A DNA stretch of 41,156 nucleotides from an uncultured Bacteroidota bacterium. Its GTDB lineage: Bacteria > Bacteroidota > Bacteroidia > Chitinophagales > Chitinophagaceae. Under the pieces are notes generated by a model, which saw only the letters and a list, made by a program, of their open reading frames with translations, ran no database searches and had not been told where the DNA came from. Position numbers and translations under genes: made by a program. The stretch lies in the NCBI GenBank assembly GCA_903877645.1, contig CAIRES010000009.1:1-41156 (forward strand), read 5' to 3'. Shown piece by piece: positions 1 to 41,156 of this stretch; position 1 is the first letter of the stretch, and each line of letters begins with the position of its first letter.

Positions 1-42
1 ACCCCCAACGAATGGAAAAAACATTTAGAAACGAAAAAATAG
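1..42 (+). CDS. 3' end of a gene cut by the window edge
   Basis: Frame 1 is open from the first base and ends at TAG 40-42, giving the tail TPNEWKKHLETKK. The basic, helical composition looks like a genuine protein C-terminus, and it ends one base before the stop of the minus-strand helicase, a normal convergent arrangement. Thirteen residues are too few to name a family. It could be a chance open frame. Confidence 0.3.
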   Translation, partial: TPNEWKKHLETKK

Positions 43-43
43 T

Positions 44-559
44 CTAATTTAGAGTTGTCCGATTAATGGGGTACTTACACACCGGTGTACCCAATCTCAT
101 ATTTTGAGTTAGAGTTACAATTTTGAAACCAGTCTCGCGCTGTATGTCCTCTATCCTTACTTTTTTTTCTTGCCATTCGTATATCTGCTGACTGTCGTCA
201 CCGAAAAAGTAGATGCCCTTAAATTTTATTTTTAAGATTTCTTTTATGGTTGCCAAGGTGAAGTCTTGTACCTCATCTATAATTAAATAGTCGTAATGCT
301 GTTCGATACAATCATCCCATGCTGGATTAAAAACGGTCACAGCATCGTTATCTATCGTATCCCTTATGAATTCACGTAGCGATTTTGTGTAGATGATAAC
401 ACCTACCTTATTTTGCATAGAGAGCTTTTGGGCGAGCAATATGGCCAGCATCGTTTTGCCTGTGCCTGCCGCTCCATTCACAATTATATTTGATGGGCCC
501 TGTAATATTGCTTGCTGCTCATTAGTTAGACTAATGTCGCATGAAAAATTATTGATCAT
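44..559 (-). pseudogene. Truncated superfamily 1 helicase/ATPase (UvrD/DUF2075-like N-terminal part)
   Basis: The 171-residue product carries the front half of an SF1 helicase: a Q-motif-like LTNEQQAIL, Walker A GAAGTGKT, Walker B LIIDEVQDF and motif III FFGDDSQQIY. Family members run to 500 residues or more and need a second RecA-like domain with motifs IV-VI. Here the protein stops soon after NMRLGTPVCKYP, so the arginine-finger half is missing and helicase activity is unlikely. ATP binding may remain. I start it at the ATG at 557-559, because the frame upstream offers only a TTG. A TACCTTTG box lies upstream on the minus strand. Truncation is seen directly; calling it a pseudogene is inference, and a small stand-alone ATPase is possible. 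Confidence 0.65.
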
Positions 560-581
560 TTGAAACAAGTAATTATTATCC

Positions 582-589
582 CAAAGGTA
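582..589 (-). promoter_or_regulatory. Possible -7 box (TACCTTTG) of the helicase fragment
   Basis: The minus strand reads TACCTTTG, matching the Bacteroidota -7 consensus TAnnTTTG, 22 bases upstream of the chosen ATG. I do not see a good TTTG box at the expected distance, so this is a weak call. Confidence 0.3.
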
Positions 590-684
590 GATTATACAAT
601 ACGAAACCTTTCATTTGTACAGATTTTCCGCATTTTGCACATAGTCTTTGGCAAATATTTGTATCTTTCCTTCCAACATTTGGC

Positions 685-1299
685 ATGTCGGAGGCAACAT
701 ATATATTGCAAATCATAAAGGATGGGGTGACCATTGCGGCAACTACTATTGCGGCTGTGGTGGCAATCTTAGGTCTAAAGGCATGGAGAGCGCAATTGAA
801 AGGGAAAACAGAGTATGATCTTGCCAGAAGATTGTTAATTGCAGTGTATAAGATACGGAATGCAATTTATACGGTACGACAGCCGTTCAAGCCTGCTGGT
901 GAAATATACAGTGCGCTAAAAGATGGTGGTTATGAAGAAAAGGATATTTTAGATGAAAACCGAAACGTCAACATTCGCAATATAGACGGCAGGACAGTTG
1001 ATAAAGCCGTTTATGTATCTCGTTGGAAAGTTGTTGATGAGGCTAATGCAGCGTTTGAAGTAGAATACATGGAAGCAGAAGCCATGTGGGGGAAAGAAAT
1101 AGATGATGTTCTAAAGGACTTTATAAAATGTCGTACCGATTTGTACATTGCAATAAGGTTACTTATTGAGATTGAAAAGCGTGATGAAGAGAATATGGCT
1201 ATTATTAGTGGTTATCAAAATGACGATAAAGATGAGTTTGGAAAGAGATTAACAGCTGAAGTTAATAATATTGAAAACTATTTAAGACAATATTTATAA
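685..1299 (+). CDS. Membrane-anchored hypothetical protein
   Basis: I do not recognise this 204-residue protein. One hydrophobic segment at about residues 13-33 (core IAATTIAAVVAILGL) is followed by basic residues (KAWRAQLKGK), which suggests a single N-terminal membrane anchor with the rest in the cytoplasm. The remainder is charged and mostly helical, with no catalytic motif I can see. The ATG at 685 is the first in frame. It faces away from the truncated helicase and stands alone. Short one-helix proteins of this type are frequent beside defence or accessory genes in Bacteroidota, but nothing here proves such a role. Confidence 0.6.
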   Translation: MSEATYILQIIKDGVTIAATTIAAVVAILGLKAWRAQLKGKTEYDLARRLLIAVYKIRNAIYTVRQPFKPAGEIYSALKDGGYEEKDILDENRNVNIRNIDGRTVDKAVYVSRWKVVDEANAAFEVEYMEAEAMWGKEIDDVLKDFIKCRTDLYIAIRLLIEIEKRDEENMAIISGYQNDDKDEFGKRLTAEVNNIENYLRQYL

Positions 1300-1605
1300 T
1301 AGCTTTTCGCTGGTGTTGGTGTTCCCATGTTCCCCATGTTGCTAGTAGTCTTCCCAAAAATAAAAAAGTGAGTAGTTGGGCGTAGAATTTTTCTACGTCC
1401 CTCCCGGTGAGCAGTCTCTGACTGCCGAAGCAAATAACAAAGGCATCAGAGCCCTCAATACCGATCATTACAAATCATAGTTCAGACAAATTGCTCCGAA
1501 AGACTACAATTTATTTTATTGTCAGCATCCGCATGAATAATGCTTTTGTCTACAGGTTCAAAGTCGAGCAATTTTTGTTGTTGCCTGCTAATCATTGAAT
1601 AATTG
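1300..1605. other. Non-coding gap with a hairpin and a possible gene relic
   Basis: This 306-base gap holds no full gene. It contains a perfect inverted repeat at 1381-1397 (CGTAGAA, loop TTT, TTCTACG) flanked by GGG and TCCC that could extend the stem; there is no T-run, so a terminator call is weak. A short open frame at 1376-1480, overlapping the hairpin, is listed separately. The rest is AT-rich with nothing I can identify. Confidence 0.5.
1376..1480 (+). pseudogene. Possible C-terminal gene relic
   Basis: A frame bounded by a stop at 1373-1375 and by TAG 1478-1480 translates to a tail that includes EFFYVPPGEQSL and KGIRALNTDHYKS. There is no start codon context or ribosome site, but the residue composition reads like protein. 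It may be the end of a deleted gene. I cannot name the family, and chance is a real alternative. Confidence 0.2.
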
Positions 1606-2568
1606 TTACGCCACCTGCATCATCTTCTCTTTCAGGTGCAGCAGCATATCTGCTGTCATCTTATCGAGGTCGAAGTCGTTCTTCCAGCCCCAGTCGGTGC
1701 GGGCGGCAGAGTCATCAATGCTTTTTGGCCAGCCATCGGCTATGGCCTGGCGGAAATCGGGATTGTAGTCAATGCTAAAGTCGGGGATGTGTTTTTGTAT
1801 GGCTGCGGCTATCTCTTTGGGCGAAAAACTCATTGCGCCCAGGTTGTAGGCCATCCGTGTTTTTAGTTTATCGGCAGGTGCTTCCATCAGCTCTATGGTG
1901 CCACGGATGGCATCATCCATATACATCATGGGCAGATAGGTGTTCTCAGAAAGGAAGCAGGTGTATTTTTGATGTTTCAGGGCTTCGTGGTATATCTCTA
2001 CAGCGTAGTCGGTAGTGCCGCCACCGGGCTCCGATTTCCAACTGATGAGGCCGGGATAGCGCAGGCTGCGTACATCGAGTCCCCAGCGCTGGTTGTAATA
2101 CTGGCACCACAATTCGCCGGCATACTTACTTACACCATATACCGTTCGTGGCTCTATGATGGTTTTCTGTGGTGTCTGTTCGGTAGGGGTTGTAGGGCCA
2201 AATACGGCTATAGAACTTGGCCAGTATATTTTGGTGAGTTTTTCCTGCACGCCCAGCTCCAGTGTTTGCAGCAGGCTTTGCATATTGATGTCCCACGCTT
2301 TCTGCGGCATTTTTTCGCCTGTGGCAGAGAGCAGGGCTGCGAGTAAGTATATCTGTGTAATACCTTCTTTCTTCACCAAAGCAAGGGTAGCTTCTGCATC
2401 CATAGCATTGAGTATGGCATAGGGGCCACTGTCTTTCAGCAATGGGTGTGCTTCGCGGATATCAGAAGCGATCACATTGTTTTCCCCGTATAGCTTGCGT
2501 AGCGCAAGTGTCAGTTCCACGCCTATCTGTCCGCCGGCACCTATGATGAGAATTTTTTCTTGCTTCAT
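1606..2568 (-). CDS. tdh: L-threonine 3-dehydrogenase, SDR (epimerase-like) type
   Basis: The product oxidises L-threonine to 2-amino-3-ketobutyrate with NAD+, the first step of threonine breakdown to glycine and acetyl-CoA. The 320-residue protein is an extended SDR: nucleotide-binding GAGGQIG at residues 10-16, SS in the WPSSIAVFG strand, and the catalytic YGVSK. The stretch RYPGLISWKSEPGGGTTDYA is diagnostic for SDR-type threonine dehydrogenases as opposed to general UDP-sugar epimerases, and LPMMYMDDAIR also fits. Length is normal for the family and the ATG at 2566-2568 gives a complete Rossmann N-terminus. The partner kbl is not in the window. carA lies upstream on the same strand across 77 bases that hold a dispersed repeat, so a shared transcript is uncertain. 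Confidence 0.88.
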   Translation of the reverse strand: MKQEKILIIGAGGQIGVELTLALRKLYGENNVIASDIREAHPLLKDSGPYAILNAMDAEATLALVKKEGITQIYLLAALLSATGEKMPQKAWDINMQSLLQTLELGVQEKLTKIYWPSSIAVFGPTTPTEQTPQKTIIEPRTVYGVSKYAGELWCQYYNQRWGLDVRSLRYPGLISWKSEPGGGTTDYAVEIYHEALKHQKYTCFLSENTYLPMMYMDDAIRGTIELMEAPADKLKTRMAYNLGAMSFSPKEIAAAIQKHIPDFSIDYNPDFRQAIADGWPKSIDDSAARTDWGWKNDFDLDKMTADMLLHLKEKMMQVA

Positions 2569-2586
2569 TGTTGGTAGTCTTAAGCC

Positions 2587-2615
2587 CTCCTTCGCTACGG
2601 CTACGGCGGGTGAAA
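2587..2615 (+). repeat. Dispersed CTCCTTCG repeat, copy A
   Basis: The tract begins CTCCTTCGCTACGGCTACGG and ends GGCGGGTGAAA. Related copies lie at 39653-39682 and, inside a coding sequence, at 40230-40258. All share CTCCTTCG, a variable middle and GGCGG(A/G)T(G/A)AAA. Confidence 0.5.
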
Positions 2616-2645
2616 TAAAAAGTTATTTATTCATTGTGCCATTCA

Positions 2646-3752
2646 TTAGTTACTCTTGATCATATCTATGAATTGATCGAACAAATACCTTGAATCATGC
2701 GGGCCGGGTGTAGCTTCGGGGTGGTACTGCACAGAGAATGCTTTTTTATTCTTCATGCGGATACCTTCTATAGAGCCGTCGTTCAGGTTGAGGTGTGTTA
2801 CCTCTACGAGGTCACTGTTCTTGATGGCTTCAGGGTCTACACCAAAGCCGTGGTTCTGGGTAGTGATCTCTGATTTGCCGGTAATGAGGTTCTTCACCGG
2901 GTGATTAAGGCCACGGTGGCCATGATGCATCTTGAAGGTTGGGATATCGTTAGCACGGGCCAGCAACTGATGGCCGAGGCAGATGCCGAAGAAAGGCTTT
3001 TCTGTAGCCAGTATGTCCTTCACTGTCTTTACCGCATAATCCATAGAGCCGGGGTCGCCGGGGCCATTGGAGATGAAGTAACCATGCGGTTCAAATTTTT
3101 TCAGTTCCTCTATGCCTGTTTTGGCGGGGAATACCTTGAGGTAGGCGCCGCGTGCTGCGAGGCAATCGAGTATCTTTATCTTCACACCAAAGTCCATCAC
3201 CGCAATGCGTATAGGAGCATCGGGTGAGCCAACGGTATAAGGCTCTTTTGTAGAGATCTGTGACGATAGCTCCAATCCGTCCATATCAGGTACATTGGCC
3301 AGTTCTGCTTTCAGGCCGGCCTCGTCCTTCAGTTCGGTGGAGATAATGCAATTCATGGCGCCCTTGCTGCGGATGTGCTGCACCAGTGCGCGGGTGTCCA
3401 CATCATACAGCGCTACTATGTTGTTGGCAATGAGGTAGTCTTCCAGGCTGCCGTTGGCGGTCATCCTTGAATAGCGGTGTGCCACATTCTTGCATATTAG
3501 CCCGCTGATCTTCACGGAATTGCTTTCCACGTCCACGTCTTTTACGCCATAGTTGCCTGTATAGGCATTGTTCATGATGAGTACCTGTCCGGTATAAGAG
3601 GGGTCTGTAAACACCTCCTGATAGCCGGTCATGCCGGTATTGAAACAGATCTCTCCGCCGGCGGTGCCTTTAGCGCCAAAAGACAGTCCTTTGAAAATTG
3701 TGCCGTCTTCGAGCAGCAGCCATGCGGGAGTGGTAGATTGTGTAGCAGTCAT
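2646..3752 (-). CDS. carA: Carbamoyl-phosphate synthase small subunit
   Basis: CarA is the glutamine amidotransferase subunit of carbamoyl-phosphate synthase. It releases ammonia from glutamine for CarB and so feeds pyrimidine and arginine synthesis. The 368-residue length is typical. The N-terminal CPSase small-chain domain has LLLEDGTIFKGLSFG and FNTGMTGYQEVFTDPSY. The C-terminal class I amidotransferase domain has the nucleophile cysteine in FFGICLGHQLLA and the His/Glu pair in QYHPEATPGPHDS, so the triad is intact. The ATG at 3750-3752 is preceded on the minus strand by a TACTTTTG promoter box. No carB is present in the window; in Bacteroidota the two are often apart. The identification is secure. 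Confidence 0.97.
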   Translation of the reverse strand: MTATQSTTPAWLLLEDGTIFKGLSFGAKGTAGGEICFNTGMTGYQEVFTDPSYTGQVLIMNNAYTGNYGVKDVDVESNSVKISGLICKNVAHRYSRMTANGSLEDYLIANNIVALYDVDTRALVQHIRSKGAMNCIISTELKDEAGLKAELANVPDMDGLELSSQISTKEPYTVGSPDAPIRIAVMDFGVKIKILDCLAARGAYLKVFPAKTGIEELKKFEPHGYFISNGPGDPGSMDYAVKTVKDILATEKPFFGICLGHQLLARANDIPTFKMHHGHRGLNHPVKNLITGKSEITTQNHGFGVDPEAIKNSDLVEVTHLNLNDGSIEGIRMKNKKAFSVQYHPEATPGPHDSRYLFDQFIDMIKSN

Positions 3753-3769
3753 TGAAAAAACGAATTGCG

Positions 3770-3777
3770 CAAAAGTA
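3770..3777 (-). promoter_or_regulatory. -7 promoter box of carA (TACTTTTG)
   Basis: Read on the minus strand this is TACTTTTG, matching TAnnTTTG, 17 bases upstream of the carA ATG. That implies a very short 5' leader. No clear -33 TTTG is visible. Confidence 0.4.
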
Positions 3778-3827
3778 AGAAAAGAAGCCGTACTGAGGGG
3801 TATTAATATTACATGAAAATGTGAAAA

Positions 3828-4616
3828 TTATCCACATTTACTGCACGTAGCGCCATCGTTGCCGCGTACTTTGCTGTATTGCCTGATCTTGGTGTATTTG
3901 ATAAAAGTTGCATATTCCGACATACGGCAGATCACCAGTCCGTAATACCCATCAAGGAAGCCCAATTTTATGATGTATTCTGTAAAGAAATGCCACTTGG
4001 GGGATACTATTATTTTGAGTAGGCTGGCCGTCTTACCCTTTTCTACTGCGGCAATGGCAGCCAGCTCGCTGTACTTGCCTATCTTATTGACATGCTCGGC
4101 TATTGTTGCAAAGCTGTAGTGCAGCAGATTGCCCTTCAGCAAACCTTTTGACGCATCGTCATTGTGCTTCCAGTATTCATGCACTTTCTGCTCCTGCCAC
4201 TTGCCTTTTGTGCGGTTGTACAGTCGCGTTTGTTTATCCGGGTACCAGCCGCAGTGCCGTATCCATTGGCCGCAGTAGTTGGTCAGGCGGGGCATCTGGT
4301 ATACATCGTACCTCGGGTTGTTCTTCACTTCCTGTATGCTTTTGTGCAATGCGGGAGTCACCTCTTCATCGGCATCCAGCGATAGTATCCAGTCGTGAGT
4401 GGCTTGTGCTGTCGCGAAGTTCTTTTGCTCTCCGTACCCTATAAACGGATGGTCTATCACCTTTGCATTATAGGCGCGGGCTATAGCCACCGTGGCATCT
4501 GTAGAACTGCTATCCACTACCAGTATCTCATCGGCAATATCCTTCACCGAATCCAGGCATCTTGCGATGTTCCTTTCTTCATTGAATGTAATGATAACGA
4601 CACTGAGGCTGGCCAT
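3828..4616 (-). CDS. Family 2 glycosyltransferase, LPS-core type (WaaE/KdtX-like)
   Basis: The product probably transfers a sugar from a nucleotide-sugar donor in lipopolysaccharide or other surface-glycan synthesis at the cytoplasmic face. A GT2 fold is shown by LSVVIITFNEERNIARCLDS at the N-terminus, LVVDSSSTDATV, the acceptor-side GYGEQKNFA and the metal-binding ILSLDADEEVT. NYCGQWIRHCGWYPD followed by RLYNR is typical of WaaE/KdtX-like beta-1,4-glucosyltransferases. The open frame extends upstream to 4742, but that stretch (residues 1-42) has no GT2 character, so I start at the ATG 4614-4616, giving 262 residues. The extreme C-terminus, ending CSKCG, is unusual for the family. The exact sugar and acceptor cannot be told from sequence alone. 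Confidence 0.82.
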   Translation of the reverse strand: MASLSVVIITFNEERNIARCLDSVKDIADEILVVDSSSTDATVAIARAYNAKVIDHPFIGYGEQKNFATAQATHDWILSLDADEEVTPALHKSIQEVKNNPRYDVYQMPRLTNYCGQWIRHCGWYPDKQTRLYNRTKGKWQEQKVHEYWKHNDDASKGLLKGNLLHYSFATIAEHVNKIGKYSELAAIAAVEKGKTASLLKIIVSPKWHFFTEYIIKLGFLDGYYGLVICRMSEYATFIKYTKIRQYSKVRGNDGATCSKCG

Positions 4617-4776
4617 AATTCGTGATAACGGGATTGCGATTGTAAATGTAGAAATAGCTCGCCGTTTTTTGCTGGATATTGTAAAATATTTATGACAGTA
4701 TGCGTTTTGATTTTGTTTTTTCGGTAATTTTACTTTATTCAAATTTTATTGTTTCATCCCCCAATCTGTTGCATAA

Positions 4777-5406
4777 ATGGTTTGTGCTAAAAGGAGAGTG
4801 TTGTATGCTGTTTGTATTGGTTTGTGCGTTGTATCGCCGTCTGTCAGGACATTTGCAAAAGAAGATAAAGAAAGTTCAACTGAGCTGAATACCGCTACTG
4901 CCGGCGTTTTTCACTGGAATGACCATAGTAAGTTGTCTTGGGATGATTTCATTGGCCCGGTTCATGCGTCTGATGAGGAGTCGGCTGCCGCTACGCATTG
5001 TGGTATAGGTTTTAAGGTCGTCAATAATACTGCAGCCAACCCCGCGGTAATAGTGTTCAATACGTTTTACCCCGGCAAGTCGTGGGTACGTGCAGATGCT
5101 AAAATACCGAGTATACTGGAGCATGAGCAAGGCCATTTCGACCTGTGCGAGTTGTATACGCGCAAACTCAGGGAGCGCATGTGCAATGTAGACCTGCATT
5201 CGGCTGATGCAAGGACCTTATTGATGAAGGTATACTCGTCGGTAAGCCGGGAGTATGAAGCTGCACAGCAAAGCTATGAGCAGGAAACCATACATGGCAC
5301 CAACCTGCCTGAACAGAAAAGGTGGCAGGCTTATTTGGCGGACAAACTGAGCGGGCAGGGCACATCAAACCCTTTGGCTTCAAATACAACACAGCAGGGT
5401 AAATAA
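4777..5406 (+). CDS. Secreted DUF922 protein with HExxH motif
   Basis: This 209-residue protein has an N-terminal signal peptide (KRR followed by VLYAVCIGLCVVSPSV), so it is exported. The body matches DUF922 proteins of Bacteroidota: KLSWDDFIG near residue 52 and the metal-protease motif HEQGH at residues 116-120 in ILEHEQGHFDLCELYTRKL. HExxH plus a downstream glutamate suggests a zinc-dependent peptidase, but activity in this family is poorly established. The C-terminal third is helical and rich in Gln and Glu. The ATG at 4777 gives a good signal peptide. It stands between divergent and convergent neighbours, so it is probably transcribed alone. Confidence 0.75.
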   Translation: MVCAKRRVLYAVCIGLCVVSPSVRTFAKEDKESSTELNTATAGVFHWNDHSKLSWDDFIGPVHASDEESAAATHCGIGFKVVNNTAANPAVIVFNTFYPGKSWVRADAKIPSILEHEQGHFDLCELYTRKLRERMCNVDLHSADARTLLMKVYSSVSREYEAAQQSYEQETIHGTNLPEQKRWQAYLADKLSGQGTSNPLASNTTQQGK

Positions 5407-5410
5407 GGGA

Positions 5411-5596
5411 TCAGGATAGCAACTTCTGCCTTAAAAGGAACTCAAGTTGCTCATTGGATACACTGAGCTTCTGGGTGGTTTCTTTTTCTTCCATGTGTTG
5501 TTTGTACACCTCGTATGCCCTGGTAATGGCCATATCCAGTTCTTCTTCGTTCCAACTGCTGTGCGTAAACTGGATGAATTTATTAAAAGTACCCAT
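5411..5596 (-). CDS. Small acidic helical protein, unknown
   Basis: I do not recognise this 61-residue protein. It is charged and predicted helical (EEELDMAITRAYEVYK, then MEEKETTQKLSVSNEQLEF), which reads like real protein rather than a shadow. Its first 12 codons overlap, head to head, the first codons of the truncated kinase on the other strand. Either its true start is the internal ATG at about 5533 (giving a 40-residue protein), or it too is a remnant whose 5' end was cut at the same breakpoint. It is convergent with the DUF922 gene with a 4-base gap. Confidence 0.4.
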   Translation of the reverse strand: MGTFNKFIQFTHSSWNEEELDMAITRAYEVYKQHMEEKETTQKLSVSNEQLEFLLRQKLLS

Positions 5597-6097
5597 GAGT
5601 ATTACAACCTGAAAAGAGGGAAGCTGGTTTTTGAAGATATTAATTTTGAGAACATATTGCAGGATACGGCTGCTCTTTTTCGGATAGCCGGTAAAATGGA
5701 CAGCATTAGGTTTACTTCTAACGTTATTCAGAACGATACTTTCCGCTCTGATGAAGTATCAATAAAAATTATATTAAATAATCTTTTTTCTAATGCGTTT
5801 AAGTTTCAAAAAAGAGGATCAACAGATAAATGGGTAGATGTAAATATTGAAGTAAAAGATGATGTGGCAAAAATAATTGTAAAAGATAATGGCATAGGCA
5901 TACATGAGAACCACATAAATAATATCTTTACGATGTTCTATAGGGCTACTTCTGAAGAATCTGGTTCCGGTTTTGGTTTGTACAATGTTAAAGACGCGTT
6001 AACCAAATTGAATGGAACCATAGAAGTTGCTTCTGTAGTTAACGAAGGAACAACATTTACAGTAACTATACCATGCAAGTCAAATGGCTCAAACTAA
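5561..6097 (+). pseudogene. 5'-truncated sensor histidine kinase (HATPase domain only)
   Basis: From about 5561 this frame reads as the end of a two-component kinase. The second dimerisation helix (KLDEFIKSTHEYY) is followed by the ATP-binding domain with N box NNLFSNAFKF, G1 box DNGIG and G2 box GSGFGLYNV. The phospho-acceptor histidine helix and any sensor domain are absent. Sequence upstream of 5561 in the same frame is low-complexity (GGFFFFHVLFVHLV) and not kinase-like. In-frame starts are a GTG at 5561 or the ATG of MDSIRF near 5696. It overlaps the downstream response regulator by 14 bases, typical of translational coupling. Without its histidine it cannot autophosphorylate in the usual way; it may be a relic or a stand-alone HATPase. 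Confidence 0.7.
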
Positions 6098-6476
6098 ACT
6101 GAATTTTATTGTTATTGATGATAGTAAATTGGATTGCTTCATCGCAGAGAAGATCATTAAGAATACCGGGAAAAGTGAATCAATAAAGTCATTCCAGCAG
6201 GCCAAAGATGCTCTTGTATACATTGGGGATCAGAAGCCGGACGATCAATCTCATACCATTATCCTGGTCGATATTCAAATGCCGGTGATGAATGGCTTTG
6301 AGTTTGTGGAGGCTTTCGAAAAGCTGCCCGGTTTTGTTACTGCAGGGTATACCATCTACATTATTTCGTCTTCCATCAATGAGAATGACCTGAACAGAGT
6401 ACACAATTATTCATCGGTAAAACAATTTCTCAACAAACCGCTCAACAGCAACAACCTGGCTATATTGCTACAGTAA
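6084..6476 (+). CDS. Single-domain response regulator (CheY-like)
   Basis: This 130-residue protein is a receiver domain with no output domain. It has the acidic pocket FIVIDDSKLD, the phospho-acceptor aspartate in ILVDIQMPVMNGFEF, the SSS switch region (YIISSSINEND) and the conserved lysine in FLNKPLN. The ATG at 6084 lies inside the preceding kinase fragment, so the two are translationally coupled and were presumably cognate. Because the kinase has lost its phospho-acceptor histidine, phosphorylation must come from another kinase if the regulator still functions. It probably acts by protein contact rather than on DNA. Confidence 0.88.
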   Translation: MAQTKLNFIVIDDSKLDCFIAEKIIKNTGKSESIKSFQQAKDALVYIGDQKPDDQSHTIILVDIQMPVMNGFEFVEAFEKLPGFVTAGYTIYIISSSINENDLNRVHNYSSVKQFLNKPLNSNNLAILLQ

Positions 6477-6496
6477 TTATTTCGGGGGAGGGGGGG

Positions 6497-6515
6497 GCAG
6501 CATTGCTGCGTTTTT
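6497..6515 (+). terminator. Possible weak terminator after the response regulator
   Basis: GCAGC, loop ATT, GCTGC, then G and five T. The stem is only 5 bp. It directly follows a G-rich run (6484-6497) and ends 18 bases before mvaB starts, so its role is uncertain. Confidence 0.35.
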
Positions 6516-6533
6516 GAACAACCACGTATTTTT

Positions 6534-7391
6534 ATGCAAAACAATATACAGCTTGTAGAATGTCCACGCGATGCTATGCAGGGTTGGGCGCACTTTATTC
6601 CTACAGATGAAAAGGTGGCCTATCTCAATGCCTTACTGAGGGTGGGGTTTGATGTGCTCGATTTCGGCTCTTTCGTTTCTGCCAAAGCCATACCCCAACT
6701 GGCTGATACGAAGGCCGTGATACCCCATCTGGATATGAGTAGCACAAAAACAAAGCTGCTCGCTATTGTTGCCAATACCAGGGGAGCGCAGGATGCAGTC
6801 GCTTTTGATGAGATCAGCTATCTTGGGTTCCCATTCTCCATTTCGGAAACATTTCAGCTCAGGAATACCAATAAGACCATTGCCCAATCATTAGTGCAGG
6901 TTGAAGAGATACAAGGCCTCTGTGTGCAGCATAAGAAAGAACTCATCGTCTACATATCCATGGGTTTTGGCAATCCCTATGGCGATGTGTATAACGCAGA
7001 AATAGCCATCAACTGGGTGAGGAAGCTCACACAGATGGGAATCAAGACTGTGGCTATGGCCGATACTGTTGGCATGGCCAACCCGGAGATCATTACTGAT
7101 ATATACAAGAACCTGCTGCCCGAATTTACAGGCATCAATATAGGGGCTCATTTTCATTCTTCCCCCGATAAATGGCAGGAGAAGTTTGACGCTGCCTGGA
7201 ATTCAGGTTGTCGTCGGTTCGACAGCGCTATGAAAGGCATAGGTGGTTGCCCTATGGCAGAAGACGACCTGGTGGGCAATATTGCCACCGAGCTGGTATT
7301 GGACTGGTGCGGGAAAAACAATGTGGGCACCCGGATAGATAATGCTGCTTTTTCCAGGGCTCTTCTAATGGCCGGAAAGGTTTTTATTTAG
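6534..7391 (+). CDS. mvaB: Hydroxymethylglutaryl-CoA lyase
   Basis: The enzyme splits HMG-CoA into acetoacetate and acetyl-CoA, the last step of leucine breakdown. The 285-residue TIM barrel shows the family's catalytic set: LVECPRDAMQG at the N-terminus with the essential Arg-Asp, the metal-binding histidines in IGAHFHSSPDKW, and the signature cysteine loop GIGGCPMAEDDLVGN near residue 240. MADTVGMANP is also typical. Length and the ATG at 6534 are normal, with very little spacing after a TATTTTTA element. A promoter box for panB lies just downstream, so mvaB is probably its own unit. HMG-CoA lyase is preferred over homocitrate or citramalate synthases because of the GGCP loop and the short length. 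Confidence 0.93.
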   Translation: MQNNIQLVECPRDAMQGWAHFIPTDEKVAYLNALLRVGFDVLDFGSFVSAKAIPQLADTKAVIPHLDMSSTKTKLLAIVANTRGAQDAVAFDEISYLGFPFSISETFQLRNTNKTIAQSLVQVEEIQGLCVQHKKELIVYISMGFGNPYGDVYNAEIAINWVRKLTQMGIKTVAMADTVGMANPEIITDIYKNLLPEFTGINIGAHFHSSPDKWQEKFDAAWNSGCRRFDSAMKGIGGCPMAEDDLVGNIATELVLDWCGKNNVGTRIDNAAFSRALLMAGKVFI

Positions 7392-7413
7392 TTTACGTTC
7401 CTGAAGATTATCC

Positions 7414-7421
7414 TACTTTTG
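7414..7421 (+). promoter_or_regulatory. -7 promoter box (TACTTTTG) upstream of panB
   Basis: TACTTTTG matches TAnnTTTG. It lies 67 bases before the panB ATG and implies a leader of roughly 60 bases. The -33 side is weak (TTTA with an 18-base spacer). Confidence 0.45.
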
Positions 7422-7488
7422 CAATATATAAAACAGCCCTTGATGGGGCGGCTCAAAATGGGCTGCACTCTATGGGACACTCCTGATT

Positions 7489-8307
7489 ATGTCTATTAAA
7501 CAATCGGAAATAAAGCGCATTACTACCAACACCCTGCAATCAATGAAGCAGCATGGCGAAAAGATCAGTATGCTTACCGCATACGACTTTTCCATGGCCG
7601 GTATATTTGATGAAGCAGGTATCGATGTGATACTGGTTGGCGACTCAGCCTCCAACGTAATGGCCGGCCACGAAACAACCCTGCCCATCACGCTCGACCA
7701 GATGATCTATCATGCACAAAGCGTCATCCGTGCCTGCCAGCGATGCCTCGTCATCGTCGATCTCCCTTTCGGATCGTATCAGGGCAACAGCAAAGAAGCG
7801 CTCAACTCATCCATACGAATCATGAAGGAAGCCGGCGCTCACGGTATCAAACTGGAAGGTGGCGAAGAAGTATGTGAATCTATTAAACGGATTACAGGTG
7901 CAGGCGTTCCCGTAATGGGCCACCTTGGGCTTACACCACAGTCTATATATAAATTTGGCACTTACGCCGTGCGTGCTAAGGAAGAAGAGGAAGCAGAGAT
8001 ATTACTACATAATGCGCGTGCTCTTGAGAATGCCGGCTGCTTTTCCTTGGTGCTGGAGAAAATACCTGCTTCATTGGGAGCAGAAGTGTCTGCTCAATTA
8101 AAGATACCGGTTATCGGCATTGGTGCGGGTATGCATGTGGATGGACAGGTACTGGTGATGCACGATATGCTGGGCCTCACCAAAGATTTTTCTCCCCGTT
8201 TCCTGCGCCGCTACCTCAACCTGCATGAAGAGATCACCGGTGCTACTAAAAAATACATACAGGACATTAAAAGCAAAGACTTTCCTAACGAGAGCGAGCA
8301 GTATTAA
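7489..8307 (+). CDS. panB: 3-methyl-2-oxobutanoate hydroxymethyltransferase
   Basis: PanB adds a hydroxymethyl group from methylene-tetrahydrofolate to alpha-ketoisovalerate to make ketopantoate, the first committed step to pantothenate and CoA. The 272-residue protein has the full signature: [19 protein letters not shown], the metal-site [35 protein letters not shown] and the catalytic Glu in VLEKIPA, then PVIGIGAG. The length is typical and the ATG at 7489 is the natural start. yggS follows after 24 bases, so the two are likely cotranscribed from the box at 7414. The identification is secure. Confidence 0.97.
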
Positions 8308-8331
8308 GGAGTTTTTCGCAAAATTGCAGGT

Positions 8332-9012
8332 ATGATCAATAAGGGCGTATGGGAACAATTAAGTAGGGAACTTGCTGCGGGCCATGTGACGCTCATAGCC
8401 GTTTCCAAGCTGAAGCCCGCAAGTGATATTCAGCAATTGTATGACCTTGGGCAAAGAGATTTCGGGGAAAATTATGTGCAGGAACTGTCAGAGAAGCAAC
8501 CACTATTGCCGGATGATATCAGGTGGCATTTTATCGGCCACCTGCAAAGCAATAAAGTAAAATACATTGCTTCGTTTGTTCACCTCATTCATACCGTTGA
8601 TAGCCTTAAGCTGCTTACAGAGATCAATAAGCAGGCACAGAAATGCGGACGTACGATAGATGTGCTGCTGCAAATGTACATAGCCAATGAGGAAACTAAA
8701 TTCGGGCTTGACGAAAAAGAGCTCACAGACCTGGTGGCATCATATCTCGCACAAAAAAGTGAATTGCAAAATGTGCGCATCTGCGGGCTTATGGGTATGG
8801 CTACCAATAGTGATGACGCGCAACAGGTTCGTGCTGAGTTCGCTCACCTGCGCAATACATTCAATAAGCTTGCTGAAGGGCCATTCAAGGGCCGGTCGTA
8901 CTTTGCTGCCTGCTCTATGGGCATGAGCGCCGATCATAAAATGGCGATACAGGAAGGCAGCACTATGGTACGTATCGGCAGTATGCTATTCGGGGAAAGA
9001 AGTACCATCTAA
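8332..9012 (+). CDS. yggS: YggS/PROSC-family pyridoxal phosphate homeostasis protein
   Basis: This 226-residue protein belongs to the alanine-racemase-like TIM-barrel family that binds PLP and keeps free PLP and amino-acid metabolism in balance, without known catalysis. It shows the PLP lysine in TLIAVSKLKPASDI, the family motif RDFGENYVQEL, WHFIGHLQSNK, GLMGMAT and SMGMSADHKMAIQEGSTMVRIG with the phosphate-binding SMGMS. The ATG at 8332 follows panB by 24 bases. The family has no separate regulator here. It converges with the fusion gene at 9047 across only 34 bases, without a recognisable hairpin. Confidence 0.95.
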   Translation: MINKGVWEQLSRELAAGHVTLIAVSKLKPASDIQQLYDLGQRDFGENYVQELSEKQPLLPDDIRWHFIGHLQSNKVKYIASFVHLIHTVDSLKLLTEINKQAQKCGRTIDVLLQMYIANEETKFGLDEKELTDLVASYLAQKSELQNVRICGLMGMATNSDDAQQVRAEFAHLRNTFNKLAEGPFKGRSYFAACSMGMSADHKMAIQEGSTMVRIGSMLFGERSTI

Positions 9013-9046
9013 GCACTCCCTTCCCCGATCAAAAAATTCCTTTCAA

Positions 9047-11458
9047 TTATATTGTTGCTTCCTGTAGCACTTTTTCTGAGATATACCTGTTGATCTCAAA
9101 GATCACGTAGTTCAGCCGCTCAAATGTTTCGAAATAAGGGATACCTATCCTCAGTATATGATAATTGATGCCGCCTATCGGGTGATTTTTGATACACTTG
9201 GTATGCACCTGCGAATCATTGAGATATTTGTATAGGGGGTAAGGATCGAAATCAGTGAACGCGATCGCCACCAATGGGCTCGACTTCTCATCATTCAGGA
9301 ATACATGCTCTATACCGCTGTTTGAAAACACTTCACCGAGCCTTTTCTGGAAAAATGTGCGCAGGTACGATGACCTCGCCAATATAGTATCCTGCCCTGT
9401 TTGTTTAAATAATTGGAGTGCTTCTTCAATCGCGGGGTACATCTGGAAGTCCTGACCACCCGGTATGCTCAGTGCAATGGTTTCCGGCTTATAGCCAAGG
9501 CCGTGTCCGCTCCAGAACACACCTTCGATCCAGTCGTAGAAATCTGCCTTCATCCACATCAGTCCGCCGCCGTGTGGCCCGAATAGCCATTTGTGGGTAC
9601 TGCCGGCGATCACATCTGCATATCCGAAAGGAACCTCGTATAATCCTAACGACTGTGCCACATCCAATATGATCTTTGCCTCCGGTACGACTTGATGAAC
9701 CAGCTTCATCCATTTTTCAACAGGTGCAAGATGGCCGGTGTCGTAATAGACATGTGAGAAGAAGGCGAGGTGCGGTTTGATCTCTTTTAATTTAGCCGTC
9801 ATTAGTGCAGGATCTGCCAGTATATCATCTTCGATGTAATACACCTCATATTCCGGTAGATGATGGAAGCAGCCAATACCGCCTTCATGCTCATGCGTGG
9901 TAGTGAATATCCTGTATGGCCCCTTGGATACCTTATGCAACTTGCGCAGCATAGCCAGCGCTATCAGGTTCATCGTTTGCGAGGTGCTGTGCGTTACCGT
10001 AAGCTGGTACCCTTCACTTGGCCATAGTTCTGCGCACAACTTGTTGATCGCGCCATGGCTGTTTCTACCGTGCTCATAGCTGCCCAGCGGGTAGCCTTCC
10101 ATGTTCTTGGAGGAGTGCTGGTTGTACCGTATCTTTTTTACAGGGGTTGATGTGGTGCCCAGTGTTCCGGGGTTAAGGTTAATACGTTCAGACTGGAAGT
10201 GCTGCTCCCTGAAAAACTCCCAGTAATTATCGTCATCAATACGAACCGTCTCGAAAAGGGTAGGCTGTTTTTTTACCTTACTGATGTCGTCGGCCCATTT
10301 GATGCTCGGTACGAACAGGCCCTCAGCAATGTTGCCTTTGAACCGCTCCATGATGCGCAGCATTTCTTTGGTCACATCCGCAAAAGGGGAGTGCAATGTG
10401 TCATGACCGCTATAGTCGGTGTCAATGCCATACTCCGGCTTTGTTTCTACTTGTTCCTGGCGCGGGTCATGCGTTCTGATGATTGTTACATCATAACCCT
10501 CACCTGCAGCAATATTTTTTATAGATGCAGCGAGCTCGTTGATGGAGAAGTTAGTTTCAGTAACGTGGTTCACTACTTTATGCGTGCCGGCCTCAGGTAT
10601 GTCCTCAATAAAAGTAACCATTGAGTTTACAGAATCTCGCAATGCCATCAGGCCGGTGCGCTGGTTACCCTTGCCATACACAGTGAGTGGATGGCCATAA
10701 ACTGTTTGTGTGAGAAAACGATTCACTACTGTGCCGAATATATGATCATAATCACAGCGGGTATAGAGTGCTTCGCAATCAGCCATTTCTTCGGTAATGA
10801 AACCAAAAATGGTCGACTGCATTACATCAGTGATGCGCAGGTTCCATACCCGGCAAGACATGGCTACGTAATTAGAATCGTTGATCTTGGAGATGTGGTA
10901 AATGTCATCGGCCTCTCGCGGGTAGGGCATACGCTTAGTGGCCTCAACGCCCTTATGGCGCGGGAAGAAGTAACCTTCAGCAATATCTATTCCGCCTTGT
11001 GCATATTCGCCAAAGGAGCCCAGTTTAATGATGTGTGCTTGCGGCACATGCTTTCGCACAGCCCATAGCAGCCGCATATTACCCGCCTCATTATTATTTA
11101 CTGTAAATAGTGCCTCCTCTATCCCTTTCATCGAATAGGGGGCCGAGCATTGCTGGGCCAGGTGAAAGATGGTATGCGGTTTTTCATGCGCAATGATCTC
11201 TTCTATTCTGTCTGTGTTTACATCCAGCCTTACATAATAAAGGTTTTCCTGCCCGTGTACCTGGCTGAAGGCCTATATGCGCTCGGCTGGTTTGGCAATG
11301 GGTATCAGAGTCTGGAAGCCAAAGCTTTTTACAATGTTCCTGCGCCATTCATTGTCCGCAATAACAACTCTTGTTTTAGGGTATTTTACGGCTATTTTCA
11401 TGGCCAGGGGCCAGCCGTAATAACCATCTCCTCCAAGAACGAGTATAGTATTATTCAT
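9047..11458 (-). pseudogene. SQD1-like NAD epimerase fused to a class V aminotransferase, interrupted by an in-frame TAG
   Basis: Read from ATG 11456-11458 this is an 803-codon frame with a TAG at codon 62 (11273-11275). The first 61 codons form a Rossmann start, LVLGGDGYYGWPLA and IPIAKPAERI. After the TAG the same frame continues with FHLAQQCSAPYSMKGIEE. Domain 1 (to about codon 390) matches UDP-sulfoquinovose synthase: SFGEY, the catalytic YHISK at codons 187-191, and GHPLTVYGKGNQ. Domain 2 (from about codon 425) is a fold-type I PLP enzyme of the class V group, with LDVAQSLG and the Schiff-base lysine in GSTHKWLFGPHGGG (codon 623). An ATG at 11129-11131 could restart translation and yield 694 residues, but without the NAD-binding start. 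An MFS transporter lies upstream on the same strand. The fusion and the stop are seen; the substrate is unknown, with a sulfo-sugar or amino-sugar product plausible. Confidence 0.82.
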
Positions 11459-11577
11459 TTTATAAATTTTATTGCAAAAATTATGTATGGGTTAATGACT
11501 TCCTAATTTGGGTACTAATATATCGAATATGTGATAATTATTCAAAGAATTGTCATTATTTATAGGTGTAGTGACAT

Positions 11578-12786
11578 CTATCGCTTCCTTGTCTGGTGAT
11601 TCAACCATTGGAATCCTGCTGCAGTCAGAACGCTTACCGAACCCAGTATCCACCACAGTATATTGAAACCAAAATGCTGTATGATCTGAGTTCCGGCATA
11701 CGGGGCCATGATCTGTGCTACCGACCAGGCAGCAGTGTACATGCCTGCATACTGGCCCCTGTTGTGTTGGTCTGTTCTGCTCACCCAGAACGTGTTCATA
11801 AACGGCATGGAAAGCATCTCACCTGCGGTGATGATAAAAGTGGCACACAACGCAAGTGATCCTTGGCCCGGCATAATATTGAATAATACAAATGAGCTAC
11901 CTACCAGCAATGCGCCGGTGGTGATATACTGTAGATTTTTTCCACGTTTCTCTAATGTAAATACAAGGGCCATTTCAAATAGCGCTATCAGCAACCCGTT
12001 CAGTGCCATCGTCATCCCGATGAATAGTGGGGTGAGAAGAAGCCGCTGTTTAAAAAATAACGGCAATGTGGTGAATTGCTGGAAAAAGCAAAAGCCGAAC
12101 AATATGGTCAGTACAACGAAGACCAGGTAATGCCGGTCTCTGAATGCAGAACGTGTATGGCCGGCAGCAGGTTTGTCTTTTCTTGCAGGTGTATTGCTGT
12201 TCTTTTTAGGAGATAATACAGTGCGCAATAGTATAGCAGCTCCTATATTGGTTAAGCCATCTATCCAGAACAGCAGATTATAATTATGCGAGGCAATGAT
12301 ACCCCCGAGAGCCCCGCCTATGGCCCACCCCAGGTTGATGGACAATCTATTGAGCGAATAGGAGCGTGTGAGGTTTTCCTTTTTGCTGTATTCGGCTATG
12401 GCGGTGGCATTCGCCGGCCTGAATGAATCATTAAGTGTGGCGAGCAAAAAAGTGCAAACACATATGGCAGGGTAGCTTTGCAATTGTCCTAATACAATGA
12501 ACATTATGCCACCTGCTATTAGTGCCGATAGTTGCACATAATAAAAGCCCAACTTATCTGTCAGTTTACCGCCTATGAATCCACCACAAATTGCCCCAAG
12601 CCCAAAGAGTGCCATGATGATGCCTGCCCTGCCTATATTAAAATGCCTGCTTTCGGTAAGGTATAGAGACATGAAGGGGATCACCATGGTGCCGCTCCTG
12701 TTGATGAGCATGACCAGAGAAAGCCACCAGGTAGCCGGCGACAAGCCGCTGAATGCGCTTCTATATAAATTGGTCACTCTTTTCAT
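11578..12786 (-). CDS. Major facilitator superfamily transporter
   Basis: This is a roughly 402-residue, 12-helix MFS protein of the inner membrane, probably an exporter. MLINRSGTMVIPFMSLYLTE begins helix 1, and the loop 2-3 signature appears as GGFIGGKLTDKLGFYYVQ. Helices continue evenly to the basic C-terminus LNHQTRKR. The open frame extends to 12837, but the upstream start there is TTG. The ATG at 12784-12786 (MKRVTNLYRSAFSGLS) matches the usual start of Bacteroidota relatives, and an ATG at 12805-12807 is the alternative. It lies 119 bases upstream of the epimerase-aminotransferase fusion on the same strand and may export that enzyme's product. The substrate cannot be read from the sequence. 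Confidence 0.87.
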   Translation of the reverse strand: MKRVTNLYRSAFSGLSPATWWLSLVMLINRSGTMVIPFMSLYLTESRHFNIGRAGIIMALFGLGAICGGFIGGKLTDKLGFYYVQLSALIAGGIMFIVLGQLQSYPAICVCTFLLATLNDSFRPANATAIAEYSKKENLTRSYSLNRLSINLGWAIGGALGGIIASHNYNLLFWIDGLTNIGAAILLRTVLSPKKNSNTPARKDKPAAGHTRSAFRDRHYLVFVVLTILFGFCFFQQFTTLPLFFKQRLLLTPLFIGMTMALNGLLIALFEMALVFTLEKRGKNLQYITTGALLVGSSFVLFNIMPGQGSLALCATFIITAGEMLSMPFMNTFWVSRTDQHNRGQYAGMYTAAWSVAQIMAPYAGTQIIQHFGFNILWWILGSVSVLTAAGFQWLNHQTRKR

Positions 12787-12928
12787 GGCTACGGGCAAAA
12801 ATAACATTGTGGCGGGTTTTATTACCCGAACGGACAATTGTTATTCATATTTTGGGGAACAGGTTAATCAAAATTAATTTCAGGCAATATCATTTATGGG
12901 GTTTATGTTTAATTTCATTAAATAATCG

Positions 12929-12936
12929 TAATTTTC
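12929..12936 (+). promoter_or_regulatory. Conserved upstream element of giant protein 1 (TAATTTTC CAACCT)
   Basis: The stretch GTAATTTTCCAACCT recurs as GTAACTTTCCAACCT before the second paralogue (16409 on), at 67 and 70 bases before the respective ATGs. It resembles a -7 box with C in place of the last G. Conservation between paralogues supports a shared promoter or operator. Confidence 0.4.
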
Positions 12937-12995
12937 CAACCTTAAATGACTTTTAAGCTGTCTTATTGATCAATAACCCAGTGCTGATCTGCAGT

Positions 12996-15900
12996 ATGAA
13001 TAAATATATATTTTTTCTTCTTTTTCTTTTGGCTGGCTACAAGCTTCAGGCACAGTGCCTTGTTAGTTCGTTGCCTATAAATACAGGTTATAACTCACTT
13101 ACGGCTTCATCTGTTACCCCGGGTACAGATGGAGGAACGCCGGTTCCTGATCCACACTGGACAGTAACCGCAGAAAGCCCATCTATTGCAACAGCTATAT
13201 TTTCTACCGGGTTGATAGAGGTTGTTCCGGGAAGCGCTGCTGATGTTATACCGACTCTGGGTGGCTGGACAGGCGATCCGGTTGGTGTTCCGGGCGGCTG
13301 GCTTAGTTGCATCAATTCAAATACTTACAGCACTGATGGCACAGGACCCTCAGGCACCCCGTATAATATGACGTTCGGCAGGCCATTCCGTATGTGTGCC
13401 GATGATAACATAACGCTCGACTTGTACATAGCCAACGATAACTATATTTCCGCAATGGATATTGACGGTACTTTACTTACGTTTTCACAGCCGGCAGGTG
13501 CTGTATCTTCTTACTTCACGTCTTTTACGCATTTTACCCAGACTGTTTTTCTTGCCGCCGGCACACATACGATGCACGTTGTGGTGAATAACTACAATGA
13601 CGTATCACCTGAATCTAATCCCACCGGGCTAAACATTTATGGTACTGTTGCCTCTTCAACCGGGGTCAACACTATTGTCAGCGAAAGTTCTGTCGCATGT
13701 GATGCATATGTATGTAGCGGCACCTGCGATGCAATTAGTTTGCCTGATACATTACATGCCTGCTCGCGCGGCAATGTGGTACTTCCAGCAATACTGACCG
13801 GCACAAATATCGTTGACAGTATCGGGTGGAGCCCAACAGCGGGGCTCTCATCCAGCGCGGTTTTAACGCCGACACTTACTGTTGGCGGTACCTCCCGAAT
13901 GTATAATATTGTTGTGGTCTCGACAATACCCAATAACCTTGTTGCCAATGGCGATTTCAGCGGGGGTAATATTGATTTCAGCAGCGGCTACACATACGAG
14001 GGTACAGGAACAACCTCTACGCCGGGTTATTATGCGATCAACACAAATCCGTTCATATACGATGCTGCATGGCCGGTTATGGGCGACCATACTACCGGCA
14101 CAGGTAATATGCTGATCGTAGATGGGGCCTATTCTGCAACAGAAAGTTTCTGGTGTGAGACGATGGGGGTACTACCTAATACTGATTATATTTTCTCTGT
14201 TTGGGTCGCATTGCTACATGATCCGTTACCTTCTATTCAATTGAAAATAAACGGCATCGTTGTCGGTACTTTTGCCCCATCTGCTACTGCCGGTGCATGG
14301 ATACAATATACTCTGAAATGGAATAGTGGACTGGCTACAACAGCCAACATTTGTATGTATGACCTCAATACAGGAGGTTTTGGTAATGACTTTGCAATTG
14401 ATGACATCTCCTTCCAGCAACTATGCACACTAAAAGACAGTGTATATGTTGCGGTAACACCCACAGATACTACGGCATCACGCAGGGATACCACACTATG
14501 CCTTACATCTGCGCCAATAACACTTACAGGTACACCGGGTTATACGTCTTATCTCTGGAATACCAGTGCCTCTTCTCCTTCAATAAGTGTAGGCGCAAAT
14601 GGCACCTATTGGGTGTATAATGAAAATCTCTGCGTGGCTAAAATAGACACGTTTGGTGTTACGTTCATCCCGCTTCCGGTTGTCTCCATAGGCAATGATA
14701 CGGCCTTCTGTATCGGTAATACCATCACATTATATTCAGCTCAGCCTACTGGCAGTGCATACTTATGGAGTGACGGTACAACCGGTGACTCCATCCATGT
14801 GTCCACATCCGGTACTTACTGGCTACAGGTATATAATGGCACCAACAGCACCAATGGCTGTACCGTCACGGACTCTATACATGTGTTGGTTTCACCATTC
14901 CCAATAGTAGACCTCGGCCCTGATCAGTTCAACTGCCTGGGCAATGCGGTTACATTATCTTCGTCGGTAAGTTACATTGCACCCGCTTATTTGTGGAGCG
15001 ACTTTAGCACAGCGCCTTCGCTTACTGTTGCGACTACCGGCGCTTACTGGCTACAGGTTACCGTTGCCGGCTGTGCCGCCGCCGATAGCATCAATGTCAC
15101 TATCATCTACGACACCTTCACGTTGCACAATGTGGATACCGCTATCTGTAAAGGCAACGCGGTGCAGGCATACCTCACTATCAACCCATCTGCCACTGTA
15201 CAATGGCTGCCTACTGCCGGTATATCTGCATCTACAACGCCAAGTCCATTGATCATTCCTGATACATCGGAGGAATATACAGCGAACATTTCCATTGACG
15301 GCTGCCCTGTAAAAACAGCTTCGTTCTTTATCGATGTACAGCCTAATCCGCAGGTGTATATCGGTAATAACCGGTCTGTCTGTGCCAATGACACATTGCA
15401 TCTGCTGGCTTCTGTAACGCCGGCTTGGTATACGCACTATGCCTATCACTGGTCGCCTGCCGCGTACTTTGACGATAGTACCTATCCGTATGCAGTGTAC
15501 ACCCCGGGTACTGATACCACGATCATACTCACCGTTACCACCCCCGATAATTGCAAAGGTGTCGATTCTATAAAAGTCACAGTCCATCCGGCTGATTTTG
15601 CACACCTTGATTCTGTATTCAATGTATGCCCCGGCGATTCGGTGCAATTACAGCCAACGGGTGGGGTAGCCTATCACTGGAGCCCCGGCATATACCTCAG
15701 CGATTCCCTTTCTGCTGCTCCATGGCTCAAGGCGATCACCTCGCAGTATTACACCCTCATAGCTACCAGCGCTTTTGGTTGCCTCGATACGCTTTCTGCC
15801 CACATCACTGTGCGGCCTAACGCAGTGATCTTCCTGGATAAAGGGCCTATTACCCTATATCCCGGCCAGTCTTATCAAATAACACCACAAAGCAACTGCA

Positions 15901-16328
15901 CTAATTTCTCCTGGTTTCCAACTGCGGGACTAAGTGATGCCAACATATCCAATCCGCTGGCCACCCCCGGTATCAGCACAAAATACATAGTGCATGGTTC
16001 CAATGAATGGGGTTGTACGGCAGTTGATTCTTTGGATATCAACATAGACGGATCTTCTGCACTTTCTTTGCCTAACGCATTCACACCGGGTGGCGAGGTG
16101 AACGGCACACTGTATTTGCTGAACAGGGGCATCTCCTCGTTGCATTACTTCAGGGTGTTCAATCGCTGGGGCAATAAGGTATTCGAGACCAGCGACCTCT
16201 CCAAAGGATGGGACGGCAATTATAAAGGTACGCCCCAGCCTTATGATGTCTATGTATATGAGATAGACGCAGTGGGCAATGATGGTACTACTTTTCATAA
16301 ACAAGGAAATGTGACCCTTATTCGTTAA
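12996..16328 (+). CDS. Giant secreted Ig-like protein with T9SS type-B sorting domain, copy 1
   Basis: This 1110-residue surface protein has a signal peptide from the ATG at 12996 (MNKYIFFLLFLLAGYKLQAQ); the frame upstream of it lacks signal character. It has an N-terminal conserved module to about residue 230, then a galactose-binding-like beta-sandwich beginning NLVANGDFSGG and ending FAIDDISF. Several repeated Ig/PKD-like modules follow, with motifs such as IGNDTAFCIGNTITL, YLWSDGTTGDS and GTYWLQV. It ends with the gliding-motility-associated type-B sorting domain (LPNAFTPGGEVNG, FRVFNRWGNKVFET, GWDGNYKGTPQPYDVYVYE). Type-B proteins are moved across the outer membrane by the type IX system and often attached by PorU. 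The likely role is adhesion or matrix binding. Many D-(S/T)-(A/I/L/V/T) sites are potential O-glycosylation points. The 3' half is nearly identical to copy 2. Confidence 0.88.
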   Translation: MNKYIFFLLFLLAGYKLQAQCLVSSLPINTGYNSLTASSVTPGTDGGTPVPDPHWTVTAESPSIATAIFSTGLIEVVPGSAADVIPTLGGWTGDPVGVPGGWLSCINSNTYSTDGTGPSGTPYNMTFGRPFRMCADDNITLDLYIANDNYISAMDIDGTLLTFSQPAGAVSSYFTSFTHFTQTVFLAAGTHTMHVVVNNYNDVSPESNPTGLNIYGTVASSTGVNTIVSESSVACDAYVCSGTCDAISLPDTLHACSRGNVVLPAILTGTNIVDSIGWSPTAGLSSSAVLTPTLTVGGTSRMYNIVVVSTIPNNLVANGDFSGGNIDFSSGYTYEGTGTTSTPGYYAINTNPFIYDAAWPVMGDHTTGTGNMLIVDGAYSATESFWCETMGVLPNTDYIFSVWVALLHDPLPSIQLKINGIVVGTFAPSATAGAWIQYTLKWNSGLATTANICMYDLNTGGFGNDFAIDDISFQQLCTLKDSVYVAVTPTDTTASRRDTTLCLTSAPITLTGTPGYTSYLWNTSASSPSISVGANGTYWVYNENLCVAKIDTFGVTFIPLPVVSIGNDTAFCIGNTITLYSAQPTGSAYLWSDGTTGDSIHVSTSGTYWLQVYNGTNSTNGCTVTDSIHVLVSPFPIVDLGPDQFNCLGNAVTLSSSVSYIAPAYLWSDFSTAPSLTVATTGAYWLQVTVAGCAAADSINVTIIYDTFTLHNVDTAICKGNAVQAYLTINPSATVQWLPTAGISASTTPSPLIIPDTSEEYTANISIDGCPVKTASFFIDVQPNPQVYIGNNRSVCANDTLHLLASVTPAWYTHYAYHWSPAAYFDDSTYPYAVYTPGTDTTIILTVTTPDNCKGVDSIKVTVHPADFAHLDSVFNVCPGDSVQLQPTGGVAYHWSPGIYLSDSLSAAPWLKAITSQYYTLIATSAFGCLDTLSAHITVRPNAVIFLDKGPITLYPGQSYQITPQSNCTNFSWFPTAGLSDANISNPLATPGISTKYIVHGSNEWGCTAVDSLDINIDGSSALSLPNAFTPGGEVNGTLYLLNRGISSLHYFRVFNRWGNKVFETSDLSKGWDGNYKGTPQPYDVYVYEIDAVGNDGTTFHKQGNVTLIR
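14694..16328 (+). repeat. Near-identical 1635-base tract shared with 18201-19835
   Basis: From AATGATACGG to the stop codon the two giant genes align at a constant offset of 3507 bases with no insertions or deletions. I count eight amino-acid differences over 544 residues. Differences are clustered between long identical runs. Confidence 0.85.
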
Positions 16329-16408
16329 TTTTTGATGCTCTCCTTTGTGGTATTTTTAGATTTGAATACTTTAATTATGTAATATGTCGTCATGTTATTA
16401 AATTTATG

Positions 16409-16416
16409 TAACTTTC
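16409..16416 (+). promoter_or_regulatory. Conserved upstream element of giant protein 2 (TAACTTTC CAACCT)
   Basis: Counterpart of the element at 12929, within GTAACTTTCCAACCT, 70 bases before the ATG at 16479. Both leaders also share CTTTTA(A/T) and a TGTCTTA-like stretch downstream, so the upstream regions are homologous. Confidence 0.4.
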
Positions 16417-16478
16417 CAACCTATACGCCCCTTTTATATGTCTTAGTTAACAGTTAATTGGTCAATGACTCTTTAGGG

Positions 16479-19400
16479 ATGAATAAATACATACTCTTTT
16501 TTATTTTTATTGTCGCCGGATACAATCTGCATGCTCAATGCAATGTAAGTTCCCTGAAGATAAATACAGGTTATGATCCGCTGACAGGCACTGCGGTTGC
16601 ACCGGGTACCGATGGAGGTACACCCGTTCCGGATCCACATTGGACAGTAACTGCCGAAAGCCCTTCTATTGCGACCGCTATATTTTCTACCGGGTTGATA
16701 GAAGTTGTTCCGGGAAGTGCCGCTGATGTTATCCCCACACTTGGCGGATGGACAGGCGATCCCGGGGGTACACCTGGCGGCTGGCTCAGTTGCATCAATT
16801 CTAATACATATACTACAGATGGTACCGGCCCCAGCGGTACTGTATATAGCATGACCTTTGGCCGCTCTTTCAGGATGTGTACTGATGACAACATTACTCT
16901 TGATTTTTACATAGCAGCGGATAATTATGTGCCGGTAATGGATATAGATGGTACAACTCTTTCTTTTGCAGAGACCCTACCGGCAGTAGGAACTTATTTC
17001 ACTACATTCACACATTATACACAAACAATTGCGCTGACTGCCGGTACACACACAGTACATGTAACAGTTATTAATTACAATGATGCGGGTGGGCCTGAAT
17101 CTAATCCCAGTGGCCTCAATATCTACGGCACGGTTGCATCCGCAACAGGTGTGAATACACTTGTGAGCGAAAGCTCCGCCAGTTGCGCCACGTTTTCCTG
17201 CGGCGGTATTTGCAATGCACTAAGCCTTGTGGATACACTGCATCAGTGTGCGGGCACTACTGTTGTTCTTCCCGCTTCGATCGTTGGTACTGATTCAGTA
17301 TTAAGCATATTGTGGACACCCCCTACCGGCTTGTCTGCGACCAATGTTATTGCGCCAACACTTACTGTTGGTACCGTTTCATCATATTATTATATCACTG
17401 TAAAATCGCTGGTGCCTGACAATTTGGTCGCTAATGGTGACTTTGGTGCAGGCAATACGGGGTTTACCAGCTCATACACCTATTCGGCGCCCCCAAGCAG
17501 TATATTGATAGAAGGCGACTATTCTGTTTATACAAACCCTTTCGGTGTCCATAGTGGGTTTACCTCATTTGGCGACCATACCACGGGAACAGGCAATATG
17601 CTGATCCTTAACGGCGGCCCTACTCCCACAGATGTATGGTGCGAAACGGTGCCTGTGACACCGAATACCGACTATGATTTTTCAGCATGGATAGCAAATT
17701 GTTCATCCGTAACTGTAGGCCCTGATGTGCCGATCATGCAGTTCAAGATCAATGGCGTTTTAATCGGCACACCTACTTCTATCACTGCTGCGCCGGGTAC
17801 CTGGGTGAATTTTTTCAATACCTGGAATAGCGGGCTCAGCACTACTGCCAGCATTTGTATTTATGATGCTAATACCGCTGTTGCAGGTAATGATTTTGTG
17901 CTCGATGATATTTCTTTCGTGCCCATTTGCGTGACCAAGGACAGCGTTTATATTGATGTCAAAATACCAGACACCACTACCGCGCTTGTCATGGATACTA
18001 CGTTATGCATTGACAAAGGGCCGCTTACACTTAGTGGCGTTCCCGGCTATCTGGCTTACGCCTGGAATACCGGCGCAGGGTCAATCTCCGTAGCCGAGGG
18101 TACCAGCGGTACCTATTGGGTGCGCAATCTCAACCTCTGTGCCGTCCTGGTGGACACGTTTCATATCAATTACATTCCTCTTCCCAATGTCTTCATTGGT
18201 AATGATACGGCCTTCTGTATCGGCAATACCATCACATTATATTCCGCTCAGCCTACTGGCAGTGCATACTTATGGAGTGACGGTACAACCGGTGACTCCA
18301 TCCATGTGTCCACATCCGGTACTTACTGGCTACAGGTATACAATGGCACCAACAGCACCAATGGCTGTACCGTCACGGATTCTATACATGTGCTGGTATC
18401 TCCATTCCCTATCGTAGATCTCGGCCCTGATCAGTTCAACTGCCTGGGCAATGCGGTTACATTATCTTCGTCTGTGAGTTACATTGCGCCTGCTTACCTT
18501 TGGAGTAACTTCAGTACAGGGCCTTCGCTTACTGTTGCGACTACCGGCGCTTACTGGCTACAGGTTACCGTTGCCGGCTGTGCCGCCGCCGATAGCATCA
18601 ATGTCACTATCATCTACGACACCTTTACCCTGCACAATGTGGATACCGCTATCTGTAAAGGCAATGCTGTGCAGGCATACCTCACTATCAACCCATCTGC
18701 CACTGTACAATGGCTGCCTACTGCCGGTATATCTGCATCAACAACGCCAAGTCCATTGATCATTCCTGATACATCTGCCGAGTACACCGCAAACATTTCC
18801 ATTGATGGCTGCCCGGTAAAAACAGCTTCGTTCTTTATCGATGTACAGCCTAATCCGCAGGTGTATATCGGTAATAACCGGTCTGTCTGTGCCAATGACA
18901 CATTGCATCTGCTGGCTTCTGTAACGCCGGCGTGGTACACGCATTATGCCTATCACTGGTCGCCCGCCGCCTACTTTGACGATAGCACCTATCCTTATGC
19001 AGTGTACACCCCGGGTACTGATACTACGATCATACTTACGGTGACAACCCCTGATAATTGTAAAGGTGTCGATTCTATAAAGGTGGCCGTTCATCCGGCT
19101 GATTTCGCGCATCTTGATTCTGTATTCAATGTATGCCCCGGCGATTCGGTGCAATTACAGCCAACGGGTGGGGTAGCCTATCACTGGAGTCCCGGCATAT
19201 ACCTGAGCGATTCCCTTTCTGCTGCTCCATGGCTCAAGGCAATAACCTCGCAGTATTACACGCTGATAGCTACCAGCGCTTTTGGTTGCCTCGATACGCT
19301 TTCTGCACACATCACTGTGCGGCCCAACGCAGTGATCTTCCTGGACAATGGCCCAATCACTTTATATCCCGGACAGTCATACCAGATAACACCACAAAGC

Positions 19401-19835
19401 AACTGCACCTATTTTTCCTGGTTCCCGACTGCCGGACTAAGTGATGCCAACATATCCAATCCGCTGGCCACCCCCGGTATCAGCACAAAGTATATAGTGC
19501 ATGGTTCCAACGAATGGGGTTGTACAGCAATTGATTCTTTGGATATCAACATAGACGGATCTTCTGCACTTTCTTTGCCCAACGCATTCACACCGGGTGG
19601 CGAAGTAAATGGCACATTGTATTTGCTGAACAGGGGCATATCATCACTGCATTACTTCAGGGTATTCAATCGCTGGGGCAATAAAGTATTCGAGACCAGC
19701 GACCTCTCTAAAGGATGGGACGGCAATTATAAAGGTACTCCTCAGCCTTATGACGTATATGTATATGAGATAGAGGCTGTGGGCAACGACGGCACCACAT
19801 TCCACAAACAGGGAAATGTGACCCTTATACGGTAG
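16479..19835 (+). CDS. Giant secreted Ig-like protein with T9SS type-B sorting domain, copy 2
   Basis: This is a tandem paralogue of the preceding gene, 1118 residues from the ATG at 16479 (MNKYILFFIFIVAGYNLHAQ signal peptide). The order is the same: N-terminal module (GTPVPDPHWTVTAESPSIAT shared), a beta-sandwich starting NLVANGDFGAG and ending FVLDDISF, Ig-like repeats, and the type-B sorting domain ending KQGNVTLIR. The middle (about residues 245-570) has diverged strongly from copy 1, whereas the last 544 residues are almost identical. The variable middle suggests different binding specificity presented on a common stalk and anchor. Export is inferred through the type IX system. The 151 bases between the two genes contain a duplicated leader, so each copy probably has its own promoter. 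Confidence 0.88.
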   Translation: MNKYILFFIFIVAGYNLHAQCNVSSLKINTGYDPLTGTAVAPGTDGGTPVPDPHWTVTAESPSIATAIFSTGLIEVVPGSAADVIPTLGGWTGDPGGTPGGWLSCINSNTYTTDGTGPSGTVYSMTFGRSFRMCTDDNITLDFYIAADNYVPVMDIDGTTLSFAETLPAVGTYFTTFTHYTQTIALTAGTHTVHVTVINYNDAGGPESNPSGLNIYGTVASATGVNTLVSESSASCATFSCGGICNALSLVDTLHQCAGTTVVLPASIVGTDSVLSILWTPPTGLSATNVIAPTLTVGTVSSYYYITVKSLVPDNLVANGDFGAGNTGFTSSYTYSAPPSSILIEGDYSVYTNPFGVHSGFTSFGDHTTGTGNMLILNGGPTPTDVWCETVPVTPNTDYDFSAWIANCSSVTVGPDVPIMQFKINGVLIGTPTSITAAPGTWVNFFNTWNSGLSTTASICIYDANTAVAGNDFVLDDISFVPICVTKDSVYIDVKIPDTTTALVMDTTLCIDKGPLTLSGVPGYLAYAWNTGAGSISVAEGTSGTYWVRNLNLCAVLVDTFHINYIPLPNVFIGNDTAFCIGNTITLYSAQPTGSAYLWSDGTTGDSIHVSTSGTYWLQVYNGTNSTNGCTVTDSIHVLVSPFPIVDLGPDQFNCLGNAVTLSSSVSYIAPAYLWSNFSTGPSLTVATTGAYWLQVTVAGCAAADSINVTIIYDTFTLHNVDTAICKGNAVQAYLTINPSATVQWLPTAGISASTTPSPLIIPDTSAEYTANISIDGCPVKTASFFIDVQPNPQVYIGNNRSVCANDTLHLLASVTPAWYTHYAYHWSPAAYFDDSTYPYAVYTPGTDTTIILTVTTPDNCKGVDSIKVAVHPADFAHLDSVFNVCPGDSVQLQPTGGVAYHWSPGIYLSDSLSAAPWLKAITSQYYTLIATSAFGCLDTLSAHITVRPNAVIFLDNGPITLYPGQSYQITPQSNCTYFSWFPTAGLSDANISNPLATPGISTKYIVHGSNEWGCTAIDSLDINIDGSSALSLPNAFTPGGEVNGTLYLLNRGISSLHYFRVFNRWGNKVFETSDLSKGWDGNYKGTPQPYDVYVYEIEAVGNDGTTFHKQGNVTLIR
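18201..19835 (+). repeat. Near-identical tract, partner of 14694-16328
   Basis: Second member of the 1635-base direct repeat. Synonymous differences are patchy (for example around 18378-18420 and 18770-18800) between stretches without any change, as expected after gene conversion. Confidence 0.85.
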
Positions 19836-19875
19836 TTTACCTCATATTTATTAATAATTTATTTCAGGTTTAAAT

Positions 19876-19907
19876 TTTGTTCTTTTAATCCAACTGCACT
19901 ATCTTTG
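19876..19907 (+). promoter_or_regulatory. rpsP promoter, TTTG-N20-TATCTTTG
   Basis: TTTG at 19876-19879, a 20-base spacer and TATCTTTG at 19900-19907 match the Bacteroidota housekeeping sigma consensus well. The predicted leader before the ATG at 19955 is about 40 bases. Confidence 0.7.
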
Positions 19908-19954
19908 CAATCCAAAAATTTTTTATTGTTTAACGCAAAATAATTTCTATTATT

Positions 19955-20479
19955 ATGTCGGTAAAAATCCGTCTCCAGAGACATGGGTCTAAAAAGCGCC
20001 CATTCTATTTCATCGTTGTGGCTACAACTACTGCCCCCCGCGATGGTAAATTCATTGAAAAATTAGGTACTTACAACCCACTGACCGTGCCTGCAACTGT
20101 TCGCATCAGCCGCGAGCGCTCATTGCATTGGCTCGACAAGGGCGCACAACCTACCAACACATGCCGTCGTATCTTATCCTTCAAGGGCGTTCTGTTCCTG
20201 AAGCACCTGATGCGTGGTGTATCCCTCGGCCTGTTCGACGAAACTACAGCAATGGAGAAATTCGAAAAATGGAATGGCGAGCACGAAGAGCTGGTAGCTA
20301 AGCGTGAAGAAACACACCGTAAGCATAAGAGCGACAAACGTCACGAAGCAATGCGTGAATCAGTACGTAAAGTAGAAGAAAAGAACATAGCCCGTGCCCA
20401 GGTTGCAGAAGCCCAGGCCGAAGTTGATGCCGAAGACAATGCTGCTGAAGCACAGCCGGAAACAACACAGGAAGGTTAG
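19955..20479 (+). CDS. rpsP: 30S ribosomal protein S16
   Basis: S16 is an assembly protein of the small ribosomal subunit. The N-terminal 80 residues are canonical: [38 protein letters not shown] and the DKGAQPTNT segment. At 174 residues it is about twice the E. coli length, because of a charged helical and acidic C-terminal extension ([17 protein letters not shown], ending QPETTQEG) that is usual in Bacteroidota. It has a strong promoter upstream and a perfect hairpin terminator downstream, so it is a single-gene unit here. The rimM and trmD genes that often follow are absent. Confidence 0.97.
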
Positions 20480-20502
20480 TCTTTCATACAATACTCATAG
20501 TA

Positions 20503-20536
20503 GAAAAGCAACGCTGATGCGTTGCTTTTCTCTTTT
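20503..20536 (+). terminator. Rho-independent terminator of rpsP
   Basis: A perfect 12-bp stem, GAAAAGCAACGC with loop TGAT and GCGTTGCTTTTC, is followed by a T-rich run (TCTTTT). It lies 24 bases after the rpsP stop and can also serve the convergent methyltransferase side through its A-rich 5' arm. Confidence 0.9.
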
Positions 20537-20584
20537 AGGTTATTTGAGTAACGATTTTTTTCTTCCAGCTGTTGGGAGAAGAGG

Positions 20585-21313
20585 TTATATCCTCCCCTCC
20601 GCTACACAAGTAACTCCAAACATCTTATTGGCGCTGGCAATCTTCATTTCAGCAGAGGTGAGCCCCAGTAATATCTTATTGGTCAGCGGGTTGAACTTCC
20701 GCATATTCGATTCGGCTTCTTTTTTCTTCATATTGCTCAGTTTCCTCGCTACCCACACCATCGGGAACAGGCTGCCATAGAGGTAGTAGCTGTTCTTTAT
20801 GTCGCTGTAATGCGCCTTGTTCAGCACGTCGCGCAGCATAGGTATTTTGTAGCGGCGGTAATGCCCCAGGTAGTCGTCGTGCCCGCTCCACAATGAGTTG
20901 AATGCAGGTACGGTGATGAAAAAGAAATTTTTGTCGCCCACGCAATTGGCCTTTATCTCCTTAAGCATTTTCAGGTCATCTTCCAGGTGTTCCAGCACAT
21001 CCATTAGTATCACCAGCCCGTTCTCTATCCGGTCTGGTATGCGCAGTGTTTTTTCTATTTTGGATCCTTTGGATGCGGCAATTTCTTCAGCTGTATAGTT
21101 AATGTCTACCAGGTACACTTTCTTCACCTGTTCCTTAAATTCCTTTTCTATTGATATGGCAAAAAATCCTGAACCCGAACCTACATCCACAATCGTGACC
21201 TGGGGAACTGATTTCAGCACTTTGCGGGTATAGGCGATCAGGGGTTTTATTTTGCTCTGGTAATACCAATGCACATCAGGGTTTACGCCTTGTTCTAATT
21301 CTTTTAAGTCCAT
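20585..21313 (-). CDS. Class I SAM-dependent methyltransferase
   Basis: This roughly 242-residue protein has the SAM-binding motif I VTIVDVGSGSGFFA, an acidic end of strand 2 (VYLVDINY) and the motif VLIMDVLEHLEDD of the UbiG/ubiE-like group. The C-terminal part (GHYRRYKIPMLRDVL, then SLFPMVWVARKL) resembles methyltransferases found beside glycosyltransferases. A TATTTTTG promoter box on the minus strand covers an upstream ATG at 21334, so I choose the ATG 21311-21313 (MDLKELEQG). It is divergent from the polyprenyl-phosphate glycosyltransferase, with 67 bases between starts, and so may be co-regulated with it. The substrate, possibly a sugar or lipid carrier, is not evident. Confidence 0.85.
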   Translation of the reverse strand: MDLKELEQGVNPDVHWYYQSKIKPLIAYTRKVLKSVPQVTIVDVGSGSGFFAISIEKEFKEQVKKVYLVDINYTAEEIAASKGSKIEKTLRIPDRIENGLVILMDVLEHLEDDLKMLKEIKANCVGDKNFFFITVPAFNSLWSGHDDYLGHYRRYKIPMLRDVLNKAHYSDIKNSYYLYGSLFPMVWVARKLSNMKKKEAESNMRKFNPLTNKILLGLTSAEMKIASANKMFGVTCVAEGRI

Positions 21314-21331
21314 TACTTGGGTGAATTTTAA

Positions 21332-21362
21332 CAAAAATAGCTACTTTTATAACCTTAACAAG
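21332..21362 (-). promoter_or_regulatory. Methyltransferase promoter (TATTTTTG with upstream TTG)
   Basis: The minus strand reads TATTTTTG at 21339-21332, with CTTG about 19 bases upstream. It lies 18 bases before the ATG at 21313, which fixes that start. On the plus strand TACTTTTA at 21342-21349 may be the -7 box of the divergent glycosyltransferase. Confidence 0.5.
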
Positions 21363-21380
21363 TTTTCGCCTGATTTACTT

Positions 21381-22133
21381 ATGACCGACACTACAATGCC
21401 TCTTCCTCTCTCCCTTGTAATACCATGCTATAACGAGTCGGATAGGATAGGACTGTTGTTTGCAGGCCTCAGTTCTTTTAAGCAAAAGTGGCCCGGCGCA
21501 TTCGAGGTCATCATCATCAACGATGGCAGTAAAGACAATACAGAAGCCCTGTTGCTGGATAACGAATTTTATAAGCAGAATAAAGACTTTGTATCTATCT
21601 ATTCGCAAGCCAATACCGGTAAAGGAGGTGCATTGAGAAACGGTGTTTTAAAGGCCAAAGGCGACTTCATACTTACCCTCGATGCCGATATGGCTGCTCC
21701 ACCCGAAGAACTGACCAAGTGGTATGCTATGTGGAATGGCAGGCCTGCCGATAATACCATATACATCGGCTCCAGGGAACATAAAGATTCCATGATCACC
21801 AAGCAGGGCGACCGCAAGGTGGCCGGCAACATTTTTAATACTATAGTGAGGATACTCACTCCCTTAAAAATAAGGGACACTCAGTGCGGTTTTAAATTGT
21901 ATCCCGCAGATGCAGGTAAGAAACTCTTTACCAACCTGCAAACCTATGGCTGGGCACATGATGTGGAACTGCTGTATAAAGCATACCTCGATAAAGTCAA
22001 TATTGTAGAAATGCCCCTTGCTTGGAATGCAGTAGAGGGCAGCAAGATCAGCCTCTTCAGCGATGGCTTTAAAATGCTCACCGAAATAATGACCATTGTA
22101 GTGCGCACCCGTGCGCAGTATACCAAAAAATAA
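21381..22133 (+). CDS. Polyprenyl-phosphate glycosyltransferase (Dol-P-glucose/mannose synthase-like, GT2)
   Basis: The 251-residue GT2 enzyme resembles dolichyl-phosphate beta-glucosyltransferase: LSLVIPCYNESDRI, VIIINDGSKDNTEALL, GKGGALRNGVLKAKGDFIL, the metal-binding TLDADMAAPP, IGSREHKDS and RDTQCGFKLYPADAG. It would load a sugar from a nucleotide donor onto undecaprenyl-phosphate at the inner face of the membrane, giving a lipid-linked donor for GT-C enzymes. The upstream part of the frame before 21381 is not conserved-looking; the ATG at 21381 or 21396 is the start. The GT-C/TPR gene follows after 12 bases, strongly suggesting donor-maker and donor-user in one operon. Confidence 0.86.
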   Translation: MTDTTMPLPLSLVIPCYNESDRIGLLFAGLSSFKQKWPGAFEVIIINDGSKDNTEALLLDNEFYKQNKDFVSIYSQANTGKGGALRNGVLKAKGDFILTLDADMAAPPEELTKWYAMWNGRPADNTIYIGSREHKDSMITKQGDRKVAGNIFNTIVRILTPLKIRDTQCGFKLYPADAGKKLFTNLQTYGWAHDVELLYKAYLDKVNIVEMPLAWNAVEGSKISLFSDGFKMLTEIMTIVVRTRAQYTKK

Positions 22134-22145
22134 AAAAAATATAAG

Positions 22146-24050
22146 ATGTTCAATAAGATCAATTTCAAAACGCTCACACTCATTAGCCTCGCTATAATGA
22201 TGGTGGCTATGCTGTGGGCCAGTAAAGATTTCGGTATCACCGGTGACGAGATCACGCAAAATACCTACGGCGAAAAGGTTTACAGCTACTATGCTACCGG
22301 AGGCAAAGACAAATCCTGCCTCGAAGCATTCGGGCGTATATCCAATGCCTTTTACTATGGCGGCTTTTATGATCTGCTATGTGTGACAGTCAATAAATTC
22401 TCTCCCTTTGATCCCTTCAATACCCGCCATTTCATCAATGCCATTTTTGGTTTCCTCATCATAGTCTTTGGCGTGCGCTATGCCCGTTTTCTAAGGGGTT
22501 GGGATGCCGCCTTCCTCGTCGCATGGTTCCTGTTCCTGTCGCCGCGCTTTTTTGGCGAGAGTATGAACAACCCCAAGGATGTGCCTTATGCCCTCGGTAT
22601 GCTCATGGGTGCCTACTATATCAGCAGGCTGGTGGCAGCCTTCCCCAGGATCGGTTGGAAGGATATAGCCGGTGTGGCAGTCGCTATTGGGTTGGCCATC
22701 AGTATCCGTGTGGGTGGTATCCTGCTCATACCGTTCCTTGCTATGGCTGTATTCTTCCAATACCTGTTTACATGGCGCAAAGAATATAAGATCGGCTCTC
22801 CCGAGATAAAGAAGCTGGTACTCTATTGCGTCATTGCCAGCGTGGTTGGTTATGCTATTGGCCTCATTTTTTGGCCATATGCCCTGCAGGATCCACTGAG
22901 CAATCCGTTCACTGCCCTGCATGAAATGACACAATTCTCAACCAGCATTGGTATGCTGTTCAACGACAATAAGATACTGAGCGACAATGTGCCGTGGTAC
23001 TATATACCTAAGTGGCTGTCTATCACCACACCGGTCATTATACTGGTGGGCATAGTGCTATCGCCCTACCTGTTTGTGAGCAAGGAGTATAAGCCCGCGC
23101 AAATATCCTTCCTGTTTTTTGTAGCGCTGTTCCCGCTGTTTTATGTGATCTATAAGAAGTCGCCGCTGTATGATGGCTGGCGGCATTTGTTCTTTATCTA
23201 CCCACCACTCGTCATCATGAGCGGCCTGGCATTTATCACGCTGATGGGTAAGGTGAAGAACCAGTATGGCAAGTATGCTTTTGCGGCAGTTATCTTCATC
23301 GGGCTGGCATTGCCGGCCAAGTGGTGTCTGGCCAACTACCCCAATGAGATCGTCTACTTCAATGAGTTGGAGGGTGGGGTGAATGCCGCATACGGCTATT
23401 ACGAAACAGACTATTACATGAACAGCCTGAAACAAGGCACTTATAAGCTGGCCGAAATGAAAGGCCTATTTACCACAAAAGATAGCTTACAGATAGCCAC
23501 TAATGCCGCAGAGCCTGTCGTGGAATATTTTAAAAGGATAAACCCGTGTATATCGGTTATATATGTGCGCTACCCGCAGCGGTACGAAAGAAAATGGGAT
23601 TACGGTCTGTTCTATACCCGTTTTATGGACAAAGACCTGTTGCAAAATGGCTTCTTCCCGCCGGCCAATACCATATATACCGTAAAGGCTGATAATGCAC
23701 CCCTGTGTGCCGTAGTAAAAGCAGACCCCGAACAACTTGCTTACAAAGCAAGCCAGTTCCTGAAAGCGAATAACTTTGACAGCGCCATTGTCTATTATGA
23801 GCAGCACCTGAAGCAAGACCCTAACGATGAATCATCGTACGACAACTATGCTGTAGCCCTCGCCAGCAAAGGCAGAATACCTGATGCCATAGCCGCTGTG
23901 AACAAAAAGCTGAAAATGGACCCCGAAGACCTTGCCAGCTACCAGTTACTCATCAGCATATATAGGTCTATTGGAGATAGGCAACACGAGCAGGAAGCTG
24001 CTACCACAGCGCAGGCCATACAGGAAAAACAACAAGGGCCGGTGGAGTAG
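22146..24050 (+). CDS. GT-C membrane glycosyltransferase with C-terminal TPR
   Basis: This 634-residue protein has about ten hydrophobic helices in residues 10-400 and a soluble tail. Its first outside loop carries the acidic pair typical of GT-C catalysts (GITGDEITQNTYGEKV). FLSPRFFGESMNNPKDVPYA is a conserved loop of ArnT/PMT-like enzymes. The C-terminal region (about 530-615) has two TPR units with AIVYYEQHLKQDPNDESSYD and AIAAVNKKLKMDPEDLASY. It most likely takes a sugar from a polyprenyl-phosphate donor made by the preceding gene and places it on an extracytoplasmic acceptor. The 12-base gap supports cotranscription. The acceptor is not known; a protein is plausible given the TPR. Confidence 0.78.
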   Translation: MFNKINFKTLTLISLAIMMVAMLWASKDFGITGDEITQNTYGEKVYSYYATGGKDKSCLEAFGRISNAFYYGGFYDLLCVTVNKFSPFDPFNTRHFINAIFGFLIIVFGVRYARFLRGWDAAFLVAWFLFLSPRFFGESMNNPKDVPYALGMLMGAYYISRLVAAFPRIGWKDIAGVAVAIGLAISIRVGGILLIPFLAMAVFFQYLFTWRKEYKIGSPEIKKLVLYCVIASVVGYAIGLIFWPYALQDPLSNPFTALHEMTQFSTSIGMLFNDNKILSDNVPWYYIPKWLSITTPVIILVGIVLSPYLFVSKEYKPAQISFLFFVALFPLFYVIYKKSPLYDGWRHLFFIYPPLVIMSGLAFITLMGKVKNQYGKYAFAAVIFIGLALPAKWCLANYPNEIVYFNELEGGVNAAYGYYETDYYMNSLKQGTYKLAEMKGLFTTKDSLQIATNAAEPVVEYFKRINPCISVIYVRYPQRYERKWDYGLFYTRFMDKDLLQNGFFPPANTIYTVKADNAPLCAVVKADPEQLAYKASQFLKANNFDSAIVYYEQHLKQDPNDESSYDNYAVALASKGRIPDAIAAVNKKLKMDPEDLASYQLLISIYRSIGDRQHEQEAATTAQAIQEKQQGPVE

Positions 24051-24277
24051 ACGTTATACGACAAACATACATTCCCTGCAAATGGAATTTGGTACTTGCT
24101 TCCGATGGCTATCGGGATGGAACTTGGAATTTGGAGTCTGGAATTTGGTACTTGGTACTTGGTACTTGGTACTTGGTACTTGGTACTTGGTACTTGGTCT
24201 CGATCGCTATCTGGATGGAACTTGGAATTTGGAACCTGGAATTTGGTACATTGAGTTTGGTACCTGGAATTTAAAAT
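24051..24277. repeat. Intergenic low-complexity region built from TTGGAAT/TTGGTAC units
   Basis: The 227-base gap is mostly degenerate 7-mers. Two imperfect direct repeats of about 33 bases, 24103-24134 and 24201-24233 (both ending GGATGGAACTTGGAATTTGG), flank the perfect array at 24145-24199. No convincing gene or terminator is present, although open frames occur because the unit is free of stops. Confidence 0.8.
24145..24199 (+). repeat. Tandem TTGGTAC array, seven full copies
   Basis: Seven perfect head-to-tail copies of TTGGTAC run from 24145 to 24193, followed by the partial unit TTGGTC. Flanking DNA has related TTGGAAT units. The array sits between two convergent genes. Confidence 0.95.
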
Positions 24278-24733
24278 CTAATACCCTCTTCTTCCCATTC
24301 CTCTGCCACCGCCACCGTTCCTTTTTTGTTCCAGGCGCTTCATCAGTAGTTGTTTGAATTCGCGTTCGGCTTTGTACATATCGGCCAACTGTGTGGGTGA
24401 TATTATTTTCAGGAACTGGTCATTGTATTTGCGCTTTATGCCTATTACGTCTTGTTGGTAGTCCAGGTTATCGTCTACGGCCTGTCGGGCTGTTGCATCA
24501 TCAGTATCAGATGGGGCGCTCATCCTGTATTTTTGCCTTGTGCTATGTATTTCCTGCTCATAGCTATTATAGAGGGGCACAAACCTTACAGACTGGTCAG
24601 AGGTCAGGTGCAGCCTGTCGGTGATGTACACCATTTTGGCTGCGTGTATCCGCTCCATGTATTGTCCGTGCTGCGCCCATGCGCCGGTAGTGGCGATCAA
24701 TAGTATTAAAATGGACTGAACTAACTTTTTCAT
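24278..24733 (-). CDS. Spy/CpxP-like periplasmic protein
   Basis: This roughly 151-residue exported protein has the signal peptide MKKLVQSILILLIATTGAWA (ATG 24731-24733) and a helical body. Two LTxxQ-type motifs are visible, LTSDQSVRF and ISPTQLADM, the hallmark of Spy/CpxP chaperone-like stress proteins, and helices between them carry DVIGIKRKYNDQFLKI. The tail is Gly/Arg-rich (RNGGGGRGMGRRGY). It is the last gene of an apparent operon with an ECF sigma factor and its anti-sigma factor. In other systems (CnrX, ZraP, CpxP) such proteins sense envelope stress or metals and adjust the cognate signalling, so a sensor role is a reasonable inference. Confidence 0.78.
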   Translation of the reverse strand: MKKLVQSILILLIATTGAWAQHGQYMERIHAAKMVYITDRLHLTSDQSVRFVPLYNSYEQEIHSTRQKYRMSAPSDTDDATARQAVDDNLDYQQDVIGIKRKYNDQFLKIISPTQLADMYKAEREFKQLLMKRLEQKRNGGGGRGMGRRGY

Positions 24734-24763
24734 AAAATATTCACTTTCCTGCTTCTTCAATTA

Positions 24764-25405
24764 TTACTCGGTAATATCCCACCCGGTCTCGTTGAGGTAT
24801 TGCACGATCTCTTTATTATCTACCTGCATACTATTGATGTCGGTATTGCTCATTATCCTGTCCACATCCAGCCGGTAAGACTGCTGCACGTAATCATGTA
24901 TATCATTGCTGGATACCGATGCCAATATATTATCAGGCGCGTTTTGCTGCTGGCCCGAAAAATCGTACGCCGCTACGCCTATGCTCAATATCACCATAGC
25001 TGCCGCGGCCCATCTTATATTCCTGAAAGATAATTTTTGCTGTTTGGGGCTTTCGGTGGCCTTGGCTGTTTGCAACATTTTTGCGGGTAGTGCATCAAAA
25101 TATCCTATGGGTACTGTAAGCGGCATGTCTTTAGGCATTGCCGCGGCTATGCCATCACCCATGGCTATTAAAGCCATATCGGTGGCTACTGTTTCAAAGT
25201 AGCCTTGTGGCACATCAAATGGCATTATTTTGCCCCATACATGCGCCTCATCTGCTGTGGTTATGTCATTGATGAGGTCATTGGTATGGGCTGTAAACTG
25301 CTCAAAATAGCCATTGGGCAGGGTATACGGCATAGCCCGCGGCATACCGGCCAGCGGGCTACCCATACTGTTCAGTTCTTCCGTTATGTCATCTGCCTGT
25401 TTCAT
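24764..25405 (-). CDS. Putative anti-sigma factor with MPxxVPxGYF repeats
   Basis: This roughly 213-residue protein has one transmembrane helix near residues 132-148 (WAAAAMVILSIGVAAYDF). The cytoplasmic part before it carries three copies of a short motif: MPYTLPNGYFEQF, MPFDVPQGYFETV and MPLTVPIGYFDAL. The C-terminal periplasmic part is acidic. It sits directly downstream of the ECF sigma gene (33-base gap) and upstream of the Spy-like gene (30-base gap), which makes an anti-sigma role likely. It lacks the zinc HxxxCxxC anti-sigma motif, so it would bind its sigma in a different way. The ATG at 25403-25405 is preferred over one at 25435. Confidence 0.7.
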   Translation of the reverse strand: MKQADDITEELNSMGSPLAGMPRAMPYTLPNGYFEQFTAHTNDLINDITTADEAHVWGKIMPFDVPQGYFETVATDMALIAMGDGIAAAMPKDMPLTVPIGYFDALPAKMLQTAKATESPKQQKLSFRNIRWAAAAMVILSIGVAAYDFSGQQQNAPDNILASVSSNDIHDYVQQSYRLDVDRIMSNTDINSMQVDNKEIVQYLNETGWDITE

Positions 25406-25438
25406 ACTATTATTAAGACATTCAATGTGCTGCAAGGT

Positions 25439-25999
25439 TTAATTGCCTGTAAGGAAGGCTTCCACCTTCTTTACTGCATGGTGATAAGAGGCTTTTAGCG
25501 CACCTGCCGACGTACCCAATACACTCGACATTTCCTCATAAGGCATCTCATCATAATACCTCAGGTTGAACACGATCCGCTGCTTTTCAGGCAGTGTCTG
25601 TATCGCCTGCTGTAGTTTCCACTCTATTTTATTCGGGTCAAAATCCTTTTGTGCGGTCAGTTTTTCAGAGAAAATATCTTCATTGTCACTGATGGATACC
25701 GAACTCCTGCGTTTTTTTTGGTCTATCCAGGTAAGCGCTTCATTGGTGCTGATGCGGTATAGCCAGGTATACAGGTTGGATTCTTCCCTGAACTCAGCGA
25801 GATTTTTCCATACTTTTATAAATACATTTTGTAATATATCGTTGGTATCCTCATGCTCCAATACCATACGGCGGATATGCCAATATAGCCGCTCCTGGTA
25901 TTTGCGTACCAGTTGGGTAAAAGCAGCTTCTTTCAGTTTTTCATTTCTGAAAGAGGCGATCAGCATATGATCGCCGGATACGTCCGTAGGTCCGGGCAT
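25439..25999 (-). CDS. ECF-family RNA polymerase sigma factor
   Basis: This 186-residue sigma-70 family protein is limited to regions 2 and 4. Region 2 spans about residues 20-95 (FTQLVRKYQERLYWHIRRMV, DTNDILQNVFIKVWKNL, LYTWLYRISTNEAL). Region 4 spans about 128-183 (LPEKQRIVFNLRYYDEMPYE, then the recognition helix after LGTSAGALKASYHHAVKK). It directs RNA polymerase to a small envelope-related regulon and probably its own operon. The next two genes on the strand are the anti-sigma and the Spy-like protein. The ATG at 25997-25999 is the first in frame; MLIASFRNE at residue 12 is an alternative. Confidence 0.93.
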   Translation of the reverse strand: MPGPTDVSGDHMLIASFRNEKLKEAAFTQLVRKYQERLYWHIRRMVLEHEDTNDILQNVFIKVWKNLAEFREESNLYTWLYRISTNEALTWIDQKKRRSSVSISDNEDIFSEKLTAQKDFDPNKIEWKLQQAIQTLPEKQRIVFNLRYYDEMPYEEMSSVLGTSAGALKASYHHAVKKVEAFLTGN

Positions 26000-26111
26000 T
26001 TTATCTCTTTCCTTTTTAGGTAGACAATATTAAGGAAGTATAGTTTAATTCTTACAGGATAACTGTTTATGTTTTGCAAATATTTTTATTAGATCGTTTT
26101 GTTTCTTTTTC

Positions 26112-26119
26112 TAAATTTG
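26112..26119 (+). promoter_or_regulatory. -7 box (TAAATTTG) that fixes the start of TMTC-like gene 1
   Basis: TAAATTTG matches TAnnTTTG and lies exactly 20 bases before the GTG at 26140. The paralogue downstream has TACATTTG exactly 20 bases before its ATG. A start upstream of this box (a TTG at 26074) would be untranscribed, so it is rejected. Confidence 0.5.
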
Positions 26120-26139
26120 GCCTGCTTATAAATAATCCG

Positions 26140-27972
26140 GTGGGTACAGCTATTGGTCAAAAAGAAGGATTCGCGCCGAATAAAGGATTATCATCCTGGA
26201 TGTCTTCATTCAGGGTTCAGGCAGTTATTGTAGCCTTGCTTGCGTTGCTTTTATATGGGAATACGATCAAAAACGAATACGCGTTCGATGATTCATTGGT
26301 CATCGTGCGCAATGAATTTGTACATCGGGGCTTTGCCGGCCTTCCCGATATTTTCTCCAAAGATGCCTATTACAGTTATTTCAATCAGCTCAATACGTCC
26401 AACCAATTGTCTGGTGGGCGGTACCGCCCGTTGTCCATTGCCACGTTTGCGGTGGAGCAGCAATTTCTCGGCCCTGTCCGCAATAACCAGGTCGACAGTA
26501 TCATCGCTTTTGGCCTTTCTTATGAAATGAAGGAGCATTACGAGCAGCAATTTCTGCGCGATATGCATGTGCGGCATTTGTTCAATGTGCTGTGGTTCAC
26601 ATTATCAATGGTCGTTCTGCTCTGCTTTCTCAGGTATGTGGTGTTCAGGGGCTATCCCATACCGGCATTTATTGCGGCGTTGCTGTTCACCATTCATCCC
26701 ATTCACACCGAGGTGGTGGCCAATGTAAAGAGCAGGGACGAGATCATGTCGCTGCTGTTCATTTGCTGCACGTTTATCTTTGCGTTTCGCTACCGCGAAA
26801 CCAAGAAGCCTTTGCTGCTTGTGGCCGCGCTCAGCAGCTATTTCCTCGCTTTCCTTTCCAAAGAATATGCCATAACACTTGTAGTGCTATTGCCGCTTTC
26901 TTTTTATATTTTCGATAAAGATACCCTCGCCAAAAGCCTCCGGGCATCGCTTCCTTATTTAGCGGTGGCCGTGGTTTACCTGCTCATCAGGTGGCAGGTA
27001 CTCGGCCCGCGCAATGAGCTTTCTGATAACGACATCCAGATAAACCCGTATGCCTTTGCCTCATCAACAGAAAAGATAGCTACCGAAATTGCCACTTCCC
27101 TCAACTACCTGAAGCTGCTTATTTTTCCGCACCCCTTGTCTGCCGATTATTCCTACAACCAGATTCCCTACAAAGGCTTTTCGGATATTTGGGTGTGGGT
27201 TTCTTTAGCAGTGCATCTGGCTTTGGCAGGGCTGTTCGTCTATTTTTTCAAAAAGCGCAGTGTGCTGTGCTTCGCCATAGGGTGCTACCTGCTCAATTTG
27301 CTCATGGTCAATAACTTCCTCTTCGATATTGGTGCCACTATGGGCGAGCGGCTTATTTACCATGCCTCCGTTGGCTTTGTCATTGCTATCGCCTGCTTAT
27401 TGGTTGGCGCAGTTAATAAGGTAGCCACAGTAGCTACACGCTATAGCTTGCTGGCTGGTGTCATGGTGCTGCTCATTGCATTATGTGGCTTCAAAACCAT
27501 CTCCCGCAACCGCGATTGGAAGAACGACCAAACCTTGTTCTCAAAAGATATTAAGGCGTCTCCAAACAGCTTCCTGGTCAATGTCAATGTCGCCTGCAAC
27601 CTCATCAATAGCGCAGATGCCGAGCAGAATGACACGATGCGGATCAAAAACCTCAAACGGAGCATAAGTCTGTACACCAGGGCTATTGAGATGCAAAAGT
27701 CCTACGTGCTGGGGTATATGAACAGATCTGCCGGCTACTACAAGCTACAGCAACCCGATAGTATGCTTGCCGATCTCAATACGGTATACAAACTATATCC
27801 CATCCATCCGCAGTTGCCCGGGATGTACTACCATGCCGGTATCCTGTACTACGAATTGAAACAATATGGCAAAGCCGCCGATGCTTTCCGTCAGTCATTA
27901 CAATTATACCCCCAAAGCGCCGAAGCGCGCAAAGCGCTGGATGATGCACTAAAAATGCAGGCTAATCAATGA
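26140..27972 (+). CDS. TMTC-like GT-C glycosyltransferase with TPR, copy 1
   Basis: This roughly 610-residue multi-pass membrane protein resembles eukaryotic TMTC O-mannosyltransferases. The first outside loop holds the acidic pair YAFDDSLVIVRNEFV, followed by GGRYRPLSIATFAVEQ, then TIHPIHTEVVANVKSRDEI after helix 3, and FLSKEYAITLVVLLPLSFYI. At least nine hydrophobic segments precede a C-terminal domain with TPR-like units (SISLYTRAIEMQKSYVLGYM, and YGKAADAFRQSLQLYPQSAE). It probably uses a polyprenyl-phosphate sugar to modify exported proteins. The start is set at GTG 26140, giving MGTAIGQKEGF, because the promoter box at 26112 has the same 20-base spacing as in copy 2. Copy 2 follows 66 bases downstream. 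The acceptor remains unknown. Confidence 0.8.
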   Translation: MGTAIGQKEGFAPNKGLSSWMSSFRVQAVIVALLALLLYGNTIKNEYAFDDSLVIVRNEFVHRGFAGLPDIFSKDAYYSYFNQLNTSNQLSGGRYRPLSIATFAVEQQFLGPVRNNQVDSIIAFGLSYEMKEHYEQQFLRDMHVRHLFNVLWFTLSMVVLLCFLRYVVFRGYPIPAFIAALLFTIHPIHTEVVANVKSRDEIMSLLFICCTFIFAFRYRETKKPLLLVAALSSYFLAFLSKEYAITLVVLLPLSFYIFDKDTLAKSLRASLPYLAVAVVYLLIRWQVLGPRNELSDNDIQINPYAFASSTEKIATEIATSLNYLKLLIFPHPLSADYSYNQIPYKGFSDIWVWVSLAVHLALAGLFVYFFKKRSVLCFAIGCYLLNLLMVNNFLFDIGATMGERLIYHASVGFVIAIACLLVGAVNKVATVATRYSLLAGVMVLLIALCGFKTISRNRDWKNDQTLFSKDIKASPNSFLVNVNVACNLINSADAEQNDTMRIKNLKRSISLYTRAIEMQKSYVLGYMNRSAGYYKLQQPDSMLADLNTVYKLYPIHPQLPGMYYHAGILYYELKQYGKAADAFRQSLQLYPQSAEARKALDDALKMQANQ

Positions 27973-28010
27973 TAATAGGGCAGGGGGTTGATAATAAACA
28001 GATAAACTAT

Positions 28011-28018
28011 TACATTTG
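28011..28018 (+). promoter_or_regulatory. -7 box (TACATTTG) of TMTC-like gene 2
   Basis: TACATTTG lies 20 bases before the ATG at 28039, with TTG at 27988-27990 about 20 bases upstream. The leader after the box (GCTTATTACTTAT...) resembles that of copy 1 (GCCTGCTTATAAAT...), so the promoter was duplicated with the gene. Confidence 0.55.
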
Positions 28019-28038
28019 GCTTATTACTTATCAGATAA

Positions 28039-29946
28039 ATGGCAAAGAAAAATATAAACGCTACGTCCCGGCCGGTACAGGCAGTGAAAAAAAAGCCTGA
28101 AGAGATCATCGAAACTCCGGTAAAGGATTCTTTGATACCCGCATGGCTTTATGATTTTAAGGTGCAGGCCATTATTGTGGCAGTATTGGCAATTGCTATG
28201 TACTGCAACACCATAAAAAATGAATACGCGCTTGATGACACCATCGTGATCGTAAAGAACGAATACGTGTACGAAGGCTTCGCCGGCCTCAAAAGCATCA
28301 TGACCAAGGATGCCTTCGATAGCTATTATAAGCAATTCAATTCCTCCAACCAGCTTTCCGGTGGCCGTTACCGCCCCCTCTCTATCGCCACATTTGCCAT
28401 AGAGCAGCAGTTCCTTGGCCCGGTTTCTCCTAAGAAGGTAGACAGTGTCATTACCCATGCCGGTGAGCATGGCCCGCAAGAGGTGAAGCTAATGCATGAT
28501 ATGCACGTACGGCACTTCTTCAATGTCATCTGGTTCATGCTGTCTATGATAGCGCTGTTGTATTTCCTGCGGTTTGTGGTATTTAAGAACAATACGCTGC
28601 TCGCGCTCATAGCAGTGGTGCTGTTTGTAATTCACCCCATCCATACCGAGGTGGTGGCCAATGTAAAGAGCCGTGATGAGATCATGTCATTGCTATTCAT
28701 CAGCCTTACATTTATCCTTGCCTTTAAGTACGAGGAGCAGAAAGACAAAAAATCCCTGTTGGTGTATGGTATAATAGCCTATGTGCTGGCCTTCCTGTCC
28801 AAAGAGTACGCTATTGCACTTGCTTTCCTGTTGCCGTTGTCCTTCTATATTTTCAAAAAATACTCGCTTACAGATAGTGTGAAAGCAGCCCTGCCATTCC
28901 TTGCTGTTGTGGCCATATATGTATTTATCAGGTTGCAGATCGTGGCTCCTATGAGCCAGGACTCAGAGAATGACATTCTTAATAATCCCTATGCCCTTGC
29001 CAATGATGCCGAAAAACTAGGAACCAAGATCGCTACTTGCTTCAGCTACCTCAGGCTGCTCGTATTCCCGTACCCCCTTTCTGCCGATTATTCCTACAAT
29101 TCCATCCCTTACAAAGACTTCAGCAACTTGCTGGTATGGCTCTCGTTGGCTATACATATAGCCCTGATCAGGTTCTTCTTTGTCTTCCTGAAGCAAAGGA
29201 GTGTTGTCGCTTTCGCCATAGCATTCTATTTTGTCAACCTGTTGCTCATTTGTAACATTATCTTCAACATTGGCGGCACTATGGGCGAACGTCTTATTTA
29301 TCATTCCTCTGTCGGGTTTTGCATTGCTGCCGCCTACTTCCTCTACAAAGGCATGGAGAAGATACAACCTGCACTCACCGGCAGGCGGGTACTGGCGGGA
29401 GTAATGGTGCTGCTCATTATCGTTTGCGGTTTCCGCACCATAGCCCGAAACAACGATTGGAAAAATGACCAGACCCTGTTTTTCAAAGACATAGAAACAT
29501 CACCAAACAGCATCCTGGTCAATGCGGATGTAGCCTCATCTTACATCAACATGGCAGATGCCGAAAAAGACTCCCTGACAAGAATACAGGATATTCATAA
29601 AGGCATAGGCTATTTCGACAGGGCCATTGAGATAGATCCCGTATTTGTTTCCGGTTTCCTCAATCGCAGCATGGCATATTTCAAACTAAAGCGCCCCGAC
29701 AGTGCTGCCATGAACCTTGATATGGTACGCAAGCTATACCCTCGCTACCCCAAGCTGGATGAGATGTACTACAACATAGGCGTGAATTTCTATGTCAACA
29801 AGCAATACCAGCAGGCCATCAATGCCTGGCAGATAACTCTACAGCTTAATCCTGAGTACGCCCTCGCAAGAAACGCCCTTGGTGTCATACAGAGGGAAAT
29901 GCAGCAGGCTCAAGCGCAGCCCGCCCAGGTACAGCAGAAGAAGTAG
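28039..29946 (+). CDS. TMTC-like GT-C glycosyltransferase with TPR, copy 2
   Basis: This 635-residue tandem paralogue of the preceding gene has the same order of features. A basic and acidic N-terminal tail (about 45 residues, with AVKKKPEEIIETPVKD) precedes helix 1 (VQAIIVAVLAIAMY), the acidic loop YALDDTIVIVKNEYVY, GGRYRPLSIATFAIEQ, VIHPIHTEVVANVKSRDEIM and FLSKEYAIALAFLLPLSFYI. TPR units lie at the end (AIEIDPVFVSGFLNRSMAYF, then QAINAWQITLQLNPEYALA). The tail is Gln-rich (QQAQAQPAQVQQKK). Most of the length aligns with copy 1 without large gaps, with strong conservation of the loop motifs, so both are probably active. The role is inferred to be extracytoplasmic protein glycosylation with different acceptor or donor preference. 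Confidence 0.82.
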   Translation: MAKKNINATSRPVQAVKKKPEEIIETPVKDSLIPAWLYDFKVQAIIVAVLAIAMYCNTIKNEYALDDTIVIVKNEYVYEGFAGLKSIMTKDAFDSYYKQFNSSNQLSGGRYRPLSIATFAIEQQFLGPVSPKKVDSVITHAGEHGPQEVKLMHDMHVRHFFNVIWFMLSMIALLYFLRFVVFKNNTLLALIAVVLFVIHPIHTEVVANVKSRDEIMSLLFISLTFILAFKYEEQKDKKSLLVYGIIAYVLAFLSKEYAIALAFLLPLSFYIFKKYSLTDSVKAALPFLAVVAIYVFIRLQIVAPMSQDSENDILNNPYALANDAEKLGTKIATCFSYLRLLVFPYPLSADYSYNSIPYKDFSNLLVWLSLAIHIALIRFFFVFLKQRSVVAFAIAFYFVNLLLICNIIFNIGGTMGERLIYHSSVGFCIAAAYFLYKGMEKIQPALTGRRVLAGVMVLLIIVCGFRTIARNNDWKNDQTLFFKDIETSPNSILVNADVASSYINMADAEKDSLTRIQDIHKGIGYFDRAIEIDPVFVSGFLNRSMAYFKLKRPDSAAMNLDMVRKLYPRYPKLDEMYYNIGVNFYVNKQYQQAINAWQITLQLNPEYALARNALGVIQREMQQAQAQPAQVQQKK

Positions 29947-29965
29947 TGATTTAGTGAAAAATTAG

Positions 29966-29973
29966 TAAATTTG
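29966..29973 (+). promoter_or_regulatory. -7 box (TAAATTTG) of hicBA
   Basis: TAAATTTG matches the consensus and lies 20 bases before the hicB ATG, the same spacing as in the two preceding genes. The -33 side has no clear TTTG. Confidence 0.45.
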
Positions 29974-29993
29974 TATATAAAATACAGTATATT

Positions 29994-30218
29994 ATGGTAT
30001 ACAAAGTGAATGTAGTATTTACGGAAGATGAGCATGGATACTTTGTCTATTGCCCTGAATTACCAGGCTGCCAATCGCAAGGAGATAATTTTGAGGAGGC
30101 TAGGGCAAACATCAAGGAGGCAATGGATCTTTACTTGAGTACAATGGATAAATCGGAAATTGAAGAAGCGCTCAACAAAGAAATCCTAACAACAACTATG
30201 GAGGTAAAAGTTGCCTAA
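29994..30218 (+). CDS. hicB: HicB-family antitoxin
   Basis: The 74-residue protein has the HicB partial RNase H-like fold: YKVNVVFTEDEHGYFVYCPE, LPGCQSQGDNFEEARANIKE and AMDLYLSTM. It would bind and neutralise the HicA RNase encoded next. It is the short form without a C-terminal DNA-binding domain, so autoregulation may rely on the complex or be absent. The gene ends inside the start region of hicA with an 8-base overlap. The antitoxin-first order is common outside Proteobacteria. Confidence 0.9.
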   Translation: MVYKVNVVFTEDEHGYFVYCPELPGCQSQGDNFEEARANIKEAMDLYLSTMDKSEIEEALNKEILTTTMEVKVA

Positions 30219-30405
30219 ATTACCGATATTAACTGCTAAGGAAGCAGAAAGTTTACTGCTAAAGGCAGGTTATGAATATATCCGGAGTAATGGCAGTCAT
30301 AGAATATATTTAAAAGGGAAGAGGCGAATTGTAGTCCCCTTTCATGCCGGTAAATCACTTCATCCGAAAATTGTGAAAGAAGTATTTTTTGCGATTGAAG
30401 AATAG
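30211..30405 (+). CDS. hicA: HicA-family mRNA interferase toxin
   Basis: This 64-residue double-stranded-RNA-binding-fold toxin has the family core: LPILTAKEAESLLLKAGYEY followed by SNGSHRIYLKGKRRIVVPFH with the catalytic histidine in GSH, then KSLHPKIVKEV. It would cleave mRNA when freed from HicB. No in-frame ATG is present. The start is TTG 30211, preceded by GGAGG at 30200-30204, an unusually strong ribosome site for this phylum and one located inside hicB, so translation is coupled to the antitoxin. The residues look intact and the module is probably active. Confidence 0.9.
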   Translation: MPKLPILTAKEAESLLLKAGYEYIRSNGSHRIYLKGKRRIVVPFHAGKSLHPKIVKEVFFAIEE

Positions 30406-30428
30406 TTCTTTTGTAGGAAATATTGAGG

Positions 30429-30457
30429 AAAGCCCCTTTAGGGGTTTGGGGTTTTTA
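30429..30457 (+). terminator. Possible terminator after hicA
   Basis: CCCC, loop TTTA, GGGG with flanking AAA/TTT pairs forms a small hairpin, followed by GGGGTTTTT. This CCCTTTAGGG motif recurs at 31455-31464, so it may be a dispersed element as much as a terminator. Confidence 0.35.
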
Positions 30458-30461
30458 ATTC

Positions 30462-30469
30462 TACCTTTG
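30462..30469 (+). promoter_or_regulatory. -7 box (TACCTTTG) of fmt
   Basis: TACCTTTG lies 7 bases before the fmt ATG. With a transcription start 6-8 bases downstream of the box, the fmt mRNA would be leaderless or nearly so. The -33 side has TTTG at 30445 with a spacer that is too short (13). Confidence 0.45.
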
Positions 30470-30476
30470 CTCCCGC

Positions 30477-31403
30477 ATGAAACCCTTCAACCAGTTAAGG
30501 ATCATTTTCTTCGGTACTCCCGACTTCGCAGTAGCATCGCTGGATGCCCTTGTGCAGGCTGGGGCCAGCATTGTTGCTGTAGTTACTGCACCCGATAAGC
30601 CCGCAGGGCGGGGGATGCAGCTACACGCCTCTGCAGTGAAGCAATACGCTCTATCCAAAAACTTACCTATACTGCAACCCGAGAAAATGAAAGCCCCGCC
30701 ATTTCTCGATGAACTCAAAGCACTTAATGCCGACCTGCAGGTAGTGGTAGCTTTTCGCATGATGCCCGAAGTAGTATGGAACATGCCACCAATGGGTACC
30801 ATCAATGTACATGGCTCTTTACTGCCGCAATACCGTGGTGCCGCACCCATCAATTGGGCCATCATCAATGGCGAAGCCGAAACAGGGGTGACTACCTTTA
30901 AGCTACAGCAACTCATAGACACCGGCGATATTCTGCTTCAACAGCATGTACCCATCACACCTGAAGATAATGCAGGCACTATGCACGATAAGCTCATGGC
31001 AGCAGGTGCATCTTTGCTCGTCACTACAGTTAAGGGCCTTGCTGCAAACAGCCTGCAGGAGATACCCCAGCAGATAGACCGCAACGCAAAGCACGCTCCC
31101 AAAATATTCAAAGAAGATACGATCATCGACTGGAACAAAACAGCAGCACAGGTACAGAATTTTATCAGGGGCATGGCGCCATACCCGGCGGCCTGCACCT
31201 CTCTTGGCGAAAAGTCCATAAAGATATATTCCACCACCTTTATTACCGAACACCACGTCTCCGATCCCGGCACCTTTGAAACCGACCATGCTGGCTTCCT
31301 TCGCTTCGCCGCACAAGACGGCTGGCTCTACATCAAAGAACTCCAGCAAGAAGGCAAGAAAAGGATGGATATCGTCTCCTTCCTAAGAGGTTTCAGAGGT
31401 TAA
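30477..31403 (+). CDS. fmt: Methionyl-tRNA formyltransferase
   Basis: Fmt formylates Met-tRNA(fMet) with 10-formyl-tetrahydrofolate so that translation can start. The 308-residue protein has the Rossmann start RIIFFGTPDFAVASL, the substrate loop APDKPAGRGMQLHAS and the folate-binding core NVHGSLLPQYRGAAPINWAI with the catalytic N-H-D set (D in LIDTGDIL). The C-terminal OB-like domain ends in GKKRMDIVSFLRGFRG. Length is normal. The start is the ATG at 30477, 7 bases after a TACCTTTG box. A second, diverged copy of the last 22 codons lies 67 bases downstream (31471-31539), evidence of a past replacement. The def gene is not adjacent. Confidence 0.96.
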   Translation: MKPFNQLRIIFFGTPDFAVASLDALVQAGASIVAVVTAPDKPAGRGMQLHASAVKQYALSKNLPILQPEKMKAPPFLDELKALNADLQVVVAFRMMPEVVWNMPPMGTINVHGSLLPQYRGAAPINWAIINGEAETGVTTFKLQQLIDTGDILLQQHVPITPEDNAGTMHDKLMAAGASLLVTTVKGLAANSLQEIPQQIDRNAKHAPKIFKEDTIIDWNKTAAQVQNFIRGMAPYPAACTSLGEKSIKIYSTTFITEHHVSDPGTFETDHAGFLRFAAQDGWLYIKELQQEGKKRMDIVSFLRGFRG

Positions 31404-31470
31404 TTGAAGATAAGTTCGTTGTTCAAAAAAAGAGAATGCAAGGCAGGTAATGCCGCCCTTTAGGGTAGGG

Positions 31471-31539
31471 GTTGAACTGCGGCAAGAGGGCAAAAAACGA
31501 ATGATGATCACAGATTTCTTAAGAGGCTTCAGGGGGTAA
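31471..31539 (+). pseudogene. Relic of a second fmt 3' end
   Basis: The frame from GTT 31471 to TAA 31537-31539 reads VELRQEGKKRMMITDFLRGF then RG and stop. It mirrors the true fmt end (ELQQEGKKRMDIVSFLRGF then RG and stop) in sequence, length and stop position. The DNA differs at many codon positions, so this is not a recent copy of the neighbour. No start codon exists. It is flanked upstream by a CCCTTTAGGG hairpin motif. Confidence 0.75.
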
Positions 31540-31564
31540 TAACACACTTTATGGTTTTTACTTT

Positions 31565-31993
31565 TCACTTTTGACTTGAAAAGAAGTACCCCACTGCCAG
31601 CGCATAGCCCTCCATTCCCAATCCGCTTATACTCCCCACACACTTAGCAGCTATAAAGGACGTTTTACGATAATCCTCACGTGCCAGCACATTGGAGATA
31701 TGAACCTCTACAACCGGTATGCCGATAGCGGCAATAGCATCGGCAAGCGCTATACTGGTATGCGTATACGCCCCCGCATTGAGTATCACACCTTGAACAT
31801 TACCCATACAACCATGCAGGAAGTTGATCAGTTCACCCTCCACATTGCTCTGGTAGTAGAATAGTTCCACTTGCGGAAATCGTTCTTGTAACTGTACAAG
31901 ATATTGCTCAAAGCTTTGATCTCCGTATATATGCGGTTCGCGGGTGCCCAGCAGATTAAGGTTGGGGCCATTAACTATAGCCAGTTGTAGCAT
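31565..31993 (-). CDS. aroQ: 3-dehydroquinate dehydratase, type II
   Basis: AroQ dehydrates 3-dehydroquinate in the shikimate pathway to aromatic amino acids. This 142-residue protein has the type II active-site set: LAIVNGPNLNLLGTREPHIY with Arg and Tyr, the Asn in VILNAGAYTHTS and the His in VEVHISNVLARE, followed by GLGMEGYALAV. The frame runs upstream to 32077, but the type II fold begins exactly at MLQLAIVNG, so the start is the ATG 31991-31993 and the length is normal. It is divergent from xerD, with 115 bases between starts. Type II enzymes form dodecamers. The identification is secure. Confidence 0.95.
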   Translation of the reverse strand: MLQLAIVNGPNLNLLGTREPHIYGDQSFEQYLVQLQERFPQVELFYYQSNVEGELINFLHGCMGNVQGVILNAGAYTHTSIALADAIAAIGIPVVEVHISNVLAREDYRKTSFIAAKCVGSISGLGMEGYALAVGYFFSSQK

Positions 31994-32013
31994 ACCGCAA
32001 GATACTAAAAACC

Positions 32014-32021
32014 TATCTTTG
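32014..32021 (+). promoter_or_regulatory. Possible -7 box (TATCTTTG) for xerD
   Basis: TATCTTTG lies between the divergent aroQ and xerD and points to xerD, giving a leader of roughly 80 bases that includes the CATTGAG-type repeats. No TTTG at the right distance is apparent. Confidence 0.35.
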
Positions 32022-32039
32022 CACAAGCCAATAACCACA

Positions 32040-32102
32040 GGCCACTGACTCATTGGTCCACTACGCCGTTGAGCCACTGAGCAATCGAGTCATTGAGCCA
32101 TT
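32040..32102 (+). repeat. Degenerate CATTGAG/CACTGAG repeats upstream of xerD
   Basis: The segment is built from 7-14 base units such as CCACTGACTCATTGG, GAGCCACTGAGCAA and GAGTCATTGAGCCATT. It is the same kind of 7-mer-based low complexity as the TTGGTAC array. It lies in the leader of xerD. Confidence 0.6.
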
Positions 32103-32108
32103 CAAAAA

Positions 32109-33008
32109 ATGTGGCAAGCATACTTAAAAGGATTTAAAGCATATCTGCAGCTCGAGCGGTCGATGTCTGACAATACCGTTGAGGCATACCTGCACGATGT
32201 GGCCATGCTCCGCGATCACATGGCCGATGCCTTTCCCGGTGTGGCGGTGGAATCCCTGCAATTGGAGCACCTCCAATCCCTCCTCGCTGTGATCAATGAC
32301 CTGGAGCTATCTGTAGCTACACAGGCCCGGGTACTCAGTGGGGTTAAGTCCTTCTTTCGCTACCTGCTCCTCGAGGAGGTCATTAAAAGAGACCCTACAG
32401 AACTGGTAGATGCACCCAAGCAACGCCGTGCATTACCCCATGTGCTAAGTCTTGCGGAGATAGACCTCCTGTTCGCCGCTATAGACCACAGCAAGCCTGA
32501 AGGGGTGCGCAACCATGCCATGCTGGAGACGATGTATAGCTGCGGCCTCAGGGTCAGCGAGCTCATCAGCCTGCACATCTCCGGCCTATACCTCGATGTA
32601 GGCTTTCTCAAAGTGATTGGCAAAGGCAACAAGGAGCGTCTTGTTCCTATTGGCGAAGAGGCCGCCAAGCACATCAATCTCTACCGCGATAACATACGCA
32701 TACACATGAATATCAAAAAAGGTCATGAAGATATTCTCTTCCTCAATCGCCGGGGGGCTATGCTCACACGGGTCATGGTCTTCACTATCCTCAAAACTCT
32801 TGCCCTGAAGATCGGCCTCAAGCAGAAAGTACACCCCCATACACTCCGCCATTCCTTTGCCACACACCTCGTAGAAGGTGGGGCCGACCTTAGAGCAGTG
32901 CAAGAGATGATGGGGCATAAAAGCATCACAACCACTGAGATATACACTCACCTCGACCGTACCTACCTCCGCCAAACCCTTGAAAAGTACCATCCGCGGT
33001 TTAGGTAA
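32109..33008 (+). CDS. xerD: Tyrosine recombinase XerD
   Basis: This 299-residue tyrosine recombinase resolves chromosome dimers at dif with its XerC partner. The N-terminal SAM-like DNA-binding domain (YLQLERSMSDNTVEAYLHDV) precedes the catalytic domain with the R-K-H-R-H-Y set: Arg in SCGLRVSELISL, Lys in VIGKGNKERLVP, His and Arg in HTLRHSFATHL, His in MMGHKSITTTEIYTH and the nucleophile Tyr there. The C-terminus (LRQTLEKYHPRFR) is the usual Xer tail. Length and core match XerD-type enzymes. Integrase of a mobile element is less likely, as there is no neighbouring element. Confidence 0.93.
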   Translation: MWQAYLKGFKAYLQLERSMSDNTVEAYLHDVAMLRDHMADAFPGVAVESLQLEHLQSLLAVINDLELSVATQARVLSGVKSFFRYLLLEEVIKRDPTELVDAPKQRRALPHVLSLAEIDLLFAAIDHSKPEGVRNHAMLETMYSCGLRVSELISLHISGLYLDVGFLKVIGKGNKERLVPIGEEAAKHINLYRDNIRIHMNIKKGHEDILFLNRRGAMLTRVMVFTILKTLALKIGLKQKVHPHTLRHSFATHLVEGGADLRAVQEMMGHKSITTTEIYTHLDRTYLRQTLEKYHPRFR

Positions 33009-33132
33009 CAAACTGCTTTTGCTAACTGCTTGAAAGCCAACTATTTATTTTCCAGTTTTTGTAATACTCCTTCCTGAAATTGGATTAATCTGTAATTTTA
33101 TTTATTTTAATGCTATGATAATCAAATAGTTA

Positions 33133-33140
33133 TAACTTTG
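33133..33140 (+). promoter_or_regulatory. -7 box (TAACTTTG) upstream of the small unknown gene
   Basis: TAACTTTG matches the consensus, 42 bases before the ATG at 33183. The region upstream is AT-rich and has no certain -33 box. Confidence 0.45.
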
Positions 33141-33182
33141 GCATCAAATTTGATTAATAGTAATTAACAATCCGATAACCAG

Positions 33183-33401
33183 ATGGAATATAAAGTTACT
33201 TTTAAGAATAATTTGCCGGTCTCGGCCATGCTGGTTAACTCCATTTCATGCGAAAAACTGATCGACCTGTCCAGCAGTGGCAATAAGAGGTGGCTCAACT
33301 GGCTTGTCGTAGTTGGCGACGACGAGCGCGATGCCATCAACATGGCTGAAAACATCGTCAATGAATACTGGCTCAAGTACCTCAACAAGATATTTGCCTG
33401 A
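33183..33401 (+). CDS. Small hypothetical protein
   Basis: I do not recognise this 72-residue cytoplasmic protein. It has an alternating N-terminal beta segment (MEYKVTFKNNLPVSAMLVNS), a charged centre (GNKRWLNWLVVVGDDERDA) and a C-terminal helix (INMAENIVNEYWLKYLNKIF). It has its own promoter box, a clear terminator downstream and normal codon use, so it is very probably real. There is no catalytic or membrane signature. It lies between xerD and the pyrophosphatase gene, without operon partners. Confidence 0.7.
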   Translation: MEYKVTFKNNLPVSAMLVNSISCEKLIDLSSSGNKRWLNWLVVVGDDERDAINMAENIVNEYWLKYLNKIFA

Positions 33402-33426
33402 TTTCAAACCAATATAGATAAACATG

Positions 33427-33457
33427 AAAGTGCCCCGCTATTGCAGGGCACTTTTTT
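33427..33457 (+). terminator. Bidirectional rho-independent terminator
   Basis: The perfect 9-bp stem AAAGTGCCC, a 10-base loop and GGGCACTTT are followed by a T-run. It sits between the small unknown gene and the convergent pyrophosphatase gene; the A-run on the other side lets it serve both. Confidence 0.88.
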
Positions 33458-33476
33458 ATTAGGTACAAGCCCTTTG

Positions 33477-35720
33477 CTATTTAGCTATTGGGGCTACAGT
33501 ATTTGTTCCGGTAATCACCTGTGTTTTCACGGGCATATTTGTAGCCTGCCTGGCATCCTTGCTGTGCAGGTTGGCAATGGTAGGAGCGATAACCAGCGCC
33601 ACAATAGACATCAGTTTGATCAGGATGTTCATTGATGGGCCAGATGTGTCTTTGAATGGATCACCTACGGTATCTCCGGTTACAGATGCTTTATGTGGTT
33701 CTGATTTCTTGTAGTAGATCTCACCATTGATCTCTACACCCTTTTCAAATGATTTCTTGGCATTATCCCATGCGCCACCGGCATTGTTCTGGAACATACC
33801 CATCAGCACACCGCTTACTGTAGCGCCTGCCAGGAAACCGCCCAATACCTCAGGGCCCATAAGGAAGCCTACTAAAAGCGGGGAGATAATAGTGATAGCG
33901 CCCGGCAATACCATTTTCTTCAAAGAAGCATTGGTAGAGATGGCCACACATTTGTCATACTCAGGTTTGCCTGTGCCTTCCATTATACCCGGAATGGTAC
34001 GGAACTGGCGGCGTACTTCTTCTACCATCGCCATCGCTGCTTCTCCCACCGCGCGGATGGCGAGTGAAGAGAATATGAACGGTATCATAGCACCTACAAA
34101 AAGGCCGGCCAGTACATCAGCATGATAGATATTGATCGCATTGTGCAGGTCATAGCCATTCTTTTCTACCACACCCACATAAGCCGCAAGCAAGGCCAAT
34201 GATGTAAGTGCCGCAGACGCAATAGCAAAACCTTTACCGGTAGCTGCCGTAGTATTACCAACCGCATCAAGTATATCTGTTTTCTCACGTACTTCTTTAG
34301 GCAATTCGCTCATTTCAGCTATGCCGCCTGCGTTATCGGCAATAGGGCCGAAGGCATCGATAGCCAACTGCATAGCAGTTGTAGCCATCATACCTGCTGC
34401 GGCTATAGCCACACCATACAGGCGTGCACAGGCATGGGCGCCATAAATGCCCGCTGCCAATACAAGTATAGGTAAGAACGTGCTTTCCATGCCCACTGCC
34501 AGCCCACCGATGATGTTGGTAGCGCTGCCCGTTGATGACTGACGGATGATGCTCAGCACAGGGCGTTTGCCCATAGCTGTGTAGTATTCAGTGATCATGC
34601 TCATTAATGTACCTACAGCGAGGCCCACCATGATAGCGCCTATAACACCATTTTTAGTGAAGGGGATATCGCGGAGCGTAAGTGTATCAGGTAGCAGGTA
34701 CATCACTAAGAAATAAGAAGTGATAGCGGTAAGCACTATAGAACCCCAGTTGCCCATGTTCAGGGCATTCTGTACTGCCTTGGTGCTCAGGCCAGCCTTG
34801 TCTGAAATGCGTACAAACAAAGTGCCGATGATAGAAAGAAGTATACCTGTACCTGCTATCAACATTGGTAAAAGGATCGGTGCAAAACCATTAAACTTGT
34901 CTATAGATACTGTTTCCTGTCCCAGTACCATTGTTGCCAGTACTGTAGCCACATAAGAGCCGAAAAGGTCGGCGCCCATACCTGCTACATCACCTACGTT
35001 ATCACCTACGTTATCGGCAATGGTAGCGGGGTTGCGGGGATCATCTTCCGGTATGCCTGCTTCTACTTTACCTACCAGGTCAGCGCCTACGTCTGCAGCC
35101 TTGGTGTAGATACCACCGCCCACACGGGCAAAAAGCGCAATGCTTTCAGCGCCCAGCGAAAAGCCGGTAAGCACTTCAATCGAGAGCTTCACTTTATCAG
35201 CCAGGGCCACGTTAGCTCCATAAATCGCATCAGGCGCCAGGTGGAAAACATCCGGTGCAAATTGCATCAGTAATACAATGAACAGGCCACCCAGGCCCAG
35301 TACAGCAAGGCCTGCTACGCCAAGGCCCATTACCGAGCCGCCGCCAAATGATACCGCCAGCGCTTTGCTGAGGCTGGTACGGGCAGCATGTGCTGTACGC
35401 ACATTGGCTTTGGTAGCAATACGCATACCGATGAACCCTGCCAGTGCGCTGAAGAATGCACCAATAACAAACGCAACTGCGATAAGCCAGTTGGAACTGC
35501 TATAGCCCATTACTGCCAGCAGTAATGCGGCTATGACCACAAAGTACCCCAGCACTTTATACTCAGCTTTCAGAAAGGCCATTGCCCCCTCGGCTATGTA
35601 TGTCGAGATTTCTTTCATCCGGTCGTTACCGGCATCTTGCTTGGTCACCCAGGCGCTCTTAACGAATGTGTACAATAATGCCAGAATACCGAAGCACGGT
35701 ACGAGGAAAAAAAGATTCAT
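33477..35720 (-). CDS. hppA: Membrane-bound ion-pumping pyrophosphatase, K+-dependent type
   Basis: This 747-residue, about 16-helix protein uses pyrophosphate hydrolysis to pump H+ (or Na+) out across the inner membrane. The PPi/Mg2+ site is intact: [20 protein letters not shown] followed by [20 protein letters not shown] near residue 210. A second acidic site lies in [15 protein letters not shown]. The motif [12 protein letters not shown] carries Ala where K+-independent enzymes have Lys, so this is the K+-dependent class. I cannot tell Na+ from H+ transport by eye. The frame extends to 35828, but the membrane protein begins at [14 protein letters not shown] 35718-35720. It provides an energy-saving pump and removes biosynthetic pyrophosphate. 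Confidence 0.95.
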
Positions 35721-35755
35721 AATTCTATATGTATGGTTTAAAAAAATTAAGTGTG

Positions 35756-35763
35756 CAAATATA
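35756..35763 (-). promoter_or_regulatory. Possible -7 box (TATATTTG) of hppA
   Basis: Read on the minus strand, TATATTTG lies 35 bases before the ATG at 35720. The expected TTTG is not clear. Confidence 0.35.
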
Positions 35764-35881
35764 GTCGTTTGATCGGTAAAAACATAAGGGAAAAGGTATT
35801 GTTTTCCCCACACGGTAGATTTCTGCACCGCACATATTCACTGCTATTGAGTACCTTAGCACTTATTTTACACACTGTAAT

Positions 35882-36517
35882 ATGTTTGGACGCATTTTGC
35901 GTATTGGGGTCATTGTCTTGCTATTGCTCATCATCACAGCCATAGCCTGGGCCGACTATACCGTAGGCCACACCACCCAAAAGCAGCTCTATTGGGATGT
36001 AAATGCCATTCCTAAGAACAAAGTAGGGCTGCTGCTCGGCACTGCCAAGTACCAGGATAAGGCCCGCCGCAAGACCAATCCATATTACCAGAACCGTATA
36101 GACGCCACCGTGGCGCTATATATGGCCGGCAAAATTGACTACATTATAGTGAGCGGCGACAGCACTGCCTTTTACAACGAGCCGGCCCTGATGAAGGAAG
36201 ACCTTGTAGCACACGGCATACCTGCCGAACATATCTATATGGATGTGGCCGGCTTCCGCACGCTGGATAGCATCCTCCGCTGCCGCGACATCTTCGGGCT
36301 CGATAAGTTTACTATTATCTCACAGCCCTTTCACAACGAGCGGGCATTGTATATCTGCAACCACAAGCAAATAACCGCTATAGCCTTCAATGCGGGTAAC
36401 GGTAACTCCTTCTGGGATCAGATCTTCCGCGAAAAAATGGCACGGGTGCGCATGATGTACGACCTCCTCTTCAATACCCAGGCTAAATACTATGGCGAGC
36501 GGATACAAATACTTTAA
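35882..36517 (+). CDS. sanA: SanA/YdcF-like DUF218 membrane protein
   Basis: This 211-residue protein has one N-terminal helix (ILRIGVIVLLLLIITAIAWA) and an outside DUF218 domain. Conserved features are KVGLLLGTAKY, NPYYQNRIDATVALYMAGKI, IIVSGDSTAFYNEP, HIYMDVAGFRTLDSILRC and SQPFHNERALYI. E. coli SanA affects vancomycin exclusion at high temperature, and DUF218 proteins act in envelope carbohydrate or lipid-carrier metabolism, but the reaction is not defined. The ATG at 35882 gives the membrane anchor directly. The gene ends immediately beside the convergent gene at 36518, with zero bases between the stop codons. Confidence 0.88.
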   Translation: MFGRILRIGVIVLLLLIITAIAWADYTVGHTTQKQLYWDVNAIPKNKVGLLLGTAKYQDKARRKTNPYYQNRIDATVALYMAGKIDYIIVSGDSTAFYNEPALMKEDLVAHGIPAEHIYMDVAGFRTLDSILRCRDIFGLDKFTIISQPFHNERALYICNHKQITAIAFNAGNGNSFWDQIFREKMARVRMMYDLLFNTQAKYYGERIQIL

Positions 36518-37234
36518 CTACAACACTATAAACGCAAGAAACAGTGCATTAATAATCCATGCCAAAATATTCATACCCAATATCGCTATGCCATGCCTGA
36601 CAGTGCTGTTATCAAAAGTGGATATGCGCCGGCCATCGGGTAGGGTGGTTTTGGCGGAAATGATCACAGCGCCGATGATCATACCGAAAAAGCCGGGGAA
36701 ATACCACACAGGGAGCATCTTTGCATTATGGTAATAATGCAGCCCGTTTAGCCAGAAAGGCATGAATACACAGGCATAACCAATAAACAAGACATAGCCC
36801 GATATTCGTTTTCTTTCCGCAAGGGTATTGATCCGCGCCTCCTGCATCTGTCCCAGTTGTACTTCTGATATATTAATGCCCCTATTTTTAAGTAGTGCAA
36901 TGGCCACTGCATAATTCTCCGGCCCCCATTCATCCGGTTTGGAAATGACTGATCTCAGTTCATCATCGTTCAGCGCAAGCAAAGGATGGTGGGGATCTAC
37001 CTCTTGCATATTCGCTGCCGCCTCGCTGAATAGTATTTGATTAGCTTGTCGGAAACGCTCCTGCGGTATCTGTAGCTCAAAAGGCTCGGTATATTCTGTG
37101 CCTATGTATATTGCCGCCAGCTTGGCTTGCAGCTTCACTACATAGCAGGTGATGCCGTGCACTCGCAACTGCTCCGCAACTATTTCGGCATCCACAGCAG
37201 TAGGGAATTTCCGGTAACCAATGAGCTCTTGCAT
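36518..37234 (-). CDS. Membrane protein with DUF2007-like N-terminal domain
   Basis: This 238-residue protein of unknown function has an N-terminal domain (about residues 5-72: ELIGYRKFPTAVDAEIVAEQ, GITCYVVKLQAK, ELQIPQERFRQANQIL) that resembles the DUF2007 'putative signal-transducing' fold. A charged linker with NDDELRSVISKPDEWGPENY follows, and then three hydrophobic helices (GYVLFIGYACVFMPFWLNGL, LPVWYFPGFFGMIIGAVIIS, IAILGMNILAWIINALFLAF). The C-terminus ends inside the last helix. It converges with sanA, stop to stop. The ATG at 37232-37234 is the only sensible start. Confidence 0.68.
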   Translation of the reverse strand: MQELIGYRKFPTAVDAEIVAEQLRVHGITCYVVKLQAKLAAIYIGTEYTEPFELQIPQERFRQANQILFSEAAANMQEVDPHHPLLALNDDELRSVISKPDEWGPENYAVAIALLKNRGINISEVQLGQMQEARINTLAERKRISGYVLFIGYACVFMPFWLNGLHYYHNAKMLPVWYFPGFFGMIIGAVIISAKTTLPDGRRISTFDNSTVRHGIAILGMNILAWIINALFLAFIVL

Positions 37235-37346
37235 AGCGTGAATCGTTGTACTAATGTAGTGAATGGTGGTGAATAAATGGAATTATGCTCAATCCCGATA
37301 ATAAGACTATTCTATGATGTAGCATTTAATGAGGTTTTATGATAAA

Positions 37347-37365
37347 GTTGTATGTTTGATACAAC
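37347..37365 (+). promoter_or_regulatory. Palindrome over the -7 box of TMTC-like gene 3
   Basis: A perfect inverted repeat, GTTGTAT, GTTTG, ATACAAC, contains the -7 box TATGTTTG (37351-37358), 13 bases before the ATG at 37372. A repressor bound here would block the promoter. It could also be a chance small hairpin. Confidence 0.4.
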
Positions 37366-37371
37366 ATATCT

Positions 37372-39380
37372 ATGAAAAAATCGCACCCTATAGGCAAACA
37401 AAACAACGACCGGGATGCTCAGGCGAAAGTGCCGCAGCTCCCAACGAAGGCATTTATGGAGCGCTATTCCAAACTGCTCTTTCCTGCTTGTATTGCTGTC
37501 ATTATATGGGTGGTCTTTCAAAATTGCAGCAATGCCCTGTTCACCAATTGGGATGACCCCGGCTATATTACTAACAACCCCCTCATAAGAGATTGCTCAT
37601 GGGACGGCATCAAAAATATCTTCTCTACAACCTCAATGGGCAACTACCACCCACTGACGATCATAAGCTATGCCATCGAATACAGCTTTACAGGCCTCCA
37701 GCCCAGGCTATACCATACCGATAACCTGGTACTGCATATACTTGTCACCCTATTGGTGTACTGGTTCGTGATGCAGCTCACCCGCCGCACAGCCGCCGCT
37801 GTAGTTACATCGCTTTTGTTTGCACTGCACCCAATGCACGTAGAACCTGTGGCCTGGATAGCAGACCGTAAAGACCTGTTGTATACGTTGTTCTTTATGT
37901 GGTCTTGTATTGCTTATGTATACTATGTTCGCGCAGCAGGCAGGTCCCGTTTCATTTATTACCTGTGTGTACTTCTCCTTTTTGTATGCGCCATATTATC
38001 GAAGCCGGTTGCCATTACCCTGCCTGTTGTGCTGTTTATTATCGACTATTTTGAGCAAAGGAAATGGCATCGCCGTATCATTTTAGAGAAGCTGCCTCTG
38101 CTATGTTTGTCCATTGCTATAGGTGTCATATCCATCCGCGCCCAGCAAAACATTGGCGCCATAAATGTGCTGAATGAACACTTTACTATAATCGAAAGGC
38201 TGGCCCTGGGTGGCTATGCCTTCATCATGTATCTATGGAAAGCCCTAGTGCCTGTTTCGCTGTGCAATTTCTATCCGTATCCGCTCAAGGTAAATAATGC
38301 GCTGCCGCTGGTGTTTTATCTGTATCCTGCTGCAGCCGCAGCACTGTTGTTTATCGTATGGAAATACGGCAGAAAAAACAGGATCGTCATTTTCGGTACC
38401 CTGTTCTTCGTTGCCAATATTGCTTTGCTGTTGCAGGTCATTCCTGTGGGTAGCAGCATTATATCAGATAGGTACACTTACCTGCCTTACTTTGGCCTGT
38501 TTTTCATAGCAGGATGGTATGTGTCTGCTGTCTTCGAGCCGGGCTACAATAAGATGCCGCCAAAGCTACTGGTTGTTGGGGCAACGGTTATCTGCCTGCT
38601 CACCCTTGGCTATTTAAGCAATGCCAGATGCTGCGACTGGTATGATTCCATTAGTTTGTGGAGCACCGAGGTGAAAAATGAGCCCCTGCGCGCACCTGAT
38701 GCCTGGAACAACCTGGGTAGTGAATACGCCGATAAATTTAAGTCAACAACCGATCAGCAGGAAAAGAGGGTGTACTTCGATTCTGCGTTTTATTCATTGA
38801 ATAAGGCTATCGAGTCAGATCCGTCCTTTACCATGCCCTACATTGCTTTGGGATCATTGATGCGCAATAGCGGCAGGGTAGCGGAAGCAAGATCATATTA
38901 CTACCAGGCAATAGCACTGGCGCAAGGTGATAAGGAATCCCGTGTTTACCTCGGGCTGGCCAATATTTGTGCCATGACAAAGAATTTCGATTCATCAGGC
39001 TATTTTTTCAGGATGGCACTACAGCTAAATCCCAATTCACCGGCCATACATACCAACCTCGGCAATCTTTACGACATGACCGGCAAGCCGGATTCGGCCA
39101 TTGCGCAATACACATTAGCGATCTCGCAAAACCCTGATCTGACCGAAGCGTATGTGAACCGCTCAAAAGTACTGCAACATCTGCACCGGTTTGCCGAAGC
39201 ACTTCCGGACCTGGATAAAGCTGTACAGATAAGCCCAACATCCGGCGACATATTTTATGCGCGATCGTTCTGCCACTACAACATGGGCAACAAAGCCTAG
39301 CCCTGAAGGACCTGCAACAGGCCATTTCATTAGGGTTTAAAAATGTGGACAATAACTATTACAATTTAGTGAGGGAATAA
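37372..39380 (+). pseudogene. TMTC-like GT-C glycosyltransferase with TPR, copy 3, frameshifted at its end
   Basis: The product has a cytoplasmic basic tail and then about nine hydrophobic helices, with TMTC-type loops: NWDDPGYITNNPLI, GNYHPLTIISYAIEY, ALHPMHVEPVAWIADRKDLL and CAILSKPVAITLP. Five or more TPR units follow from about residue 440 (AIESDPSFTMPYIALGSL, FRMALQLNPNSPAIHTNLG, YTLAISQNPDLTEAYVNRS, LDKAVQISPTSGDIFYARS). The frame stops at TAG 39298-39300 in the middle of the last TPR (CHYNMGNKA). The frame one base back continues ALKDLQQAISLGFKNVDN to TAA 39378-39380, the expected end. One base appears lost near 39290-39300. With only about 27 residues missing, the 642-residue product may still work. 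It is more distant from copies 1 and 2 than they are from each other. Confidence 0.8.
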
Positions 39381-39652
39381 TCACTTGCTCAATATGTTTT
39401 CGCTTTTCAGTTTTAGCGCAATCCTTTTTCGTTGAAACTACAGCGTATACCAATACAAATTCTCTACCTACCGCATCAGCTGCATTTTTTGGCTTTTATT
39501 GCTCAGTTTTATTGCTCAATTTTTTATTGGTAATCAGTGAGTTGAGGTGTTGTTTGTGGATAATTGTTGCTCACTATTTGCCGGTGCCGGTAGCGTCAGT
39601 ACGGTTAAGGACCCTACGTGTTGAGATGGGCACGAGTGGGGTTCAAACAATC

Positions 39653-39682
39653 CTCCTTCGCTAAAGCTATGGCGGATAAAAA
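39653..39682 (+). repeat. Dispersed CTCCTTCG repeat, copy B
   Basis: CTCCTTCGCTAAAGCTATGG followed by CGGATAAAAA. It matches copy A at 2587-2615 in both ends and in the GCTA-rich middle. Confidence 0.55.
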
Positions 39683-39685
39683 GTG

Positions 39686-39712
39686 CGCAAAGGTTTCGCA
39701 AAGGCCGCAAAG
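39686..39712 (+). repeat. Three CGCAAAG units
   Basis: CGCAAAG occurs at 39686, 39697 and 39706 with short spacers, directly after the CTCCTTCG repeat. Confidence 0.6.
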
Positions 39713-39866
39713 TCATTCATTTACCCAATATACATTCTCCCCTGTGCTATGTGCCGTAGGTACATAACCAGGCGTGCTGTGTGATGCGTGAGTGCCACCA
39801 CCCCCGCTAGCAAATAGCCTGAACGCCTTTGCCGCGTCCCTTCCTGAAAATAAGGAGGGTAGTTTC

Positions 39867-39893
39867 CCTGCGCGAGATGGGCATGGGCAAGCT
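39867..39893 (+). repeat. Diverged copy of the GC-rich right-edge repeat
   Basis: CTGCGCGAGATGGGCATGGG followed by CAAGCTT resembles CTGCGCGAGAAGGGCGGGGG followed by CAAGCCC at the right edge. It is probably a decayed member of the same family. Confidence 0.4.
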
Positions 39894-39956
39894 TCGCTTT
39901 CGCCGTGCTATGGCGAACAATGCAAACCCTGCGGTGAGAAATGGTATTGCGCTAAT

Positions 39957-40820
39957 TTAAGCGGCAGTTTTAGCATTGGGGGAATGGCCATCTAATAAGG
40001 CCAGTAGTTCCTGTGCTTCTTTATCATCGGGGAAAAGTTCGGCATACTGCTGATGGCCAAGGCGTATCCTGCGTGCCGTTTCCATAACGTCTGCATAGCT
40101 GGTGCGTGAGAAATCATCACCGAGCGGTAATTCTGAGCGTGTAAGCTCTTCGGGAATATCAATATCGTACTCATGCCGAACAACGGTGGATGCTTCGTTT
40201 GATACCGGCTGGGCTGGTTCTGTTGGTTCCTCCTTCGTTGGAACATCGGCGGATGAAATCGTGTTTGCTTCTTCCGTCCAGGCCATGATGTCTTGCATAT
40301 CGAGCTGTTCTTCGGTAAGGTCGGGTTCCTGTTTGGGGATGAGGCCGAGGTCGTTCATGTTGTCGGGGCGGAACTGGCGGATATTTGTTGCTGCACGGCC
40401 AGCGATATAGTCATCAACATAAGGCATAAGCTGCTGTGCCATTTCGGGCGACTTACTGTTTACACTCTCCATGAACATGCCGAACATTTCCATGCTCTCG
40501 TTCAGGGTGTTACGGTTTTTGAGTTTGCCGACCGTGATGGTGAGTTTGTGCAGCGTGTCCGCCTCTTTGTGGGTGATGGGACGGTTGATCCGATCTTCGC
40601 CAAGCAACTGCTGTGTGAAGCGAGCGATGATGTGGTAGATGTTCTCGGCGAGCAAGGACGGCATCTGTGCGGCACTACGCTTGATGCGGTCCCAGTTTTT
40701 TTCGCGTATCCAATAGTGGAGTGTGCGGCGTGGGATGCCGAGCATTTCAGAAATTTCAGTCATCGAAAGATCGGACTGGAAAAACAGTTTTTGGGCCTGA
40801 GCCTGAAGAGTGTTGTTCAT
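39957..40820 (-). CDS. Terminase-small-subunit-like HTH protein
   Basis: This 287-residue protein begins with a helix-turn-helix (LFFQSDLSMTEISEMLGIPR followed by RTLHYWIREKNW) of the gpP/terminase-small-subunit type, as in phage packaging proteins and similar host genes. A helical middle (ITHKEADTLHKLTITVGKLK, MEMFGMFMESVNSKSPEMAQ) and a long acidic, Pro/Glu-rich disordered stretch (about 160-230) follow. The disordered part contains SSADVPTKEEPTEP, encoded by a copy of a dispersed DNA repeat. No large terminase, portal or capsid gene is in the window, so a prophage is not demonstrated. It has a near-consensus promoter upstream. The function is probably DNA binding; the target is unknown. 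Confidence 0.7.
   Translation of the reverse strand: MNNTLQAQAQKLFFQSDLSMTEISEMLGIPRRTLHYWIREKNWDRIKRSAAQMPSLLAENIYHIIARFTQQLLGEDRINRPITHKEADTLHKLTITVGKLKNRNTLNESMEMFGMFMESVNSKSPEMAQQLMPYVDDYIAGRAATNIRQFRPDNMNDLGLIPKQEPDLTEEQLDMQDIMAWTEEANTISSADVPTKEEPTEPAQPVSNEASTVVRHEYDIDIPEELTRSELPLGDDFSRTSYADVMETARRIRLGHQQYAELFPDDKEAQELLALLDGHSPNAKTAA
40230..40258 (+). repeat. CTCCTTCG repeat copy C, inside a coding sequence
   Basis: CTCCTTCGTTGGAACATCGG then CGGATGAAAT matches copies A and B at both ends. It lies in the disordered linker of the minus-strand HTH protein and is read in frame. Confidence 0.4.
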
Positions 40821-40896
40821 AAAAAAAAATACCCCCGACCCCTAAACGGGAGCTTCCCTTTGCGAGTCGGAGCAGTGAAAAAATATTTTTGGGGTA

Positions 40897-40928
40897 CAAA
40901 GGTAGAGTGGCTTTTAACCCGAAGCAAA
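40897..40928 (-). promoter_or_regulatory. Promoter of the HTH gene, TTTG-N20-TACCTTTG
   Basis: Minus strand: TTTG at 40928-40925, a 20-base spacer, and TACCTTTG at 40904-40897. This is as good a consensus match as that of rpsP. The leader to the ATG at 40820 would be about 70 bases. Confidence 0.65.
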
Positions 40929-41045
40929 TTTTGTGGATATTTCGTTTTTTTTAGAGTTGGAATACAGGCCCAGTAACTATATAACCGTTTTAGTGTTATC
41001 CACAATTTTGTGGGTAACTCTAGTAATGGTGTAATTTTTGGCGGT

Positions 41046-41156
41046 GTTGTGTGAACTGCGCGAGAAGGGCGGGGGCAAGCCCGGCCCCTACGGCGCGTGT
41101 GATGTTGTGTGAACTGCGCGAGAAGGGCAGGGGCAAGCCCGGCCCCTACGGCGCGC
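41046..41156 (+). repeat. 58-base GC-rich tandem repeat, at least two copies, cut by the window edge
   Basis: GTTGTGTGAACTGCGCGAGA begins at 41046 and again at 41104, period 58, with one A/G change in the second copy (GGGCGGGGGC versus GGGCAGGGGC). Each unit contains a GC-rich inverted repeat (GGGGC AAG CCCGGCCCC) able to form a hairpin. The array may continue beyond the edge. Confidence 0.9.

Follow-up and report, generated by a model that had tools for sequence, protein, structure and literature searches.

The closest described systems to the protein considered here are the UDP-sulfoquinovose synthases SQD1, SqdB and Agl3. The accessible part of PMC8987622 gives their active-site fingerprint as [ST]MG and describes a 5,6-dehydration, leaving an exo-glycal, that UDP-sulfoquinovose synthase performs when sulfite is absent. 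According to the accessible part of PMC4388408, replacement of His95, Arg101, Met145, Tyr182 or Lys186 by alanine abolishes the activity of Agl3, T144A stays active and S180A activity is reduced; as presented there, these mutants do not establish sulfite binding by Arg101. Among class V PLP enzymes, the C-terminal Arg348 of EgtE anchors the substrate carboxylate (PMC10805701, partial text), and in lincosamide synthesis the PLP enzymes LmbF and CcbF act on S-glycosyl-L-cysteine (PMC11794154, partial text). A full-text literature search, whose coverage leaves most subscription journals outside, found no description of a protein joining an SQD1-type domain to a class V domain. Within that literature, the remark of an earlier sequence-only reading of the locus that no characterised enzyme has this architecture still stands.

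The fused reading frame and its relatives

The window, the whole stretch of DNA analysed, comprises 41,156 nucleotides from an uncultured member of the Chitinophagaceae. Translation and alignment with relatives delimited a fusion frame of 803 codons plus stop, with one interruption, at 9047..11458 on the minus strand. Codons 1 to approximately 395 (10274..11458, minus strand) encode an SQD1-like NAD-dependent SDR half, recognised by matches to NF041015, a model for UDP-sulfoquinovose synthase, before and after the interrupting stop and by phmmer to Arabidopsis SQD1, while approximately codons 403–803 (9050..10252, minus strand) encode a class V PLP half, recognised by PF00266 and by its kept PLP-site residues. 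The catalytic YHISK motif of the SDR half (Tyr187 and Lys191; 10886..10900, minus strand), GHPLTVYGKG, and STHKW with the PLP Schiff-base lysine at codon 623 (9590..9592, minus strand) were all found in one frame of the window translation, and the two catalytic sites were placed by alignment of the 13 fusions. The 61 residues preceding the stop include the NAD-binding motif GGDGYYGWP and score 35.4 bits against NF041015. The 741 residues that follow score 268.9 bits against the same model (cut-off 575), 51.3 bits against PF00266 and 35.6 bits against PF01370 (Epimerase). The best solved relative of the SDR half, searched with the part after the stop, was Arabidopsis SQD1 (1qrr, phmmer E 6e-60), and PF00266 was matched in all ten fusion members scanned. 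AlphaFold on seven sequences gave no good model (mean pLDDT 43.9). Translation and profiles thus bore out the claim that an SQD1-type and a class V domain share a frame with the three motifs quoted for it; the observation is partly confirmed, the in-frame TAG having been overlooked in the earlier reading.

The same two-domain architecture was present in 13 distinct genomes, namely 10 of the 35 genomes of the genus and 3 further ones among 294 genomes of the family. In the sampled sets, which overlap, it occurred in 5/294 family genomes (two of the five within the genus), in 2/198 order genomes and in 1/395 phylum genomes, the last being solely the window's own, so that its distribution is patchy even inside the genus. 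A contig scan returned six relatives, each with both halves. Internal stops were absent from 11 of the 13 fusions, counting G837/L012 whose gene begins at a contig end, and the window and its sister L009 have one each. The identities of the two halves correlate with an r of 0.94 over 78 pairs, a value reached in none of 5000 permutations, and the 13 SDR halves form one clade with a FastTree support of 1.000. A search with the PLP half in the 294 family genomes gave five matches above 475 bits, all of them fusions, and 37 others at or below 67.5 bits. SDR-only relatives were seen in G195 of the family sample and G822 of the order sample, and a class V profile found no class V gene near the SDR-only genes at eight such loci. 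No relative of the PLP half was found on viral contigs; 36 plasmid records matched one half, none of them covering 80% of the query, and Rfam gave no match in window positions 8500–13500. Recurrence of the frame in 13 genomes, co-divergence of its halves and the constant fusion of strong PLP-half matches show that the domains are more than chance neighbours: the fusion is a genuine conserved architecture and a single enzyme family. One member, G839 (L087, 7012–9594), has a longer linker and a length of 860 aa, and lies in another genomic setting.

The window copy carries an in-frame TAG at codon 62 (11273..11275, minus strand), identified in translation and by comparison with the sense codons of other fusion genes. 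It is the sole internal stop of the frame, and as assembled the gene cannot yield the full protein because of it; the longest ATG-initiated ORF in frame (9047–11131, 694 aa) is without GGDGYYGWP. The stop in L009 (identical, by its coordinates, with G862 in both contig and gene) lies at codon 92 and hence differs from that of the window. Between window and L009, dN/dS was 0.032 for codons 1–92, 0.010 for codons 93–395 and 0.042 for the PLP half, rough values since dS was 1.5–3.0 and near saturation. When the neighbouring window genes were aligned with ORFs of five relative loci, no stops were encountered except in one antisense ORF (39% identity, three stops), which we called spurious. That the locus is a decaying, functionless relic in the genome of the window is a view to which we give slightly less than an even chance: the separate stops of window and L009 and the additional absence of the MFS neighbour in L009 favour it, but dN/dS was between 0.01 and 0.04 on both flanks of the stop in an otherwise stop-free frame, and the stop-free neighbour genes are compatible with a change of very recent date or with an error in the consensus. 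As dN/dS is low on both sides of the stop, constraint held until recently, which leaves two readings of the window copy, a pseudogene of very recent origin or an error in the assembled consensus.

Active-site residues of the two halves

In SQD1 numbering, His96, Tyr149, Tyr182, His183, Lys186, Asp270 and Arg327 were kept in all 13 fusions and Glu148 in 12, a set that fits an NAD-dependent sugar SDR. Other positions were changed throughout, with Thr145 replaced by Ser, Ser180 by Asp and Arg263, the Arg of QTR, by Thr in 13/13. At the position of Arg101, which is codon 104 in the window (11147..11149, minus strand; a Cys codon in the alignment of the 13 fusions), Cys was found in 12 fusions and Pro in one. 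Phe occupies the position of Met146 in 10/13 and Met in 3/13; the [ST]MG fingerprint is accordingly complete only in G068, G148 and G262, its Ser being present in all 13. The lost residues argue against UDP-sulfoquinovose synthase. Arg101 by itself is not a clean test, because Pro also occurs there in SDR-only relatives scoring up to 519 bits on the synthase model, the value for G195. Five of the eight SDR-only references, including SQD1 and S. meliloti SqdB, have Arg at this position, and the three with Pro (Haladaptatus, G195 and G822) are uncharacterised proteins. The score against NF041015 likewise leaves synthase function possible, as the window reaches 321 bits and S. meliloti SqdB, which we take to be a genuine UDP-sulfoquinovose synthase, only 332, both below the equivalog cut-off of 575. 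Judged from these residues, the SDR half is probably not a UDP-sulfoquinovose synthase, and loss of the QTR Arg could mean that its substrate is other than a nucleotide sugar.

Two further SQD1-like genes were noted in the course of the comparison. L096 (2995–4182), the one SDR-only relative on viral contigs, encodes a protein with Pro in place of Arg101 on a 228-kb IMG/VR contig, surrounded by glycosyltransferase-like and methyltransferase-like ORFs. In Pseudonocardia autotrophica (L028, 7995–12933) a PLP-dependent gene of the cysteine synthase family and an MFS gene follow an SQD1-like gene that retains Arg101, a separate-gene parallel with another PLP fold.

In the PLP half, Asn429, Gln494, His522, His524, Asp599, Gln602, His622, Lys623, Lys754 and Arg770 (L010 numbering) were kept in 13/13 fusions, which thus all carry the class V markers, namely the Schiff-base Lys, the PLP Asp and Gln. 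Profile matches to the PDB were uniformly weak and comprised PvdN (52.6 bits), C-DES (42.5), Egt2 (33.5) and EgtE (26.8) together with cysteine desulfurases and kynureninase. Models for EgtE, SufS, EF2568-type desulfurase and PvdN were matched in each of ten members scanned, and the first member scored lay below every family cut-off (EgtE, 38.6 bits; equivalog cut-off 400). A standalone protein of the window's own genome, L003, shares the N-terminal YW...LNxGTxG pattern. In a distant alignment with the IscS-like proteins of the same genome, no counterpart of their desulfurase-Cys loop was found in the PLP half; Cys755, near the missing loop and at another position, is kept in 12/13 fusions and is Leu in G839. 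A conserved catalytic Cys in the PLP half was considered and rejected, Cys353 of A4 being invariant in ten of ten members and Leu in G839 once 13 were compared. The Arg of the I[LV]RxG motif, Arg770, is equated with EgtE Arg348 by motif and not by alignment (PMC10805701, partial text), and retention of this putative carboxylate anchor favours an amino-acid substrate. C-S lyase chemistry by the PLP half is rather doubtful on this evidence, some sulfur chemistry being possible given that the fold group includes cysteine desulfurases and C-S lyases.

Genomic neighbourhood

Upstream of the fusion on the same strand lies an MFS transporter gene (11578..12837, minus strand; PF07690, 156.6 bits), whose relatives start at 12786. 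On the other side is a PLP-homeostasis protein matching PF01168 (8332..9012, plus strand), which we take to be YggS and which was found in 21/21 genus genomes, genus-wide beside the MFS gene. The proposal that the MFS protein exports the product of the fusion failed on comparison of these genomes. Although the MFS gene adjoins the fusion in 7 of 12 fusion loci with a visible upstream side (window, L010, L022, L013, L014, L088 and L089), it occurs in 18/21 genus genomes and directly adjoins the YggS gene with no fusion between in L092, L093 and L094 and, by coordinates, in G835 and G836; in L095 a single ORF of 502 aa separates the two. The fusion was not found in any of these six genomes. The MFS protein was accordingly rejected as a functional partner and is a positional neighbour that forms no part of the fusion system.

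ORFs of 489–502 aa belonging to one cluster follow the fusion after 6 bases in L022 and 9 bases in L012 and lie on the same strand in L088; no Pfam match was obtained for the two copies scanned, and L095, which lacks the fusion, has a member too. PMT_2-like proteins are encoded next to the fusion, on the opposite strand, in L014 (a match short of the cut-off) and in L089 (a match above it). In G068 the fusion adjoins Alg14-like and GT28-C proteins with best matches to PssD/PssE just under the NCBIfam cut-offs, and G148 has relatives of both, the profile scan having been run on G068. These neighbours point to glycan synthesis, but no glycosyltransferase stands beside the window's own fusion and the G839 fusion is in an unrelated setting. 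Elsewhere in the window, two mutually related ORFs of about 1120 aa (12966–16328 and 16458–19835) are also found next to the MFS gene in relatives, and a sensor-kinase-like gene (5540–6094) aligns to relatives of 368–509 aa only from about residue 184–331, its front part being missing or replaced.

Proposed function and comparison with known enzymes

The fusion is a real, narrow and uncharacterised enzyme family in which known domains are combined in a new way, coupling redox chemistry on nucleotide sugars with PLP chemistry on amino acids. We think it reasonably probable that the family is a bifunctional nucleotide-sugar plus amino-acid enzyme of surface-glycan synthesis. What the comparison establishes is the fusion, its conservation and which residues are kept or lost; substrates, order of steps and glycan role are inferred. 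The N-terminal SDR half would most likely oxidise a nucleotide-hexose at C4 and perhaps also dehydrate the sugar at C5–C6. The C-terminal half, a complete class V PLP enzyme, would most likely act on an alpha-amino acid or an amino-acid conjugate, because an Arg that would correspond to the carboxylate anchor of this fold is kept. Being fused, the halves could pass an unstable sugar intermediate directly on to an amino-acid-derived group. If active, the family predicts a modified sugar that has not yet been assigned to a gene; intact relatives in related genomes make the fusion testable, the window copy being less telling because it is interrupted.

Other divisions of labour between the halves were weighed against this. 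In a sulfo-sugar scheme that spells out the idea of the earlier reading, the PLP half would free sulfite or another sulfur species, with cysteine sulfinate and cysteate as possible sources, and the SQD1-like half would add it at C6 to give UDP-sulfoquinovose or a close relative. Identity of 34–35% between the SDR half and SQD1, matches of the PLP half to the desulfurase and EgtE models in 10/10 members (all far under cut-off) and the explanation that sulfite channelling would offer for the fusion are in its favour. Against this, Arg101, Ser180 and the QTR Arg are replaced in every fusion and Met146 in 10/13, the Agl3 alanine mutants of Arg101 and Met145 are inactive (PMC4388408, partial text), and the PLP half is without the IscS-like catalytic-Cys stretch, the nearby Cys755 being Leu in one fusion. 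The scheme appears weakened, the replaced sulfite-site residues telling against its product and the fold group still leaving some sulfur chemistry possible, and we regard it as improbable. The earlier interpretation is on the whole partly supported: its two-domain architecture holds, its sulfo-sugar part is weakened and its exporter part is rejected. As hard to favour as the sulfo-sugar scheme is a true aminotransferase that aminates a 4-keto sugar from the SDR half. Such a sugar could be formed and the Schiff-base lysine is present, yet sugar aminotransferases are members of the DegT/DnrJ family rather than of class V, and profile comparison places the PLP half closest, among solved structures, to PvdN, cysteine desulfurases and C-S lyases.

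A more specific candidate, to which we assign even less weight, is a thiosugar synthase whose product, a 6-deoxy-6-thio sugar nucleotide, would go into a surface glycan. Here the SDR half would make a UDP-4-keto-5,6-ene hexose. In a site that has lost the presumed sulfite Arg, the thiol of cysteine would add to C6 in place of sulfite; once the 4-keto group had been reduced, the PLP half would cleave the cysteine C-S bond. Each half-reaction has a precedent, in the 5,6-ene formation by Agl3, the C-S cleavage of EgtE and the PLP enzymes acting on S-glycosyl-cysteine, and the combination would be new.

The preferred bifunctional enzyme compares with known systems as follows. With SQD1, SqdB and Agl3 the fusions share GxxGxxG, [ST]xG, the YxxxK pattern, His96, Tyr149 and Arg327, but they differ in having Cys or Pro for Arg101, Asp for Ser180, Thr for the QTR Arg and Ser for Thr145, and in carrying an extra PLP half of 400 residues. 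Their active-site fingerprint is S[FM]G, whereas it is TCE and TDK in 5,6-dehydrating enzymes, on which we know of no PLP half. The dehydration to an exo-glycal is a reaction that UDP-sulfoquinovose synthase also carries out when sulfite is absent (PMC8987622, partial text). The PLP half resembles EgtE/Egt2, C-DES, PvdN and CefD-like class V enzymes in its profile matches and differs from them in being distant and fused to an SDR. LmbF and CcbF provide a precedent for PLP chemistry on S-glycosyl-L-cysteine (PMC11794154, partial text); unlike the fused SDR-PLP protein, they are separate proteins.
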